From assembly GCF_038624605.1 (NCBI RefSeq), contig NZ_CP152020.1, forward strand, positions 124,001-188,000: 64,000 bases of DNA, given 5' to 3'. Every line of letters begins with the position of its first letter. Position 1 is the first letter of the stretch. The DNA is from Psychrobacillus sp. FSL K6-4046 (GTDB taxonomy: Bacteria; Bacillota; Bacilli; Bacillales_A; Planococcaceae). Under the pieces are notes generated by a model. That model was not told the origin of the DNA. It ran no database searches and worked only from the letters and a program-made list of their open reading frames with translations. The position numbers and the translations under genes were made by a program. Positions 1 to 64,000 of the stretch are shown piece after piece.

Positions 1-33
1 AAACTAGGAGAGGATAGATTTAAAATAGGTATT

Positions 34-1389
34 TCAATTTACTGGTTGAAGTAGACTATTCAATGTCTGTTCGAACTGCCCACTAGGAACACCTAGAATA
101 TTATTTCCCGAGTAACCTTCGGGATCAACTATGGCCGGATCTGCCCCATACTCATACAATAGAGCTGTCAATTCGTAATTCTCATGATAAAAGGTGGCGG
201 TCAAAGCGTTGGAATAGAGATCCTTTGTATTAGGGTCTGCCCCAGCCTCAAGTAAAATTTCTGCCATCATAATGTCATTTAAATATACTGCTTGATGTAA
301 AGCAGTTGCCCCCTCTGTGTCTTTTTCTTCTAAATTTACCCCGCTAGCTATAAGCTCTCGCACCTTCGTATAGTCTCCATCCACGACTGCATTCATTAAT
401 GGAGTGTAATTGTAAGTGTCTTGGTCTGAAGGTGAAGAGCCTGTCTCTAGTGTTGACTCCTCCGAAGTTAAAGTATTTAACGCGGATTCATCCTCTAGCA
501 AGTCATCAGGAAAAATGCTTGCATAGGTAAGAGAGCCTGCCAGGACTATTCCTATAATCCCTAAATAACCAATGAATAAAATACCAAATAATGCGCCTAA
601 ACCAAGAGCGATTTTATTAGCATTCGTATAGTAGGTAGGAGTCCCTTCTACTTGCATAAAATGACCGACTGCTTGGACTCTTTTAGGAGTGGGTGGGTGG
701 GAGGATAAGACCTCACCAAGCCATGTGAAAACATTGGACTCTGTGGAAATTTGCTCTAAATAGGCATCCTCATTTACCTCTTTATATAGTTCCTTCCCAA
801 TACTTAAAATTGTTAGGCCACGCTTAGCAGCTGCACCATCTCTAATGAAGTAAGCTGCTTGACGATCACATGTATATTCACATGCACGACTATACGCCTG
901 GGAAAGGAACGGCACTAAACGAGCGGGTGTAATTAATATATTTTTCCAAATGTGATTTCGTTTAATATGTGTAAGCTCGTGAGCTATGATGAAATCTAGC
1001 TCTGCATCGCCTTGCTCCCTAGCAAGCTCAAATACCTCTGAATAGAGCACAACCATATTCTTTCCTAAAAACCGGGTTGCAAAAGCGTTAAAAGCACCTT
1101 CGGAGTGAACTACAAATATATCTGGTACTTTTTTTAAATTCATATCTTCAGACATACGAGTTATTCGTTCATAGACATCTGGAAACTGCCTTTGGCTAAC
1201 TCTGATACCATTTGATCGAATATAGCTAAGATTCATAAGATGTGCATATGTACTGATAAAAAATAAAACAAGAATGATTGCGATCCCAAAAATACTAGCT
1301 ATAGCTATAACGTAAATTAATAAACTAAATAGGATGCTTAAAATAAAATATGGCATTTCTTTTGTGGATCTTAATTGTTTGTCTGTCAT
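34..1389 (-). CDS. M48 family zinc protease fused to C-terminal ankyrin repeats
   Basis: Probable membrane zinc endopeptidase of the M48 (HtpX/Ste24-like) family with an ankyrin tail. Residues about 14-48 are a long hydrophobic stretch; HELTH at 137-141 is the zinc site and E171 in ACEYTCD the likely third ligand; a second hydrophobic block lies at about 259-292. Residues 326-420 contain three ankyrin-type repeats (TPLMNAV, TALHQAV, NALTATF with GADP turns). HtpX-like proteins normally end before such a region, so the fusion is unusual. The gene stands alone and diverges from the ABC importer genes. The substrate and the ankyrin partner are unknown. Confidence 0.85.
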   Translation of the reverse strand: MTDKQLRSTKEMPYFILSILFSLLIYVIAIASIFGIAIILVLFFISTYAHLMNLSYIRSNGIRVSQRQFPDVYERITRMSEDMNLKKVPDIFVVHSEGAFNAFATRFLGKNMVVLYSEVFELAREQGDAELDFIIAHELTHIKRNHIWKNILITPARLVPFLSQAYSRACEYTCDRQAAYFIRDGAAAKRGLTILSIGKELYKEVNEDAYLEQISTESNVFTWLGEVLSSHPPTPKRVQAVGHFMQVEGTPTYYTNANKIALGLGALFGILFIGYLGIIGIVLAGSLTYASIFPDDLLEDESALNTLTSEESTLETGSSPSDQDTYNYTPLMNAVVDGDYTKVRELIASGVNLEEKDTEGATALHQAVYLNDIMMAEILLEAGADPNTKDLYSNALTATFYHENYELTALLYEYGADPAIVDPEGYSGNNILGVPSGQFEQTLNSLLQPVN

Positions 1390-1426
1390 ATTAACCCCCT
1401 CTTTCTTATTTTAAAATTACCAAAAT

Positions 1427-1453
1427 CTACATTTTAAGTCAATTTCAATGTAG
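1427..1453. promoter_or_regulatory. Inverted repeat CTACATT/AATGTAG in divergent intergenic region
   Basis: Arms at 1427-1433 and 1447-1453 are perfect complements, in the 121-bp gap between the divergent protease and ABC permease genes. A similar pair (4361-4368 and 4393-4400) precedes the YqxD gene. Possible operator; function is inference. Confidence 0.3.
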
Positions 1454-1510
1454 GTGTGGTCACACATTTTCCCCATTCGACATATTATTTTTAGAAAGAG
1501 GTGGTGAAAG

Positions 1511-2338
1511 ATGCGCGATGAAAATGGGCTCGTGGATAGCGACTACGATCCCTATGAAACGGAACAAAAGGAATGGAAAAAGCAACAACTAAAAGAACGT
1601 GGTAAGCAGCTTTTAACAATTACTTCACCAATACTCATCTTAATCTTGTGGGAGGTCTTCTCACGAACGGGCATTTTAGATATACGCTTTTTCCCTCCTC
1701 CTACTGCAATAGTTTCGACATTTTTTGAGCTTGCTACAAGTGGGTTACTATGGACTCATGTATCAGTCTCTCTTTACCGAATTGCAATGGGTTTCCTACT
1801 CGGTGTAATTCCAGGTGTAATCATAGGGCTGTTAATGGGATTGTATGCTCCTATTCGACACTTTATATCCCCTATAGTAATGGCATTTATGCCGATTCCA
1901 ACATTAGCTTTAATGCCAATCATCATTATCCTTTTTGGTATTGGAGATTTTTCAAAGGTAGTTACTATTGCTGGGAGTGTATTTTTTCCTGTCGTTATTA
2001 ATACAGTGGCTGGTGTTTTGAACATAGATAGGGTACATCTAGATGTAGCCAAAAACTATGGTGCAAGTCCAAAGGATTTCTTTTTGAAAATTGCTTTCCC
2101 GGGTGCCTTGCCAGTTATGCTAGAAGGTATTCAAATGGGGCAGGCAATAGCTTTGTTAACAATCGTTGCCGCAGAAATGATGGGGGCAACCTCTGGTATC
2201 GGTTATTTAATCTGGACCTCTTATAAGGCATTCATGTTGAAGGAAATGTTCGTTGGTTTAGTGCTCATTTCTTTTTTTGGGTTTCTTTTTTCCCTTCTCC
2301 TACGTGGACTGCAAAAGAGAATTGTCCCATGGAGGTGA
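1511..2338 (+). CDS. ABC transporter permease, SsuC/ThiX-type (NMT1-family importer)
   Basis: Inner-membrane permease of a nitrate/sulfonate/taurine/thiamine-precursor type importer. After a charged N-terminus of about 30 residues there are roughly six membrane segments, and the cytoplasmic coupling loop reads KNYGASPKDFFLKIAFPGALP, a normal EAA loop. The start follows an AGAGGTGGTG ribosome binding site. First gene of a three-gene operon (5-bp gap to the ATPase). The substrate cannot be told from this protein; no TPP riboswitch or T-box was seen in the short leader, so a thiamine-precursor role is possible but unproven. Confidence 0.88.
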   Translation: MRDENGLVDSDYDPYETEQKEWKKQQLKERGKQLLTITSPILILILWEVFSRTGILDIRFFPPPTAIVSTFFELATSGLLWTHVSVSLYRIAMGFLLGVIPGVIIGLLMGLYAPIRHFISPIVMAFMPIPTLALMPIIIILFGIGDFSKVVTIAGSVFFPVVINTVAGVLNIDRVHLDVAKNYGASPKDFFLKIAFPGALPVMLEGIQMGQAIALLTIVAAEMMGATSGIGYLIWTSYKAFMLKEMFVGLVLISFFGFLFSLLLRGLQKRIVPWR

Positions 2339-2343
2339 GTTAA

Positions 2344-3123
2344 ATGAGCGGAAAAGTTAAAATTTCCATTGATAATCTTACGAAGATTTTCTATAAAAAA
2401 AGTAATAGTGTTACAGCTATAAAGGATATTTCTCTGCAGGTAGAGGAAGGAGAATTTATCTGTCTAGTTGGACCAAGTGGATGTGGAAAGACAACTCTTT
2501 TACGCATCCTTGCGGGACTAGAAACTCCGAGCTCTGGCTCCTTTTTAATTGCATCGGAAGCAGGGGAACGTCCGCTACAGTCTATGGTGTTTCAAGAAAA
2601 AGGGGTTATTCCTTGGCTGACCGTTGAAGAGAATGTTGCTTTTGGTTTAAAAATGAGGCACCTTCCAAAGGAATACGTTAAAAAGCAAACCGACTACTAC
2701 TTAAAAAAGGTAGGTTTAAGTAAGTTTTCTTCGCTTTATCCAAAAGAGCTTTCTGGAGGGATGAAGCAACGGATTAGTATTGCTAGGGCTTTTGCCAATG
2801 ATCCAGAAATTTTGTTAATGGATGAGCCATTTGCTGCCTTGGATGAACAAAACAAATTCATATTGCAGGAAGAGTTACTATCAATTTGGTCCGAAAACAA
2901 AAAGACCGTTTTATTTATCACTCATAGTATTGATGAGGCTTTGTTGCTGAGTGACCGTATCGTGTTATTGAGCTCTCATCCAGGTGAGATTGTAAGTGAG
3001 ATAAAAGTTCCATTGCCAAGACCCCGTACAATGGAGCAGGTTAGGGCAAATGCAGAAATGGCGGAACAGTTTATAACGATTTGGAATCATTTACAGCAAG
3101 AAGTTCAAAAATCGAGAAAATAA
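2344..3123 (+). CDS. ABC transporter ATP-binding protein, SsuB/TauB-type
   Basis: Cytoplasmic ATPase that powers the NMT1-type importer. Walker A GPSGCGKTT at 43-51, Q-loop QEKGVIPW, signature LSGGMKQR, Walker B ILLMDEPFAALD and a switch histidine in LFITHS are all present, so it should be active. Length 259 aa is normal for SsuB/TauB/ThiZ proteins. It lies between the permease (5-bp gap) and the substrate-binding lipoprotein (12-bp gap containing an AAAGGAGG site). The substrate is set by the partner lipoprotein and is unknown. Confidence 0.92.
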   Translation: MSGKVKISIDNLTKIFYKKSNSVTAIKDISLQVEEGEFICLVGPSGCGKTTLLRILAGLETPSSGSFLIASEAGERPLQSMVFQEKGVIPWLTVEENVAFGLKMRHLPKEYVKKQTDYYLKKVGLSKFSSLYPKELSGGMKQRISIARAFANDPEILLMDEPFAALDEQNKFILQEELLSIWSENKKTVLFITHSIDEALLLSDRIVLLSSHPGEIVSEIKVPLPRPRTMEQVRANAEMAEQFITIWNHLQQEVQKSRK

Positions 3124-3135
3124 AGGAGGAAAGTT

Positions 3136-4215
3136 GTGAAGAAACGCTGGTTCATACTATTTGCATCTATTGTTCTTTTACTAGGTGCTTGTAGTCCAAA
3201 AGAAGAAGGAACTGACAATGTAAATGATGAAGTAAGTAAGGATAACCCTTCTGGAGACTTGGCACCGCTAAATAAGAAAGTAAAAGTAATTATAGCGGAA
3301 GACGGGGCTGCCTCTGGAGCAGGTTTTTACATTGCAAAAGAAAAAGGTTATTTTGAGGACTACAATATTGAAGTAGAGTTTGCGCAATTTGCAAATAGTG
3401 ATGAAATGCTTCCTGCACTTGCTTCGGGAGACGTGGATATTGCCGGTGGGGTTTCAACTGCTTCATTTTTTAATGCCATTGCCCAAGGGATTGACGTAAA
3501 AATTATTGCAGACAAGGGACACAATGTGCCAGGTAAGTCGTATTTCTCATTCGTCATTGGAAACCACATGAAGGATGTCATCAAGGAGTATAAGGATTTT
3601 GAAGGAAAGCGTATTGCTGTTTCCTCTAAAAACTCGATTGATGAATTTATCTTTTTAGAAATGCTGAAGCATGCAGGATTAACACCTGAGGATGTAGAGT
3701 TTGTATTACTTGGAGACTTTGGAAGCATGCTAGGGGCGATTGAAAATGGTTCGATAGATGCCGCACTTCAAATTGAACCACTAATCGCCCAAGGGATTGA
3801 AAACGGATTTCATGAGCGCTTTGGAGACGCTACGGATTATGCACCGGAATCTCAAATCGCGATGGTTTTAGGTTCTCCTCAATTTATGAGTGAGGAACAA
3901 GATGTTTCGCTCCGATTCATGGCGGCCTATTTAAAGGGTGTCCGGGATTATAATGATGCATTTATAAAGGGTGAAGGAAAAGCTGAAATCATTGAAATTA
4001 TGACAAAGTATACTTCACTAAAAGATCCAGTGTTATGGGAAAAAGTATTTGTTACAGGCTTAGATCCTAATGGAAAAATGTTTTTAGATGACGTGTTAAA
4101 GCAATATGACGTATATAAAGAAAATGGAGCAATTAGCGGTGACGTTGACTTTGATAAAGCGGTGGATACATCTATAACAGAAAAAGCAGTGGAGATATTA
4201 GGTGAATATAAGTAA
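3136..4215 (+). CDS. ABC importer substrate-binding lipoprotein, NMT1/SsuA family
   Basis: Surface-anchored solute receptor. The GTG start follows TAAAGGAGG; a signal peptide ends in lipobox LLGAC, and an acidic linker precedes the receptor fold. The stretch GAASGAGFYIAKEKGYF, then LASGDVDIAGG, is typical of NMT1/THI5-like and SsuA-like proteins that bind small sulfonates, pyrimidines or similar compounds. Third gene of the operon, closed by a hairpin at 4227-4258. Which ligand it binds is not visible; HMP/thiamine precursor or sulfonate are the family precedents. Confidence 0.88.
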   Translation: MKKRWFILFASIVLLLGACSPKEEGTDNVNDEVSKDNPSGDLAPLNKKVKVIIAEDGAASGAGFYIAKEKGYFEDYNIEVEFAQFANSDEMLPALASGDVDIAGGVSTASFFNAIAQGIDVKIIADKGHNVPGKSYFSFVIGNHMKDVIKEYKDFEGKRIAVSSKNSIDEFIFLEMLKHAGLTPEDVEFVLLGDFGSMLGAIENGSIDAALQIEPLIAQGIENGFHERFGDATDYAPESQIAMVLGSPQFMSEEQDVSLRFMAAYLKGVRDYNDAFIKGEGKAEIIEIMTKYTSLKDPVLWEKVFVTGLDPNGKMFLDDVLKQYDVYKENGAISGDVDFDKAVDTSITEKAVEILGEYK

Positions 4216-4226
4216 AGATTCAATAT

Positions 4227-4258
4227 AAAAGGTATGGAAGAATATATCCATGCCTTTT
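4227..4258 (+). terminator. Hairpin terminator after NMT1-type ABC operon
   Basis: Arms 4227-4238 and 4247-4258 (AAAAGGTATGGA/TCCATGCCTTTT, one G-U pair) sit 11 bp after the stop codon. The T-run is short, so efficiency is uncertain. Confidence 0.65.
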
Positions 4259-4426
4259 GATTTATATAATAATTGGAAACTTTTAAAAACTAATTGCCAA
4301 ATACAACTAAATTATTCATTTTGATAACTGCGTGGTAAAAAAGCCTTTGTATTGCAACCTCCTACATTCATAAAAATATTCTTTTAGTATACAATGTAGG
4401 ATATATAGCTGATAGGGGTGCTCAAA

Positions 4427-4879
4427 ATGGTGAATGTACTAGTAGATGCGGACGGCTGTCCTGTCGTGGATTTAACGATTGATATCGCAAAACAGTTCGA
4501 TTTGAAGGTAACGTTGTTATGCGACACTGCACATTATATGCAGAGGGAAGGTGCTGAAACAGTCATGGTTTCGAAAGGCGCGGATGCTGTAGACTTTGTG
4601 CTCGTTAATAAAGTGAATAAGGGCGACATTGTTGTCACCCAGGATTATGGTCTTGCAGCCATGGTTTTAGCTAAGCGAGGCTATGCAATAGACCAAAATG
4701 GAAGATGGTATACACCAGAGAATATAGACCAGCTATTAGAGAGTAGACATATATCCAAAAAAATAAGACAAGCAGGTGGCCGAATGAAGGGACCACGAAA
4801 ACGTCAAAAAGAAGACAATGAGAAATATGAAATTCATTTTAAAAGACTTTGTGAAAAAGTTTTGAAGCAACAGATTTAA
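4427..4879 (+). CDS. yqxD: YaiI/YqxD family protein (DUF188)
   Basis: Conserved cytoplasmic protein of the YaiI/YqxD (DUF188) family, about 150 aa as is usual. The N-terminal VNVLVDADGCPV motif and the later DIVVTQDYGLA stretch give a PIN-like acidic pocket, suggesting a nuclease-type fold, but no activity is established. An ATG at 4427 is preferred over the GTG at 4418 because AGGGGTG lies six bases before it. The gene ends four bases into the convergent phosphodiesterase gene. Confidence 0.9.
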   Translation: MVNVLVDADGCPVVDLTIDIAKQFDLKVTLLCDTAHYMQREGAETVMVSKGADAVDFVLVNKVNKGDIVVTQDYGLAAMVLAKRGYAIDQNGRWYTPENIDQLLESRHISKKIRQAGGRMKGPRKRQKEDNEKYEIHFKRLCEKVLKQQI

Positions 4880-5742
4880 TTTTGTGTACGATCTATTATT
4901 TCTAAAGCAACGTTAGGAGCATCTGCGAATATACCATCAGCCTTGTAGAGCAAGGCTTTTTTTATATCTGCTTCTCCTATCAAGGAAAACAGGTGTACCT
5001 TCAACCCATTTTCATGTGCTTCATGGACAAAGGTTCCATCTACAGCATTCACGTTGACGCCAATTCCACTTGCATAGGTTTTTAGGCTTTTCATTTCCTG
5101 GTTGGTAAATTTAGCCTCCTCTTTATTACCGAGCAGTTGGATAAGGGGGATGCTTGGTTCAAGCTCATGAAATTCTATTAGGCTAGCACGGTTGAAGGAT
5201 TGGACGATTACTTTTGGTACATCTTCTTCGTGATTTAATAAGTTATATTCTTCTAACAAAGCAAGCAATTCCTCCTCCATTTCCTCATATATTTTTGGGG
5301 ATTTCATTTCAATGTAGTAGTTGACTCTATCTCCAAAATTATCAAATATTTCTCTTAATGTAGGAACTCGTGCCTTTTCAAATGCAGTATTGGCGAAATC
5401 TGGATATTTATCATTAAACCATTTCCCGGCATTCAACTTTTTTAATTCCTCTAATGTGTAATCTTTGACTAACCCTTCACCTTCAGTAGTGCGGTCTACT
5501 GTTTCATCATGCATAGCAACTAATACTCCATCTTTCGTCATTTGTAAGTCAATTTCAATATAAGTAGCTCCTAGCTGCTCAGCAACCTCATAAGCGACCA
5601 TTGTATGCTCTGGTGCATAAGTAGATGCTCCTCTATGCGCGATGATAAAAAACTCTTCTGAAGCAATGGGCGTCACTTCTTTCCCTACACATCCACTAAC
5701 AAACAAAACAAATATAAGTAGGATTATTTGATATTTACGCAT
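4876..5742 (-). CDS. Glycerophosphodiester phosphodiesterase, lipoprotein
   Basis: Hydrolyses glycerophosphodiesters, the deacylated forms of phospholipids, to glycerol-3-phosphate plus an alcohol outside the cell. The ATG at 5742 is chosen because GGAGGA lies seven bases upstream; a longer TTG start at 5757 would swallow that site. Signal peptide with lipobox VSGC (Cys18). Catalytic and metal residues of the GDPD TIM barrel are visible: H36-R37, E63 and D65 in YIEIDL, H78. It diverges from ugpCAEB, which should import the glycerol-3-phosphate or the intact diester. TTTACA-like repeats in front may be PhoP sites. Confidence 0.93.
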   Translation of the reverse strand: MRKYQIILLIFVLFVSGCVGKEVTPIASEEFFIIAHRGASTYAPEHTMVAYEVAEQLGATYIEIDLQMTKDGVLVAMHDETVDRTTEGEGLVKDYTLEELKKLNAGKWFNDKYPDFANTAFEKARVPTLREIFDNFGDRVNYYIEMKSPKIYEEMEEELLALLEEYNLLNHEEDVPKVIVQSFNRASLIEFHELEPSIPLIQLLGNKEEAKFTNQEMKSLKTYASGIGVNVNAVDGTFVHEAHENGLKVHLFSLIGEADIKKALLYKADGIFADAPNVALEIIDRTQN

Positions 5743-5761
5743 AAGTTTATCCTCCAAGAAC

Positions 5762-5806
5762 TGTAAACTTTTTGTATAAAATTAAATATTCTGTAAATAT
5801 TGTAAA
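5762..5806 (-). promoter_or_regulatory. TTTACA-like repeats upstream of phosphodiesterase gene (possible Pho box)
   Basis: Read on the minus strand, TTTACA occurs at 5806-5801, 5797-5792 and 5767-5762, with TATACA at 5778-5773. PhoP boxes in Bacillus are TTAACA-like repeats every 11 bp; only one pair here has that spacing, and the cluster is very close to the start codon. Suggestive only. Confidence 0.3.
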
Positions 5807-5861
5807 TTTCTTTGATTTAGAATATTCTTTTTAGTAATATGGTGAAGAAAAGATTACATAG

Positions 5862-5904
5862 CTATGGAAAAATGGTAAAAAACATATTTTACTAGCTTCC
5901 ATAG
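5862..5904. promoter_or_regulatory. Inverted repeat upstream of ugpC
   Basis: Outer arms CTATGGAA (5862-5869) and TTCCATAG (5897-5904) enclose inner complementary TAAAA/TTTTA tracts, forming a long imperfect hairpin about 60 bp before the ugpC start. It may be an operator or leader hairpin for the ugp operon. Confidence 0.35.
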
Positions 5905-5963
5905 TAAAATCTATAAACTTGATGCCTAGGTAACATAATCGATTAGAGAATGGGGGAAATCTT

Positions 5964-7094
5964 TTGAAGCGAGTAGAGTTGATTGATATCTCTAAATCAT
6001 ACGACAAACAATCTAACGTTATTTCTAATATTAACGTAACGATTGAACCAGGGGAATTCTTTGTGCTTGTTGGTCCATCGGGGTGTGGAAAAAGTACAAT
6101 GCTTCGTATGATTGCGGGATTAGAAGAGATAACAGGAGGAGTGCTCAAGATTGGTGAGCAGGAAGTGAATGATTTACCTCCAAGTAAGCGTGATTTATCT
6201 ATGGTATTCCAGAACTATGCTTTATACCCGCATCTTTCGGTAGAAGAAAATATTCAATTTGGTCTGCATGTAAAAAAAATCTCTAAAGAAGAACGTAACA
6301 ATCGAACAATAGAGGTTGCTCAAATGCTAGGGCTTTCTGATTACTTAAAACGTAAGCCAAGAGAACTTTCCGGTGGACAAAGACAACGAGTTGCTCTTGC
6401 CCGAGCTATTGTAAACCAAGCTCCAATTTGTCTAATGGACGAACCATTATCTAACTTAGATGCTAAGCTTCGTGCACACATGAGATCTGAAATTAGACAA
6501 ATCCAGCGCAGACTTGGAATTACTATGATTTATGTAACGCATGATCAAATTGAGGCGATGACAATGGGTGATCGCATTATGATTCTACATGAAGGATCTA
6601 TCCAACAGATAGGTAAACCAATTGATATTTATAATAATCCAGCCAATCCTTTTGTGGCTACCTTTATTGGTTCACCTCCTATGAATATTGCTGAAGGCAT
6701 AGGAAGTAAAGAACAGCGTGCTATTGTGTTAAATGATTTAATTACTATTTCCGTACCAGATGAGGACGCACACTACCTGACAGACAAAGTTATTGTTGGT
6801 ATTCGTCCGGAGCATATAAAAGCAGCGACTAAGGATTCGACCGCTGAGGAAAAGGTATTTGTAGAAATTGTAAATGTAGAAATTTTAGGAAATGAAACTG
6901 TATTTTCATTTACGTTGAATGATCAGCAATGGCAAGTGAAATGGAGCGGCCAATGGCAGATAGCTGTCGGTGATAAAATACCAGTCATCATGAACTATGA
7001 TTCCTTTTGCTTCTTTGATAGCGTAACAAAGGAGATTATTAAAAAACCTTCTGATGTAGAAAACCATGTATTTGGTAAAGAGGTATTTGTATGA
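5964..7094 (+). CDS. ugpC: Glycerol-3-phosphate ABC importer ATPase, UgpC/MsmX-like
   Basis: ATPase of a CUT1-family importer, here with glycerol-3-phosphate or glycerophosphodiester permeases. Walker A GPSGCGKST at 37-45, signature LSGGQRQR, Walker B LMDEPLSNLD and switch THDQIEA are intact; a TOBE-type regulatory region follows from about residue 240. The start is TTG after TGGGGGAA. It overlaps ugpA by four bases (ATGA), so translation is coupled. In Bacillus one MsmX protein often serves several importers; a dedicated ATPase inside the operon suggests this system is self-contained. Confidence 0.9.
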   Translation: MKRVELIDISKSYDKQSNVISNINVTIEPGEFFVLVGPSGCGKSTMLRMIAGLEEITGGVLKIGEQEVNDLPPSKRDLSMVFQNYALYPHLSVEENIQFGLHVKKISKEERNNRTIEVAQMLGLSDYLKRKPRELSGGQRQRVALARAIVNQAPICLMDEPLSNLDAKLRAHMRSEIRQIQRRLGITMIYVTHDQIEAMTMGDRIMILHEGSIQQIGKPIDIYNNPANPFVATFIGSPPMNIAEGIGSKEQRAIVLNDLITISVPDEDAHYLTDKVIVGIRPEHIKAATKDSTAEEKVFVEIVNVEILGNETVFSFTLNDQQWQVKWSGQWQIAVGDKIPVIMNYDSFCFFDSVTKEIIKKPSDVENHVFGKEVFV

Positions 7095-8026
7095 CAGTAG
7101 TGAAATCAAATCATGTAACTGCTGTTAGGTCTAAGCAAAAGAAAGGTTTCTGGAAGCGCTCACTAAATGCCCGAACAGCTCTATTATATTTATTGCCATC
7201 TATTATCTTATTTTCCGTTTTTGTTTTTTATCCAATGTTTCGCACCATTTATTTAAGCTTTTTCTTAACCAACCAAGCAGGAGAGGCTGCAGTGTTTGTT
7301 GGTCTGGAAAACTATGCTTATTTGCTTGAATCGTCTGCTTTTCTAAACAGTATAAAGGCGACATTCCTATTTGTACTATATACAGTGCCTACTGGAATTA
7401 TTATTGCGCTAGGCCTCGCATTACTTGCCAATGAAAAGCTAAGAGGAATTGGTTTCTTTCGTACAATCTATGCTTCCACTATGGGGGTTTCCGTAGCAGC
7501 TTCCTCCGTTGTGTGGCTATTCTTATTCCACCCAAGTATTGGGATGTTCAACAAAGTGCTTGCCATATTGAATCTTCCACAAGTCGAGTGGCTTCTAGAT
7601 CCAACATGGGCTTTGCTGTCGGTGTCTTTAACAACGATTTGGTTGAACACTGGCTTCTGCTTCCTCATATTGCTAGGGGGACTACAAAATATTGATGAGC
7701 ACTTATATGAAAGTGCTCGTATTGACGGAGCAAGCTATTGGTATCGTTTGAGAAGAATCACTATACCAATGCTCTCTCCCACCTTATTTTTTATTATTAC
7801 CATCTCTCTCATCAATGCGTTTCAAACGTTTGGACAGGTGGATATCTTAACAAAGGGCGGGCCATCCCAATCCACTAACTTAATCGTGTATTCCATTTAT
7901 CGAGAGGCCTTTGTTAACGCTCAATTTGGTACTGCAAGTGCTCAAGCAGTGTTCTTATTTATATGTATTTTACTCGTTACAATTTTACAGTTTAAGCTAG
8001 GGGAAAAGAAGGTGCATTACCAATGA
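7091..8026 (+). CDS. ugpA: Glycerol-3-phosphate ABC importer permease UgpA
   Basis: First of two MalF/MalG-like permeases of the importer. A basic cytoplasmic N-terminus is followed by six membrane segments; the coupling loop ESARIDGASYWYRLRRITIP is a canonical EAA loop that docks on the ATPase. Length 311 aa is normal for UgpA. Overlaps both neighbours by four bases (ATGA), showing a tightly coupled ugpC-A-E-B operon. Confidence 0.9.
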   Translation: MTVVKSNHVTAVRSKQKKGFWKRSLNARTALLYLLPSIILFSVFVFYPMFRTIYLSFFLTNQAGEAAVFVGLENYAYLLESSAFLNSIKATFLFVLYTVPTGIIIALGLALLANEKLRGIGFFRTIYASTMGVSVAASSVVWLFLFHPSIGMFNKVLAILNLPQVEWLLDPTWALLSVSLTTIWLNTGFCFLILLGGLQNIDEHLYESARIDGASYWYRLRRITIPMLSPTLFFIITISLINAFQTFGQVDILTKGGPSQSTNLIVYSIYREAFVNAQFGTASAQAVFLFICILLVTILQFKLGEKKVHYQ

Positions 8027-8835
8027 GAATACTAAAGCGCTCCATCGTGTATTTTTTATTAATCGTTACTGCACTGATTATGTTTTTCCCGATTATCTAT
8101 GCCTTGATGGTGAGCTTCATGACGGGAGGCGAAATTTTACAAGGAAAATTCTTGCCTTCTTCTTTTAGCTTTGATAATTATGTGAAGGTGTTTGATCGAT
8201 TGCCTCTATTAAACTATTTGATTAACAGTTTCATTGTTTCGTTCGGGGTTATGCTTGGACAGCTGGTCGTATGTAGTTTAGCGGCCTATGCCTTTGTCTT
8301 TATCCCATTCAAAGGAAGGGACTTTGTATTTTTCCTTTTTATCTCCACGATGATGATTCCATGGGAAGCAACAATGATTCCCAATTTCTTTACCATTCAA
8401 AATCTAAACTGGCTTAACACATACCAAGGGATGACACTACCGTTTTTTGCCTTAGCCTTCGGGACATTTTTACTTAGACAGCATTTCAAAACAATACCGA
8501 AGGAGCTGCATGAGGCATCTCAGATTGCAGGGCTCAGTAGATTTGCGTTTTTTGTTCGTGTCATCTTGCCGGTTTCTAAAACTAGTTTAGTAACATTAGG
8601 AGCATATGGTTTCTTAACGACTTGGAATATGTACCTTTGGCCTTTATTGGTTACAACCAACAATTCCGTAAGAACCGTACAAATTGGCTTGAAACAGCTC
8701 CAGTCACAAGAGGTTGCAACAGAATGGGGGGTGGTTATGGCAGGGGTAATCGTTGTTATTATTCCAACACTACTACTATTGTTTTTAGGTCAAAAGCAAT
8801 TGCAAAAAGGGTTAACGCAAGGGGCTCTAAAATAA
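8023..8835 (+). CDS. ugpE: Glycerol-3-phosphate ABC importer permease UgpE
   Basis: Second CUT1-type permease, pairing with UgpA to form the membrane channel. Six membrane segments; coupling loop ELHEASQIAGLSRFAFFVRV near residue 165. Length 270 aa fits UgpE. It starts inside the end of ugpA and is followed by ugpB after a 34-bp gap. Assignment to glycerol-3-phosphate rather than a sugar rests on the divergent phosphodiesterase lipoprotein and on the UgpB-like receptor. Confidence 0.9.
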   Translation: MRILKRSIVYFLLIVTALIMFFPIIYALMVSFMTGGEILQGKFLPSSFSFDNYVKVFDRLPLLNYLINSFIVSFGVMLGQLVVCSLAAYAFVFIPFKGRDFVFFLFISTMMIPWEATMIPNFFTIQNLNWLNTYQGMTLPFFALAFGTFLLRQHFKTIPKELHEASQIAGLSRFAFFVRVILPVSKTSLVTLGAYGFLTTWNMYLWPLLVTTNNSVRTVQIGLKQLQSQEVATEWGVVMAGVIVVIIPTLLLLFLGQKQLQKGLTQGALK

Positions 8836-8869
8836 CAGTTGTTCCAAACTAAAAAAAGAGGTGTATGAC

Positions 8870-10231
8870 ATGAGAAAGAAGTTTAAGTTTACATCGTTAT
8901 TCATGATTTTGTTAGGTATTCTAGCATTAGCTGCATGTACAAATAGTGATGACAGTTCATCGACAGAACCTGTACAAAAAAGCGACGAGGATGTTGAAAA
9001 ATCCGAAGAAGGTAAAACAGTCATCTCCTTTTGGCACGCGATGTCAGGTTCAGGGCAAACAGCTCTTGATAATATTGTCGCTGACTTTAATGCATCCCAG
9101 GATGATTACGAGGTAAAGGCAGAATTCCAAGGATCATATGAAGAATCGTTAACTAAGCTTCGTAGTGTTGGAGGTACTGCAGACGCTCCGGCCATAACGC
9201 AGGTGTTTGAGGTAGGTACTAAATATATGATTGAAAGTGGATTTATCGAGCCAATGCAAAAGTTTATCGATGAAGATAACTATGACTTGTCTCAATTAGA
9301 GGAGAATATCTTAAATTATTATTCTCTTGATGGAGAGCTATATTCTATGCCATTTAACTCCTCTACGCCAGTAATGCTATACAACAAGGATGCATTTAAA
9401 GCAGCCGGCTTGGATCCTGAGAACCCTCCTAAAACGTTCCAGGAGATAATTGATGCAGCAGCTAAGCTTAAAACAGATGAGATGAAAGGCTTTTCTATGC
9501 TAACATACGGCTGGTTCTTCGAGCAGCTAGTAGCCACACAAGGTGGACTTTATGTAAATGAAGATAACGGTCGTGCTGGTGACGCGACAGAAGCGGTTTT
9601 TAATGGAGAAGAAGGTCAACGCGTGTTTGAATTCTTAAATACTATGAACGAGGCTGGTACATTTGGTAACTTCGGAACGAACTGGGATGACATTCGTGCA
9701 GCTTTCCAATCAGGGAAGGTAGCTATGTATATGGATTCCTCCGCAGGTGTACGAGGAATTATTGATAATGCACCATTTGAAGTGGGCGCTGCATACATTC
9801 CTTATGCAGACGAAGTAGATCGTAAAGGCGTTGTAATTGGAGGAGCCTCTCTATGGATGTCTAAAGGAATTGCTGAAATTGAGCAAAAAGCAGCTTGGGA
9901 GTTCATGAAGTATTTAACTACTCCGGAAGTTCAAGCTAAATGGCATTTAGATACAGGATACTTTGCGATTAACCCATCTGCATATGAAGCAGACATTGTT
10001 AAAGAAGCATGGGAAGAGATGCCACAGTTAAAAGTAACAGTAGAACAGCTACAAAGCACAGAGCCATCTATCGCTACTCAGGGTGCCTTAATATCGGTGT
10101 TCCCAGAATCTCGTCAGCAAATCGTGACGGCGTTGGAGAATTTATATCAAGGGATGGACCCTAAAGAAGCGTTAGATGCAGCGGCAGAAGGAACTAACCG
10201 CGCAATCGAGATTGCTAATAGAACAAAATAA
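8870..10231 (+). CDS. ugpB: Glycerol-3-phosphate/glycerophosphodiester-binding lipoprotein UgpB
   Basis: Extracellular receptor for the ugp importer. The ATG at 8870 is preferred over the GTG at 8861 because AGAGGTG then sits six bases upstream. Signal peptide with lipobox LAAC (Cys23) and an acid-rich linker. FWHAMSGSGQTALDNIV and the later SSTPVMLYNKDAFKAAG are characteristic of UgpB within the CUT1 receptor family. Last gene of the operon, closed by a strong hairpin. Confidence 0.9.
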   Translation: MRKKFKFTSLFMILLGILALAACTNSDDSSSTEPVQKSDEDVEKSEEGKTVISFWHAMSGSGQTALDNIVADFNASQDDYEVKAEFQGSYEESLTKLRSVGGTADAPAITQVFEVGTKYMIESGFIEPMQKFIDEDNYDLSQLEENILNYYSLDGELYSMPFNSSTPVMLYNKDAFKAAGLDPENPPKTFQEIIDAAAKLKTDEMKGFSMLTYGWFFEQLVATQGGLYVNEDNGRAGDATEAVFNGEEGQRVFEFLNTMNEAGTFGNFGTNWDDIRAAFQSGKVAMYMDSSAGVRGIIDNAPFEVGAAYIPYADEVDRKGVVIGGASLWMSKGIAEIEQKAAWEFMKYLTTPEVQAKWHLDTGYFAINPSAYEADIVKEAWEEMPQLKVTVEQLQSTEPSIATQGALISVFPESRQQIVTALENLYQGMDPKEALDAAAEGTNRAIEIANRTK

Positions 10232-10234
10232 TAA

Positions 10235-10270
10235 AACAAGTAGAGAGCTTAGGCTTTCTGCTTGTTTTTT
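10235..10270 (+). terminator. Terminator of ugp operon
   Basis: Arms 10235-10247 and 10254-10266 with a T-run to 10270, immediately after the ugpB stop codon. Confidence 0.85.
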
Positions 10271-10324
10271 AAGTAATTTAAAGAAAGGATACAGGGCGGT
10301 TAATTATGAATCTCCGAGCTTACT

Positions 10325-10798
10325 TTAATATCTAGCTAAATCTCCAAATGCAGAAGTAAACTCCTTTCTTATCTGAATAATGAATTTTATAGGTTCTTCA
10401 GTATTATCTTTAGTACTTAAATTCTTGCGTTCCTTTCCTTCATACCAAAATCTCTTACCATTAGAGGTCTTTTTAAGCTCTTCGTCACCGTCAAAGTAAA
10501 TTTCGAAACCTCTTTCCTTATAATAATCATGTACTTCTTTTTCGCTAAGTTCAGAATATAACTTTTTGTAGACAACGACAGTTGGTCGTCCCCCACTCCC
10601 CCATGGTCCTCCACCATACGCAACTCCAAAGTCAAATCCACGATCAAGCTCTTTTGTCTTAGGAGGTAGAGGAGTAGAAAAGACTTTGTTTGCAAATTCT
10701 TCTGCGTTCTTTTTGTCTTGGCTAAAAAAAGATACAGCCAAACATACAATGGCGAAAAAAGTTAATAAGATCATCAAAATCTTAAATTTATTATTCAA
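10325..10798 (-). CDS. Hypothetical membrane-anchored protein
   Basis: Unrecognised 157-aa protein. The TTG start lies six bases after AGGAGA. One N-terminal membrane segment (residues about 7-26), then a hydrophilic extracytoplasmic domain with GVAYGGGPWGSGGRP, Tyr/Lys-rich middle and a charged end. There is no lipobox cysteine. It may form a transcript with the small membrane gene upstream (11090-11383) and the relic between them. The fold and function are unknown. Confidence 0.7.
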   Translation of the reverse strand: MNNKFKILMILLTFFAIVCLAVSFFSQDKKNAEEFANKVFSTPLPPKTKELDRGFDFGVAYGGGPWGSGGRPTVVVYKKLYSELSEKEVHDYYKERGFEIYFDGDEELKKTSNGKRFWYEGKERKNLSTKDNTEEPIKFIIQIRKEFTSAFGDLARY

Positions 10799-10871
10799 AG
10801 AAATTCTCCTATCTTAATGCACATTACTGTTTTTCAAAAAGAAAAAACTTTTTCGTTTTCGCGTTCTTGCA

Positions 10872-11090
10872 TTAAGTTTGTTTTTCGTCTCTATCTTCTA
10901 TATATCTTTCGTACGCTTCTTTTACCTTGTCATTGATTGGCGGGTACTACTTGTTTATGAATCTCTTTAAATAAAATAAATGAGCTGAAAATGACCCACG
11001 CAACAATTGGACATATATGATTTATATTCAAAAAGGACTGAGAATAGTTAGAAAACCTAAAACCCAGGTCAAAACTGTCTAGTCTCGAAT
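10872..11090 (-). pseudogene. Frameshifted relic of a small membrane protein gene
   Basis: On the minus strand a coding-like frame gives NINHICPIVAWVIFSSFILF then KEIHKQVVPANQ and a stop near 10930. A second frame restarts at the same place with NDKVKEAYERYIEDRDEKQT and stops at 10872. Together they read as one protein with a membrane helix and a charged tail, broken by a frameshift around 10935. No good ATG or ribosome binding site precedes it. A sequencing error could produce the same picture. Confidence 0.45.
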
Positions 11091-11383
11091 CATATTGTTT
11101 TGTTGTTAAATCTTTTTATTGCGCTTGCTAAAATGGCAATTAGAAAAACAATAACACTATTTATTAGTAGATAGTATGCTACTTGAAGACCGTAAAATAT
11201 TGCAAAAGGATCATTAATAACAAATACGGTTATTGCACCACCGATGGAGCCAAACAAAACCCCTAGATATAATATAGTAAAAGCGGAGTAATATAGACTT
11301 TTCTTTTTTCTGTAAGTTAGAAATCCAATAATATTGGCAGCAACGATAAAAAAGACTAAAAGTATTATGAAAAAACTATCCAT
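11090..11383 (-). CDS. Small hypothetical membrane protein
   Basis: 97-aa protein with about three membrane segments and a short basic C-terminus (IKRFNNKTI). ATG is preceded by GGGGG six bases upstream. No family recognised. It is followed on the same strand by a frameshifted relic and then by the gene at 10325-10798, which may have formed one unit. Confidence 0.65.
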   Translation of the reverse strand: MDSFFIILLVFFIVAANIIGFLTYRKKKSLYYSAFTILYLGVLFGSIGGAITVFVINDPFAIFYGLQVAYYLLINSVIVFLIAILASAIKRFNNKTI

Positions 11384-11596
11384 GTAAACCCCCGTCAGTA
11401 AATTTATTTATCATCACAACTAAAATATTGTTTGCGATGATCATTACTAGTTCAAGTGTAACATTTTACAAACAATTCCATATAAAGAAAAATAAAACCT
11501 TAAAGTTATAAGTGGAAAATGGCTTTCCTGTTAGACTTATCAGACATTAAAACTCTTTGAATTATTTCGTGATTATTTTTTGACAAAACTAACTAT

Positions 11597-11625
11597 TTAA
11601 CTTCTCCCTTTAAATTTGTTATGAT
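11597..11625 (+). promoter_or_regulatory. Promoter of trhO
   Basis: TTAACT at 11597-11602, 17-bp spacer, TATGAT at 11620-11625, about 35 bp before the start codon. A TTGACA at 11580-11585 is too far from this -10 to pair with it. Confidence 0.5.
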
Positions 11626-11662
11626 AAATTGATGGACAAAATTTGAAAAGGTGGAGTAAAAA

Positions 11663-12607
11663 ATGGACACAAATGCATACAGAGTATTACTTTACTACAA
11701 ATATGTCCCGATTGAAGATCCAGTAACATTTGCACAAGAACATCTTGCTGCATGTAAGGAACTTGGGTTAAAAGGGCGTATTTTAGTATCGAATGAAGGT
11801 ATAAACGGAACTTGTTCCGGAACAATTGAACAAACAGACGCATACATGGACATGATGAAAGCAGACGAACGTTTTGCTGACATGGTGTTTAAAATAGATG
11901 AAGCGGAAGGACATGCATTTAAGAAAATGCACGTTCGCCCTAAGCGTGAAATTGTTCACTTAGGATTAGAGGAAGATATCAATCCTAATGAATTAACAGG
12001 TAAATACCTGTCTCCAAAAGAATTTTATGAGCAAATGCAAGCCGAAGACACAATAGTTATCGATGCTCGTAACGATTATGAATTTGACTTAGGTCATTTC
12101 CGCGGAGCAATCCGTCCAGATATCAAAAACTTCCGTGATCTTCCTGAATGGATTCACGATAATAAAGAGCTTTTTGAAGGTAAAAAGGTATTAACGTATT
12201 GCACAGGCGGAATTCGCTGTGAAAAATTCTCTGGTTGGTTAGTTAGAGAAGGATTCGAAGATGTTGCTCAACTGCACGGAGGTATTGCTACCTATGGTAA
12301 AGACCCAGAAGTTCGTGGTCAGCTATGGGACGGTCAAATGTACGTATTTGATGAGCGTATTGCTGTTCCGATTAACCAAGTAGAGCATGTGGTTGTAGGG
12401 AAAGATCATTTCACTGGAGAGCCTTGTGAACGTTATGTAAACTGTGCAAATCCGGACTGTAATGACAAAATTCTATGTTCGGAAGAAAATGAACATAAGT
12501 ATCTTCGCAGCTGTTCACACGAATGTCGTGTACACCCGCGTAATCGCTATATTGTAGAACATAAATTGACGGATGAAGAAGTAGAAGCAAGATTAGCTGC
12601 TATCTAA
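11663..12607 (+). CDS. trhO: tRNA uridine(34) hydroxylase TrhO (rhodanese-like, YceA/YbfQ family)
   Basis: Oxygen-dependent enzyme that hydroxylates U34 of certain tRNAs, the first step to 5-methoxyuridine and related bases. An N-terminal UPF0176-type domain (about 1-110) precedes a rhodanese domain with active-site loop [11 protein letters not shown], and a cysteine-rich C-terminus ([12 protein letters not shown] and CSHEC) that could bind metal. Length 314 aa fits Bacillus YbfQ. Single gene with GGTGGAG site and a strong terminator. Confidence 0.92.
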
Positions 12608-12622
12608 TTTCGTTTGCTAAAG

Positions 12623-12651
12623 GACTGTGCTTTTAAGCGCAGTCTTTTTTT
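12623..12651 (+). terminator. Terminator of trhO
   Basis: GACTGTGC (12623-12630) pairs with GCGCAGTC (12637-12644), followed by seven T residues. Confidence 0.9.
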
Positions 12652-12820
12652 ACTTTTTTTAAGACGAGCCTGCATCAGAAAATAAGATTTAATGGGTACG
12701 TGAATGATGACATTCTATTTGTGGAAGGATAGAAATATATTGATGTAATAGAGGTTATTCGCTTCTGTATATCGAAAGTTACTAGGAGTTCGTTTTTACA
12801 AATAGAATGGAGGAGCGTAT

Positions 12821-13258
12821 ATGGCAATCGAAGTAAGAAGAATTTCTGATTTGAATGAGGTCGACGTATCCAAGCTAATTCAAGAAAGCGAAAAAGAAGG
12901 GTACCGTTTTGTATCCAGGCTAGCTACTGAGTATGAGGACGGTACAAACAGGTTTAGTGAGCAAGGGGAGGCACTATATGGTGCTTGGAATGAAGGAGAG
13001 CTAGTGGCAATTGGAGGCTTAAATCGAGATGTTTTAGGAGCAGATTCTGCTAGATTGCATCGTTTTTATACGTTGCCTGATTATCGAAGAAAAGGAATCG
13101 GCAGTGAACTTTTTAAAGCAATTTTAGAGGATGCTAAAGGTCAGTTCAACGAAATCACGACTAAAACCGAATCCATGAAAGCGGATGCTTTTTATCGGGC
13201 AAACGGCTTTATATTTGACCGCAGATCTCCTGACACCACTCATGTAATAGGACTTTAA
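12821..13258 (+). CDS. GNAT family N-acetyltransferase
   Basis: Probable acetyl-CoA dependent N-acetyltransferase. The central RFYTLPDYRRKGIGSELF contains the RRKGIG acetyl-CoA pyrophosphate loop; DRRSPDTTHVIGL at the end resembles small-molecule GNATs. Length 145 aa is typical. Starts nine bases after a GGAGGAG site and ends at a strong hairpin. Acceptor unknown; a single-gene unit. Confidence 0.85.
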   Translation: MAIEVRRISDLNEVDVSKLIQESEKEGYRFVSRLATEYEDGTNRFSEQGEALYGAWNEGELVAIGGLNRDVLGADSARLHRFYTLPDYRRKGIGSELFKAILEDAKGQFNEITTKTESMKADAFYRANGFIFDRRSPDTTHVIGL

Positions 13259-13271
13259 ACAACAATTCTAT

Positions 13272-13312
13272 AAGGTGCTCTTTGTGAAGTTATTTACAAG
13301 GAGCACCTTTTT
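13272..13312. terminator. Long hairpin terminator between convergent genes
   Basis: Arms 13272-13285 and 13296-13309 (AAGGTGCTCTTTGT/ACAAGGAGCACCTT) with T-run 13308-13312. Serves the GNAT gene and lies just past the stop of the minus-strand gene. Confidence 0.88.
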
Positions 13313-13316
13313 ATAT

Positions 13317-13529
13317 TCAATTCTTAGGTTCCTCTAGATGCTTTTCTTCTCGCATAGCTTTTCGCTCCAAAAGCATAAAAGCCTCGTTTTCTAAACGCAA
13401 AAGTTCTATCTCTAATTCCTTTTGTTTATGCTGCTGTTGTTTCACTGTTACGTAGCCACCCATAGCGATTAAACTCAGCAAGGATAAGCCAATAGTTGAA
13501 AAAATAAAGATAGCAATAATATCCTCCAA
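13317..13529 (-). CDS. Small single-pass membrane protein with coiled-coil tail
   Basis: About 70 aa. The TTG at 13529 is preferred to the GTG at 13538 because GGGAGGTG then lies six bases upstream. One membrane helix (IFIFSTIGLSLLSLIAMGGYV) is followed by a Gln/Lys/Glu-rich heptad pattern suited to a coiled coil (KQKELEIELLRLENEAFMLL). No family recognised; convergent with the GNAT gene. Confidence 0.65.
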   Translation of the reverse strand: MEDIIAIFIFSTIGLSLLSLIAMGGYVTVKQQQHKQKELEIELLRLENEAFMLLERKAMREEKHLEEPKN

Positions 13530-13634
13530 GAAATGCACCTCCCTTTATATAAATAGTATAACAAATACATTAATAGTTAAAGTTTCCAAGGATAAGAAAA
13601 ACATAGAAGCAAATAACTAACAGGAGCTAACCTT

Positions 13635-13666
13635 TTGACAGTCTTCTTATATTAATATAATATAAG
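13635..13666 (+). promoter_or_regulatory. azoR promoter with 9-3-9 palindrome
   Basis: TTGACA at 13635-13640 is followed by a perfect palindrome, CTTATATTA (13646-13654) and TAATATAAG (13658-13666), that covers the spacer and the -10 area (TATAAT 13656-13661). A repressor bound here would block transcription. Bacillus azoreductases are known to be repressed by redox-sensing regulators of the MarR/DUF24 type, but this site does not match the YodB consensus. Confidence 0.55.
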
Positions 13667-13731
13667 GAAGTCTCGAATTTGAGATAAATAAAAATATAAA
13701 AATATATGGATATTATAGAGGAGTTATAAAA

Positions 13732-14376
13732 ATGAACGTATTAGTAGTAAAAGCAAATAACCGACCAGCAACAGAAGCGATTTCAAGTAAAATGTATGAA
13801 ACTTTCATGGCTGAACTTGAAGGTAAAGATGTAAACGTAACAGTTTATGATGTATATGAAGAGGATACTCCATACTTCGGACAAGACCTTTTCAATGCTT
13901 TCGGTAAAGTACAAACTGGTGGAGAGTTGACGGACGTTGAATCTCGCTTATTAGCAGCTAAACAAAAAGCAATGGATCTATTAACTGCTGCAGATGTTGT
14001 AGTATTTGCATTCCCATTATGGAATCTAACAATCCCTGCTAAATTACAAACTTTTATTGATTATGTATATGCTGCAGGCTTTGCATTTAAATATGATGCA
14101 CAAGGCAACATGGTTCAATTAATGACAGATAAAAAAGCAATCTTCTTAAACGCTCGTGGTGGAATTTATTCTACACCTGAGGCAGCGCCAATGGAAATGG
14201 CTGTAAACTATATGCGTGCAGTATTTGGTGGAGTATTCGGTATGCAAATCATTGATGAAGTAATTATTGAAGGTCACAATGCTATGCCTGCTAAAGCACA
14301 AGAAATTATCTCAGCAGGTATGGAAGAAGTAAAAGCTTCTGCTCAACGCTTAGTAGAGTTAACAGTAAAAGGATAA
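13732..14376 (+). CDS. azoR: FMN-dependent NADH-azoreductase
   Basis: Flavodoxin-fold quinone and azo-dye reductase; reduces quinones by two electrons and so limits thiol stress. Typical features are the N-terminal VLVVKANNRPATEAISSKMY, the FMN-binding AFPLWNLTIPAKLQTFIDYV and the NARGGIYS loop. Length 214 aa fits AzoR1/AzoR2 of Bacillus. Behind a promoter with a strong palindrome and closed by a hairpin, so a one-gene stress-inducible unit is likely. Confidence 0.92.
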   Translation: MNVLVVKANNRPATEAISSKMYETFMAELEGKDVNVTVYDVYEEDTPYFGQDLFNAFGKVQTGGELTDVESRLLAAKQKAMDLLTAADVVVFAFPLWNLTIPAKLQTFIDYVYAAGFAFKYDAQGNMVQLMTDKKAIFLNARGGIYSTPEAAPMEMAVNYMRAVFGGVFGMQIIDEVIIEGHNAMPAKAQEIISAGMEEVKASAQRLVELTVKG

Positions 14377-14390
14377 TAAACATATTTGGA

Positions 14391-14427
14391 ACCGGCAAGA
14401 TCCTCAGAGATCTTGTCGGCTTTTTTT
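14391..14427 (+). terminator. Terminator of azoR
   Basis: Arms 14391-14402 and 14409-14420 (GCAAGATC/GATCTTGT core) followed by seven T residues. Confidence 0.88.
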
Positions 14428-14507
14428 GTTGGAATGAGTCCTGTTTGCGGAAGAATGGTAAGTGTGAAGGGCTCCGTAGTTATTGATAAGCATCAGGATT
14501 GGATCGG

Positions 14508-14707
14508 GATTGTCGTAAAACTTCAGTTAATTGTAGTAAAAGAATGAGGGATTGTAGTAAATGAATGCTTGATTGTAGTAAATCGAGTCAGGGAAATAAG
14601 CCTGGAAAGGGATTGTCGTAAAATTTCCAGTGATTGTAGTAAAAGAGTGAGGGATTGTAGTAAACGAAGCCTGGATTGTAGTAATTGAGGCGCGGATTGT
14701 CGTAAAA
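14508..14707. repeat. Intergenic array, nine GATTGT(A/C)GTAAA cores with 21-bp period
   Basis: Cores start at 14508, 14529, 14550, 14571, 14611, 14632, 14653, 14674 and 14695. All steps are exactly 21 bp except one of 40. Spacers of about 9 bp vary. Cores 1, 5 and 9 carry the GTCGTAAAA variant, so the array is built from a four-core unit of about 84 bp repeated twice. It lies between the azoR terminator and the GntR promoter. A minus-strand frame through it gives FTTI heptapeptides but lacks a ribosome binding site. Confidence 0.9.
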
Positions 14708-14770
14708 CGACCCAAGATTATCCAGTAAAACAATGGATTAGCCAAAAATAAAAACATTTTGATATACTAC

Positions 14771-14804
14771 ATATAGAACAGAGTGTTATAATATATATAG
14801 AACA
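14771..14804 (+). promoter_or_regulatory. Promoter region and direct repeats ATATAGAACA before GntR gene
   Basis: ATATAGAACA occurs at 14771-14780 and 14795-14804, 24 bp apart, around TATAAT at 14787-14792. YtrA-type GntR repressors commonly control their own operon, so this is the likely operator area; the binding assignment is inference. Confidence 0.45.
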
Positions 14805-14827
14805 AGAGGTAAATAGGAGGTCATGAA

Positions 14828-15211
14828 ATGTTTATAGAGATAAAGCCGAATTCATCTGTGCCGATCTATTTACAGCTAGCGCAACAATTGATGGAAGGAA
14901 TGGCTAGAGGAGAACTAAAGCCAGGGGATTCCTTGCCATCTGTTAGAAGCTTTGCCAGTGATTTGGGTATGAATATGCATACGGTTAATAAGGCTTATCA
15001 TCTTTTGGAGGAGAAAGATTTCATTCAAATTGTTCCGAAGTCAGGGGTAATTATACAACCAAAAGGTATGGAAAAAGCAACAGATCAACAAAAGCAAGTG
15101 TTAGCTGAACAGATTCGCCCATTGTTAGCAGAGGGGATGGTATTGCAACTTTCAGAGGAAGAAATGGTTGTAATGGTACGAGAGCTTGTTCGACAAATTA
15201 AGGAGGGGTAA
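14828..15211 (+). CDS. GntR family regulator, YtrA subfamily
   Basis: Short GntR repressor (127 aa): an N-terminal winged helix (residues about 10-75, ELKPGDSLPSVRSFASDLGMNMHTVNKAYHLLEE region) and only a brief C-terminal helical part, which marks the YtrA subgroup. These often regulate an adjacent membrane-protein or ABC operon and respond to cell-envelope signals. Starts behind GGAGGTCATGAA and is followed four bases later by the DUF1648 membrane protein, so the pair is co-transcribed. Confidence 0.88.
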   Translation: MFIEIKPNSSVPIYLQLAQQLMEGMARGELKPGDSLPSVRSFASDLGMNMHTVNKAYHLLEEKDFIQIVPKSGVIIQPKGMEKATDQQKQVLAEQIRPLLAEGMVLQLSEEEMVVMVRELVRQIKEG

Positions 15212-15214
15212 ATA

Positions 15215-16327
15215 ATGATTTTGTTGTTATTTGGATTTATTCTTTTATTTATTACAATTTTACAGGCATACATTCCAAAATTTTTAAAACCAACGATTGT
15301 GTTTGGTGTAAACGTTCCTGAGCAGCATGAAAAGGACAAGGAAATCCTTCAGTTAAAAAATAGATACACAGCTGTAGTACTTTTTGTTGGGTTAGTAATT
15401 TTTGCGGGCTATATTGCTTGGGCGTTGCTTCAAAATCCTCAGGAAGAAGTATTAGCTCTTGTTAGTGTTGGAGTTCAAATTGGTGTTCTATTTTTGAGCG
15501 TCGCCTATTACTTCATCATGCATACGAAAATGAAGAAATTAAAGGAGCAGCGTCGCTGGTTTTCCGACAAAAATGAAGTGAAAGTAGTAGATTTAGGATT
15601 TCAAGAGAAGCTTCAACTGCTGCCGAGAATTTTATTTATTATTCCCATGATTGTATCGATTGGGCTTATATTTTATACGCTTTTAAAATATCCACAGATG
15701 CCGGACATGATTCCTACTCATTGGGGTCCAACTGGGGAAGCGGATGCTTTTAGTGAGAAAAGCTATCTTACTGTTATTTCCCTTCCACTAATTTTATTGA
15801 TAGTGCAGGTAATGTTTTTATTTACTAGCGAGGGAATTAAAATGTCGGGAACAAGCATTAGCCCTCAACGCAAAAAAACTTCCGTTAAGCAGCAGCTTGC
15901 ATTTCGGAAATACTCTAGCTGGCTCTCTTTTGTCATGTCGGTAGGAGTCACCTTGCTGATGGGATATCTTCAGTTACAGACTATACATCCTGAAATAACC
16001 TCTTCCCTTGTTATGATTGCTTTACCAATAGGATTTTTGGTGCTAGCTTTTGCTAGTGTAGCTATTTTTACTGTAAGAGTTGGTCAAGGAGGATCACGTT
16101 TGAAAGTAGGGGAGGAAGAAGCGGTTGTAGGAAATCCTCATATTACTTCTGTAGATGATGATCGATTTTGGAAGGGCGGTATTTTCTATATCAACAAAGA
16201 TGATCCAAGTGTTTTTGTAGAAAAACGCTTTGGAGTTGGCTGGTCTGTCAACTTTGCAAGACCGCTAGCTTGGTTATTTATTTTAGGACCTATCGTGCTC
16301 ATTATTGGTATTTCATTTCTCTTATAG
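15215..16327 (+). CDS. DUF1648/DUF5808 membrane protein
   Basis: Integral membrane protein of 370 aa with about eight hydrophobic segments. The middle stretch KYPQMPDMIPTHWGPTGEAD is the DUF1648 signature (SdpI-like family) and the end, DDDRFWKGGIFYINKDDPSVFVEKR in part, is the DUF5808 motif. Related SdpI proteins are immunity or signalling partners of their regulators. Pairing with a YtrA-type GntR protein in one operon is common. Exact role is unknown. Confidence 0.85.
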   Translation: MILLLFGFILLFITILQAYIPKFLKPTIVFGVNVPEQHEKDKEILQLKNRYTAVVLFVGLVIFAGYIAWALLQNPQEEVLALVSVGVQIGVLFLSVAYYFIMHTKMKKLKEQRRWFSDKNEVKVVDLGFQEKLQLLPRILFIIPMIVSIGLIFYTLLKYPQMPDMIPTHWGPTGEADAFSEKSYLTVISLPLILLIVQVMFLFTSEGIKMSGTSISPQRKKTSVKQQLAFRKYSSWLSFVMSVGVTLLMGYLQLQTIHPEITSSLVMIALPIGFLVLAFASVAIFTVRVGQGGSRLKVGEEEAVVGNPHITSVDDDRFWKGGIFYINKDDPSVFVEKRFGVGWSVNFARPLAWLFILGPIVLIIGISFLL

Positions 16328-16333
16328 AAAATG

Positions 16334-16365
16334 TCTCTAGAGTAAAACACTCTAGGGATCTTTTT
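16334..16365 (+). terminator. Terminator of GntR operon
   Basis: TCTCTAGAGT (16334-16343) pairs with ACTCTAGGGA (16349-16358); T-run 16361-16365. Confidence 0.8.
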
Positions 16366-16441
16366 AATTTTTGTCTGCGTTTGAACGAACGATAAATAGG
16401 AAAAGGATATAGGACAGGTAATTAGAAAGGAAGGTTCACTT

Positions 16442-17113
16442 ATGTGTGGGCGTTTTAGTCTATATACGGATATGGAACAGATCAAAGAACAATTTGATGT
16501 GCAGTTTGTATCCAATGAAGAGGATTATTATCCTAATTATAATATAGCCCCTTCTCAGTCTGTCGTAGCTATTATTAACGATGGAACCAGCAATAGAATG
16601 GGGCAGCTACGGTGGGGTTTAATACCCAGCTGGGCAAAGGACGAGAAGATAGGTTACAAAATGATCAATGCAAGGTCTGAAACAGTTGATGAAAAACCTA
16701 GCTATCGTAATGCTTTTACACAACGAAGATGTATCATACCTATGAATTCCTTTTATGAATGGACCGTAAATGAAAAGGAAAAGGTTCCAATGCTTATAAA
16801 AATGAAAAACAATGAACTATTTGGAGTAGCGGGAATATGGGAGACCTGGAAAAGGGATAATGAAGAAACGGTTCATTCCTGCACTATTCTCACTACCGAA
16901 GCTAATTCTTTAGTAAAGACTATTCATGATCGTATGCCAGTCATACTTCCACCAGAAAAGTTCGGGAATTGGTTAGATCCCAACCTTCGTGATAAAGATA
17001 GGCTTAAAGCAATGCTCAACCCTTATGAATCAAACCTAATGCAGGCTTATCCAGTTTCGAAGGAAGTAAATACTCCAAAAAATAATTATGCTGAGCTCTT
17101 AAACTCATTATAA
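16442..17113 (+). CDS. SRAP (SOS response-associated peptidase, HMCES/YedK) family protein
   Basis: Protects single-stranded DNA at abasic sites by forming a covalent thiazolidine link through Cys2. The mature N-terminus CGRFSLYT is exposed once Met1 is removed. Other catalytic elements are NARSETVDEKPSY, the Glu in SFYEWT and His in TIHDRMPVILP. Length 223 aa is normal. Single gene after AAAGGAAGG; no LexA box was sought rigorously, though the family is often damage-inducible. Confidence 0.92.
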   Translation: MCGRFSLYTDMEQIKEQFDVQFVSNEEDYYPNYNIAPSQSVVAIINDGTSNRMGQLRWGLIPSWAKDEKIGYKMINARSETVDEKPSYRNAFTQRRCIIPMNSFYEWTVNEKEKVPMLIKMKNNELFGVAGIWETWKRDNEETVHSCTILTTEANSLVKTIHDRMPVILPPEKFGNWLDPNLRDKDRLKAMLNPYESNLMQAYPVSKEVNTPKNNYAELLNSL

Positions 17114-17130
17114 AATAACTACATGTAATA

Positions 17131-17160
17131 AAAAAAGACAGGCTCCTAAAAGCCCGTCTT
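17131..17160 (-). terminator. Terminator of YjcZ-type gene (minus strand)
   Basis: AAGACAGGCT (17135-17144) pairs with AGCCCGTCTT (17151-17160). The A-run at 17129-17136 becomes a U-run for minus-strand transcripts. Confidence 0.75.
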
Positions 17161-17204
17161 GTGAGGTGAAGTATAGTAACTAGGAGGAACATTAACACAT
17201 TTAT

Positions 17205-17405
17205 TTAGCAGGACTCTCCGCCAACATAACCGCCGCCACTTCCATATCCGAAAGTACCAACTACGATGATTAAAAGAATAAATAAAACAACTAATAAAGC
17301 AAATCCAGAACCCATGCCAGCTCCGCCGCCTGGGTAACCGCCACCGCCAGTGTTACCGCCGTATCCACCACCGTAGCCACCACCACAATAATTTGAATAA
17401 CTCAT
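17205..17405 (-). CDS. YjcZ family small sporulation protein
   Basis: A 66-aa glycine/tyrosine-rich protein with one membrane helix: MSYSNYCGGGYGGGYGG then GSGFALLVVLFILLIIVVGTF. This matches the YjcZ/YczM group of small spore-associated proteins of Bacillales. The ATG at 17405 has GAGGAGGTG six bases upstream, so the longer GTG frame is not used. Role in the spore is not known. Confidence 0.88.
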   Translation of the reverse strand: MSYSNYCGGGYGGGYGGNTGGGGYPGGGAGMGSGFALLVVLFILLIIVVGTFGYGSGGGYVGGESC

Positions 17406-17579
17406 TATTAACACCTCCTCCTCGCTAAGAGTTATCTTATTTATATGTAGAGGGATAGGGTTAGACTGATGAATATGTAACGATTTTTCATATTATTTTT
17501 TAGGCGAAACAAAAAAATATTGGGTTCACTAGTATTGACGGGATATGGTGGGATTGGACAGGTAAGTAAAACTGTAATA

Positions 17580-17608
17580 AAAAAACGAGCAGCTATGACT
17601 GCTCGTTT
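17580..17608 (-). terminator. Terminator overlapping end of small gene
   Basis: AAACGAGCAG (17583-17592) pairs with CTGCTCGTTT (17599-17608) and overlaps the last codons of the 63-aa gene; A-run 17578-17585 gives U-run on the minus strand. Confidence 0.82.
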
Positions 17609-17784
17609 GTAACTTCCATCGTCTCTTCGGTAACCTTCCAATGCTTAGAAGGAATAATATTATTATTTAACTTTAGAACAAACTTATGGGCATCCTCATA
17701 AGTTGTAAAAGTTTTATTGAATTGGCTGTTGGAATTTTTCAAGGTCTCTGTTGTACCATTGATTTTGCGAGTGATTAGAAACAT
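17593..17784 (-). CDS. Small conserved hypothetical protein (63 aa)
   Basis: Begins MFLITRKINGTTETL; ATG at 17784 has GGAGGTG five bases upstream. Compact soluble protein with TTYEDAHKFVLKLNNN and a charged tail. A strong terminator overlaps its stop codon, supporting a real gene. No function known to me. Confidence 0.65.
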   Translation of the reverse strand: MFLITRKINGTTETLKNSNSQFNKTFTTYEDAHKFVLKLNNNIIPSKHWKVTEETMEVTNEQS

Positions 17785-18177
17785 AGGTACACCTCCGCCT
17801 ATCACTATTTTGTTATAATTTATTATACCTACAAAAACATATAAAAGGTATAAATATACAAATTTATATTATAATTGTTACTATATTGTAATATAGTAAC
17901 CAAATATTAAAAAAATAATTAATTATGACTATAAAAGGAATTTATTTACAACGTAATGGGTTTTGCTGAGATGTTTTAAGAACTGAAGTACTGTTATTAA
18001 AAATCGATGCAATGAGTTGGAAGGAAAGTGCTTAAGAGGGTAGATCTTATAAAGCTGTAGGTGGCGAAGCGAGACGGTTGATGGATAAGCCTTTACGCTT
18101 AGTGACGAGAGATGGATTCTTCCTAACATAAAGTAGGCTCTCGAAGGAGGGCCTACTTGGATTCCAATATAGCAGAA
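17785..18177. other. Gene-poor stretch with a palindrome and a hairpin
   Basis: About 390 bp without a convincing gene. It contains an 11-2-11 palindrome (17877-17900) and a hairpin AAGTAGGC/GCCTACTT (18131-18138, 18151-18158) just past the SRPBCC-PDZ stop codon, which may terminate that minus-strand operon. The GC-richer part around 18050-18110 stands out from its AT-rich surroundings but encodes nothing recognisable. Confidence 0.6.
17877..17900. repeat. Perfect 11-2-11 palindrome
   Basis: GTTACTATATT (17877-17887) and AATATAGTAAC (17890-17900) are exact complements around GT. It lies about 93 bp upstream of the 63-aa gene start. It could be an operator; the lack of a T-run argues against a terminator. 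Confidence 0.75.
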
Positions 18178-18870
18178 TTAATTGAATTGACCAAAACCAA
18201 CCGTATGAAGGCTAACCGGCAGTTCATGCCCATTTCGATTAAGAGAAATAATTAAATTTTGTCCGGGATTACATGAAAATACATACCTTTCCAAGTCGTC
18301 ATAGCATTGAATCGGATTTCCATTTACTGCTGTAATCACGTCATCTACTTCTATTAACCCATCCGCTGGAGTAGAGGCTATTACTTGAACTACTTTAGTT
18401 CCTTCTCGTTTATCCGCAGTACGATGCAAGACACCAATCCAACTTTTCCAAAAGTTTTTGCGTAAATCCATTTCCTTTTCTAATACACTCTTAAGGTTTA
18501 ACATGAACTGATAAGTACCAAAAAGCATATTGTCCATTTCCATTAAGCCAATGTCCCCAGTCCAAGAACCTGTATATTCAATGGAGACAAGGACACCATC
18601 TGCTTCAGTAGTAATGGTCCATGTGGTCAATTGCTTGTCGTTCCCTTGCAAAACGAGCTTTTGTTCTTCCTCTAACTCTATTATAGTTCCTACATAGCTA
18701 GCGCCCCACCCATAATCTAGGGTTACCTGTCCGCCGATTCTAATATCCATTTCGCAGCTTCTGGTTTCCCAGGCATTACGTTCGTCTGCTTGTGTAAGTG
18801 CTCTCCATACCCTCTCAGGTGTAGATTTTATGAAGATTTTCCTTTGAACCGACTGAACAACTTTCTCCAA
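18178..18870 (-). CDS. SRPBCC (AHSA1-like) domain fused to a PDZ domain
   Basis: Cytoplasmic protein with no signal peptide. Residues about 8-140 are an AHSA1/START-like SRPBCC fold (FIKSTPERVWRALTQADERN), a cavity domain for hydrophobic ligands. Residues about 155-225 are a PDZ domain (STPADGLIEVDDVITAVNG then DDLERYVF). Bacterial PDZ domains usually belong to exported proteases, so this pairing is unusual. It follows an ArsR gene after two bases, so the regulator-SRPBCC operon layout is the common one. Ligand and partner unknown. Confidence 0.82.
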   Translation of the reverse strand: MEKVVQSVQRKIFIKSTPERVWRALTQADERNAWETRSCEMDIRIGGQVTLDYGWGASYVGTIIELEEEQKLVLQGNDKQLTTWTITTEADGVLVSIEYTGSWTGDIGLMEMDNMLFGTYQFMLNLKSVLEKEMDLRKNFWKSWIGVLHRTADKREGTKVVQVIASTPADGLIEVDDVITAVNGNPIQCYDDLERYVFSCNPGQNLIISLNRNGHELPVSLHTVGFGQFN

Positions 18871-18872
18871 TT

Positions 18873-19181
18873 TTAATCCTCCTCTAAATAGTTTTTTAGC
18901 TTCGTGAGCTTATCCTCTAATATCAAGCCAATCTCTTCTTGCAATTTTTTATAGTGAACAGCAAAATTGTCTTGCTTTAAACGATAGAGACGATATTTCC
19001 CTTCTCGCCTTTCCTCAATTAATTCCTCTTCTAGCAATATAGTGAGATGTTTTTTTACTGCAGGCTGGGAGATTGGGAAATGATCAACTAGCTCGGTTTG
19101 AGTACATTCCTTTTGAGACAATATGGTGAGGATACGACGACGTATGGGATCTGCTATTGCTCTATAAATGTCCGTCAACAA
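18873..19181 (-). CDS. ArsR/SmtB family winged-helix regulator
   Basis: 102-aa ArsR-type repressor: IYRAIADPIRRRILTILSQKE, then recognition region FPISQPAVKKHLTIL and wing EERREGKYRLYRL. No CVC metal motif, so it is of the non-metal type that usually accompanies SRPBCC proteins. Start is one of two adjacent TTG codons behind GAGGAGGTCAT. Its own promoter region holds the palindrome ATAACC-TTTT-GGTTAT, a likely autoregulatory operator. Confidence 0.9.
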   Translation of the reverse strand: MLTDIYRAIADPIRRRILTILSQKECTQTELVDHFPISQPAVKKHLTILLEEELIEERREGKYRLYRLKQDNFAVHYKKLQEEIGLILEDKLTKLKNYLEED

Positions 19182-19197
19182 ATGACCTCCTCATCAC

Positions 19198-19213
19198 ATA
19201 ACCTTTTGGTTAT
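19198..19213. promoter_or_regulatory. Candidate ArsR operator ATAACC-N4-GGTTAT
   Basis: Perfect 6-4-6 palindrome directly upstream of the ArsR-SRPBCC operon, placed where promoter and leader should be. Binding is inferred from position. Confidence 0.55.
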
Positions 19214-19277
19214 ATATAAAATATACAATAATGGATAAGCGGTGTAAATATATAGTTGTAATATTTAGTTTAATTTA

Positions 19278-19460
19278 TTAAGACTTACTAGTGTCTGTCT
19301 TCTCCATTAGCTTTCTTACATTCTCTTTTGGGTTCCAACAGTTGAATTTATAAGAGGGTTCAGTTTGAAAGCCTAATCGTTTGCATTTATAATGCATGCC
19401 TTTAGTCGTTTTTTCACTGCTAAAATGAATGCAAGTTGCACAGCAATGGAAATCCTTCAT
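19278..19460 (-). CDS. Small cysteine-rich protein (60 aa)
   Basis: MKDFHCCATCIHFSSEK begins the protein; cysteines at CCATC, YKCKR and FNCWNP suggest a zinc-binding knuckle. TAGGAGG lies six bases before the ATG. I recognise the general type as a widespread small Bacillales protein but know no function. Confidence 0.72.
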   Translation of the reverse strand: MKDFHCCATCIHFSSEKTTKGMHYKCKRLGFQTEPSYKFNCWNPKENVRKLMEKTDTSKS

Positions 19461-19560
19461 CCTTTTACCTCCTAAAATGTACTGCTCTGTTTTTATTGTT
19501 CAGTGATATACGATACTGGGGATTTAGCTGGGGGGAGGGGTGTGACTTTGTTATTTAAAA

Positions 19561-19591
19561 TAGGCCTTGGAATTAATCACCCCAAGACCTA
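19561..19591 (-). terminator. Terminator of ppiB
   Basis: TAGGCCTTGG (19561-19570) pairs with CCAAGACCTA (19582-19591); on the minus strand a TTTTA tract follows. Confidence 0.78.
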
Positions 19592-19602
19592 AAATATCTA
19601 AC

Positions 19603-20043
19603 TTAAGCTTCGTCGAATACTTCGACTTTTTCCATTTTGTCGCCGTTTTTCATAGCTTTTGCTACTTCTAAACCACTAGTTACTTTACCAAAAACAGTGT
19701 GAACACCGTTTAAATGTGGTTGTGGTTCGTGAACGATGAAGAATTGGCTTGACCCAGTGTCTTTTCCAGCGTGAGCCATAGAAAGGCTTCCAGCTTCGTG
19801 TTTGTGAGGATTTCCAGCAGTTTCACATTTAATAGTTTTACCGCTTCCGCCCATACCTGTACCAGTTGGGTCTCCACCTTGGCTTACAAAACCAGGAATT
19901 ACACGGTGGAACACTACACCATTGTAGAAACCACTGTTAGCTAATTCTTCAAAGTTAGCTACTGTGTTTGGTGCTTCGTTTGGATATAGTTCAAATTCAA
20001 TTTTGTCCCCAGATTCCATAAGGAAATAACCTTTTTTCGCCAT
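19603..20043 (-). CDS. ppiB: Peptidyl-prolyl cis-trans isomerase B (cyclophilin)
   Basis: Cytoplasmic cyclophilin that speeds proline isomerisation during folding. [21 protein letters not shown] and [22 protein letters not shown] are the family active-site signatures. The ATG at 20043 has AAAGGAGTG upstream; a longer frame to 20115 lacks support. Length 146 aa matches Bacillus PpiB. Single gene with own terminator. Confidence 0.95.
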
Positions 20044-20256
20044 TATAAAACACTCCTTTTGTAATGAAAATTCTTTCACAGTATAGCATGAACTCTTGCT
20101 TTTTCCAAAGAACATAGCTGTTATTAGCAGTTGTAGTGTACTAAATATAAGATGGCGCCCATTTCTTCTAAAACTTACTAAGGAAAACCGGTTTCAATTA
20201 AACAAATGGATGTAAGCATGATATGAAAGTGGTACGATACAAAAAGAGGTGATTAT

Positions 20257-20451
20257 ATGAACGGACAAAATAGAAAAGACATTCACGCAGGACTAGAAGT
20301 TTATATTATTTTGAAGAAGGATCAGCGTACCGGTAACAAAACAAAAGGAATCGTTCAAGATATTTTAACGAATTCTTCCTTTCATCCACACGGTATTAAA
20401 GTAAGACTCACAGATGGTCAAATTGGCCGTGTATGTGAAATCATAAAGTAA
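20257..20451 (+). CDS. ywbE: YwbE family protein
   Basis: 64-aa protein: DIHAGLEVYIILKKDQRTG, GIVQDILTNSSFHPHGIKVRL and DGQIGRV define the YwbE (DUF2196) family, a small beta-barrel-like fold that resembles nucleic-acid binding KOW-type domains. RBS AAAGAGGTG. Conserved across Bacilli with no established role. Confidence 0.92.
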   Translation: MNGQNRKDIHAGLEVYIILKKDQRTGNKTKGIVQDILTNSSFHPHGIKVRLTDGQIGRVCEIIK

Positions 20452-20511
20452 AAAATTGGGGCTTCAAAAAAGCTCTAAAAATAAAAAAGTGTAAAGGGAG
20501 AATGAGAAAAG

Positions 20512-21615
20512 ATGCAGGTAGAATCTCAAATTTTAGAGTGGTTTGAACATTTTCATAAATACCCCGAAGTTAGCTGGAAGGAATTCGAAACAACGAAAAA
20601 AATAACAGAAATTCTTGATTCGCTCAATGTACCTTACCGACTTTTTAATGATGTAACCGGCCTCCTAGCAGAGATAGGAGAAGGTGACGAAGTAATAGCA
20701 ATTCGTGCAGATATAGATGCTTTGTGGCAGGAAGTGGACGGGGTTTACCGAGCCAATCATTCATGTGGTCACGACGCTAATATCTCTATGGTTTTAGGAG
20801 CCCTTCTTTTATTGAAGGATGAAAAATTAAATAAACGTATTCGTTTCATCTTCCAGCCTGCAGAAGAAAAAGGAAATGGTGCGAATTCTATGGTCGATAG
20901 AGGAGCGCTTGAAGGAGTTACGCATCTCTTTGGTGTGCACTTAAGACCGATAGAAGAACTACCTTTTGGTAAGGTCTCACCAGCAATTCATCACGGAGCA
21001 GCTATGTTTCTTGAAGGTAAGATTAAAGGAATGGATGCCCATGGAGCCAGACCTCATCAAGGGCAGAATGCAATTGATGTAGCAGTCGCTATACATCAAT
21101 CCTTAAAGAACTTATATTTTTCTCCTTTTGAAGCATATTCCGCGAAACTAACTAAAATTCAGGCTGGCGGTGAGAGCTCTAATATTATTCCTGGTACAGC
21201 GAGCTTTTCAATTGATGCACGCGCTCAAAAGAATAGTGTGCTAAAACAAATGAAAGTACAAATTGAAAAGAATTTACATGCTCTTCAAGCTCTTTTTGAT
21301 ATAGATATAGAATGGGAATGGCAGGATATCACTCCAGGAGCAGAAGTCTCCAATGAGGCTGCTTTAATAGCAAGAGAGGGTATCGTGGAAGCAATAGGAG
21401 AAGAGAGCCTGGCGGAAGAGGTTATCACATCTGGTAGTGATGATTTCCATTTTTATACGATTAGACAGCCGGATTTAAAGGCTACTATGATTGGGGTCGG
21501 TGCAGACCTTTCTCCCGGTCTTCATCATCCACATATGTCTTTTGACCGTAAAGCCCTTTATATAGGCGCTCAAGTCCTTATGAAAACGCTTTTACAAATT
21601 GCCAAAAAAGATTGA
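20512..21615 (+). CDS. M20 family amidohydrolase (N-acyl amino acid or dipeptide hydrolase)
   Basis: Zinc or manganese amidohydrolase of the M20D group (HipO/YxeP-like). Visible elements: RADIDALWQEVDGVYRANHS-CGHDAN metal cluster, PAEEKGNGA with the catalytic glutamates, and the dimerisation region with MDAHGARPHQGQNA. Length 367 aa is somewhat short but complete. It precedes an NhaC-type antiporter by 92 bp, and the block goes on to a regulator and dipeptide epimerase, suggesting release of an amino acid from an N-acylated or peptide-like compound. Confidence 0.88.
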   Translation: MQVESQILEWFEHFHKYPEVSWKEFETTKKITEILDSLNVPYRLFNDVTGLLAEIGEGDEVIAIRADIDALWQEVDGVYRANHSCGHDANISMVLGALLLLKDEKLNKRIRFIFQPAEEKGNGANSMVDRGALEGVTHLFGVHLRPIEELPFGKVSPAIHHGAAMFLEGKIKGMDAHGARPHQGQNAIDVAVAIHQSLKNLYFSPFEAYSAKLTKIQAGGESSNIIPGTASFSIDARAQKNSVLKQMKVQIEKNLHALQALFDIDIEWEWQDITPGAEVSNEAALIAREGIVEAIGEESLAEEVITSGSDDFHFYTIRQPDLKATMIGVGADLSPGLHHPHMSFDRKALYIGAQVLMKTLLQIAKKD

Positions 21616-21651
21616 CGAATTTTTAATAAAAGATTAATATATCCCTAATAG

Positions 21652-21668
21652 CGACTAATAAACGACAA
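21652..21668 (+). promoter_or_regulatory. Shared 17-bp motif upstream of nhaC-type gene
   Basis: CGACTAATAAACGACAA. It matches the site at 24501-24517 at 15 of 17 positions and contains CGAC twice, 11 bp apart (one helical turn). Likely operator of the regulator encoded at 23238-24473. Confidence 0.6.
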
Positions 21669-21707
21669 TTTCTAATAATTGAAAAAGTCGCGAAGGGGTG
21701 AAGTGGA

Positions 21708-23147
21708 ATGGTAGAAAAGAAGGAACAAACAGAGAAAAAAGAAATGTCATTAATATGGGCTGTAACGCCTTTACTAGTAATGATTATAACAATGGTTATA
21801 GCTGTCGTTAAGCTGGAGCAAGGTCCTCACATTCCGCTAATAGTTGGTACAATCGTAGCAGCTATGGTTGCTTGGAAGCATGGCTTTAAATGGGATGAAG
21901 TCGAGGAAATGATGTATAAGGGGATCAAACTAGCGCTTCCAGCTGTAGTCATCATTATATTGGTCGGCCTCATAATAGGAGCTTGGATCGGTGGCGGTGT
22001 AGTTGCGACCATGATTTATTTTGGTCTAAAAATTATTACACCAGCATTCTTTTTAGTCACTATTTGTGTGATTTGTATGATTGTCTCTCTTGCCATTGGT
22101 AGCTCCTGGTCTACGATGGGGACTATCGGGGTTGCAGGTATGGGGATTGGTCTAAGCATGGGGATTCCAGCTGCTATGATTGCTGGTGCAGTTATTTCTG
22201 GAGCTTATTTTGGAGACAAGATGTCCCCGCTTTCTGATACTACCAATCTTGCAGCTGGTCTTACAGGGACAGATTTGTTCGTACATATCCGACACATGTT
22301 TTATACAACTATACCAGCAGCTATTATTGCGTTAGTAGCTTACGGTCTGTTAGGAATGAAATACAAAAATAGCAGTATTGATCAGGAGAGCATACAGCAA
22401 ACAATAAATGTACTTGATCAAAGCTTTGTAATATCTCCATGGTTGTTATTAATCCCGTTAGCAGTAATTGTATTAGTTGCTGTAAAGGTACCTGCTATAC
22501 CAGCTTTAGTGGTGGGGATTTTACTAGGATTCCTTTCTCAAATTTTTGTACAAGGGGGAGATGTAGCATCAGCTGTTAGTGCTCTTCAAAGTGGGTTTGA
22601 GATTAAAACAGGTAACACAATGGTGGATGAACTATTTAATCGTGGTGGATTGGATTCCATGATGTATACCGTGTCGATGACCATTGTGGCGATGACATTT
22701 GGTGGTATTCTCGAATTTTCAGGGATGCTTCAATCTATTATGAATCAAATTTTAAAGCTAGCAAAGACTGCTTTTTCGATGATAGCTTCTACTATATTAG
22801 CTTGCTTTACAACGAATGCGACATGCTCTGAGCAATATATCTCCATCGTTGTGCCAGCGAGAATGTTTTCTAAAGCATATACGAATATGGGACTCCACTC
22901 TAAAAACCTATCACGAGCTTTAGAGGATGGAGGGACATTGACTTCTGTGTTCATACCTTGGAACACATGTGGCGTTTTCATATTAGGAACATTAGGAGTA
23001 GGGGCTTATGAATATGCTCCCTATGCAATATTAAACTTTACAGTGCCAATTATATCTATTATCTATGCAGCGGTAGGGTTCTCCATTGTAAAAATTACAG
23101 AGGAAGAAAAGCAAGAGATTTTAAACAAAGAGATTGCCGAAGCGTAA
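21708..23147 (+). CDS. NhaC family Na+/H+ (or metabolite) antiporter
   Basis: Integral membrane exchanger, 479 aa, about 11-12 helices. SSWSTMGTIGVAGMGIG and GDKMSPLSDTTNLAAG are hallmark NhaC sequences, the latter carrying the conserved charged residues. NhaC relatives include plain Na+/H+ antiporters and metabolite exchangers such as malate-lactate MleN. Here it sits between an M20 hydrolase and a dipeptide epimerase under its own 17-bp motif, so exchange of an amino acid or peptide substrate with Na+ or H+ is the better guess. Confidence 0.88.
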   Translation: MVEKKEQTEKKEMSLIWAVTPLLVMIITMVIAVVKLEQGPHIPLIVGTIVAAMVAWKHGFKWDEVEEMMYKGIKLALPAVVIIILVGLIIGAWIGGGVVATMIYFGLKIITPAFFLVTICVICMIVSLAIGSSWSTMGTIGVAGMGIGLSMGIPAAMIAGAVISGAYFGDKMSPLSDTTNLAAGLTGTDLFVHIRHMFYTTIPAAIIALVAYGLLGMKYKNSSIDQESIQQTINVLDQSFVISPWLLLIPLAVIVLVAVKVPAIPALVVGILLGFLSQIFVQGGDVASAVSALQSGFEIKTGNTMVDELFNRGGLDSMMYTVSMTIVAMTFGGILEFSGMLQSIMNQILKLAKTAFSMIASTILACFTTNATCSEQYISIVVPARMFSKAYTNMGLHSKNLSRALEDGGTLTSVFIPWNTCGVFILGTLGVGAYEYAPYAILNFTVPIISIIYAAVGFSIVKITEEEKQEILNKEIAEA

Positions 23148-23149
23148 AA

Positions 23150-23184
23150 AAGAAAGTTCAGTGACAAGCTGAACTTTCTTTTTT
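23150..23184 (+). terminator. Terminator of nhaC-type gene
   Basis: AAGAAAGTTCAG (23150-23161) pairs with CTGAACTTTCTT (23169-23180), then T-run to 23184. Confidence 0.9.
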
Positions 23185-23237
23185 ATAGGTTTCATGATTG
23201 AATACTGATAAAAAGATTAGTTGATGCCTATACATAT

Positions 23238-24473
23238 TTATTGGTAGGTAGGAAAATTAAATTCATAAATCGCTCGGGGACGGCCTTGCTGGTACGTCAT
23301 TTCTTCCCCAACAATGGATGCATAACCTTTGTTCAACAGCTTCTTTAGTATCCTTTCGGTAGTCCTGCGGCTGACCTTTAAAAAGATCTCTAAATCATGT
23401 GCCGTAAACTCAACTGAATGATGGAGGCGACTAAAAAGCATAATTTTAGATAGATTTGCTGGACTTAAAGTTGTTTCCTTCGCCAATACAACTAGCCTAG
23501 GATCGCTCGTTCTTAAATTGATCTTGTTCTCTTCCTGGAAGAGTGGGCTAGTCAATTGTTTTTTCTCATTCATAAGGAAGACTGTATTTTCTGTCGCATG
23601 TGCTAAAGCATCTTTTGCATTTTCACTTGCTTCTATTGCTGTCGTTCCATAACCAAAGGCAATACGAATTGGTGTACTAAAAAACTCAAGCCAATTATTA
23701 ACCTTATTGTGCTCTAAGGCTTGCTGAACCTTACCTTGAGTAGTAAATAGCAAATAGAGGAGGTCATCTGCTTTCACAATAGAAGCATCAATCGAATCTG
23801 TAATTCTTTTTAATGCTGTTGCTGTGTTCATGTCTTGTTCGGTAAGGGAGATGGAACAAACGGCAATCTTAGCAGCCTCACTTTTTGTGAGTAATGCCAA
23901 TGACCTAGTTTCTTCAAGGGACTTTAAAATAGAGTTTTTAGGATCAATCATTCGTATAACAGGTATTCCCCTTTGTACCAGGGTCTCATAAACTGCGTGC
24001 ACAGAGGTGATAGCCAATTTTGTTTTTTCGTTCCTTTGTAGGTTTATATGAAAGGAAGTCACTTCCTCTAAAGAGAATGCAGGATCTACTTGCATAAGGA
24101 AGGGGACAGAAGCAGTTTGATTAATATCCTGAAGGACACTCTCTACAAGGGCTGGTTCCATTAAATCCATGGAAATATGATGCATAGGGGTACTGCAGGT
24201 TGCTAATAATGTAGTGGCAACAGAAGTACCATCCTGTTTTAAATAATAGGAAGGTACCGGCAACAGCTCTCTCTCCTGTACTGCATATAGGTAGGGGAGC
24301 GAACCGGAGAAAAATACAGCGTCGCATGGTTTTATATTTTTTAGTAGTTCCTTTGCTTCTTTTGGAGTATGATATTGATAATAATCCAAACGGATAGAAG
24401 GAATTTCTTGTTCGAAAAGCTTCAAGCGATCTATAAAGTTTCTAGAACCAAGTACTGCTATACGTGTTTGCAT
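23238..24473 (-). CDS. Transcriptional regulator with sensor, GGDEF-like and winged-helix parts
   Basis: 411-aa regulator. N-terminal alpha/beta region (1-120, MQTRIAVLGSRNFIDRLKLF) resembles a periplasmic-receptor or receiver-like fold; the middle (about 200-310, SIDASIVKADDLLYLLFTTQG and IRIAFGYGTTAIEASENAK) looks like a degenerate nucleotide-cyclase/GGDEF fold without the catalytic motif; residues about 340-405 are a winged helix (LEIFLKVSRRTTERILKKLL). It diverges from the epimerase gene and likely binds the CGACTA..ACGACAA motifs on both sides. ATG follows GGAGGATGTC. Family identity is uncertain. Confidence 0.75.
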   Translation of the reverse strand: MQTRIAVLGSRNFIDRLKLFEQEIPSIRLDYYQYHTPKEAKELLKNIKPCDAVFFSGSLPYLYAVQERELLPVPSYYLKQDGTSVATTLLATCSTPMHHISMDLMEPALVESVLQDINQTASVPFLMQVDPAFSLEEVTSFHINLQRNEKTKLAITSVHAVYETLVQRGIPVIRMIDPKNSILKSLEETRSLALLTKSEAAKIAVCSISLTEQDMNTATALKRITDSIDASIVKADDLLYLLFTTQGKVQQALEHNKVNNWLEFFSTPIRIAFGYGTTAIEASENAKDALAHATENTVFLMNEKKQLTSPLFQEENKINLRTSDPRLVVLAKETTLSPANLSKIMLFSRLHHSVEFTAHDLEIFLKVSRRTTERILKKLLNKGYASIVGEEMTYQQGRPRAIYEFNFPTYQ

Positions 24474-24500
24474 GACATCCTCCTTTTTTTAAAACATTAA

Positions 24501-24517
24501 CGACTATTTAACGACAA
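24501..24517. promoter_or_regulatory. Shared 17-bp motif between regulator and epimerase genes
   Basis: CGACTATTTAACGACAA, differing from 21652-21668 at two positions. Located in the 87-bp divergent region, where it could control both the regulator and the epimerase operon. Confidence 0.6.
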
Positions 24518-24560
24518 CTATAACTAAAAAATATAAAAATGTAAAGGAAGTTAGAAAAAT

Positions 24561-25673
24561 ATGAAAATTAAAGAAATAGAAATTTATGCTATTAGATTAC
24601 CATTAATTGCCCCATTTATCATCAGCTATCATACATACGATGATATGCCTTCGATTATAGTTAAGCTAACAACAGAAGAAGGTTTAATTGGATATGGGGA
24701 GGCAGTAGCAGACGAGCATGTAACAGGGGAAACGTGGGAGAGCACTTATGCGATGCTGAAAAATACGTTAGCTCCGGCTTTGATTGGAGAAAATCCAATG
24801 GAATTTGAGCGACTGCATGAAAAAATGGATAAGGCGGTCTATCAAGCTCCAGCAGCTAAAGCAGCCTTAGATATTGCTTGTTACGATGTAGTTGGTAAAA
24901 AACTAGGCGTACCTGTATACCAATTGTTAGGTGGGCGTTATCACGAGCAATTTCCAGTTACTCATGTATTGAGCATAGGATCACCAGAGTCTATGGCAGA
25001 GGAAGCAGAAAAACGTATGAAAGAGGGCTATACATCGTTTAAAATGAAGGTTGGAACAGAAGTACAGGCGGATGTACAACGTATACAAGCCGTTAGAGAA
25101 AAAGTAGGTAATGAGGTTGCTATCCGAGTGGACGTAAACCAAGGGTGGAAGAACAGTGCGAACACAATTTCTGCCATGCGTCAGTTGGAGCATACCGGAT
25201 TAGATTGGCTAGAGCAGCCCGTTATGGCCGACGACTTCAATGGGATGGTAGAGGTCAAGGCAAAAACTAGTACCCCGCTTATGATGGATGAAGGGTTGAG
25301 AGGAATACGAGACATGCGTGAATTAATAGAAAAACAAGCCGCGCATAAGGTGAATATCAAGCTGATGAAATGTGGGGGTATATACCCTGCTATGAAACTC
25401 GCTCATATGGCAGAAATGGCTGGAATGGAATGCCAGATTGGCTCGATGGTAGAGTCTTCTATTGGTTCAGCAGCAGGTTTTCATGTGGCATTTTCTAAAA
25501 AAGCATTTACGAGTGTCGAATTGACCGGTCCACTTAAATTCTCGAAGGACGTTGGGAATTTGCGCTATGATGTCCCATTTATTAAACTGAATGAGTGTCC
25601 GGGTTTAGGAATTGATGTGGATGAAAATATGTTAAAAGAGTTAACCGAGTTCTCCGTAAAAGTCATGAAGTAA
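24561..25673 (+). CDS. ykfB: Dipeptide epimerase (L-Ala-D/L-Glu epimerase type, enolase superfamily)
   Basis: Muconate-lactonising subgroup enzyme that epimerises dipeptides; the Bacillus prototype converts L-Ala-D-Glu from murein. The catalytic set is complete: K161 and K163 in FKMKVG, metal ligands D191, E218 and D243, and K267 in NIKLMK. Length 370 aa is normal. In B. subtilis ykfB lies with a dipeptidase and an importer; here its companions are an acetyltransferase-like gene, an NhaC-type exchanger and an M20 hydrolase. The true dipeptide may therefore differ. Confidence 0.88.
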   Translation: MKIKEIEIYAIRLPLIAPFIISYHTYDDMPSIIVKLTTEEGLIGYGEAVADEHVTGETWESTYAMLKNTLAPALIGENPMEFERLHEKMDKAVYQAPAAKAALDIACYDVVGKKLGVPVYQLLGGRYHEQFPVTHVLSIGSPESMAEEAEKRMKEGYTSFKMKVGTEVQADVQRIQAVREKVGNEVAIRVDVNQGWKNSANTISAMRQLEHTGLDWLEQPVMADDFNGMVEVKAKTSTPLMMDEGLRGIRDMRELIEKQAAHKVNIKLMKCGGIYPAMKLAHMAEMAGMECQIGSMVESSIGSAAGFHVAFSKKAFTSVELTGPLKFSKDVGNLRYDVPFIKLNECPGLGIDVDENMLKELTEFSVKVMK

Positions 25674-25687
25674 GAGGAAGTGCGTCA

Positions 25688-26374
25688 ATGAAAGAGTGGA
25701 CTGTCAGTCTAGGGAAAAAAGATTATCCAGCTAGAGAATTAACAATAGACAACATGGAACAAATTTTAGCGTTACAGAGCATTGTTCTCCAGCATTTAGA
25801 GAACAAAGAGTTTTTACAGCCTCTAACAAAAGAGGAATTTGAAGACTCTCTTAAGCATCGATTAATGGTAGGGGTATTCGCTGATGATGAGCTGATTGCA
25901 TTTCGAACGCTTGCCATCCCAGTGATGGATGAGAATCACCTTGGCTATGACATTGGTCTTTCGGAAGAGCAGCTAGGTGATGTAGTTTATCAGGAAATTA
26001 CAAATGTCCATCCAGAGTATCGAGGCTACGGTCTTCAAAGAAAACTAGCAGACCTAGTAATGGAGCTCCTGCAGAATTCTCCGTACACATACATTTGTGC
26101 AACAGTAGCACCTTTTAACTTTGCTAGCTTGAAGGACAAGCTTAGTCAAGGAATGGTTATTAAAGCTCTCAAACGTAAGTATGACAACATGCTACGTTAC
26201 ATATTTTACAAAAGGCTCGACGGAAATGATTATATTGTATTTGGTGAAAATCAGATGAATATAAAAATGTCTGACATAGAGGAACAGCAAAAGCTACTTA
26301 AAGCAGGCTGGGTAGGCACCAACATTCTACAAAAAGAAGAAGAGTGGTACGTAGTCTATAAAGAAACGATTTAA
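25688..26374 (+). CDS. GNAT-like acetyltransferase, partner of dipeptide epimerase
   Basis: 228-aa protein in one operon with the epimerase (14-bp gap). VYQEITNVHPEYRGYGLQRKL carries the RGYGLQ acetyl-CoA loop of GNAT enzymes, and the following ADLVMELLQNSPYTYICATV helix-strand fits the fold. A longer C-terminal extension ends in WYVVYKETI. It may acetylate an amino acid or dipeptide made in the same pathway; that is inference from context. Confidence 0.8.
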   Translation: MKEWTVSLGKKDYPARELTIDNMEQILALQSIVLQHLENKEFLQPLTKEEFEDSLKHRLMVGVFADDELIAFRTLAIPVMDENHLGYDIGLSEEQLGDVVYQEITNVHPEYRGYGLQRKLADLVMELLQNSPYTYICATVAPFNFASLKDKLSQGMVIKALKRKYDNMLRYIFYKRLDGNDYIVFGENQMNIKMSDIEEQQKLLKAGWVGTNILQKEEEWYVVYKETI

Positions 26375-26448
26375 GGTAAAGGGAATACCTTTAGAGCTAT
26401 AGCCTTGAGGTAACTCTTATAAATTTTTGCTTATTTGCATAGACTATA

Positions 26449-26480
26449 AAAGGCAGGGACACTAGTGTCTCTGCCTTTCT
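26449..26480 (+). terminator. Terminator of epimerase operon
   Basis: AAAGGCAGGGAC (26449-26460) pairs with GTCTCTGCCTTT (26466-26477); short T-run. Confidence 0.82.
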
Positions 26481-26582
26481 TATATATTCATTATAGCAGA
26501 TTTATTTTTTTATTATAAGACTGCAAATTGTTAGAATTTTTTGTAATAATACATAAGCATGCTATGTCAGGGAGGTTAGTGG

Positions 26583-28769
26583 ATGGAAAAACATATTTGG
26601 GATGAGGAACAGCGACATTTAACCACAGTAGTTGAAAAGCTAACGGGACATATAGATGTTCTTCAAGTTTTTCTTAAAAAGCAAAAAGGTGAACTAATAG
26701 AAGAGCGGCAATCCGTTTCAAAGGAGTTCTCAGATTTGTCTGATGAACGTGGAATTGATTTTGCAACCATACTACCTACTCTCAAGGAAAAAGAACTTCG
26801 TTATATCCATGTTAATGACGTGCTTTCTAAGTTAGAGCTACTCTATAAAAGTGCCTATTTTGGACGAATTGATATAGAGGATGAACAACTGGAGAGCCTT
26901 TATATTGGACTCGCTACGTTTGGTGAAGAAGATACAGGTGATATCATTATCCATGATTGGCGTGCCCCTATATCCAGTCTGTTTTATGAAAACAAGTTAG
27001 GTGAAGCGTTCTACCAAATTCCTAGTGAAGAGATGGTGCCCGTCCAGATTCAAAGACGCCGACAATTTAAAATCTCCTACGATAATCTTCTACAAATATT
27101 CGATGCAGACATGTATATCGGTGATGAGGTGCTGCAAAGCCTTTTGACGGATACAGCAAAACAAAAGATGAAGAGTATTGTGACGACCATTCAAAGTGAT
27201 CAGAATGCAGTTATTCGTTCAGAAAGTCATCGTAATATGATGGTGCTAGGACCACCGGGAAGTGGAAAGACATCTGTAGCTATGCAACGCATCGCTTATC
27301 TTCTATATCAATACCGCAGGACGCTTTCCGCCAAAAATATTATGCTTATATCCCCAAGCGATTTGTTTAATGATTATATTTCCAATGTTTTACCAGAATT
27401 AGGAGAGGAGAATGTCGTACATTCAACCTATTATCGTTTATATAAAGGGATGAGGCGTCTTCCATTATTGGCAGAGACCTTTTATGAAAATGTAGAGCGG
27501 CTACAAAACGCCGACTTGATACATCAGGAAAGCTTTTACTGGAAAAACTCAAATGCTTATGCAATTCATCTCGTACAATACCTACAGGATTTAGGATTGG
27601 CAGGATTACCTTTTTACACATTAAGCATTGGCAAGAAAGTTTTTATATCAGCTACAGAGCTTCAAGAATTGTTTTATCGAAAATATACAAACTTGGAAAT
27701 AGACTTCCGTTTAAAAAAGATCCGTAATCACTTGATGCCTAGGTTAAGGGAATGGAAGGAACAAGCGATTTTGAGGAGATACGAGGAACTTAGAGGAGTC
27801 GACCAATACATCGGTGATGACGAGGATTTGATTAGACAGAGTAAAAAAGAGATAGAAAAGCAGTACTCACCCCTCCATAGTGCAATAGAAGAACTGGGAT
27901 TCGTTAACATCCTGAAAATTTATACGGGTTCCATTAGGAGTATGGATACAACGGAGGCTAGAAAAGTCTATGAATTAACGATTCGACAAATAAAATCCAA
28001 ACAACTTTTTTATGAAGATTTAGGTCCACTTATGTATATACAAGCTAGAATCAAAGGGATTGACAGAAACCTAGACATCAAGCATATTGTAATCGATGAA
28101 ATACAGGACTATTCATTTCTTCAGTTTAAAGCTATTCAGCAGCTTTTCCCGAAAGCTCACTTTACCTTGCTGGGAGATAAAAACCAGGTAGTACATCCAA
28201 CCGAAAAAGATCAGATACCAAGGGAGCTTTCCGATATATCTATAGTAGAACTTAACAAATCATATCGTTCTACGCATGAAATTACAGATTTTATGAGTGC
28301 TGTTTTAAAGCAAGATAAGGTCCTCTCGCTAGGAGTGAGTGGGAGAAAGCCATTAGTAAAAAAAGTGGATAAGGAGCAGCGGCTAACGGAAATAAAAGCA
28401 GTGGTAGATTCTTATTATGAGACCAACACCTCTTTGGTTATATTATGTAAGGACATGGCAAGCTGTCGGATGCTCTATGAGGAATTGAAGAATATCATTC
28501 CCTCTATTCAACTAATATCACAGGAACAAAAGGTATATATGAAAGGGATATTAATCATGCCAGGATACATGGCAAAGGGGTTTGAATTTACGACTGTATT
28601 AATAGCAGACGCTGACCAATCGGTTTACGATGGGCCCAATGACAAGTTTCTTCTCTACACGATGGTCTCGCGAGCAACCAGAAACTTAATTATTTTCTAT
28701 CGTATAGAGCTTACGGAGGCTTTGAAACAAATCCAAAAGGACTTATATCTTACGGAAACCTTAAAATAA
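26583..28769 (+). CDS. helD: HelD-type RNA polymerase recycling ATPase (UvrD/Rep-like)
   Basis: Superfamily 1 motor of the HelD type that binds RNA polymerase and releases stalled or DNA-free complexes. An N-terminal charged coiled-coil arm (1-70), Walker A LGPPGSGKTSVAMQRIAYLL, DEIQDY, and later GDKNQ and SYRSTHEI motifs are seen; MPGYMAKGFEF is the helicase motif V-VI region. 728 aa, slightly shorter than B. subtilis HelD. Single gene with strong terminator. Paralogues exist in Bacilli, so it may be a second copy. Confidence 0.88.
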   Translation: MEKHIWDEEQRHLTTVVEKLTGHIDVLQVFLKKQKGELIEERQSVSKEFSDLSDERGIDFATILPTLKEKELRYIHVNDVLSKLELLYKSAYFGRIDIEDEQLESLYIGLATFGEEDTGDIIIHDWRAPISSLFYENKLGEAFYQIPSEEMVPVQIQRRRQFKISYDNLLQIFDADMYIGDEVLQSLLTDTAKQKMKSIVTTIQSDQNAVIRSESHRNMMVLGPPGSGKTSVAMQRIAYLLYQYRRTLSAKNIMLISPSDLFNDYISNVLPELGEENVVHSTYYRLYKGMRRLPLLAETFYENVERLQNADLIHQESFYWKNSNAYAIHLVQYLQDLGLAGLPFYTLSIGKKVFISATELQELFYRKYTNLEIDFRLKKIRNHLMPRLREWKEQAILRRYEELRGVDQYIGDDEDLIRQSKKEIEKQYSPLHSAIEELGFVNILKIYTGSIRSMDTTEARKVYELTIRQIKSKQLFYEDLGPLMYIQARIKGIDRNLDIKHIVIDEIQDYSFLQFKAIQQLFPKAHFTLLGDKNQVVHPTEKDQIPRELSDISIVELNKSYRSTHEITDFMSAVLKQDKVLSLGVSGRKPLVKKVDKEQRLTEIKAVVDSYYETNTSLVILCKDMASCRMLYEELKNIIPSIQLISQEQKVYMKGILIMPGYMAKGFEFTTVLIADADQSVYDGPNDKFLLYTMVSRATRNLIIFYRIELTEALKQIQKDLYLTETLK

Positions 28770-28773
28770 AACA

Positions 28774-28813
28774 AAGAAACCCACCTTTATCTGACTGTAA
28801 AGGTGGGTTTCTT
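28774..28813 (+). terminator. Terminator of helD
   Basis: 15-bp perfect stem: AAGAAACCCACCTTT (28774-28788) with AAAGGTGGGTTTCTT (28799-28813). Confidence 0.92.
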
Positions 28814-28915
28814 CGGTCAAAGGTATGAGGATGATTTAAGACCATTGGCTGAATGCAATCTATGCCAATTCCCTTACATTAAGAATAGTAAGAATATTTG
28901 AAGGGGTGTTTGACG

Positions 28916-30151
28916 ATGAAAAATTTATATCAAGACTCAAGATTTTGGCTGATCATATTGGCTAATATAGCTTCCTCTATAGGCTCAGGAATTACAATGA
29001 TAGCAATTCCCTGGATGCTCGTGACGAGTGAAGACGGTAACGCAGTATTCGGTTATATTACGATTTCAATGACTATCATTAGTTTTATCATAACGCCCTT
29101 TGTTGGCTCGTTAGTAGATAGAATGTCCAGAAAAAAGTTACTGTTAATTAGTGAAATAGTTTGTTTAGTTGCCTTATTGTTTTTCACTTCCATTGGATTC
29201 TTGGGCTTATCCTATGAAATTTGGCATTACACACTAATTTATATGATTGGCAGTCTGTATTACACTATTTTTTATCCAACCATGTTTGCGATGAATCAGG
29301 AAATTTTTCATAAGGATCAGTATAAATCTTTAAACGGGACGATGGAGGTACAGGGGCAGCTTTCTAGCATGATAGCTGGAGGAGTAGCTAGTATTTTGTT
29401 AATGAAATGGGATTTACATTTTATTTTACTATTAGATGTTTTGACTTACGGAGCAGCTATTTACTTCTATGTTAAACTTCCTTATACCAGAGCGAAACGA
29501 TCAGAAGCAGAGAAGGAAGAGAAAGGTAGAGCTTGGGATGGGTTAGTTTATATGATGGGACGTCCAGCCATGTTCGTTTTTTTGGTATTTGCCTTTATGC
29601 CTTTTATAGGAGTTATGCTGACGAATTATTTGTTTCCTGTTTATTTAGTGGAAGTACTAGAGGCGGATGCTAGCGTTTATGGCTTAGAAGGAATGATATA
29701 TGCTGCTGGTGCAGTGCTAGCAGGGGCATTTGTTCCGATGCTTGCGAAAAAACTAGGAAATGAGAAGACTATTATATTAGGAGTGCTTATTTATACCGTT
29801 GCCATTTCTTTGATTGTTTTTGTAGAGCTGCCTGTTTACCTATCGTTAATGTTGTTTTTAGCTATCGGAAACAGCGGGGCTCGAGTAGCGAGAAATTCGT
29901 TCCTTATGGATCAAGTCCCGAACAAGATTATTGGCAGAGTTGATAGTTTGTTCCGTTCTATTGGCTTACTCATCAGAATTTTATTGCTTGCACTTTTTAC
30001 AGGAATGGTCTCTTCCGGATTAATTATCATATGTTTCTATATATTAAGTGGACTCTTGGTCGTGTCGGCCTTCATGGTTACAATTAGCTGGAGGAAAGGC
30101 TTTTCGGTAAGAAATAAGAAAGCTATTTGTATAGAGGAAGTCAGTCTGTAA
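28916..30151 (+). CDS. MFS transporter (drug/macrolide efflux-like)
   Basis: 411-aa major facilitator with about 12 helices. Start at ATG 28916 is set by AAGGGGTG seven bases upstream rather than the in-frame TTG at 28898. The loop GSLVDRMSRKKLLLISE between helices 2 and 3 is the MFS motif A, and the overall pattern resembles MefA/YfiS-like exporters. Substrate unknown. Single gene closed by a hairpin. Confidence 0.85.
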   Translation: MKNLYQDSRFWLIILANIASSIGSGITMIAIPWMLVTSEDGNAVFGYITISMTIISFIITPFVGSLVDRMSRKKLLLISEIVCLVALLFFTSIGFLGLSYEIWHYTLIYMIGSLYYTIFYPTMFAMNQEIFHKDQYKSLNGTMEVQGQLSSMIAGGVASILLMKWDLHFILLLDVLTYGAAIYFYVKLPYTRAKRSEAEKEEKGRAWDGLVYMMGRPAMFVFLVFAFMPFIGVMLTNYLFPVYLVEVLEADASVYGLEGMIYAAGAVLAGAFVPMLAKKLGNEKTIILGVLIYTVAISLIVFVELPVYLSLMLFLAIGNSGARVARNSFLMDQVPNKIIGRVDSLFRSIGLLIRILLLALFTGMVSSGLIIICFYILSGLLVVSAFMVTISWRKGFSVRNKKAICIEEVSL

Positions 30152-30209
30152 ACAGCTGAATCATGAAGTTCTATAGGGAATCTACTAAACTTAATAAATA
30201 AATCAATAG

Positions 30210-30250
30210 AACTGCTCTTTCGTGAGGTGGAATATGAAGAGCAGTTTTTT
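30210..30250 (+). terminator. Terminator of MFS gene
   Basis: AACTGCTCTT (30210-30219) pairs with AAGAGCAGTT (30237-30246), then T-run to 30250. Confidence 0.88.
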
Positions 30251-30486
30251 CATATTCTCTTGATAGTGAAATGTAGAGGAATTTAAAAAATATAAGCTTT
30301 GTTAAAGTTATTCGTTGATTTTGACTAACAATTTTTTTATGGTGACTGTAAACATTATAAAAAGGACATTCCAATTACTACTAAAATCATAAAATAGATG
30401 ACGAAATTGGGTTGGTGACATTTTTTCAGCTTCGCTTATGCGAGTAAATTTATTAGCGCCTTATCGATGTTAAACCTGTTCCCATT

Positions 30487-30634
30487 TATTGATTGGAGCG
30501 CCAGACGGCGACTCCTACGGGATGAGTGAGACAGATAAGACATCACAACCACGCGCGTAAGCGATGGGTGATGGCTTATCGCTACCCCGAGGAAAGCGTC
30601 CGGCTGGTGCGAAAAATCAATTCTACTCTCTGAT
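30487..30634. repeat. REP/MITE-like element, copy A
   Basis: GC-richer element in AT-rich DNA, with imperfect inverted ends (ATTGATT near both) and inner GGCGACTCC and GGAAAGCGTCCGGC motifs. The block 30519-30588 is nearly identical to the reverse complement of 35015-35085. It resembles the dispersed palindromic repeats frequent in Bacillales genomes. It lies upstream of the siderophore operon, with copy B in inverted orientation on the other side. Confidence 0.85.
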
Positions 30635-30640
30635 CTAAGA

Positions 30641-30900
30641 TTTCTTTGCATCATCAATCAACCCAACCCTTTAATATAGCCAAGATATAAACAGTAATTT
30701 ACAAAGAAGCTTCTATATAACCCGAATTTAATCTTTTTTATAATTTTGACTGCAGGATGCTATTAGGTCTAAAAAACTAGGATTCTCAGGTTAATATCCT
30801 ACCCTAAACTATATTGTAAAACATATGTTTATAAACTAACGTCAATTCCATAATTTTAGAGTACAAAGAATTGTTGAAATTAACAATGTAATTAAGTAGT
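30641..30900. other. AT-rich intergenic stretch without a gene
   Basis: Between repeat copy A and the yclN promoter. I see no credible reading frame, hairpin with T-run or repeat here. Confidence 0.6.
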
Positions 30901-30905
30901 ACATG

Positions 30906-30966
30906 TTGATTTTACTATATTCGTTGTTTATAATGGAAGACGACTCAATAATGATAATCGTTATCA
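30906..30966 (+). promoter_or_regulatory. yclN promoter with Fur box
   Basis: TTGATT (30906-30911), 17-bp spacer, TATAAT (30929-30934). A 7-1-7 Fur box, TGATAAT-C-GTTATCA, lies at 30952-30966, just past the likely start point. Iron-dependent repression of the siderophore importer is expected. Confidence 0.85.
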
Positions 30967-31003
30967 ACAAAGTTGAGAAATATATTTTTTATGGGGATTA
31001 CAA

Positions 31004-31960
31004 ATGAGATTATGGATATTAGTAGTAGCAACTATTATCCTATCCTTTATTTCGCTATTTATAGGTGCCATTGATATAAAACCGAGTGATCTGCTTGATT
31101 TGGACTCCCAGAAGACCCAAATCTTTGTAATGAGTCGATTGCCACGTTTAATGGCAATTATTTTAGCTGGTGCAGGAATGGGTATTGCAGGCTTAATTAT
31201 GCAAAGTTTAAGTCGGAATAAGTTCGTATCACCGACAACGGCCGGTACGCTGGATGCAGCAAAACTAGGTGTCATAGTTTCGATGATATTCTTTACAAAT
31301 ATGTCTTATATGGGACAAATTTTCTTTAGTTTTTCATTTGCACTAATCGGTACGTTTATTTTTATGCAATTGCTTGAGCGTATTAAGTTCAAGGATGTTA
31401 TGTTCGTACCCTTAATTGGTATTATGTATGGTAATATCATTGGTGCCATTTCCACATTCTTAGGATACGAAGCAGATGTCTTACAAAATGTAGATTCCTT
31501 CTTCTTAGGAAGCTTTACACTAATTGTCTCTGGACGCTATGAATTACTATACGTAGCCGTACCTGCCATTATTATAGCTTATATTTATGCAAACAAATTC
31601 ACTGTAGCAGGTATGGGTGAGGACTTTGCAAAAAACTTAGGTTTAAGTTATCGTACAGTATTAAATATAGGTCTTGTTATTGTAGCAATTATTTCTACAA
31701 CGGTCGTTTTAACAGTAGGTATTATACCGTTTTTAGGTTTAATCGTACCGAACCTTGTTTCTTTGTATTTAGGAGATAATTTACGCAAGACAATACCGCA
31801 TACTATTTTCATGGGAGCAGCATTCTTACTCGCATGTGATATTATCAGCCGACTAATAGTTCATCCCTATGAGATTCCGGTAAATACAACAGTTGCCGTA
31901 ATCGGCAGTGCGATCTTCTTAATTATGTTGTTTAGGGGGAAAGCATATGCGAAAAAATAG
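31004..31960 (+). CDS. yclN: Petrobactin-type siderophore ABC permease YclN
   Basis: FecCD-family permease, 318 aa, about nine helices. MSRLPRLMAIILAGAGMGIAG and PFLGLIVPNLV are standard FecCD sequences. It overlaps the second permease by 14 bp and is the first gene after a Fur-controlled promoter. The layout permease-permease-ATPase-receptor equals B. subtilis yclNOPQ, which imports petrobactin and its precursor dihydroxybenzoate-type ligands. Substrate is inferred from that match. Confidence 0.88.
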   Translation: MRLWILVVATIILSFISLFIGAIDIKPSDLLDLDSQKTQIFVMSRLPRLMAIILAGAGMGIAGLIMQSLSRNKFVSPTTAGTLDAAKLGVIVSMIFFTNMSYMGQIFFSFSFALIGTFIFMQLLERIKFKDVMFVPLIGIMYGNIIGAISTFLGYEADVLQNVDSFFLGSFTLIVSGRYELLYVAVPAIIIAYIYANKFTVAGMGEDFAKNLGLSYRTVLNIGLVIVAIISTTVVLTVGIIPFLGLIVPNLVSLYLGDNLRKTIPHTIFMGAAFLLACDIISRLIVHPYEIPVNTTVAVIGSAIFLIMLFRGKAYAKK

Positions 31961-32903
31961 TAAGAAGCTAATTATTTTGGCTGTTATTGCATTAGTATGT
32001 ATGGCATTGTTTGCATTTTATAATATTCAAGGCGGCTTTAGTTATGCCTTTCCAAAGCGTGTGGAACGTTTAGCTGCAATGGTAATCACGGGTACTGCAA
32101 TTGCATATGCAACGATTATATTCCAGACAGTAACACATAATCGTTTATTAACACCTTCCGTAATGGGTGTTGACTCTATGTATGAGGTAGTACAAACGGT
32201 GATTTACTTTACAGCAGGCTCTGCTTCTTTATTCGTCGTAAATCGTTATTTGAACTTTAGTGTATCGATTATGGCAATGATCATTTTCGCGGTGCTTTTA
32301 TATCGTTTCTTATTCCGAGCAGATAAGTATCCAATCTTCCTTCTCTTATTAGCAGGTATGATTATTGGGACTTTGCTAGGAAGTCTAGTGACATTTATGC
32401 AGGTCATCATTGATCCTGTGGAATATGAAAGTTTACAAGCTCGGTTGTTTGCAAGCTTTATGAATGTGAAAACCGAATTATTACTAATTGCCATGGTTAT
32501 ACTAGGACTGGCATTTTTGTATGGCTCTAGGTTATTAAAAGATTTGAATGTTGTTTCGTTAGGTCGAGACAATGCCATTAACCTCGGTGTTAACTATGAC
32601 AAGATTGTTCTACAAGTTTTGATTTTATCTTCCGTGTTAATAGCTACTTCCACAGCGTTAGTTGGTCCTGTTACATTCCTAGGACTAATCGTAGCGAACG
32701 TAGCTTATCAATTTTTAGATACGTATAAGCATTCTGTATTAATTGTTGGAGCGAGCTTGATTAGTATTATCGGCCTTGTCGGAGGACAATTTATCGTACA
32801 GCATGTGTTTCATTTAAATACAACTATTAGTGTCATCATTAACTTTGTCGGTGGGATTTACTTTATTTACTTATTACTAAAGGAAAGTAGGAAAGCAGCA
32901 TGA
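31947..32903 (+). CDS. yclO: Petrobactin-type siderophore ABC permease YclO
   Basis: Second FecCD permease (318 aa), forming a heterodimer with YclN. RVERLAAMVITGTAIAYATII and GPVTFLGLIVANVAY mark the family. Start lies inside the end of yclN and its stop overlaps the ATPase start by four bases, so the three genes are translationally coupled. Confidence 0.88.
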   Translation: MRKNSKKLIILAVIALVCMALFAFYNIQGGFSYAFPKRVERLAAMVITGTAIAYATIIFQTVTHNRLLTPSVMGVDSMYEVVQTVIYFTAGSASLFVVNRYLNFSVSIMAMIIFAVLLYRFLFRADKYPIFLLLLAGMIIGTLLGSLVTFMQVIIDPVEYESLQARLFASFMNVKTELLLIAMVILGLAFLYGSRLLKDLNVVSLGRDNAINLGVNYDKIVLQVLILSSVLIATSTALVGPVTFLGLIVANVAYQFLDTYKHSVLIVGASLISIIGLVGGQFIVQHVFHLNTTISVIINFVGGIYFIYLLLKESRKAA

Positions 32904-33664
32904 TAGAAATTAAAGAGCTTTCTAAAAGCTTTGGGAAAAAACCGGTCGTTGAAAATGTAACACTAAAAATACAACCAAAGGCAATCACTTCTTTTATTGG
33001 ACCAAATGGTGCAGGTAAATCCACATTGTTATCCATGGTAAGCCGCCTTTTAGATGCGGATACAGGGGAAGTATTTTTAGATCAAACGGATGTAAAGAAA
33101 ATGAAATCGAATAACTTTGCAAAGCGTGTGGCTATTTTAAAGCAGGCCAACCATTTAAACATCCGTTTAACTGTACGTGAGCTTGTGGCTTTTGGTCGCT
33201 ATCCTTATTCAAAAGGGAGACTAAATGCAGAGGACGAGAAGTTGGTAGATCAAGCACTGGAGTATTTGAATTTAACAGATATGCAAGATAAGTTCTTGGA
33301 TGAGTTATCAGGTGGTCAAAGGCAGCGTGCTTTTATTTCCATGGTAATTGCTCAAGATACGGAATATATTTTATTGGATGAGCCGTTAAATAATCTAGAT
33401 ATGAAACATTCCGTACAAATCATGAAAATTTTACGTAAACTCGTAGATGACTTAGGAAAAACTGTCGTTATTGTATTACATGACATTAACTTTGCTTCTG
33501 TTTATTCTGATCGTATCGTTGCACTGAAAGAGGGGCGCCTTGTAAAGGATGGTCCAACACATGAGATTATTAATTCAGAAGCTTTACGTGATGTCTACGA
33601 TATGGATATCCCAGTACAAGTGCAGGATGGTTGCCGTATTTGCGTATACTTTAATTCTCAATAA
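32900..33664 (+). CDS. yclP: Siderophore ABC ATPase YclP
   Basis: ATP-binding subunit, 254 aa. Walker A GPNGAGKST, signature LSGGQRQR, Walker B ILLDEPLNNLD and switch histidine in VLHDINFA are all present. The CRICVYF end is usual for FepC/YclP proteins. Overlaps yclO by four bases. A long perfect hairpin at 33714-33742 and a second Fur-controlled promoter separate it from the receptor gene. Confidence 0.93.
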   Translation: MIEIKELSKSFGKKPVVENVTLKIQPKAITSFIGPNGAGKSTLLSMVSRLLDADTGEVFLDQTDVKKMKSNNFAKRVAILKQANHLNIRLTVRELVAFGRYPYSKGRLNAEDEKLVDQALEYLNLTDMQDKFLDELSGGQRQRAFISMVIAQDTEYILLDEPLNNLDMKHSVQIMKILRKLVDDLGKTVVIVLHDINFASVYSDRIVALKEGRLVKDGPTHEIINSEALRDVYDMDIPVQVQDGCRICVYFNSQ

Positions 33665-33713
33665 CTTTGTAGACGAAAGGTTCCTTTTAGTTTGTAATCA
33701 GTAGATTCCATGT

Positions 33714-33742
33714 ACGTGCATAAGTCAGACACTTATGCACGT
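33714..33742 (+). terminator. Perfect 12-bp hairpin after yclP
   Basis: ACGTGCATAAGT (33714-33725) pairs with ACTTATGCACGT (33731-33742). Followed by only a short T-tract (GTTTC), so it may be a weak terminator or a stabilising element that lets receptor mRNA levels differ from those of the permeases. Confidence 0.6.
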
Positions 33743-33758
33743 GTTTCATGAGGCTAAA

Positions 33759-33849
33759 TGAGAATGATAATTAATTGCAGAAATCAGTTGACAAATTTTG
33801 AGGGTTTCATTTAAACTATAGTTAGAAGTGAAAATGATAATCATTTTCA
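33759..33849 (+). promoter_or_regulatory. yclQ promoter with strong Fur box
   Basis: TTGACA at 33788-33793 with TAAACT 18 bp on. A near-perfect Fur palindrome spans 33829-33849 (TGAAAATGATA / TCATTTTCA halves). A weaker Fur-like half site, GAATGATAATTAATTGC, lies at 33761-33777. Confidence 0.82.
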
Positions 33850-33883
33850 ATTAAAGTAAGTATATTTTAGGAGGAAAAGAAAG

Positions 33884-34924
33884 ATGAAAAAATGGAAGTT
33901 TTTAACTGCAGTTGCAGCTTTAACATTAATGCTAGGAGCATGTAACTCAGATGATGATTCAGCAACTGGTGAATCTACAGAGAAAGATTCAACTTCAGCA
34001 GCAACTGATACGGCTGAAAAATCTGCATTTCCAATGAAAATATCTTCTTTGACAGCTTCAAGCGAAGATGAAGAAAAAGGTACAACAATTACATTTGAAG
34101 ATGTAACTTTAGATAAAATGCCGGAGCGCATTATCACTTTAGATTATGGTTTCTTAGATACACTTGATGCACTTGGAGTAGAGGGAATTGTAGGAATCGC
34201 AGCAAACGGTGGTAAAGGTAATATCCCACCACACTTAAAAGAAAAATATGTTGTTGACGGTGTAGCTGATGTTGGTACGCTAAAACAAATCGACTTTGAA
34301 GCGGTAGCAGCTGCTGAACCAGATGTTATTTTCATCTCAGGTCGTCAAGCACCATTCTATGAGGAATTAAAAGAAATTACACCAAATGTAGTATTCATCG
34401 GTTCTGACAATGAAAATTATATTAACGCTGTAAACGAAACAGTTGACTTAGCAGCTCAAATCTTTGATAAAGAAACAGAAGCTGAAAAGCTAAAAGCAGA
34501 TCTACAAGCTAAAGTGGATGAAGTGAAAGAAAAAGCAGCAGGTTATGAAAATGCATTAGTAGCAATGTACAATGACAAAAAAATCTCTGGTTTCGATAAC
34601 GGAGCAGATTCTCGTTTTGCATATGTGTACAATGACTTTGGTTTCAAACCAGCAACTACTGATATTGAGGCATCATCTCATGGTTCAGATTTCTCTTATG
34701 AATCAGTTCTTTCTGTAGATCCAGAAGTTTTATTAATAATTGACCGTACTGCTTCTGATGTAGATGCAATTAAAGCAGATATTGAAAATGATATTATTAA
34801 ACAAACTCGTGCTTACAAAGAAGGTAAAATCGTGTACTTAGACGGTGTTAACTGGTACTTCTCAAGCAACGGTGTAACTACTGAAACAGAAAAATTAGAT
34901 GAAATCTTAAATGAGTTAAAATAA
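33884..34924 (+). CDS. yclQ: Siderophore-binding lipoprotein YclQ
   Basis: Surface receptor of the importer, 346 aa. Lipobox LGAC (Cys20), a Ser/Thr/Asp-rich linker, then the helical-backbone receptor fold of class III binding proteins (PERIITLDYGFLDTLDALGV, EPDVIFISGRQ). Such receptors in Bacillus bind petrobactin. GAGGAAAAG-type site upstream. It has its own Fur-boxed promoter in addition to read-through from yclNOP. Confidence 0.9.
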   Translation: MKKWKFLTAVAALTLMLGACNSDDDSATGESTEKDSTSAATDTAEKSAFPMKISSLTASSEDEEKGTTITFEDVTLDKMPERIITLDYGFLDTLDALGVEGIVGIAANGGKGNIPPHLKEKYVVDGVADVGTLKQIDFEAVAAAEPDVIFISGRQAPFYEELKEITPNVVFIGSDNENYINAVNETVDLAAQIFDKETEAEKLKADLQAKVDEVKEKAAGYENALVAMYNDKKISGFDNGADSRFAYVYNDFGFKPATTDIEASSHGSDFSYESVLSVDPEVLLIIDRTASDVDAIKADIENDIIKQTRAYKEGKIVYLDGVNWYFSSNGVTTETEKLDEILNELK

Positions 34925-34955
34925 TCTCATAAAAAGATTCAAATCATAGCCAAAT

Positions 34956-35008
34956 AAACCCTATAAGATAGACACTTTGAAAAAAGGTCATCTTATAGGG
35001 TTTTTTTT
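34956..35008 (+). terminator. Terminator of yclNOPQ
   Basis: AAACCCTATAAGAT (34956-34969) pairs with ATCTTATAGGGTTT (34990-35003), T-run to 35008. The T-run borders repeat copy B. Confidence 0.9.
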
Positions 35009-35011
35009 AGT

Positions 35012-35132
35012 AGCGGGGTGAGCGATAAGCCATCACCCATCGCTTACGCGCGTGGTTGTGATAGCTTATCTGTCTTACTCATCCCACCGCGGAGTCGCCA
35101 CCTCCCGCTACAATCAATACAGAGAGTGTCCG
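35012..35132. repeat. REP/MITE-like element, copy B (inverted relative to copy A)
   Basis: 35015-35085 is the near-identical reverse complement of 30519-30588; homology continues through GGAGTCGCC to CAATCAAT at the far end. The other end is lost where it meets the yclQ terminator. Together the two copies bracket the siderophore importer. Confidence 0.85.
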
Positions 35133-35388
35133 TAATTAATCGAAGGAATATTACAATCTTTCAAACAAGTTCCATCCATCTGCGTTTAGAAAATATGAGA
35201 TGATTCTCTTAACAAATCATTAACTGATCTTGTATGGTGAATAATACTTTAGAGTTAACCGGATTGGAAAGAGATGAATCACATCTTTGGGTGGATTTTT
35301 TTTACCATTATACAATCTTAGGCAAATCTATTAGTATATTAATATATAGTTTTTATAAGATTCTTAATAGGATGAGGAGAGCAATTAA

Positions 35389-37098
35389 GTGAATAAATGT
35401 AATATTTTTGCGACGGTTATTATTTTAACTGTTCTTATGATGACAATGCCTAGCACAGGCAATGCAGCTACCCTTTCACAAGCAGAGAAGTTGGTTCAAA
35501 AAGCTGAGAGTGCTGCAACGGTATTAAAATGGGAAATCTCTCTAGAACATAGAAAGGTTAAGTATTCAGATCCCGTGACATTACCAAATATGAATTTATA
35601 TAATGATACAAAACGTGCAAGGCAATTAGCATACGATGCGATCAAAAGTCTCCCCTCTCAAGAGAAAGCGAAGTTAACTAAAAGAATGGAGAGTAATGTG
35701 GATATCCACTTTACCAGGTCAATGGCGTACATAGATGCTATAAAGTCTGGGAATAAAATCATAGTAAAAAAAGATGACCTTAATGATGCCTATAGATTAA
35801 ACCCGTTAGGTAAGCAAACAGAAAAGGCTTATCATGATTTATCGAGCGAAATTAGAAAGCAGGCGATATTACTATATCGTGTATACGGTAAGTCAACGAG
35901 GGATGCTATTTTAGAAAGATATAAAAGCCCAGGAGAAAAAGCCAGACAATCTACCATGTATGCCATAAGCGCAAACATAGAGATTGACCGGTTTCAGCAA
36001 TTAATTGCTAATAATAAAACCAAAGAAGAACTACTTTTAACTGCCAAGCAAATTCATGCCACTGTTAACAAAATACAAGATGAAAACGCTCGACAACTAT
36101 TACTAAATAAATTAGATGAGGCTAAAAAGACCATTCCAGGAATCAACCTGTTCGATTATGATGAGTTCTTTTATTTATCCGATTTAATTCGGGAGGTAGT
36201 GATTCATCCATCCCAGCCTATTATTTATGCTTTAAACGAAAATAAAGATGTTTTAAAGATAAATTATAAAACAGGTGAAATTCAGCGACTTACAATGAAT
36301 CTAGTTCCCGAAACTATCTATTTATATAATAATGAGCTGTATGTTGCTTTACTAAAAGGGACACGTAGTCCTTATATAGAATATCAAAATGGGGCTATCG
36401 CTATAATTGATACGGTTAATTTTAAAGTGGTGGAACAGTTTGATATTAATATCGATCCTTTTGATATAGTGGCAGATGACAAGTCTATATATATATCAAG
36501 CGGTTCTGGTCAACATTCAAATATCCTGGGATATTCAAGGGAGACACTACTCGAAACTTCCAAGAGCAGCATGTCTGTATATCAGGATAGTTATATAGTA
36601 ATGCATCCAAATTTAGATAGAATTTATGCCATTGATACAACTGTTAGTCCAAGAGACATTGAAAATCACTTTATTGAAAATGGTAAAGTAACAACAGGGT
36701 ACGATTCACCTTATCACGGTGATTACTCACTAAATACAAATATAAGCATTTCACCGGATGGAAAATATATTTTTAACGGTTCCGGTGTCATTATGGTTGC
36801 TTCAGATTCAAAGGCAATGAATATGACGTATCTAACAAAGCTATATACCCCCTTTGAACAAATTACCTATAACATGGATGATGGGCTCTTCTATACAAGC
36901 AATAGAAAAAATATAGAGGTTTACAATTATGCCACAATGGAAAGAGTTCAGAGTTATACAATGAGTGGATATATCAAAAATATATTTTATCAAAATGGGA
37001 GATTGGTGGTTGTTTCTACTGAAACATTATATTCTTCAAAACTTCCAAAACACGCCATAAAAACGTACAAGGTGGAAGGCGATAAAATTATACAATGA
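35389..37098 (+). CDS. Exported SbsC-like wall-binding protein with beta-propeller
   Basis: Secreted 569-aa protein. GTG start after GAGGAGA; signal peptide ends around residue 27 (GNAA). Residues about 28-265 are alpha-helical and resemble the N-terminal domain of the Geobacillus S-layer protein SbsC: LYRVYGKSTRDAILERY parallels its VYGKTTRDLL stretch. In SbsC that region binds secondary cell-wall polymer. From about 275 onward are repeated beta-strand units of YVTN/propeller type (QPIIYALNENKDVLKINYKTG, DRIYAIDTT). Single gene; no S-layer domain or SLH motif. Function unknown. Confidence 0.72.
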   Translation: MNKCNIFATVIILTVLMMTMPSTGNAATLSQAEKLVQKAESAATVLKWEISLEHRKVKYSDPVTLPNMNLYNDTKRARQLAYDAIKSLPSQEKAKLTKRMESNVDIHFTRSMAYIDAIKSGNKIIVKKDDLNDAYRLNPLGKQTEKAYHDLSSEIRKQAILLYRVYGKSTRDAILERYKSPGEKARQSTMYAISANIEIDRFQQLIANNKTKEELLLTAKQIHATVNKIQDENARQLLLNKLDEAKKTIPGINLFDYDEFFYLSDLIREVVIHPSQPIIYALNENKDVLKINYKTGEIQRLTMNLVPETIYLYNNELYVALLKGTRSPYIEYQNGAIAIIDTVNFKVVEQFDINIDPFDIVADDKSIYISSGSGQHSNILGYSRETLLETSKSSMSVYQDSYIVMHPNLDRIYAIDTTVSPRDIENHFIENGKVTTGYDSPYHGDYSLNTNISISPDGKYIFNGSGVIMVASDSKAMNMTYLTKLYTPFEQITYNMDDGLFYTSNRKNIEVYNYATMERVQSYTMSGYIKNIFYQNGRLVVVSTETLYSSKLPKHAIKTYKVEGDKIIQ

Positions 37099-37375
37099 TG
37101 AAAGTCGTTTCAGCTAATTAAAATTAACGGTTAGATATAGGGAAAATAATAGAAAAGAACCTTGTGTAAAATTCGATTGTTCCAGTATAGAGAAACTTGC
37201 CAATGCTAATGAGTTACCATTTTCTGTGCAAATGGGAGTGATAGTGACAGAATTAATACTGTCCATCTCTCTAAGGGCTTTTTAATATTTTCGAGGTTTT
37301 CACATGAAAACACACATGATTCACTGATTTATCTTCAACGCCGATACATAACCGTAACATAGCCTGAATAAAAAA
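37099..37375. other. Intergenic stretch with possible coding relic
   Basis: A plus-strand frame ending at 37285 reads KFDCSSIEKLANANELPFSV then QMGVIVTELILSISLRAF, which looks protein-like, but it has no start codon with a ribosome binding site and is closed upstream by stops. It may be the end of a decayed gene. I do not recognise it. Confidence 0.3.
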
Positions 37376-37421
37376 AGACTGTAATATATCCAACATTATT
37401 CATGGAGGAAGTATTACAGTT
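37376..37421 (-). terminator. Terminator of small lipoprotein gene (minus strand)
   Basis: ACTGTAATA and TATTACAGT arms (37378-37386, 37412-37420) around a long loop; the A-run 37369-37376 gives U-run on the minus strand. Confidence 0.65.
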
Positions 37422-37426
37422 TTTTA

Positions 37427-37924
37427 TTAGTAAAAGGGAGCTTCAAAATAAAAGTCAGCTTTTTCTCTAAGGTTTTGAGGATTTAGTTTATCGAAATTGA
37501 CCTTTAAAAGCTTCTCCTGTGTAAAATCTATTTTGAATACGCCATAGTTTATATTTTCCCCATTTTCTTTTTCATACGGTATTTCAACTACAAGTGTAAG
37601 ATTCTGCACCTTGTCTTGCATTTGTATTTCTTGCAAAAGTAGTATGCAACTATCAAGTAAATCAGCTTTAAATTCTTCTACTGTTTCATCCATAAAAGCT
37701 AAGGTAGTTACAACAACTTTTAAATTTCCATTTTTTTCATTAAATTCTATCGTTTTAACTGCTTGTTCTGGAATTTCAACCCGATGGCCAAAATAACCAA
37801 TAATGGCCTCGTTCATTTGGTCTTCTAGAGAAAAATCTTTACTTTCATTTTCCACGCTATTGTTCTGATTTGAACAGCTTGCAAGGATTAACATGGATAT
37901 AAGTATAGTTAGTATTCTTTTCAA
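37427..37924 (-). CDS. Hypothetical lipoprotein
   Basis: 165-aa exported protein; TTG start behind AAGGGAGCAA; lipobox LASC (Cys17). The mature part is acidic (EFNEKNGNLKVVVTTLAFMD, VEIPYEKENGENINYG) and probably a compact alpha/beta domain. No family recognised. Single gene. Confidence 0.72.
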   Translation of the reverse strand: MKRILTILISMLILASCSNQNNSVENESKDFSLEDQMNEAIIGYFGHRVEIPEQAVKTIEFNEKNGNLKVVVTTLAFMDETVEEFKADLLDSCILLLQEIQMQDKVQNLTLVVEIPYEKENGENINYGVFKIDFTQEKLLKVNFDKLNPQNLREKADFYFEAPFY

Positions 37925-38069
37925 ATTATTGCTCCCTTAATCATTAGATTCTTGTAAATTATAATGGGAATTAAATAAGTTTGAAAGAATTATTTAATTT
38001 ATTAGCTTGAAACCATTTCTTCTTTCGACCGTATATTGAAGTATGAACAAAAGAAAGAAGGATGAATAA

Positions 38070-39728
38070 ATGGCTTTTGTATTTATTATTTCAGCCGTAG
38101 TCGCAGTAGTCACTGCATTATTAGTAGTCCCACTTGGCGGCGATCGTAAGGATAAAGTGTCTTCTATTGCTTTACTTGCAATCCTAACGTTCGTTGTAGT
38201 CGCAATCATATATTATGTAACAAATTTAGATAGAAACTGGACTGCCCTATGGCCGTGGCTAGTATTGATCACCTTTGCAGGAACGTTTTTGGCAAGAGGT
38301 GTAGAACAAAAGGTAAAAGGTATCCTTTTACTAGGAAGCTTAGCTTTAGCAATTTATATGCTATCAGCACCTGTGTGGAATGCTGATAAAAAGTATGAAG
38401 TTGCAAAAATGGATGAAGAAGTTGAAATTGAGGCATTCGATGAAACGAAAACACCAGCGAGTGTTCCTCCTAAGTTTGCGCGTAACAAAATGAAGAAGGC
38501 ATTTGGTCAAGTGCCTGATACGAGCTATTATGAATTAGGTAGTTTACAAATTCAAAAGGTAGATGGCAAGTACGTATATATCGCACCGGTAGAATTTTCA
38601 GGATTTTTTAAATGGTGGAATGGGGATATAACTCCAGGTTATTTCACAATGAGTGCAACTGATTCAGCGGATAACCCTAAATTTGTGAAATCCCAAATGA
38701 CCTATACACCATCGTCATTTCTTCATAAAAACTTAGAAAGACATATGCGTATGAAACATCCGACTAAAATTTTCTATGGAGATGCCCAATTAGAAATAGA
38801 TGAAGATGGAAAACCATACTATATTCGTTCATACGGTAAATTTATCACTGCACGTAATGGCTTTGATGTAGAGGGGATCGTTGTTGTAGACCCAGCTACA
38901 GGTCAAACGGAATCATTTGCTTTAGCAGATGTACCTGAATTTATTGATGGTGCTGTTTCACCAGAAACTGTAAGCTTACAAAACAGTTATTATGGAAAAT
39001 ATGTACATGGTTTTATTAATAGCTTGATCGGTAAAAAAGAAGTGAAGCTTCCTTCAGACGAAGGGACGGAGGCTAATGTAAGTCCTATCTTCACTGAAAA
39101 CGGAGAAATGTATTATTTTACAGATTTCACTAGCCCTAAAGAAGGCGTGGACTCTATGCTCGGTTACTCCTTAACCGATGGTCGAACTGGTAAAGCTACT
39201 TATTACACTGGTAACCTAGAGGATTCCTATATGGACTCACAAGGTGCACTTCAAATTATTGAAAAGAAATTTATAGAAAAGAAATGGTCTGGTGAGATGC
39301 CTGTTCTCTATAATTTTTATGGAGAAGCAAGCTGGCTAACACCAGTATTAGACTCAAACGGGTTTCTACAAAACTACTTTATCGTGTCAGCAGCAAACCC
39401 GGAAATCTCTGTTTACGGGAATACGCCAAATGAAGCGTTAAAGCTTTATAAAACAGCTATTCAGCGTGGCGGAAGCACTGTAGACGGTAGTTCTAGCGCC
39501 GAGGAAAAATCAGTGTCTGGTACAGTAGTTCGTGTATTTAAAGAACGTGTAGGAGACTTCACGCAAGTATCGTTCCTACTAGACAATAAAGCAAATTACA
39601 TTGTCTCGTCGGAAATGGCACCATTCGTTGTATACATGGAAGTGGGCGACAAGGTACAGGTGAAATATTTAGAGACTGGCGAGCTATTCTTACCAGTGAA
39701 AGAAGTAAAGATAGAGGGCATTGAGTAG
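38070..39728 (+). CDS. Large membrane protein of unknown function (552 aa)
   Basis: Three N-terminal helices (about 3-20, 32-50, 60-105 in two parts) are followed by a long extracytoplasmic region. That region has LQIQKVDGKYVYIAPVEFSGFF, then a segment GYSLTDGRTGKATYYTGN which recalls PepSY-like units in that it describes a short beta-hairpin plus helix. The last ~60 residues (SGTVVRVFKERVGDFTQVSF) look like an OB-type beta domain. RBS GAAGGATG. No named family; single gene ending at a bidirectional hairpin. Confidence 0.7.
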   Translation: MAFVFIISAVVAVVTALLVVPLGGDRKDKVSSIALLAILTFVVVAIIYYVTNLDRNWTALWPWLVLITFAGTFLARGVEQKVKGILLLGSLALAIYMLSAPVWNADKKYEVAKMDEEVEIEAFDETKTPASVPPKFARNKMKKAFGQVPDTSYYELGSLQIQKVDGKYVYIAPVEFSGFFKWWNGDITPGYFTMSATDSADNPKFVKSQMTYTPSSFLHKNLERHMRMKHPTKIFYGDAQLEIDEDGKPYYIRSYGKFITARNGFDVEGIVVVDPATGQTESFALADVPEFIDGAVSPETVSLQNSYYGKYVHGFINSLIGKKEVKLPSDEGTEANVSPIFTENGEMYYFTDFTSPKEGVDSMLGYSLTDGRTGKATYYTGNLEDSYMDSQGALQIIEKKFIEKKWSGEMPVLYNFYGEASWLTPVLDSNGFLQNYFIVSAANPEISVYGNTPNEALKLYKTAIQRGGSTVDGSSSAEEKSVSGTVVRVFKERVGDFTQVSFLLDNKANYIVSSEMAPFVVYMEVGDKVQVKYLETGELFLPVKEVKIEGIE

Positions 39729-39734
39729 TGCTAT

Positions 39735-39774
39735 AAAAAAGGGATTTGGAGTTATCTCCGAATCCCTATTTTTT
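39735..39774. terminator. Bidirectional terminator
   Basis: GGGATTTGGAG (39741-39751) pairs with CTCCGAATCCC (39756-39766), flanked by an A-run and T-run. It serves the 552-aa gene and the convergent coat-protein genes. Confidence 0.9.
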
Positions 39775-40077
39775 CGCTAAATTTAAGGCAATATCAGCTT
39801 TTTCTAAGTCATGCTCCATTTGTTCGTTTAAATCATACGCATGATACATTTCATTTTTAATCATGTATTGTGCGATTTTATCATGTGTATCAATGGCATT
39901 ATCCAACTCACGACGCAGTAGCTTCTTAACAGAAGGAGTCGCAGTTTCCGTAATTGCAGTAGCTAGGTTTCTAACAGCTGCTTTGGAAGTAATTAATAAA
40001 TCAGTCGCAATTGCTAAGTCGTCAATCATTGCCATTTCTTGTTGTTCTGTTTTTGTTTCCTCTTTTTTAGTAGCCAT
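39766..40077 (-). CDS. CotF-like spore coat protein
   Basis: 103-aa helical protein: DDLAIATDLLITSKAAVRNL and DKIAQYMIKNEMYHAYDLNE fit the coat protein F domain, a four-helix ferritin-like fold found in spore-coat proteins. ATG follows AGGAGGAAT. It lies 20 bp downstream of a second, shorter coat-like gene; the pair is like B. subtilis yraF/yraG-type arrangements. Expected in the mother cell during sporulation. Confidence 0.85.
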   Translation of the reverse strand: MATKKEETKTEQQEMAMIDDLAIATDLLITSKAAVRNLATAITETATPSVKKLLRRELDNAIDTHDKIAQYMIKNEMYHAYDLNEQMEHDLEKADIALNLAKK

Positions 40078-40097
40078 TTTAAATTCCTCCTATTTAA

Positions 40098-40301
40098 TTA
40101 TTTGCTTGCGTCTGCAAGGACTTTTCTTAAATCTTTAATAGCCTTTGTAGAAAGCTCTAAGTCTTCCTCTAAAATTTCTTTTAATTTTTTGTCTTGTACT
40201 AAATCCATAAATAATTTGCTTTTTGCGACACAAGAAGTTTTAAAGATTAACACCTCGTGCACCTCTAGTTGTTCGTGCAATGCCAGTTCTTTAGTAGCCA
40301 T
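40098..40301 (-). CDS. Small CotF-related spore protein
   Basis: 67 aa, helical: ELALHEQLEVHEVLIFKTS and ELSTKAIKDLRKVLAD. It resembles the first half of CotF-type proteins and probably pairs with the larger one downstream. ATG has AGGAGG seven bases upstream. Same transcript as the 103-aa coat gene. Confidence 0.78.
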   Translation of the reverse strand: MATKELALHEQLEVHEVLIFKTSCVAKSKLFMDLVQDKKLKEILEEDLELSTKAIKDLRKVLADASK

Positions 40302-40488
40302 CTGAAATCCTCCTATGCAAGATTATTTTGTTTTAAATCTTTTACCCCCTTTTATTTCTTTTAATCCTAAAAAATTTCACTTGAAATAAATTTCCATCTT
40401 TCATTTAAATAGAAAGGGCGGAGGACATTTGAAAGGAAACAGAAGGAAGGATATGCTAATAGGGGCAGTAGTTAAAGGAGGAGAAAAG

Positions 40489-41220
40489 ATGGACGTATTT
40501 ATCGTAACTGGATCCACTAGCGGGATCGGACAAGAGCTTGTAAAACAACTTATAGATAAAAATAAGAGAGTATTTGGTATTGCAAGGGGAGAAAGTAAGC
40601 TTGAACATCCTAATTATCATCACGTTCTATTTGATTTAGCAACAACCGAAAAGGTAGCAGAAACTCTAGAAGAGCTGTTGAATAACGTGATAGAAGAGGC
40701 AACATCGTTGACCCTTATCAATAATGCAGGAACCATTGAGCCAATTGGGACAGCTGGAGAGATAAATTCTAATCTAGTGGCTAAAAGCATTGCGGTAAAC
40801 TTAACTGCACCTATGATATTAACTGGAACGTTTATAAGAATGACAGAACAAAAAGTAGTTCCGAAAAAAATTATGCAAATTTCTTCTGGCGCTGGTCGAA
40901 ATGGATATGAGGGATGGAGCAGCTATTGTGCTGGGAAGGCAGGACTTGATCGTTTTACAGAAGCAGTACAGCTCGAGGAATCGAGGAAAACAAATGGTGT
41001 AAGGCTTGTATCTATGGCTCCGGGAATTATTGATACGAATATGCAAGGGAAGATTCGAGATGCCAAAGAAAGTGAATTTGCGTTAGTAAATAAATTTAGA
41101 GAGTATAAAGTGTCTGGTCAGCTAAGTAGTGCAGAGGAAGTTGCATCCAAGCTGATAGGTTTTTTAGAAAGTGATCAATATTATACTAGTGAAGTTGTAA
41201 CAGATTTACGACAACTGTAA
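40489..41220 (+). CDS. yueD: (S)-benzoin-forming benzil reductase type SDR (YueD-like)
   Basis: NADPH-dependent short-chain reductase, 243 aa, the same length as B. subtilis YueD. Rossmann motif TGSTSGIG (residues 7-14), NNAG, catalytic Ser and SSYCAGKAG with Tyr-x3-Lys are present. The ATG at 40489 is set by AAAGGAGG; the longer TTG frame from 40429 has no function. Physiological substrate is unknown; sepiapterin-reductase-like enzymes are close relatives. Confidence 0.85.
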   Translation: MDVFIVTGSTSGIGQELVKQLIDKNKRVFGIARGESKLEHPNYHHVLFDLATTEKVAETLEELLNNVIEEATSLTLINNAGTIEPIGTAGEINSNLVAKSIAVNLTAPMILTGTFIRMTEQKVVPKKIMQISSGAGRNGYEGWSSYCAGKAGLDRFTEAVQLEESRKTNGVRLVSMAPGIIDTNMQGKIRDAKESEFALVNKFREYKVSGQLSSAEEVASKLIGFLESDQYYTSEVVTDLRQL

Positions 41221-41299
41221 GGAGTCATTTTATCTTTTAGGCAAAATCCGATACAATAGAGGGTATAGAATCTTGAACGTGAAATGGAGGCGCATAGTT

Positions 41300-42121
41300 G
41301 TGCGTGAAGTAGCAACATTACAAAAAGAAGCAATGGATATGCTAAAGAAAACAAGCAGAACCTTTTATATTCCAATTACTTTTTTAGAGCCCACTCTGAA
41401 AAAGGCGGTTGCTTCTGCATATCTTTGTATGCGTGCAATTGATGAGATTGAAGACCACGAAACATTGGATGCACTAGTAAAACAACATTTATTGTTCGAA
41501 ACTAGCAAGATGCTTGTAAATGGTTTTGATAAAAAAGAATATGAACTGCTTGTAGCTCCGTATCAGGAACAATTACCAGCAGTTTCCCTCCGACTTGGCG
41601 ACTGGCTTGAAATCTGTCCAACAGATTTAGTGGCTACAGTTAAGACCTATACCGCTGAAATGGCAGAAGGAATGGCGAAGTGGGTAGAGAAGGAATGGCA
41701 AGTAAAAACAAAAGAAGACCTAGACGAGTATACCTACTATGTAGCTGGACTTGTTGGCGTAATGCTTTCTGATCTATGGAAGTGGAATGCAGATATTGAA
41801 ACCGACCGCGATTTAGCGATAGCGTACGGGAGAGGCTTGCAAGCAGTAAATATATTGAGAAATAAAGACGAAGACAAAGAGCGAGGGGTACAATTCTTCC
41901 CCGAGGGATGGACACGAGCGGATATGTTTGAATATGCGGAGGACAACCTATCTAAAGCGGACGAGTATATAAAAAGCATTAACCGTAAAAGCATCCTACT
42001 ATTCTGTAAGCTGCCGCTTGCGCTAGCACATAAAACATTAAAAGCGTTGAAGAGCGGTAAAGAAAAAATGAGTCGCTCTGAAGTAGAAGAAACCGTAGTT
42101 GAAGTACAAGCAGAAGTTTAA
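41300..42121 (+). CDS. Squalene/phytoene synthase family protein
   Basis: 273-aa isoprenoid-synthase fold enzyme. GTG at 41300 has GGAGGCG upstream and is preferred over the TTG at 41273. First Asp-rich motif DEIED at 48-52 after RTFYIPITFL; the second, usually NxxRDxxED, reads NILRNKDEDKERG, with R-N-K inserted before the acids. No carotenoid desaturase, squalene cyclase or other partner is adjacent. It may be a condensing enzyme or, like B. subtilis YisP, act as a farnesyl diphosphate phosphatase. Confidence 0.85.
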   Translation: MREVATLQKEAMDMLKKTSRTFYIPITFLEPTLKKAVASAYLCMRAIDEIEDHETLDALVKQHLLFETSKMLVNGFDKKEYELLVAPYQEQLPAVSLRLGDWLEICPTDLVATVKTYTAEMAEGMAKWVEKEWQVKTKEDLDEYTYYVAGLVGVMLSDLWKWNADIETDRDLAIAYGRGLQAVNILRNKDEDKERGVQFFPEGWTRADMFEYAEDNLSKADEYIKSINRKSILLFCKLPLALAHKTLKALKSGKEKMSRSEVEETVVEVQAEV

Positions 42122-42272
42122 AATTGTATAGACTAAAGCAATCTCGAGATGTAGTGTCTCGAGATTTTTTAATAGGCTGATTTAAAGGAAAAGGTTTATG
42201 ACCTAAAAGAATAGGGAGTATCAAAATGACATAATTCGGGCTTTTATCATATAGTATCTAGGGGGTGAAAAA

Positions 42273-42713
42273 ATGGCTAGAGTTAAATACCGAGATAAAG
42301 ATGTTGACCTCATGGCAAGGATGATGAGAGCAGAAGCTGAAGGTGAAGGTAAGCAAGGGATGTTATATGTTGGAAATGTAATTGTAAACCGTGCTAAAGC
42401 TGATTGTTTAGACTTTAGAGATGTAAGGTCTATTGAGGATGTCATTTTTCAGGTACAAGGGGGCAATTATTCTTTTGAAGCCGTTCAAAAAGGTAATTTA
42501 TTTTATGAAAGAGCGAGAGGTACTGAAAAAAAGTTAGCAAAGCAGGCTTTGGACTATTGGAGAGAACACCCAGCGAAATATGCATTGTGGTATTTTAATC
42601 CATACGCTCCGTGTCCTCCGACTTGGTATGGTCAACCTTTTTCTGGTCAATATAAAGATCATTGTTTTTATGAACCAGCAGCCGGAACATGCGAAAGCGT
42701 TTATATAGGCTAG
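42273..42713 (+). CDS. cwlJ: Spore cortex-lytic enzyme CwlJ
   Basis: Cell-wall hydrolase of the SleB/CwlJ family that degrades cortex during germination, especially in response to calcium dipicolinate. DVDLMARMMRAEAEGEGKQG carries the catalytic Glu, and KYALWYFNPYAPCPPTWY and HCFYEPAAGTCESVY match CwlJ closely. 146 aa, like B. subtilis CwlJ. In Bacillus it is usually followed by gerQ; no gerQ follows here. Behind AGGGGGTG, with a terminator downstream. Confidence 0.95.
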   Translation: MARVKYRDKDVDLMARMMRAEAEGEGKQGMLYVGNVIVNRAKADCLDFRDVRSIEDVIFQVQGGNYSFEAVQKGNLFYERARGTEKKLAKQALDYWREHPAKYALWYFNPYAPCPPTWYGQPFSGQYKDHCFYEPAAGTCESVYIG

Positions 42714-42778
42714 GTTATACAGTATTTTAAATCTGGAGTTTTAGTGGAATTTAATGTTCTTCAATAAGTCTATTTGTA

Positions 42779-42814
42779 AGACATATTCAGATAAAATGAA
42801 TATGTCTATTTTTT
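42779..42814 (+). terminator. Terminator of cwlJ
   Basis: AGACATATTCA (42779-42789) pairs with TGAATATGTCT (42797-42807); T-run 42809-42814. The remaining ~190 bp to 43007 hold nothing recognisable. Confidence 0.88.
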
Positions 42815-43007
42815 GAGCATAGTTTTATAAATCACTGGAGATAGATGAAAATATAGCAGTCATTTTTACTTCTACTAAATAAAGTACTTATATTCCAAAA
42901 GAAAAACACCTCCGATTGAAAATTAAGGTAGTGTATACCCATTTTTCAACGAAAGATGTTTTTATTTGTCTAATGTAATCCCAGCTAAGATTATATATGA
43001 GCAAAGC

Positions 43008-44342
43008 TTAACAGCAGCTAGAAGTAGGGTCTTGAATATTCACACTGCAAACTCCCGTTTCAGGTAAATCTAATTCTACCTTTTTAGCCGCAGCTATATC
43101 TCCAGTTATATAGGCTACAATGGAACGTACTTGCTCGTATCCAGTTGCCATTAGAAATGTAGGGGCACGACCATAACTTTTCATCCCAACAATATAATAG
43201 TTCTTTTCAGGCTGTCTTAATTCCTCTTCTCCATGGGGGCGAACAGTTCCGCAGCTATGGATATTTGGATCAATTAATGGGGCGATCGCTGTCACGCTTT
43301 CAGTTACCGGATCGATATCCAAGCGAATCTCTCTTGTTAAAGAAAAATCTGGTCGACTACCTGTGTTTGCAATAATTTCATCGACGGGAGGTAGAGTGGT
43401 AACCTGTCCCTGAGATTCACCCTCTATAATGATTCCATTTTTTGTTTTTGTTAAGTGATGAATAAGAAATGGTGTGAATACCCGCACTTTGCCGGCATCT
43501 ACTAGTTGGTGTACTTTACTGCCTAATTCACCTCTAGCTGCCAGGGCATCCTTGTCTTCTCCTCCAAATGCCGCTTCTACATTTCTCTTTCTCATAATCC
43601 ACATGATTTCAACTTTGTCATCTAATTGAGCTAGCTCTAAAATCGAATTAATAGCTGAATGACCACCACCAACAACAGCTACTCGTTTTCCTTTATATTT
43701 GTCTAGAGCAGAGCCATGTACATTAGGAATTCCGTAATAAATATGGTCTATTAAATCTTTTTCAGCGTTTGTCCATATGTTGTCGGCATTAATTGGATTG
43801 GGGGAAGACCACGTTCCAGTTGCGTCAATAACTGCTCGAGTCTCTAGTCTCTTTAATTGTCCTGCTTGCTCCATGTACAAAATGAAGGGTACATCTGATC
43901 GATTGGCAGTTTTCATCTTGTCTAATCCCTTTTTGCTAATGGATACTACTTTCGTGTTAAGTGAAAGTGAAGACTTTATTTCGGGTATTTTTGCTAAAGG
44001 CTCTAAATAGCTGCTAATTAGTTCTTTACCTAAAGGAAGATGCTCAGGATTTGGTACAATCCATCCCTGCTTTTTCAATAATTTCTCCGCAACCTTATCT
44101 ATATTATATTGCCATGGAGAAAACAAACGTACATGTTCCCAAGAAGAAATATGGTGTCCAACAGTACTTCCAGCTTCAAGAATGATAAAGTGTTCTCCTG
44201 CATTTACTAAGTGAGCAGCTGCTGCCAAGCCAATGGGGCCAGCACCGATAATGGCTATAGGTAGTGCTTTGTTTGGTTCAATCTTTTCAGGAGTGGAAGA
44301 ACAGCACCCTGTGTTAATCGGCGTTAATTTAATTTGATTCAT
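43008..44342 (-). CDS. Flavin-dependent monooxygenase-like protein of the arsenic locus (ArsO-like)
   Basis: 444-aa FAD/NAD(P)-binding oxidoreductase. ATG at 44342 has GGAGG eight bases upstream. FAD site GAGPIG (33-38), second dinucleotide site VAVVGGGHSA, and IANTGSRPDF near residue 340. Cysteine pairs occur at C13-C14 and at the very C-terminus (C443-C444), which soft metalloids such as As(III) could bind. It follows a MarR gene with matching Cys pairs and the arsRBC genes. Family members in ars operons are called ArsO; their reaction is poorly known. Confidence 0.78.
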   Translation of the reverse strand: MNQIKLTPINTGCCSSTPEKIEPNKALPIAIIGAGPIGLAAAAHLVNAGEHFIILEAGSTVGHHISSWEHVRLFSPWQYNIDKVAEKLLKKQGWIVPNPEHLPLGKELISSYLEPLAKIPEIKSSLSLNTKVVSISKKGLDKMKTANRSDVPFILYMEQAGQLKRLETRAVIDATGTWSSPNPINADNIWTNAEKDLIDHIYYGIPNVHGSALDKYKGKRVAVVGGGHSAINSILELAQLDDKVEIMWIMRKRNVEAAFGGEDKDALAARGELGSKVHQLVDAGKVRVFTPFLIHHLTKTKNGIIIEGESQGQVTTLPPVDEIIANTGSRPDFSLTREIRLDIDPVTESVTAIAPLIDPNIHSCGTVRPHGEEELRQPEKNYYIVGMKSYGRAPTFLMATGYEQVRSIVAYITGDIAAAKKVELDLPETGVCSVNIQDPTSSCC

Positions 44343-44362
44343 TATAGTAACCTCCAGTAATT

Positions 44363-44381
44363 TACTTGCAATTTGCAACTA
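44363..44381 (-). promoter_or_regulatory. MarR-type operator before flavoprotein gene
   Basis: On the minus strand AGTTGCAAATTGCAAGTAA; 16 of 19 bases match the site before the MarR gene (44891-44909). It contains the inverted TTGCAAATTGCAA-like core. Confidence 0.6.
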
Positions 44382-44413
44382 TATAATGTTTTATTAAGCA
44401 AGCTTTCGCTTGC

Positions 44414-44860
44414 TTAAAGTAACGGAGTACAGCATACAGTGGATTTAGCCATTGCCTGATTCAATAATTGAATGGAGCGTATGACAGTTTCTTTTTCAAA
44501 CTCATTCATATGTGAAAATACTTCCTCTAAATAATCATTCATCGATTGATCGATTGTGGTAGCGACAAATTTTCCTTGAGTGGTTAAAGAAAGCAGGTAA
44601 ACTCTTTTGTCTTTAGGTGATGGACATTTCTTTACTAATTCCATTTTAATTAATGTTTGAATCTGTCGACTAAAGGTAGTGATATCCACTGCAAGAATAT
44701 CTGCAATTTGTTGCATAGAACGATCGGGGTGTTTATCAATTTCGTATAAAATGTGGCTTTGAATAGTTGAAATATCAACAGAACCTACTGAACAACAATT
44801 TTTGTTTAATAGTCCAAAGCGACGCGTAAGTATTTGAAATAGCTCCCGTTTGTTATCCAT
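44414..44860 (-). CDS. MarR family regulator with two vicinal cysteine pairs
   Basis: 148-aa winged-helix regulator: RSMQQIADILAVDITTFSRQIQTL recognition region, then KKCPSPKDKRVYLLSLT wing. ATG at 44860 with AGAGGTG six bases upstream replaces the GTG at 44869. C22-C23 lie in the N-terminal dimer helix and C143-C144 near the end, in NKNCCSVG and STVCCTPLL. In a dimer these can be close, which suits sensing As(III) or an organoarsenical. It sits downstream of arsC and upstream of the flavoprotein, and a shared site lies before both genes. Confidence 0.82.
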   Translation of the reverse strand: MDNKRELFQILTRRFGLLNKNCCSVGSVDISTIQSHILYEIDKHPDRSMQQIADILAVDITTFSRQIQTLIKMELVKKCPSPKDKRVYLLSLTTQGKFVATTIDQSMNDYLEEVFSHMNEFEKETVIRSIQLLNQAMAKSTVCCTPLL

Positions 44861-44890
44861 GTAGTTCACCTCTATTAAAGTATATGGTCA

Positions 44891-44909
44891 TTACTTGTAA
44901 AGTGCAACT
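44891..44909 (-). promoter_or_regulatory. MarR-type operator before MarR gene
   Basis: On the minus strand AGTTGCACTTTACAAGTAA, about 30 bp before the start codon; matches 44363-44381 at 16 of 19 positions, consistent with autoregulation. Confidence 0.6.
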
Positions 44910-44915
44910 AATTAA

Positions 44916-44944
44916 TAAAAATTTCGAGCGTAAGTGCTCGAAAT
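44916..44944 (-). terminator. Terminator of arsRBC
   Basis: ATTTCGAGC (44921-44929) pairs with GCTCGAAAT (44936-44944); on the minus strand an ATTTTTATT tract follows. Separates arsC from the MarR gene. Confidence 0.75.
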
Positions 44945-44949
44945 CATAC

Positions 44950-45369
44950 TTATTCACCCGTTTTCGCGAAGTGCCTGATTCTTTCTCCAATCTCATCGCG
45001 AACTCGTTGGAAGACGCTCCATTTTTCTTCTTCAGATCCTTTTGCTTTAGCAGGGTCATCAAATCCCCAATGTACTCTTTTCACATGGGGTGGTGTTACT
45101 GGACATTTGTCGGCAGCATCGCCACATAGAGTAACGACTAATTCGGCGTGATGGAGTGTGTCCATGTCAATAAGATCTGAGGTTTGATTGGAAATATTGA
45201 TATCTACCTCATTCATGGCCTTTATAGCATTAGGATTAAGGCCGTGTGCTTCAATTCCAGCACTTTTTACAATCCATTCGTCACTTAAATATTGTTTTGC
45301 CCAACCCTCTGCCATTTGACTTCTGCATGAGTTACCGGTGCATAAAAAGTATATGATTTTGTTGGTCAT
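44950..45369 (-). CDS. arsC: Arsenate reductase, thioredoxin-coupled type
   Basis: Reduces arsenate to arsenite. Low-molecular-weight phosphatase fold with P-loop CTGNSCRS (Cys10) and the redox pair Cys82 and Cys89 in [10 protein letters not shown], the thioredoxin-linked triad known from S. aureus and B. subtilis. 139 aa as expected. Third gene of arsR-arsB-arsC, followed by a terminator. Confidence 0.96.
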
Positions 45370-45388
45370 TGTAGTTTTGCTCCTTTAG

Positions 45389-46699
45389 TTAATAGGCTAG
45401 TAAGGAAAGATATAAGCCCAATAGTGTGATGAATAAAATAGGGACTGTTAACAGGAGACCTGTTTTAAAATAGATTCCCCAAGATATTTTAACGCCTTTT
45501 TGAGAAAGGACATGCAACCATACAAGTGTTGCAAGAGACCCGATAGGTGTAATTTTTGGTCCCAAATCAGAGCCAATAATATTGGCATAAATAAGTGCCT
45601 CTCGGATTGTACCAGTAGTATTCGTCTCGGCGATTGCAAGTGCATCAATCATTACCGTTGGCATATTGTTCATAATGGATGATAGAAACGCAGCGATGAA
45701 CCCCATAGACATGGTTGCAGTAAATAAGCCATATCCAGCAGCAGTCTCAATAACCCCCGCCAAGGCATGAGTCAATCCTGCATTTCCTAGTCCGTAAACA
45801 ACTACATACATACCAATAGAAAAGAAGACAATATTCCATGGTGCACCTTTAATTACCGTGCGAGTATCGACAACGGAACTCTTTCTTGCCATAACGATAA
45901 AAAATATGGCAACCACGCCAGCTACAAATGACACAGGTAACCCTATAAACTCACTTGTGAAATAGCCGACTAATAGAATAGCAAGCACATACCAGGACAA
46001 GCGGAACATAGACGTATCTTTTATAGCCTCCTTAGGCTGTTTAAGCATGGTTAAGTCGTACGTTCTCGGGATACTTTTTCTAAAGTAAACCAGCAAAACT
46101 GTAATAGTGGCAATTAAAGAAAATATATTTGGCAAAATCATTCGAGATGCATATTCTATAAATCCAATGCCAAAGAAATCAGCAGAAACGATATTTACTA
46201 GATTACTGACGACAAAGGGTAAAGAAGTCGTATCGGCTATAAAACCACTAGCCATAATAAAAGGAAAAATCATTTTCTCTGTAAAATTTAAGTTGCGAAC
46301 CATTGCCAATACGATAGGGGTAAGGATCAAAGCAGCTCCATCATTAGCAAAGAACGCCGCAACTACCGCCCCTAGCAGACTGACATAGACAAACATTTTA
46401 ATACCATTGCTTTTTGCTACTCTAGCCATATGAAGGGCAGCCCATTCAAATAGACCAATTTCATCTAAAATTAATGAAATTAGAATGATTGCTATAAAAG
46501 ATAGGGTAGCATTCCAGGTGATGTCTATTACTGTTAGGACATCATTAAATCCGACAACGCCAACTAACAACGCGACAACGGCTCCTGCGCAGGCAGACCA
46601 GCCGATATTCAAGCCTCTAGGCTGCCAAATGACAAAAATCAAAGTAACGATAAAAATAGTTGCTGCTAAAATAAGTGGTGACAATATAGAAACCTCCAA
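45389..46699 (-). CDS. arsB: Arsenite efflux transporter ArsB
   Basis: Exports As(III)/Sb(III). 436 aa with about 12 helices; [20 protein letters not shown] and [20 protein letters not shown] are ArsB/IT-superfamily sequences. It is not of the ACR3 type. Starts four bases after arsR ends and is followed by arsC after 19 bp. Confidence 0.94.
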
Positions 46700-46702
46700 T
46701 AA

Positions 46703-47038
46703 TTACTTACATGAAATGCGTCTTCCTTGTTCCTCTAGCTGTTCCAGGTAAAAGTCTTGGTTTGGCAAATGTTCGAGCAAGCCTTGTACGAGTGAAAAGA
46801 GCTCCTGATTTCTATTTAGCGAATAAATAATCCATTGGCCTCTTCTAGACTCTTGAACTAAGCCTGCATCCTTTAGCTTTTTTAAATGCTGACTAATTGC
46901 AGGCTGACTCGTCTTGAAAATCTCCACAAATTCACAAACACAATAATCATGCGATTCAAGCATCTTAAGCATTGTAAGTCTGGTTTTATCACCGAGTAGC
47001 TTGAAAAGATTCGCAGCACGTTCGATTTCTTGTTCCAA
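46703..47038 (-). CDS. arsR: Arsenical-resistance repressor ArsR
   Basis: 111-aa ArsR/SmtB repressor released by As(III). C33 and C35 in YCVCEF form the metal site in the DNA-binding helix region; TSQPAISQHLKKLKDAGLV is the recognition helix. First gene of the operon; an upstream 8-6-8 palindrome at 47054-47075 is the likely operator. Confidence 0.95.
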   Translation of the reverse strand: MEQEIERAANLFKLLGDKTRLTMLKMLESHDYCVCEFVEIFKTSQPAISQHLKKLKDAGLVQESRRGQWIIYSLNRNQELFSLVQGLLEHLPNQDFYLEQLEEQGRRISCK

Positions 47039-47053
47039 GAGTAATCCATCCTT

Positions 47054-47075
47054 TATATAAGTGTTTGCTTATATA
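47054..47075. promoter_or_regulatory. ArsR operator
   Basis: TATATAAG (47054-47061) and CTTATATA (47068-47075) are perfect complements, 16 bp before arsR; an additional GCTTATAT follows at 47083-47090. Confidence 0.8.
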
Positions 47076-47176
47076 ATACTTTGCTTATATGCTCGAGTGC
47101 AACTAAATTTTACAGTAGGAGAAGAGGTGGACTATAATAAAATATATGGAACGTAAAGTAGAAGGGAAGTATTTAA

Positions 47177-47602
47177 ATGTTAAAAACAGCAGTATTTGAA
47201 CAATTGAAGCAAGCGATGCGTGATAAAGATGTGTTATCAAAAGGTGTATTGACTCTTTTAAAAGCAGCTTTAGATAAAGCTGAAAAAGAAAAAGGTGCTA
47301 CTCTAACGCAAGAAGAGGAAGTAGCAGTGGTAAATCGTGAAGTAAAACAAACGAACCAAGCATTAGATGGAGCCAAAGATGCGGGGCGTGAGGATTTAAT
47401 TGAGAAAGAGGAAGCGAAGCTAGAATTATTAAAGAGCTTCTTGCCTAAACAATTAAGTGAAGAAGAAATTGCTGCGGCTCTTACAGAAGCAGGGGTTACT
47501 AAGGGAATGAACATGGGTGACGCTATGAAAATTGCTAAACCTTTGCTTTCAGGAAAAGCAGATGGAGCAACAATGTCTAAAGTAGTTAAAAGCTTAATCT
47601 AA
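47177..47602 (+). CDS. yqeY: YqeY / GatB-Yqey domain protein
   Basis: 141-aa protein of the YqeY family, the domain found at the end of GatB, which contacts tRNA. LKQAMRDKDVLSKGVLTLLK, LELLKSFLPKQLSEEEI and the GMNMGDAMKIAKPLLSGKAD end match. Presumed tRNA or translation link; not experimentally fixed. Single gene closed by a bidirectional hairpin. Confidence 0.92.
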   Translation: MLKTAVFEQLKQAMRDKDVLSKGVLTLLKAALDKAEKEKGATLTQEEEVAVVNREVKQTNQALDGAKDAGREDLIEKEEAKLELLKSFLPKQLSEEEIAAALTEAGVTKGMNMGDAMKIAKPLLSGKADGATMSKVVKSLI

Positions 47603-47641
47603 AAAAAGGAGGGGCGTGACTCAAAAAGTCATGCCCCTCCT
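47601..47641. terminator. Hairpin terminator between convergent yqeY and methyltransferase genes
   Basis: 15-bp stem 47607-47621 with 47627-47641 (AGGAGGGGCGTGACT). The A-run 47601-47607 makes it a proper terminator for the minus strand; the plus-strand side lacks a clear T-run. Confidence 0.82.
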
Positions 47642-47681
47642 CGTTATATTTAAACCATTTATGAATTAGGCTCCGGCAGAA

Positions 47682-47792
47682 AACCTTGCAGAAACGAGCG
47701 AGAACCTTGCACAGATCGACTGAAACCTTGCACAAATCAGCTTAAACCTTGCGGAAACCATCAAGAACCTTGCAGTAACCAAAAACCTGCCC
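47682..47792. repeat. Intergenic array, AACCTTGC cores with 21-bp period
   Basis: Cores start at 47682, 47703, 47724, 47745 and 47766, each exactly 21 bp apart, with a degenerate sixth (AACCTGC) near 47784. Between them are variable stretches with GAAA or CAAA. Lies in the 3' region of the minus-strand methyltransferase gene, before its terminator. The core differs from the array at 14508-14707 but the period is the same. Confidence 0.88.
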
Positions 47793-47847
47793 TTTCTCTT
47801 ACCCCATTAGCATATCGAGCCTAGCCTAAGTAGTGCTTACGCTTTTA

Positions 47848-49041
47848 TTATTTTGCCCGTATGAAAAGTACTTTTAAATAGTTACCTTCTTTGAAGAGTG
47901 GGGAAGTACGGAAATCACTTGGTAACGAGAATTCATCTTCAATGACATACTTTCGATTGCTTTCGTTAAATGCCTTTTCCACAAAGGTCTTAAATTTCTT
48001 CATGCCAAAGGTTGCATTGTTTGTGGAGGCAACAATTACCCCATTTTTTTCTGTTATCGTAATGGCATCCATTAACAATTTCGTATAATCCTTAGCGGAA
48101 CTGAACGTATACTTCTTCGAGCGTGCAAAGCTAGGGGGATCTATAATAACCATGTCAAAAGATAATTCTTTACGCTTTGCATATTTGAAGTAATCGAAGA
48201 CATCCATCACGATAATATCCTGGTCTTCAACATTAATCCCGTTTATTTCAAATTGCTCTGTCGTTTTACTTAAACTACGTTTTGCTAAATCGACACTTGT
48301 TGTCTTTTTTGCACCGCCAGCTGCAGCAAATACAGAAAAAGCACCAGTATAGGAGAATGTATTGAGAACCGTTTTTCCTTTTGCATACTCATCGCGTATT
48401 TTTTTTCGAACCTCTCGCTGATCTAGGAAGACTCCAACCATCGCTCCATCGTTTAAGTAGATAGCAAAGTTTTCTCCATTTTCTTTTACTAAAAGAGGGA
48501 ACTCCCCGCGTTCGCCTTTTACGAAATCATCGTCTTCTAAATACTGGCCCTTCGTATCGAAACGTTTTTTTTCATAAATTCCTTTATAAGAAGGAACAGT
48601 AGATTCTAAAGCTTTTAAGATTTGCTCCTTAAATGCATAAATCCCTTCACTGTACCAGCTGAGCAGATAAAATTCATCAAAATAATCAATCGTCAAACCG
48701 CCGATTCCGTCACCCTCTCCATTGAAGACACGGAAGGCGGTTGTATCATCGTTTTCATAGTAATCTTTTCGGTGCTTTAATGCATTGGTAATTTTATTTT
48801 GAAAGAAACCAGTATCAATTGTCTCTGCTTCATTTTTAGTAAGCAGCCAGCCAATTCCCTTATTTTGCTTCCCGACATAGCCTTTGCCTATAAACTTTCC
48901 TCCAGGATTTCTGAGCTTTAGAATTGTCCCATCTACCAACGAGTCCGTCTCGTGAAAGCCATCCTTCAGTAAAACAGGAACCCCCTTCTGTAAATCTTGT
49001 GCTAGAGAGTCTTTTACTTTAATATCTATTTCTTTTTGCAT
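47848..49041 (-). CDS. Class I SAM-dependent rRNA methyltransferase (RlmI/YwbD-like)
   Basis: Probable 23S rRNA m5C methyltransferase. An N-terminal PUA domain (about 1-75, DGTILKLRNPGGKFIGKGYVG) is followed by an EEHEY-like linker and a Rossmann methyltransferase with NTFSYTGAFSVFAAAGGA and catalytic DPPSFARSK. About 397 aa. ATG at 49041 gives a better distance to AGAAGG than the ATG at 49050, but either is possible. The exact nucleotide modified is inferred from the RlmI family. Confidence 0.9.
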   Translation of the reverse strand: MQKEIDIKVKDSLAQDLQKGVPVLLKDGFHETDSLVDGTILKLRNPGGKFIGKGYVGKQNKGIGWLLTKNEAETIDTGFFQNKITNALKHRKDYYENDDTTAFRVFNGEGDGIGGLTIDYFDEFYLLSWYSEGIYAFKEQILKALESTVPSYKGIYEKKRFDTKGQYLEDDDFVKGERGEFPLLVKENGENFAIYLNDGAMVGVFLDQREVRKKIRDEYAKGKTVLNTFSYTGAFSVFAAAGGAKKTTSVDLAKRSLSKTTEQFEINGINVEDQDIIVMDVFDYFKYAKRKELSFDMVIIDPPSFARSKKYTFSSAKDYTKLLMDAITITEKNGVIVASTNNATFGMKKFKTFVEKAFNESNRKYVIEDEFSLPSDFRTSPLFKEGNYLKVLFIRAK

Positions 49042-49293
49042 ACATTTCATCCTTCTAGTTATGTTTTCTCTATTATCACATAACCAGCTATATTTAAAAA
49101 GGAACGAGGTTCCAGTTAATTCAGTAGCTTATAAATGACTTATATTACCTACAAGCACAAAATAGAGACTAATGGTTTTCCATACTTATAATGTAAAGTA
49201 GCTTCTAAATTAACTCGACGTTACACCCTCTTCGTCACATTCTTCCTATGAATTATGATATACTATTCTATATGTCGCGAAAGGAAGTTTGTT

Positions 49294-49533
49294 TTGAAAA
49301 AATCAAAAGTTATCATACCAATCATGGTAATTGTGGTCGTGTTGGCAGCCATTCTTTTATCTCAAGAAGAATATAATGAAGTCACTATTATAAATAAGAT
49401 TCTTATCGCACTTGGTGCAGCTATTGTGTCCTCTTCCATAGGTTATATCCTCTTAAAACCAGACATCGACAAGGTAGATCCAAAACCATCAGCTAATCAT
49501 ACAGAGAATAAAAAGAAGGGAAGCGGAAAATAA
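49294..49533 (+). CDS. Small two-helix membrane protein
   Basis: 79 aa. TTG at 49294 is chosen as it follows AAAGGAAG; the longer frame from 49255 lacks a site. Two hydrophobic helices (VIIPIMVIVVVLAAILL and ILIALGAAIVSSSIGYILL) and a Lys-rich C-terminus. It precedes recQ by 40 bp and may be co-transcribed. Unknown function. Confidence 0.6.
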   Translation: MKKSKVIIPIMVIVVVLAAILLSQEEYNEVTIINKILIALGAAIVSSSIGYILLKPDIDKVDPKPSANHTENKKKGSGK

Positions 49534-49573
49534 TCTGTTTCCCTTTTTACTTCACTAGATAGGAGCGACTAGC

Positions 49574-51340
49574 ATGCTAGAAAATGCAACACAGTTACTA
49601 CAGGAATATTATGGCTATGACTCTTTCAGAGAAGGGCAAGAGAAAGTAATCAATTATGTAATGAATGGCAAATCGAGCCTGTGTGTTATGCCTACTGGAG
49701 GTGGTAAATCTCTTTGCTATCAAATTCCCTCTCTATTATTAGATGGGACGACTATAGTAATTTCACCATTGATTTCCTTGATGAAGGATCAGGTGGATAC
49801 CTTATTGCAGGCAGGTATACCCGCAACATTCATAAATAGTACATTATCTTCTGAAGAAGTACGAGAAACGATGGAAGAGGTTCTAAATGGCCAATATCGA
49901 ATGCTTTATATAGCTCCAGAGCGTTTGGAATCACAAGCCTTTTTGAACCAATTAAAAAAAGTGAAGGTACCGTTAATTGCAGTCGATGAGGCACACTGTA
50001 TCTCTCAGTGGGGTCATGATTTTCGTCCCAGCTACCGTGCGATTCATCGATTAAAGGATGTATTCACGGAACAGCCTGTTGTTCTTGCATTAACAGCAAC
50101 AGCGACACCAGCTGTACGAGACGATATTTGTCGTTTATTACAAATTCGAGATGAAAATACGGTTATAACTGGATTTGCTCGCTCAAATCTATCGTTCTCT
50201 GTTGTGCTCGGCCAAGATAAGAATAAATTCTTAAAAGAATTTATTAAAAAGAATGCACAGGAAGTCGGCATTATATATGCAGCAACGAGAAAAACAGTAG
50301 ATTTGTTATATGATTTATTAAACAAGGCAGGAGTCAAAGCGGCTAAATACCATGCCGGATTACCTGAGGCCTTTAGAAACAAGGAGCAGGAGCGGTTTCT
50401 TACAGATGAGGCACAGGTGATGGTTGCTACAAATGCCTTCGGAATGGGAATTGATAAATCGAATGTCCGATATGTCATTCACTATCAGCTTCCTAAAAAC
50501 ATGGAAAGTTATTATCAAGAGGCTGGAAGAGCTGGCCGAGATGGACTACCGAGTGAATGTGTGGTTCTCTATGCATCGCAGGATGTACAAACACAGCGAT
50601 TCTTAATCGATCAGGCATTAGACCGAGATAGAATTCCTCAAGAATTAGAAAAACTACAAGGGATGGTAGATTATTGCCATACAGAAAACTGCTTACAGCA
50701 ATATATTGTGCAATATTTTGGAGAGCCCAATGGAGATATTTGTGGTCAATGTGGAAATTGTACAGATTCTAGAGAAATGCAGGACGTTACAAAGGAAGTA
50801 CAAATGGTTTTGTCTTGCGTGGTTAGAATGGGACAAAGATTTGGTAAGACGATTACCGCTCAGGTGCTAACAGGTTCAGAAAACAAAAAGGTAATAGAGT
50901 TTGGATTTCAAAAACTATCTACTTATGGGATATTAAAGGCTCAATCCTTAAAAGAAGTGTTAGGGCTTATGGAGTTTATGATTGCAGAAGGATTACTTCT
51001 AGTGAACCAGGGAAGTATGCCGACGATTTATATTTCGGATGCAGGAAAAGAAGTATTGTTAGGGAAGAGAAAGATCATGCGTAAGGGAGTAGCAGTCACA
51101 AAGCAGATTGCTAAGAATGACCCGTTATTTGAAGGGTTAAGAGTGCTTCGGAAAAAAATTGCGGACGAAGCTGGTGTTCCACCGTTTGTTATATTTTCTG
51201 ATAAAACATTACAAGACATGTGCGTAAAGCGTCCGCAAACCGAAGATGAGTTACTAGATGTACATGGAGTTGGTGCTAATAAGCGTGACAAATATGGTCA
51301 AGCTTTTCTAGAAGAAATACTCCGTTATATCACCGTATAG
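49574..51340 (+). CDS. recQ: ATP-dependent DNA helicase RecQ
   Basis: 3'-5' helicase acting at forks and in recombination repair. GGGKSLCYQIPS (Walker A), DEAHCISQWGHDFRP (DEAH and RecQ loop), QEAGRAGRDG (motif VI), a zinc cluster CHTENC...CGQCGNC, then a winged helix and a C-terminal HRDC domain (about 510-585). 588 aa is the full RecQ length; B. subtilis also has a shorter RecS, so this is the long form. Its 3' end overlaps the convergent DUF2187 gene by 16 bp. Confidence 0.95.
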   Translation: MLENATQLLQEYYGYDSFREGQEKVINYVMNGKSSLCVMPTGGGKSLCYQIPSLLLDGTTIVISPLISLMKDQVDTLLQAGIPATFINSTLSSEEVRETMEEVLNGQYRMLYIAPERLESQAFLNQLKKVKVPLIAVDEAHCISQWGHDFRPSYRAIHRLKDVFTEQPVVLALTATATPAVRDDICRLLQIRDENTVITGFARSNLSFSVVLGQDKNKFLKEFIKKNAQEVGIIYAATRKTVDLLYDLLNKAGVKAAKYHAGLPEAFRNKEQERFLTDEAQVMVATNAFGMGIDKSNVRYVIHYQLPKNMESYYQEAGRAGRDGLPSECVVLYASQDVQTQRFLIDQALDRDRIPQELEKLQGMVDYCHTENCLQQYIVQYFGEPNGDICGQCGNCTDSREMQDVTKEVQMVLSCVVRMGQRFGKTITAQVLTGSENKKVIEFGFQKLSTYGILKAQSLKEVLGLMEFMIAEGLLLVNQGSMPTIYISDAGKEVLLGKRKIMRKGVAVTKQIAKNDPLFEGLRVLRKKIADEAGVPPFVIFSDKTLQDMCVKRPQTEDELLDVHGVGANKRDKYGQAFLEEILRYITV

Positions 51341-51546
51341 TTTTTATGTGATACTACTGTAAGATTCGAAGGAACATTAATTTTCTTCGCATCCTCCATA
51401 GATATTTCGACAATAACAGATTGCTCTAGGATTTTAAAAATAGTACCTTGTACTTCAACATCATTGCGTGTAAAAGAGATCTTCTCATCAATTTTCCGTG
51501 CTGCCACGAAAGGTGAAACATCCTTAGGTTGTCGTTGGAAACTCAT
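51325..51546 (-). CDS. ykvS: YkvS family protein (DUF2187)
   Basis: 73-aa protein: KISFTRNDVEVQGTIFKILEQSVIVEISM and NLTVVSHKNYTVI form a small SH3/KOW-like barrel, the YkvS/DUF2187 family of Bacilli. The stop codon lies within the end of recQ on the opposite strand. No known function. Confidence 0.85.
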   Translation of the reverse strand: MSFQRQPKDVSPFVAARKIDEKISFTRNDVEVQGTIFKILEQSVIVEISMEDAKKINVPSNLTVVSHKNYTVI

Positions 51547-51794
51547 GTATCTGCCTCTTTTCTAATATATTCACTCACAGAGCGATATAGTAATTATACC
51601 ACAAAATTGGGTTGAAAATTGTAGTTTAAGATTATTAAAAAGAGATTCCCTACGAATATTGTCGAATTGTAGTTTGGCCAATGACACTAGCACATTTTAT
51701 GTTTGAGATGACCCCATTTGCACATGATAGAAGTAAGGCAAGAAAAAGAACGCGGAAGATAAATTAGGCTTTAACTAAGAGGAGATTATGCAGA

Positions 51795-53231
51795 ATGCAT
51801 TTTAACGAATTTAAATTAGATGATAAAATATTGCAAGCAATTGAACAACTAGGTTACACAGAGCCAACAGAAGTCCAACAAAAGGTTATCCCAGTAGCCT
51901 TATCAAAGAAAGACATTCTGGTGAAATCGAAAACAGGTAGTGGGAAGACTGCCGCATTTGCCACTCCTTTATGTGAGCTAGTAGATTGGGAAGAAAATAA
52001 GCCACAAGCTTTAGTTTTAACCCCAACAAGAGAGCTTGCAGTGCAGGTTCAGGAAGACATCACAAATATCGGTCGCTATAAACGAATTAAAGGATTAGCG
52101 TTGTATGGAAAATCTCCATTTGCAAAGCAAAAGCTGGCATTAAAGCAAAAAACACATATTGTAGTTGGAACTCCAGGTCGTGTGTTAGATCATATAGAAA
52201 AAGGAACATTGGACGTATCCAAAATAGAATACTTAGTAATTGATGAAGCAGATGAAATGTTAAACATGGGTTTTCTTGAACAAGTAGAATCTATTATAAA
52301 ACTGCTTCCTAAAAAACGTACGACTATGCTATTCTCTGCAACCTTGTCACAGGAGATAAAAACGTTAAGCGGCAGATATATGAATGATGCGGTATCAATA
52401 GAAATAGACGCAGCTGAAGAAGATGCGCCTAAAATTGAGCATTTAAAATATATAGTGAAAGATGACCAGAAGCTAGCCTTCATAGAAAAGCTGACGATTA
52501 CAGAAAATCCGGATAGCTGTATTGTATTTTGCCGGACAAAAGAGCGTGTAGATCAATTAGTAGACGCATTAGACAATAAAGGCTATACGGCAGATAAGAT
52601 TCACGGTGGTATGATGCAGGAAGATCGCTTTGAGGTAATGGATGATTTCAGAAAAGGAGAATTCCGTTATTTGATCGCTACGGATGTCGCAGCACGTGGT
52701 ATTGATATTGAAGATATTACGCACGTAATCCATTATGATGTGCCGTTAGAGCAAGAAAGCTATGTACATCGTACAGGTAGAACAGGAAGAGCTGGCAGAA
52801 GCGGAAAGTCGATTATGCTTGCGACTCCTCATGAAGACAAATTTGTAAAAGAGATTGAAGCATTTATTGGCTTTGAAATTCCAACTGGACGTGAAATTAC
52901 GGCAGAAATGGTTGCTCAAAACAGAGCAGCGTTTGATCTTAAGATGCAGGAGCAGCCAGAAGCTAAGAAATCAAAAGGCGAGCAGCTGAATGTTAATATT
53001 ACTAAGCTATATTTCAATGGTGGTAAGAAAAAGAAAATCAGAGCGGTAGACTTCGTAGGGACAATTGCCAAAATCGAGGGAGTTTCTGCTGACGATATAG
53101 GTATTATTACTATTCAAGATAACGTTTCATACGTTGAAATTCTAAATGGTAAAGGACCTCTAGTATTGAAAAAAATGAGAAACACAACGATTAAGGGTAA
53201 GCTTTTAAAAGTCCATATTGCTCATAAATAA
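51795..53231 (+). CDS. dbpA: ATP-dependent RNA helicase DbpA (YxiN)
   Basis: DEAD-box helicase specific for hairpin 92 of 23S rRNA, acting in large-subunit assembly. [25 protein letters not shown], and [11 protein letters not shown] helicase motifs; residues about 400-478 are an RRM-like C-terminal domain ([20 protein letters not shown]) that gives rRNA specificity. 478 aa as in YxiN. Long untranslated leader of about 200 bp upstream; cold-inducible regulation is possible but not shown. Confidence 0.93.
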
Positions 53232-53251
53232 GATATTTAATAGAAGAAAAA

Positions 53252-53285
53252 AACACCTCTAAAGAGTGATCTAGAGGTGTTTTTT
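53252..53285 (+). terminator. Terminator of dbpA
   Basis: AACACCTCTA (53252-53261) pairs with TAGAGGTGTT (53272-53281); T-run to 53285. Confidence 0.9.
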
Positions 53286-53396
53286 CGTCTATTTTAAAGA
53301 TAAATGTTGATTAAAGATGTACAAAAAATAAGCTGGGAAATGTCCAAACTCATTTTTATGTACTTTTTTTACTAAAGCTCTCGTGTGTTAAATAAG

Positions 53397-53894
53397 TTAC
53401 TGGATATTTAAGTAGAGAAAATAACTAGCTTTTCCTTCCTCCCAGTGCCCTGTGACTCTGAATATAAATTTACCTTTAAGTTGTGAAAGGTCTAATTCAT
53501 CAAAGGTCCCTGTGACATTACTTTCCGATTCCCATATTATGACCTGATAATCAGTTGGAGCTTTTTCAAATTTTAGTACAACCTCTGAATTTGAGCTTAC
53601 AGTTGTTAACTTATCAATATTTTCTAAGCTAGGCGGTGGAATAGATTCTGTCTCAATGGTAGCCATTGAATCTTCATATTCATCGTAATAACTCCAACTG
53701 TAGCCGATTAAAAATGGACGGATGGTCTCTTCTCCTATTGATATAGATAAGCCTGGTGGAAGTTTAGATGTATTTTTATTTTCCGTCGGTATTTCGTCAT
53801 TATTAACGTTGACGATCCTTTCTTCCTTACTCGAACATCCCATAATTATTGTAAGTGTTATAAGCAAAGAAATAACTATCTTAATTTTTATCAC
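53397..53894 (-). CDS. Hypothetical lipoprotein
   Basis: 165-aa lipoprotein with lipobox IMGC (Cys20), Asn/Glu linker, and a domain with SIGEETIRPFLIGYSWSYYD and GTFDELDLSQLKGKFIFRVTGHW. Proteins of this shape occur widely in Bacillus without a named function. The GTG start sits almost on the GAGG site, so the true start is uncertain. Confidence 0.68.
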   Translation of the reverse strand: MIKIKIVISLLITLTIIMGCSSKEERIVNVNNDEIPTENKNTSKLPPGLSISIGEETIRPFLIGYSWSYYDEYEDSMATIETESIPPPSLENIDKLTTVSSNSEVVLKFEKAPTDYQVIIWESESNVTGTFDELDLSQLKGKFIFRVTGHWEEGKASYFLYLNIQ

Positions 53895-54015
53895 ACCTCA
53901 TTTCTTTTTATAAGTGAGTCAAATTCCTAATCTTAACTATTAAACACCTGTAAAAATCTTAAGGATGAAATTGATTAAATATTAGAATGGTCTATAGCTA
54001 TTATGTAGAGAGAAA

Positions 54016-54195
54016 TCAATTTTTATTTAGCTCATCTAACTTTTTCAATACGGTATCTAACTTTTGGTTAATTAGCTGTTTTTCTTTAGTTGAATTTCTC
54101 AAACCTTTAATAGCGATAAAAATAATAGCAATAACTAGAACAATAAAAATCAAAAATATTAAAGTCGCTATAACATCATCCAGATTCAAAGTCAT
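54016..54195 (-). CDS. Small membrane protein, DUF4083-like (59 aa)
   Basis: Minus-strand frame with ATG at 54195 behind GGGGG: a short N-terminus (MTLNLDDVIATL), one membrane helix, then KGLRNSTKEKQLINQKLD and a helical charged tail ending LDELNKN. Helix plus NQKLDxVxxxLxxL tail is typical of the DUF4083-type small proteins of Bacilli. It is followed on the plus strand by no overlapping real gene. Confidence 0.68.
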   Translation of the reverse strand: MTLNLDDVIATLIFLIFIVLVIAIIFIAIKGLRNSTKEKQLINQKLDTVLKKLDELNKN

Positions 54196-54220
54196 TAATT
54201 AAACCCCCTAAATACTGTAA

Positions 54221-54448
54221 TTACTTTTTTATTCTCCTCCAAATCAATGATGCTATAAGAAGTAGAACTCCCACTGACGCTCCAATAAGTTGGTCTACTA
54301 GAATTTCATTCGTTCTAAAATAACGAATGACCAAAGTTCCACCGAAAATAACAATCATTGTTAGCGATAATTGAATAAAGTAAGTATTAATTTTAATAAT
54401 CAATTCCCCCAGCAACATACTTTTAAATATTTTAACATAAATATCCAA
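54221..54448 (-). CDS. Small two-helix membrane protein
   Basis: 75 aa: IQLSLTMIVIFGGTLVIRYF and IGASVGVLLLIASLIW are the helices, with RRIKK at the end. The start is uncertain: a GGGGGAA site lies within the frame and could serve a TTG or ATT codon about 15 residues inside. Probably co-transcribed with the 59-aa gene 25 bp downstream. Confidence 0.55.
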   Translation of the reverse strand: MDIYVKIFKSMLLGELIIKINTYFIQLSLTMIVIFGGTLVIRYFRTNEILVDQLIGASVGVLLLIASLIWRRIKK

Positions 54449-54530
54449 TTTAAAAGGTTATCAAATTGTTTTTGAACAATCAAAGAGCAATCGTATTTGC
54501 CTTGCTGGTCTATATTCCATGTTTAGGTAA

Positions 54531-54680
54531 TGAGTGAGCTCCGTTCTTGTGACAAAAACTTCGCCAGGTGGCTCGGTAAGAGTATTAGATTTAAGAAATT
54601 TTCCTGTTTCACAGCTTATTTCAGCAGCATTAGATGAAATAATCCCAGGGGCTATACGTTAACTTTATTGTTATTTCATC
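54531..54680 (+). pseudogene. Relic of an oxalate decarboxylase-type bicupin gene
   Basis: A plus-strand frame reads [20 protein letters not shown] then [13 protein letters not shown] and stops at 54660-54662. Bicupin oxalate decarboxylases have GG..R.V....FPISKTIA....L.PG.IRELHWHP at the first cupin. Just after the R the frame continues stop-L-Y-C-Y-F, which is one-base-per-codon decay of E-L-H-W-H. No start, and flanks are non-coding. The rest of the gene is gone. The identification rests on this motif only. Confidence 0.5.
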
Positions 54681-54744
54681 TCTTCGCAAAACAAAATGGG
54701 AAGTGGTAAGGTTTCCTGGATAGGAATAAAAAGAAAAGTAACAA

Positions 54745-54778
54745 AAAGGTCAGCATCTCCTAGTCGCTGACCTTTATT
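54745..54778. terminator. Hairpin terminator
   Basis: AAAGGTCAGC (54745-54754) pairs with GCTGACCTTT (54766-54775). It may be left over from the decayed gene upstream; the NUDIX gene ends about 150 bp further on. Confidence 0.65.
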
Positions 54779-54924
54779 TCTCTTTTATAATTCCTATCCA
54801 ATTTTTCATCTATAAAATAATTGGAGATAATTGAATGACAATCTATTTTTTTAGAAATACTAAAATTATAGAAGTTTCATACATATTAAGCGTAGTATTT
54901 GCATTGAATTATGTTATGGAGACG

Positions 54925-55368
54925 TTAATCCAATAACTCGTCCTCTATAAAGGTGCGATAAGATGCTAGGATACCGTTCGGTAAGTTATTCGGTGGGAAA
55001 AATTGAAGTGAGATAGATTCTAATTCATCCGGTGTAAGTAGGCCTTCATATTCATTGGTTTTGTAAACGATAGTAACCGAATAAAAGGTATCACCATTTG
55101 GATTTTCTATATAATAATCAGGACCTGAGTAAACTTGGCAAAGTGTCAGTTTTCCAATGCGCAAGCCGGTCTCCTCCAAAACCTCTCGATATGCAGTGAC
55201 TTCCAGGCTTTCGCCAAGCTCCATTAATCCTCCAGGCAGACCATAAATGCCAGGTGCTCTTTCTTGAAGTAACACTTCGTTTTGTTCATTTAGTATTAGC
55301 ACAACTGAACCAGGCAGTATGAGTGGCTGATGCCCAACATATTGGCGCAATTTTTTATAGTATTCCAA
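54925..55368 (-). CDS. NUDIX hydrolase
   Basis: 147-aa pyrophosphohydrolase. Nudix box GGLMELGESLEVTAYREVLEETGL is complete. TTG at 55368 is preferred because AGGGGGA lies five bases upstream; the longer frame from 55386 would include that site. The YYKKLRQYVGHQPLILPGS start resembles YjhB-type proteins, which may act on NDP-sugars or damaged nucleotides. Substrate not visible. Confidence 0.85.
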   Translation of the reverse strand: MEYYKKLRQYVGHQPLILPGSVVLILNEQNEVLLQERAPGIYGLPGGLMELGESLEVTAYREVLEETGLRIGKLTLCQVYSGPDYYIENPNGDTFYSVTIVYKTNEYEGLLTPDELESISLQFFPPNNLPNGILASYRTFIEDELLD

Positions 55369-55505
55369 GAGTCTCCCCCTATTCAAGTTAAGAATTATTA
55401 ACAGTTTACTATAAAAATGGTACGATACGTATAATGATGAAACTTACCTTATGATAATTCGTATATAAGATTATGTTAAACCTACATGGAGGATGTGAAA
55501 GTTAG

Positions 55506-56594
55506 TTGACTAAAAAGCTTTGGTTCCAGGTTGGAACCGCAATATTATTTACTTTATTAATTATTTTTATGTTTATGCAGGTTAAATCGATCTTTTCCCC
55601 TTTTCTAACAATTGCCCAGGCTATTTTTATGCCGCTGTTATTGGGTGGGGTATTATTCTATTTATCCAGACCACTTCAAAAATGGCTAGAATCGAAAAAA
55701 TTTCCACGATGGGCTAGTATTATATCAGTATTTGTTGTAATTGGTCTCCTTATTTGGGGATTCATTGCATTATTAAGTCCTGTCCTAACAAAACAGGTGA
55801 ATGCGTTGGTAGATAATACACCTGAGATGGTAGAAGAGGTAGAGGAATTCGTTAATTATTCCATTTCCCAAAGAAAAAAATTTGGTGAACTGCCAGAGGC
55901 AATTCAAACTACGATAGATAGTGCAAGTGGAAAAATAGAAACGATAGCAGTATCTGCTGGCGGTTTGATAGTTAAGTTCGTCCAGAATGTATTCCAAGGA
56001 GTATTTTTATTGGTGCTTGTACCATTCTTCCTGGTCTATATGCTGAAGGATCATGAAAAATTTGTCCCTTTCATTACACAGTTTTTTAAGGGGGAAAAGA
56101 AAAAGTTTATACGTAAAACCTTATCTGATATAGATGATACTCTTCGCTCATACGTTCAAGGACAATTATTCGTGAGTTTTTTAGTGGGAGTAATGTTATT
56201 CATCGGATATACAGCAATTGGTCTAGAATATGCCTTACTACTAGCGCTATTTGGGATGATTATGAATGTTATTCCATTCTTAGGGCCATATATATCCCTA
56301 GTTCCTGCAGTTATTATTGCTTTAATTCAAGAGCCTAAACTAGCTATCTATGTAGCGATTATAATGCTTGTAGCTCAGCAAATTGAAAGTAACTTCATTA
56401 CTCCAAACGTGATGGGGAAATCCTTGGATATTCATCCATTAACGGTTATTACGATTATTTTAGCAGCTGGAAATATAGCAGGTTTAATGGGAATCATTTT
56501 AGGGGTTCCAACCTATGCAGTTATTAAAGCCATTTTAAAGAATATATACGCACATAGGGAAGGGATTAAGGATACAGCCACGAAATCTGTCTAG
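55506..56594 (+). CDS. AI-2E family transporter (UPF0118, YdbI/YrrI-like)
   Basis: Integral membrane protein, 362 aa, about eight helices: N-terminal pair, an extracytoplasmic stretch rich in charged residues (110-150), then VPFFLVYMLKDHEKFVPFI and IGLEYALLLALFGMIMNVIPF; FLGPYISLVPA is a family hallmark. Members export small molecules or act as Na+/H+ antiporters; autoinducer-2 export is only one case. TTG start after GGAGGATG. Starts a likely cluster with the two genes downstream. Confidence 0.88.
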   Translation: MTKKLWFQVGTAILFTLLIIFMFMQVKSIFSPFLTIAQAIFMPLLLGGVLFYLSRPLQKWLESKKFPRWASIISVFVVIGLLIWGFIALLSPVLTKQVNALVDNTPEMVEEVEEFVNYSISQRKKFGELPEAIQTTIDSASGKIETIAVSAGGLIVKFVQNVFQGVFLLVLVPFFLVYMLKDHEKFVPFITQFFKGEKKKFIRKTLSDIDDTLRSYVQGQLFVSFLVGVMLFIGYTAIGLEYALLLALFGMIMNVIPFLGPYISLVPAVIIALIQEPKLAIYVAIIMLVAQQIESNFITPNVMGKSLDIHPLTVITIILAAGNIAGLMGIILGVPTYAVIKAILKNIYAHREGIKDTATKSV

Positions 56595-56605
56595 GAGGGG
56601 ATGGA

Positions 56606-57052
56606 ATGACCTTTAAATCTAAGATTGATAAAACCTTTGCTTATTTTATAGGGGGAGCAATTTTTATAATAGCACTTGCTACTCTTGTACCTGCCTTATA
56701 TGAAATCTTTTCAGATGATGTAGATGTAAAAGCAGTGGCTATTATCAGTATTTTATTTATCATGTGTGTTGGATTTATTTTGTGGATAACCTTTGATATT
56801 GAGTATTCTTTCAGGGAGAAGTACTTATTTATTAAAGGAGGTCCGTTTAAAAGTAAAATTCCTTATGAGGATATAACGAAAGTCAATAAAACATCTCAAA
56901 TTTTAGCTGGTTATCGAATTCTATCTTCTAAGGATGCGTTAGAAATTCATTATAAAAAAGCAGTGCTTGGAAGTGTAATTATCTCACCTTGCGAACAGCA
57001 GAAATTTTTAAGGATTTTGTCTGAAAAAGCACCACACATCTCTATGAAATGA
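56606..57052 (+). CDS. PH domain-like membrane protein (YyaB-like)
   Basis: 148 aa; two N-terminal helices and a C-terminal bacterial PH fold with REKYLFIKGGPFKSKIPYEDI and a closing helix (CEQQKFLRILSEKAP). This is the YyaB-like (bPH) type. Eleven-base gap to the AI-2E gene and three to the next gene indicate co-transcription. Function unknown. Confidence 0.82.
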   Translation: MTFKSKIDKTFAYFIGGAIFIIALATLVPALYEIFSDDVDVKAVAIISILFIMCVGFILWITFDIEYSFREKYLFIKGGPFKSKIPYEDITKVNKTSQILAGYRILSSKDALEIHYKKAVLGSVIISPCEQQKFLRILSEKAPHISMK

Positions 57053-57061
57053 GGTTTGATG

Positions 57062-57451
57062 ATGGATAAGGACGATTATACCCCACCGGTTAACGATTTA
57101 ATGGGTGATATTCTTAGGAACTATGAAAAGTCTGGAGGCATGGATCGTATCAAGGGAATGGGTCAACCGATCTCGGATGAATATTTCTCAGGAGACATTT
57201 TTCAGCACTTTCAAAAGATAGCCAAGGATGCGGGGTACAAACCACACTGGCTTAAGCTACAGCATGAAATTCGTGATGAGTTACAGGACATAGCGTCTAC
57301 CTATACACATGGTCTTAAAGAAGGTCTCCATTTTCGAATTACTAAAGTAAATGAAAAAATTATGGCCTATAACAAGTCATGTCCGCCCCCTATGCAAAAG
57401 AGTACAGTACGTTTAGACTCAGTAGAAAATGCAGTTAGTCGTTGGTTGTAA
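57062..57451 (+). CDS. DnaJ-related DUF1992 protein
   Basis: 129 aa. MDKDDYTPPVNDLMGDILRN then GMDRIKGMGQPI and HWLKLQHEIRDEL fit the DUF1992 (DnaJ homologue family C28-like, YhdN) group. There is no J domain HPD. ATG at 57062 sits seven bases after GAGG; upstream ATG/TTG codons are less favoured. End of the three-gene cluster, closed by a terminator. Confidence 0.85.
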   Translation: MDKDDYTPPVNDLMGDILRNYEKSGGMDRIKGMGQPISDEYFSGDIFQHFQKIAKDAGYKPHWLKLQHEIRDELQDIASTYTHGLKEGLHFRITKVNEKIMAYNKSCPPPMQKSTVRLDSVENAVSRWL

Positions 57452-57484
57452 GCATTGCTAGATAAACTTGCTTCAAATTATTAT

Positions 57485-57520
57485 AAGAAACCGAGAATCA
57501 TCCTTCGGTTTCTTTTTTTA
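57485..57520 (+). terminator. Terminator of AI-2E/DUF1992 cluster
   Basis: AAGAAACCGA (57485-57494) pairs with TCGGTTTCTT (57505-57514); T-run to 57519. Separates the cluster from bioY. Confidence 0.9.
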
Positions 57521-57541
57521 TTTTGTTCTCTTTTAACCGTA

Positions 57542-57578
57542 TTTGTGTTAACTTATATTTATAAGAGGTTAACACAAA
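57542..57578 (+). promoter_or_regulatory. BirA operator before bioY
   Basis: TTTGTGTTAAC (57542-57552) and GTTAACACAAA (57568-57578) are exact complements with a 15-bp spacer, the form of the biotin repressor (BirA) operator of Bacillus. TATATT or TATAAG lies in the spacer, so BirA-biotinyl-AMP should block this promoter when biotin is plentiful. Confidence 0.9.
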
Positions 57579-57595
57579 TAAAAGGGGAAAAAATT

Positions 57596-58150
57596 ATGAG
57601 AAATGAACGTTTGAAAATGATGATTACTGCTGCTATGTTTGCTGGCATTATTGCCGTAGCGGCTCAAGTAATGATCGCTATACCACCTGTACCATTTTCA
57701 CTCTTAACGATTGCTGTTATGTTAACGGCTACTATTTTACCTAAAGAGTATGCGTGTCTTGCCATTATCATCTATATATTACTTGGCCTCGGTGGGATAC
57801 CTGTTTTTGCTGGTATGACGGGAGGACCAGGCATATTACTCGGTCCAACAGGAGGATATATTTTAGCTACGCTACCAGCTGTGATATGTATAAGTTTTTT
57901 GTTAGACATGTTTGGTCATAACAAATTTGTAGCTATTGGAGCCAATATGCTCAGTGTAGTCATTATTCTATCTATCGGTATGGTTTGGCTAAAAATGGTT
58001 TCCGGTATTTCATGGGAGGGAGCCTTCAAGGGTGGAATGTTAATTTTTCTTATTCCCGATTTAGTAAAATCAATAGTTGCAGCATTAGTAGGAGTGGTTA
58101 TTAGACGTCGTTTGGTTCAAGCTAAATTGATTAGGGCTACCCCTCTTTAA
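57596..58150 (+). CDS. bioY: Biotin transporter BioY (ECF S component)
   Basis: 184-aa membrane subunit that captures biotin for the shared ECF energy module. ATG at 57596 follows AAAGGGG and comes after the BirA operator, so the longer frame from 57455 is wrong. IPPVPFSLLTIAVMLTATIL and GPGILLGPTGGYILATLPA are BioY motifs. No biotin synthesis gene and no ecfAT are in the window, so the cell probably scavenges biotin. Single gene with its own terminator. Confidence 0.95.
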   Translation: MRNERLKMMITAAMFAGIIAVAAQVMIAIPPVPFSLLTIAVMLTATILPKEYACLAIIIYILLGLGGIPVFAGMTGGPGILLGPTGGYILATLPAVICISFLLDMFGHNKFVAIGANMLSVVIILSIGMVWLKMVSGISWEGAFKGGMLIFLIPDLVKSIVAALVGVVIRRRLVQAKLIRATPL

Positions 58151-58155
58151 TATAA

Positions 58156-58194
58156 AAAGAATGCTCCAAGGGGAAAGGAGCATTCTTTTTTTTA
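58156..58194 (+). terminator. Terminator of bioY
   Basis: AAAGAATGCTCC (58156-58167) pairs with GGAGCATTCTTT (58177-58188), long T-run follows. Confidence 0.92.
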
Positions 58195-58213
58195 TTTCTA
58201 GGTTGGAGAAACA

Positions 58214-58426
58214 TTATCTAGGAGGAAATCGTTCTTCGCTAGAAGAACGGTTTTTCGTGTGGGTATGATCTCTTTCGTCTTGAACTTGAATGTTCAAATC
58301 CTCTACAGAGATTGCATCAACAGTTTGCATATCCTCATGCATATCGAACAGGCTGACTTTAGTCGTCTTAACCCTATCAGGATTGTCTAACAAACGACCA
58401 TCTGCCTCTTCTCGTTTATCCTTCAT
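58214..58426 (-). CDS. Small hydrophilic hypothetical protein
   Basis: 70 aa, strongly charged (DKREEADGRLLDNPDRVKTT, DLNIQVQDERDHTHT). The ATG lies inside the end of the DUF3243 gene (11-bp overlap), which suggests translational coupling, since no ribosome binding site of its own is visible. I recognise no family. The frame is long for chance but the support is moderate. Confidence 0.5.
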   Translation of the reverse strand: MKDKREEADGRLLDNPDRVKTTKVSLFDMHEDMQTVDAISVEDLNIQVQDERDHTHTKNRSSSEERFPPR

Positions 58427-58730
58427 GTTTCGTAAGTTTTAAAAGCATTTGGCTAAGTGCTTGCTTCTCATCTTTGTCAGCAGTTTTCCATAGTTGCTGT
58501 AAAAGATGTTCTTCACGGTTTCTAGGTTCTTCGTGCGCTGCAAGATAACCTGCGACTTTCTCGGTTGCTTTTGCAAGGGTCTCATCACTTAGACCCATTT
58601 TTTCACCCATTTTAACTTTGTCAGCTAGATAATCCTTAAATGTAGTAAAGCTTTTTAGGATATTATTTTTTTCGTCTGTACTGAAGCTTTCTAATGCTAC
58701 TTCCACTTGTTTGTCTATTTTTCGATCCAT
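58416..58730 (-). CDS. DUF3243 family protein (YmfJ-like)
   Basis: 104 aa. FKDYLADKVKMGEKMGLSDETLAKATEKVAGYLAAHEEPRN in part and LLQQLWKTADKDEKQALSQML are the DUF3243 signature. Helical cytoplasmic protein, common in Bacillales, function unknown. ATG follows GGAGTGAGAAAGA. First of a two-gene unit. Confidence 0.85.
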   Translation of the reverse strand: MDRKIDKQVEVALESFSTDEKNNILKSFTTFKDYLADKVKMGEKMGLSDETLAKATEKVAGYLAAHEEPRNREEHLLQQLWKTADKDEKQALSQMLLKLTKHEG

Positions 58731-59003
58731 TCTTTCTCACTCCTTTTTTTTGGGGATTGTTATTAGCTATTCCCGAAGCTAAAAGGAATATGCATTTTAG
58801 TTTTACAATAAAGTTATTAGCAAACGAGTAGAAGGGGAGTACAACGAACAAACCTCTATTCAAAGGTGTGTAACTTCGATTTCCTCACTGGCGAACGCTT
58901 TCTATGGGAAAGAAAGAAGCATTCACCCCATTAATCGACTGCCAAAACAATTAGTAAGTAAAACTTAACTTGGGTAAGTAAAAAATTACATTAATAAAAA
59001 TGG

Positions 59004-59036
59004 TTGACATACTAATTGAAAATGATTATCATTATC
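59004..59036 (+). promoter_or_regulatory. Promoter overlapped by Fur box (sRNA candidate)
   Basis: TTGACA (59004-59009), 17-bp spacer, TATCAT (59027-59032). A 19-bp Fur box, GAAAATGATTATCATTATC at 59018-59036, matches the GATAATGATAATCATTATC consensus at 17 of 19 positions and covers the -10. No open reading frame begins downstream; a terminator does follow. Confidence 0.8.
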
Positions 59037-59039
59037 GTA

Positions 59040-59174
59040 TAGAGCTTACTCAATAGAGAAGGTTCTTACCAGCAACTTTTCTCCAAAGTACAGCTGAGTA
59101 TTTATTACGACTTAACCCCCTCAACGTTAAGTTCGTCCCTTGTATAGCGGCATCCGCATGGATGCCGCTTTTTT
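59040..59174 (+). ncRNA. Candidate Fur-controlled small RNA (FsrA/IsrR-like)
   Basis: About 135 nt between a Fur-controlled promoter and a strong terminator. There is no ATG or GTG in it before the terminator stem, so it is probably non-coding. It contains a hairpin ACTTAAC (59110-59116)/GTTAAGT (59126-59132) whose loop is CCCCTCAAC. C-rich unpaired loops that base-pair with Shine-Dalgarno GGAGG are the hallmark of the iron-sparing sRNAs FsrA of B. subtilis and IsrR of S. aureus. Other C-rich bits are TTCTCC and CGTCCC. Homology to FsrA is inference; start point is estimated. Confidence 0.65.
59146..59174 (+). terminator. Terminator of candidate sRNA
   Basis: AGCGGCATCC (59146-59155) pairs with GGATGCCGCT (59160-59169) with loop GCAT; T-run 59169-59174. 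Confidence 0.92.
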
Positions 59175-59431
59175 ATGAGATAAAACAAGGCTACGAGGTA
59201 ACTATCAATAAATAGAGAGCGTCCGCTGTAACGGAGAACAGCCTACAGGTATTGGAATAGGAATATTTGGTGGACGAACCTATATTTTTATATAAGTTTA
59301 AAAAGAAATAATCGTGGAAAATTTAAAATAGAAAAAATTAAATAATTAATAGTATGAAATTATTATGTGTAATTTATCAAGCATTATTAATAATATACAA
59401 AAATAAGGATTTACAAATTTATCACATGTAT
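59175..59431. other. AT-rich intergenic stretch with a repeat fragment
   Basis: CAATAAATAGAGAGCGTCCG at 59205-59224 resembles the outer end of repeat copy B (CAATCAATACAGAGAGTGTCCG near 35111-35132), so a remnant of the same element may lie here. The rest is AT-rich with no recognisable gene. Confidence 0.5.
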
Positions 59432-59587
59432 TTATTCAGACTTCGGCGGCCATTCTAAATGGGAAATATCTTCTCTGTACATCCAATCAATTGGGACATG
59501 CATCAGATGTGCTCGCATGCAAAAAAAGAGCATATAGCATAAGGTAAAATCGTTTAAGAATCTTGCGTTGTACCAATTATTAATCAT
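59432..59587 (-). CDS. Possible small protein (51 aa)
   Basis: Minus-strand frame, ATG at 59587: MINNWYNARFLNDF, then TLCYMLFFCMRAHLMH, a short hydrophobic stretch, then IDWMYREDISHLEWPPKSE. Tryptophan/tyrosine content and the ordered change from hydrophobic to acidic look like a real small protein, but the ribosome binding site (AAGG) is weak and I know no homologue. Confidence 0.4.
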   Translation of the reverse strand: MINNWYNARFLNDFTLCYMLFFCMRAHLMHVPIDWMYREDISHLEWPPKSE

Positions 59588-59656
59588 GTAATAATGCCTT
59601 GTGACATGGAACTTTTTAACTTCCGCACCGTAGAAGTTAGAAAGGGGGCGGTTATT

Positions 59657-60004
59657 ATGAAAGACGTGCGAGATTTTTATGTGGATATTACACCTATTGA
59701 GGCATTAAGGGTAATAGAACAATCAATTGTCACAGGATCTATATCTGGTAAGGTGTTAGACGTATATAAGCGCTCTGTAGGAGACCAAGAGATAGTTGTT
59801 TGTGTAATAGAAAAATTCTATTATCGAACAAGTAATAGAGCATCTTTAACTATCACATTAGACAATTTAGAGGAATTTACCAAGGTTCATGCAGTAGCCT
59901 CTGGTGGTGGGGCAGGAGCATTTATGCGTTTTGATTGGGGAGCTGGCGGTAATTTTGTAGAGAGTGTAAGCCGTGCTTTGGATCAGTATATTGTTGAACA
60001 GTGA
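59657..60004 (+). CDS. DUF6054-like protein
   Basis: 115 aa. ATG at 59657 follows GGGGGCGG; the longer frame is not supported. KDVRDFYVDITPIEALRVIE then IVVCVIEKFYYRTSNRAS and a glycine-rich end (ASGGGAGAFMRFDWGAGGNF). It looks like the DUF6054 type of small Firmicutes proteins; I am only moderately sure. Single gene, 147 bp before the YhgE/Pip gene. Confidence 0.65.
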   Translation: MKDVRDFYVDITPIEALRVIEQSIVTGSISGKVLDVYKRSVGDQEIVVCVIEKFYYRTSNRASLTITLDNLEEFTKVHAVASGGGAGAFMRFDWGAGGNFVESVSRALDQYIVEQ

Positions 60005-60070
60005 AATTTTGATAATTTTTGTCTAATATTACTATTTAACAAAAATAATGAAAAATCTAAAAATTTAAAA

Positions 60071-60105
60071 TATAATTAATGTAGGAATAAAAATGAATAC
60101 TCATT
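60071..60105 (+). promoter_or_regulatory. Possible TetR-type operator before YhgE/Pip gene
   Basis: TATAAT at 60071-60076, then palindrome AATGA-ATAC-TCATT (60092-60105). YhgE/Pip genes commonly have an adjacent TetR regulator with such sites; the regulator is not in this window. No good -35 was found. Confidence 0.4.
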
Positions 60106-60151
60106 CATTTTTTGTTTCTGCATTTTTTTAATTTAAAATAGGGGGTTATGT

Positions 60152-62308
60152 ATGGGTGCGTTCAAATTGTTGGGCGTGGAATTATCCAAGCTAACAGAGA
60201 AAAAAGGGGTATTATTTTCACTAATTGGAGTTTTGCTAATTCCAATTGTCTATGCAGCAGTTTTGTTATCTGCTACATGGGATCCGTATGACAATCTAGA
60301 TAATTTACCTGTAGCGTTTGTTAATAATGATGCAGGTGCTGAATCAGGGGGAGCCCCAATAAATGTGGGGAATGATTTAGTGGCAGATTTGAAGCAAAAT
60401 CCAGCCTTAGGATGGGATTTTGTTTCGAAAGAGGAAGCCGAAAAAGGACTCAAGAGTCAGAAGTATTATATGACGATTGAGATTCCAGAGGACTTTTCTA
60501 GCAAGGTAACAACCGTGCTAGATGCTAATCCACAGGTAGCAGAAATAATTTATACACAAAATGAAGGCTTGAACTTCATGGCTTCACAGGTGACGAAAAG
60601 TGCTACAGAAAAAATTCGTGAACAGCTAGGAAACAAAATTACGGAAACCTACACCAAAACATTATTTGCACGATTTGGTGATATTTCTAATGGATTTGCT
60701 TCCGGTGCTGATGGTTCTAACAAATTGTATGAGGGTACAACAAGTCTTTCGGCAGGTACAAGTCAACTGCTACAATCTTTAAACGAAAAATCAGGAGATG
60801 TTCAGAAGCTTGCAGTTGGAGCTAAAACTGCTGAGGATGGAGCTAGCCAATTACTTAGCTCGATTAAAAGCGGAGAGAATGACATTAAAAAGCTGGCTGC
60901 AGGATCAAAAGAGGTTGTGCAAGGCTTAGATTCTCTAAAAGCTGGATCTGACCAGGTATTGAATGGTTTAAAGACTGTTAACACAGGTAGTTCCACATTA
61001 TCTACAGGCTTAGAAAAACAGTTGAAACCAGGGGCAGAGCAGTTAGCAGGTGGAATTGCTAAAGTGACAGAATCTACGAAAACGCTTTCAGGAGGATCTC
61101 AAAATCTTACGGAAGGCTTGAAGGGTTATTTAGCAAAACATCCTGAGCTTGCAAAAGATGTGGAATTTATGACGCTTGTAGGAACAAGTGATGCAATTTC
61201 AAAAGGTCTCACTCAATTTGATCAGCAAGTTCAACCATTAAAGCAGGGTGCTGACGCTTTAGTTGCTGGAGCGACTCAGCTTACCACAGGGTCTAAGCAG
61301 CTGAATGCTGGGATCAATCAACTTGTAGAAGGACAAACGGCAGCTAATGCTGGGATCAATCGACTTAAAACAGGGGCAAATCAAGTGGCTAATGGGAATG
61401 CCACTGTTGCAAGTTCTTGGACGAAGATTGGCAATGCAGTTACTGATTTAAAGGCAGGGCTTACACAAATTAGTGATGGTAACCAAACTGTTGCAGTTGG
61501 TTGGGAGACAATGACTTTAGGGGTAACATCACTAAACGATGGTGCAAATCAATTGCAATCTGGAAGCCAAGAGCTTCAAACTGGCTTAGCAGGTGGAGCG
61601 GAACAAGTAAATGGTATTCAGGTGAGTGAAGCTAATATAGCTAAATTCTCTAATCCGGTTAGTTTTAAGGGGGAGACGGTGAACAGCTATAATTATTACC
61701 GTGATTCTACAGCCCCATATATTATTTCTTTAGCTTTATTTGTTGGAATTTTAATCTTATCTTTTATCGTTGATTTCAAAAGACCAGTTACTTTGCCAGG
61801 TTCATTATTTAGCTGGTATGCAAGTAAACTTATGCAGCTTTCATTATTTGCAGTTGCTCAAGGTTTATTAGTATCTTTATTTTCATTATTCTTCTTGAAA
61901 CTTCAGGTTACTAATGCGGGATTATTTATACTGTTTACTGTTTTTGTAAGTCTAGCGTTTATGTCTATTGTATTCTTCTTGATAGCATTAGGAGGTAATA
62001 TTGGTCGATTTATTGCTCTTGCATTCATCGTTCTTCAATTATCTACAACAGGCTCGAACCTACCAATACCTATGTTACCGGAGAACTTACAAGCGCTTAG
62101 TAAATTCTTACCGCTAACGTATTCTAATGCAGGGCTTAAATCCGTTATTTCTTTAGGAGATCCAGGGTTTATGCTGGCAAATGGTTTTGTACTTCTAATT
62201 TGCTTAGTGGCATTCCTTGTACTGACATTTATCGTATTTGCTGTCAGCTACAAGCATGTATCTCGCTACATTGCAGAAAGAAATCCAGTAACAGAAGCTA
62301 CAGTGTAA
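60152..62308 (+). CDS. YhgE/Pip family membrane protein
   Basis: 718-aa envelope protein. One N-terminal helix (about 22-42), a long extracytoplasmic domain with dozens of L..G...L..G repeat units (TSLSAGTSQLLQSL, ADALVAGATQLTTGSKQLNA), then about five C-terminal helices of the ABC-2 type (about 525-700). Relatives include phage infection protein Pip of Lactococcus (a phage receptor) and Bacillus YhgE; exporter-like ESX/type VII partners are also similar. Whether it is a transporter is unknown. Closed by a bidirectional hairpin. Confidence 0.9.
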   Translation: MGAFKLLGVELSKLTEKKGVLFSLIGVLLIPIVYAAVLLSATWDPYDNLDNLPVAFVNNDAGAESGGAPINVGNDLVADLKQNPALGWDFVSKEEAEKGLKSQKYYMTIEIPEDFSSKVTTVLDANPQVAEIIYTQNEGLNFMASQVTKSATEKIREQLGNKITETYTKTLFARFGDISNGFASGADGSNKLYEGTTSLSAGTSQLLQSLNEKSGDVQKLAVGAKTAEDGASQLLSSIKSGENDIKKLAAGSKEVVQGLDSLKAGSDQVLNGLKTVNTGSSTLSTGLEKQLKPGAEQLAGGIAKVTESTKTLSGGSQNLTEGLKGYLAKHPELAKDVEFMTLVGTSDAISKGLTQFDQQVQPLKQGADALVAGATQLTTGSKQLNAGINQLVEGQTAANAGINRLKTGANQVANGNATVASSWTKIGNAVTDLKAGLTQISDGNQTVAVGWETMTLGVTSLNDGANQLQSGSQELQTGLAGGAEQVNGIQVSEANIAKFSNPVSFKGETVNSYNYYRDSTAPYIISLALFVGILILSFIVDFKRPVTLPGSLFSWYASKLMQLSLFAVAQGLLVSLFSLFFLKLQVTNAGLFILFTVFVSLAFMSIVFFLIALGGNIGRFIALAFIVLQLSTTGSNLPIPMLPENLQALSKFLPLTYSNAGLKSVISLGDPGFMLANGFVLLICLVAFLVLTFIVFAVSYKHVSRYIAERNPVTEATV

Positions 62309-62327
62309 TAAGATATGCTAAAACGGT

Positions 62328-62368
62328 AAAAGAGACACTCGCTAAATATGGCAAGTGTCTCTTTTATC
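62328..62368. terminator. Bidirectional terminator
   Basis: AAAAGAGACACT (62328-62339) pairs with AGTGTCTCTTTT (62354-62365), between the convergent YhgE/Pip and pepT genes. Confidence 0.9.
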
Positions 62369-62378
62369 TATAGCTTAG

Positions 62379-63605
62379 TTATGCTTTATTTTCAAAGGTT
62401 TGAATAATCCCTTTCATTACTTCTGTAGCTTTTTCCATTGCATTTATAGAGATATACTCATATTTCCCATGATAGTTTTCTCCACCTGTAAAGATGTTTG
62501 GTGTTGGCATACCCATGAAGGAAAGCTGAGAGCCATCTGTCCCGCCACGGATAGGGATAATTAATGGTTCTATGTCTAAGGAAATCATAACATCCTTAGC
62601 AATATCTACAATTTCCATAACAGGTGTAATTTTTTCACCCATATTATAATATTGATCTCTTACATCCACCACGATTGCGTGTTCTCCGTATTCAGCTTTA
62701 AATTTTTCTGCAACATCTAGAAACAGTTGTTTTTTAGCTTCGAATTTTTGGCGGTCGTGATCACGAATAATGTAGCCTAGCTCTGATTTTTCTACATCCC
62801 CGTTAAAGGACATCAAGTGAATAAAACCTTCGTCCCCACTAGTTTTTTCTGGAACTTCATCCACAGGCATATGGGATTGGAATTTAGTTGCCATCGTAAT
62901 GGAGTTCACCATTTTTCCTTTAGCAGAGCCAGGATGTACACTTTTCCCATGGGTAGTGACTTTAACACTAGCAGCGTTAAAGCTCTCATATTGCAGTTCC
63001 CCAAGTGGACCTCCGTCCATTGTGTACGCGTATTTAGCTCCGAATGTTTCTACATCAAATTTATGTGGTCCGCGACCTATTTCCTCGTCAGGCGTAAAGG
63101 CCACACGTATTTTCCCGTGTTTTACTTCGGGGTTTTGAAGGAAGTATTCCATAGCAGTCATGATAATAGCTATACCTGCTTTGTTGTCAGCTCCTAATAA
63201 GGTCGATCCATCTGTAGTCATTAGTGTTTGACCAACGTACTTTGTTAATTCAGGGAAGTCTGCAATTGACATAACAGTATTCTTATTCAGTTGAATGTCT
63301 CGTCCGTCATAGCTTTCAATTAGCTGAGGATTTACATTTTTTCCTGTGTAATCTGTTGCTGTATCCACATGTGCCAAAAAGCCGATTGTAGGCACATCCT
63401 TATTTGTGTTAGCTGGTAGAGAGGCAAACAAGTATCCATTATCATCTAATGTGATCTCTTCCATCCCAAGTTCTGCTAATTCCTTCTCCAATAAATGAAG
63501 TAAGTCCCACTGACCTTCAGTAGAAGGACAAGAAGAGCTAGCGGCATTGGATTGTGTATCTATTTTAGCGTATCTAGTTAATCGATCAATAAGAATTTCT
63601 TTCAT
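62379..63605 (-). CDS. pepT: Peptidase T (tripeptide aminopeptidase)
   Basis: M20B metallopeptidase that removes the N-terminal residue from tripeptides. ATG at 63605 is preceded by GGAGGAGA; the longer start at 63629 would include that site. [43 protein letters not shown] and [17 protein letters not shown] are the metal and active-site motifs. 408 aa is normal. Confidence 0.96.
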
Positions 63606-63638
63606 GATAAAATCTCCTCCAATATGCAAAGCATATAT

Positions 63639-64000
63639 TTATTTTAACAGATTATTCCGTGTTGAGGAATAATGCGAAAATATACTGTATGAGAAGAGAA
63701 ATTGTGCACCATAGTAGGAGAGCATTACAAGTGCATGCTCATAAGGGATAGCTACTATAAACTTATTAATCGCTAGGATGGAATCAGAGAATATAAATAA
63801 GATGGCACCAATTATGGCGAACCTATTACCTGTCTGTAATGCATGCCAGCCCATAGTTAAAATAACACCTATATACAGAACAACAGCAACTACTAAAACA
63901 AATTCTCCTTCAGTCCATAAGGTGCCTGCAATCCAAATAATCATAATAAGCCCATAAAGAAGTAACAAAGCTGCTGCCCACTTAGGGATTGTGTTTTTCT
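63639..64000 (-). CDS. Lysoplasmalogenase (YhhN/TMEM86) family, truncated by window edge
   Basis: Integral membrane protein; the frame stays open to the window end (reading IPKWAAALLLLYG before the inner TTG), so the true N-terminus lies outside. Several helices with LVVAVVLYIGVILTMGWHAL, then FAIIGAILFIFSDSILAINKF, the last being the conserved SDS..A motif of YhhN proteins. Ends 34 bp before pepT starts. Family members cleave lysoplasmalogen or act as related lipid enzymes in bacteria. Confidence 0.8.
   Translation of the reverse strand, partial: KNTIPKWAAALLLLYGLIMIIWIAGTLWTEGEFVLVVAVVLYIGVILTMGWHALQTGNRFAIIGAILFIFSDSILAINKFIVAIPYEHALVMLSYYGAQFLFSYSIFSHYSSTRNNLLK

Follow-up and report, generated by a model that had tools for sequence, protein, structure and literature searches.

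A putative intergenic small RNA with a Fur box on its promoter was found in the window, the 64,000-nt stretch analysed here (bases 124001-188000 of a single-contig Psychrobacillus genome of 3.89 Mb), and it is very probably a Fur-repressed, trans-acting regulator that covers the Shine-Dalgarno (SD) sites of mRNAs that encode dispensable iron enzymes and thereby spares iron. With iron present, Fur on the box at the -10 hexamer would block transcription; when iron is short, transcription would give an RNA of ~137 nt that contains three hairpins followed by a terminator, and its hairpins 2 and 3 would present (U)CUCC and CCCCC(C)UC. These loops are predicted to pair with the G-rich SD sites of such mRNAs, the best case being sdhC, and the pairing would block ribosomes, so that iron is spared, for example by shutting down the production of succinate dehydrogenase. 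A putative Fur box at the promoter, the lack of a substantial open reading frame and a terminator are the marks of the class of Fur-repressed iron-sparing small RNAs, to which the locus would belong on these grounds.

Promoter, Fur box and predicted transcript

Promoter-like sites were scanned over 1 kb, and seven were found against 3.8 expected; the promoter assigned to the RNA (TTGACA, a 17-nt spacer and TATCAT, 59004-59032) was an 11/12 match, and the other six sites had 9 matches each. Fur boxes were scored against the 7-1-7 consensus. The first box (59017-59031) has 1 mismatch in 14 positions and overlaps the -10 hexamer, and a second box with 2 mismatches (59023-59037) overlaps the first. 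Five Fur-box-like sites were counted in the whole window against 1.15 expected, and five were reached in 1 of 100 shuffles. Other such sites of the window lie at 30952-30966 and 33829-33849.

The 143-nt strand folded at -46 kcal/mol, compared with -25.2 kcal/mol (sd 3.3) for its shuffles (z -6.2), and was matched at 59039-59143 by the covariance model R2 described below (E 2.5e-11). The terminator consists of a 10-bp stem (7 GC) and a loop of 4, followed by five T. The initial annotation had reported a -35/-10 pair, a near-consensus Fur box on the -10, a hairpin exposing a C-rich loop and a strong terminator, all of which were confirmed, the loop lying exactly where it had been placed. Hairpin 2, with the conserved UUUUCUCC at 59077-59084, was absent from that annotation, and its statement that ~135 nt hold no start codon did not stand, as a TTG occurs at 59140 and ATGs occur in the terminator. 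The layout as a whole is more than chance, since it recurs in 18 of 19 Psychrobacillus genomes and its stems covary. Features are listed in Table 1.

Table 1. Positions of the predicted RNA, its control elements and a candidate target site in the window
Feature	Position	Strand	Basis
-35 hexamer TTGACA	59004..59009	+	Promoter scan; TTGA or TTGCT upstream in 78/78 unique copies
Overlapping putative Fur boxes covering the -10	59017..59037	+	Box scan
-10 hexamer TATCAT	59027..59032	+	Promoter scan
Predicted small RNA, ~137 nt, start inferred from the -10	59039..59175	+	Promoter, fold, R2 match
Hairpin 1, variable in relatives	59041..59066	+	Fold
Hairpin 2, conserved motif ACUUUUCUCCA, loop UCUCC at 59080-59084	59070..59096	+	Fold, covariation
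Hairpin 3, loop CCCCUCAAC at 59117-59125, C-run at 59116-59120, proposed antisense to SD sites	59107..59136	+	Fold, covariation, pairing
Intrinsic terminator, 10-bp stem then five T	59146..59175	+	Terminator scan, fold
GAGGGGGTTAATATG before M48-peptidase-like gene (37-1389), candidate further target	1387..1401	-	Inference only

Covariation of the stems

RNAalifold on a plain MAFFT alignment of 56 copies returned zero pairs, because linkers of unequal length misalign the stems, and it was replaced by single folds, models seeded on well-aligned copies, pair counts and arm swaps. In the model-fitted alignment of 50 copies, 88.7% of the cells were paired (77.7% in shuffles), and 99 double changes were counted against 30, with values as high in 0 of 500 shuffles; the double changes fell in 12 of the 15 pairs. 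Since a fitted alignment favours its own structure, arms were also swapped between dissimilar copies without alignment (64 own and 384 swapped combinations), giving -7.5 kcal/mol for own and -2.2 kcal/mol for swapped arms of hairpin 3, and -6.2 and -3.5 kcal/mol, respectively, for hairpin 2. The changes in these stems indicate a hairpin structure that is under selection. In single folds the C-run was mostly unpaired in 62 of 64 copies, and the whole of UUUUCUCC passed the same threshold in 24 of 64 only; in folds of the Lysinibacillus type the stem is closed by the first part of the motif, which leaves CUCC as the loop.

Distribution in relatives

BLASTN with the locus matched each of the 17 other Psychrobacillus genomes sampled first; in G015 the match covered the promoter part only, in front of another gene. 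In relatives, with loci read by anchor, the order is Fur box, hairpin 1, a hairpin with ACUUUUCUCCA and a hairpin with CCCCC(C)UC. Conservation of the loop and terminator had been proposed as a check, and the loops proved to be kept; a strict scan detected a terminator in 62 of the 78 unique copies.

A named genome collection was scanned with a pattern demanding GATTATCATT, TTTCTCC and CCCCCTC, which gave 61 stretches, of which L034, L035, L066 and L083 were left out as chance hits. The others came from Psychrobacillus, Lysinibacillus, Kurthia, Viridibacillus, Caryophanon, Paenisporosarcina, Rummeliibacillus, Metasolibacillus and two records labelled Bacillus, and the invariance of loops and Fur box in these loci is partly by construction, because the fetching pattern demands both. 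Four Lysinibacillus genomes held two stretches each.

Covariance models R1 (14 sequences) and R2 (50 sequences) were built without the Fur box and start downstream of it. Among 250 genomes of the family, R1 matched 31 in 6 of 19 genera (E<=0.001) and R2 matched 100 in 13 of 19 genera (E<=0.01), including 18 of 19 Psychrobacillus with the window's own genome. R2 also matched 9 of 348 genomes in a class-wide sample, all nine within the window's family (f1), and members outside this family were not found among the 348; negatives of both models are provisional, because the large searches were run with stricter filters. The best-scoring matches supplied 60 loci (44 distinct sequences), in every one of which both loop motifs were present and a Fur box, with 2 mismatches or fewer, stood at the match or at most 60 nt before it.

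When a Fur box plus C-run pattern was applied to 69 model-negative genomes, a short version of the RNA that R2 had missed appeared in 4 of 4 genomes of a fourteenth genus (g2), together with one further match of different look (L321). Divergent variants were seen by eye in G026 and G029, which R2 scored at 17.5 and 21.9 bits. The divergent variants at L364 (160-340) and L021 (1500-1690) carry the C-run first, then UUUUCUCC and then a second C-rich stretch, and both lie directly upstream of a gene labelled by eye as fumC-like, fumC being the gene for the iron-independent fumarase.

These searches point to a genuine RNA family, common to relatives of the strain and not matched by Rfam 15, and the case for its existence and conservation is strong. 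It extends over at least 14 genera (13 by model, one by pattern), with Lysinibacillus, Kurthia, Viridibacillus, Caryophanon and Psychrobacillus among its named members, and, with sequences enough to show covariation, it could be proposed as a new Rfam family.

Predicted pairing with sdhC and other leaders

The sdh genes had been named beforehand as a target, and the sdhC leader AAAUUUGAGGGGGGUUACUGUUUUG is indeed complementary to the hairpin-3 loop UUAACCCCCUCAA; the predicted duplex across the SD reaches -18.4 kcal/mol, equalled by 1 of 54 leaders of the window. GAGGGGG(G) is kept in the sdhC leader of 18/18 Psychrobacillus with the RNA, and in G015, a Psychrobacillus without it, the G-run is interrupted (GAGGGAGG), an interrupted leader that still gives -14.9 kcal/mol with the window loop. 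Pairing of 8-14 bp was predicted in 17 Psychrobacillus. For the C-run/G-run lengths, six of these pairs had 5/5, five had 6/6 and six had 5/6; the combination 6/5 did not occur.

From the 250 genomes, 128 sdhC leaders were collected, with g2 counted as RNA-positive. A G5 run was present in 63/63 RNA-positive and 43/65 RNA-negative genomes, for which the Fisher value of 6e-8 overstates the evidence because the genomes are related and the leaders no random draw; all 22 leaders without the run, that of G015 among them, were RNA-negative. The run is kept in 24 of 29 genomes of g7 and 7 of 8 of g4, genera in which the RNA was found by neither model nor pattern. A G-run strictly tracking the RNA was ruled out by the 43 RNA-negative genomes that keep it, and some of the RNA-negative genomes may hold missed copies, as in G026 and G029. 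The sdhC data thus support pairing, though not cleanly.

The persistence of the sdhC G-run in genera without a detected copy would also suit an RNA that is real and Fur-controlled and acts mainly in another way, for example as a sponge for an RNA or an RNA-binding protein, and the near-invariance of the loop motifs, while the stems drift, is what a protein or RNA ligand would also need. We consider this unlikely, however, as both loops are anti-SD sequences, the predicted sdhC pairing extends over the lengths given above and the sdhC run is interrupted in the genome without the RNA. Anti-SD pairing is the preferred reading. No target emerged for hairpin 2; for the RNA as a whole sdhC is the best candidate target, followed by the weaker candidates, the genes for a Rieske protein (L327) and a 4Fe-4S membrane protein (L187). 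These two are the iron-sulfur genes among six GAGGGGG-led genes annotated by profile; the other four encode a peptidase, a CoA transferase, an ABC transporter and BrxL.

G-runs are not rare: of the 54 window leaders, 7 carry a G5 run, and GAGGGGG-N3-12-ATG was counted 73 times in the whole genome versus 38 for the reversed pattern. The strongest duplex among the 54 window leaders was that of the M48-peptidase-like gene (-20.5 kcal/mol). Elsewhere in the same genome, five different genes (L200, L205, L322, L337 and L344) are preceded by a repeated element, an identical leader with ATTACTAATATACGAGGGGG at its end that provides both an SD and a complement to the loop; between L200 and L205 the identity extends over 150 nt or more. 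The leader of BREX brxL (L196, 1501-1517), GAGGGGGTGAAATCATG, is complementary to the loop as well.

Gene neighbourhood

An FhuF-like gene and the RNA are divergently oriented at 125 of the 143 loci inspected (loci redundant between search routes), the gene lying at most 200 nt from the Fur box in 74 and further off in 51, and this neighbour ties the locus to iron. The FhuF-like protein matched TIGR03951 at 44.6 bits, under the cut-off of 63.85. No such neighbour was seen in the other 18, which include the loci of the window species and P. faecigallinarum. The different gene context noted by the initial annotation fits the window strain, in which a DUF3243 gene lies upstream and a DUF6054 gene downstream.

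Psychrobacillus sp. BL-248-WT-3 (L078; G384), of the same species, shows ~99% identity on either flank of the locus, and similarity to this sister strain ends in the terminator, within which the comparison indicates a recombination edge. Over 59146-59627 of the window, ~450 nt replace ~1.5 kb of the sister strain that includes a malic-enzyme-like gene (label by eye); these ~450 nt after the terminator are like nothing else in the loci compared. The terminator stem shows paired changes on both arms relative to L078/G384.

That the unit serves a downstream gene as its 5' leader or attenuator and is no independent small RNA is very improbable. Its position directly before a fumC-like gene (by eye) in the divergent variants L021 and L364 would agree with such a role, but frames of at least 60 aa do not start within ~415 nt after the window terminator, L078 has its malic-enzyme-like gene downstream instead, and the downstream genes vary among the loci read.

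Coding potential

The longest frame in the window transcript has 12 codons (from the TTG at 59140 through the terminator), and the ATGs inside the terminator open 6 codons. A small Fur-regulated peptide is very improbable, even though an ATG is present in 57 of 64 unique copies with longest frames of up to 30 codons, 33 of these 64 frames run off the stretch read and a closed 11-codon frame (MNFSYFSPEVC) occurs in 15 closely related copies, because the longest frame differs between genera in start codon, position and sequence, an SD-like stretch precedes it in only 2 of 40 listed, and stem length and sequence differ among copies, with compensatory changes. A conserved peptide frame, which the initial annotation had named as a ground for refutation, is unlikely on this evidence, the frames being short and changing between genera.

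Implications and comparison with known iron-sparing RNAs

The hairpins appear to be duplicable and reorderable, since the RNA occurs in tandem pairs in Caryophanon loci and in three copies in G419, and C-run-first variants stand before fumC-like genes. It is conceivable, and put forward tentatively, that these RNAs evolved separately as a Gram-positive iron-sparing lineage, restricted to a single family of Bacilli and based on two anti-SD hairpins, and that they constrain the SDs of their targets. If so, the sdhC G-run would be maintained as long as a genome has the RNA and may be lost after the RNA has disappeared. The one Psychrobacillus without the RNA offers a natural experiment, its sdhC SD being changed.

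Iron-sparing RNAs are known in few lineages (RyhB, PrrF, FsrA and IsrR) and seem to have arisen repeatedly; the question of convergence is testable in culturable strains with the present family. An earlier report of this RNA was not found in the open-licence literature, in searches of which some queries returned mostly unrelated papers. At gathering score the window was without a match in Rfam, and 20 relative loci gave three copies of Bacillaceae-1 RNA only, outside the RNA. These copies (RF01690) lie in Rummeliibacillus and Lysinibacillus loci (L049, 1108-1174 and 2617-2683; L036, 5221-5330).

RyhB and PrrF resemble the window RNA in logic, being Fur-repressed RNAs that lower iron enzymes (PMC9410917), and differ from it in that an Rfam match at gathering score is absent; PrrF was listed at the window with 14.1 bits (E 5.8), its cut-off being 90. 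The FsrA model (RF02273) gave 0 matches in the genome, with B. subtilis positive as control, FsrA was absent among Rfam matches at E<=10 in 58950-59250, and among 299 genomes of the class the model matched four, which all belong to a single other genus. The check with Rfam and FsrA covariance models suggested by the initial annotation thus left the window RNA matched by neither.

FsrA of Bacillus subtilis nevertheless shares with the window RNA a Fur-box promoter, short length, C-rich stretches, a terminator and an sdhC leader complementary to a C-rich stretch, which here is complementarity only. The sdhC leader is a reported FsrA target (PMC11257911, PMC12871923); FsrA is reportedly 84 nt long and has another sequence and layout. 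IsrR of Staphylococcus is described in PMC9410917 and PMC11257911 as a Fur-repressed RNA with stem-loops whose C-rich single strands pair with SD sites and with sdhC among its most reliably predicted targets; sdhC as a predicted IsrR target is also covered by PMC12871923. In these accounts it is like the window RNA in its Fur box, stem-loops, C-rich loops and predicted sdhC target; it is set apart by description, being reported as 174 nt long and, in PMC9410917, as conserved among staphylococci and provided with three C-rich regions. The proposal of an FsrA/IsrR counterpart is unsupported as regards homology with FsrA, as judged by the FsrA model, and stands for analogy, so that the interpretation of the locus as a probable analogue of FsrA and IsrR is largely supported.
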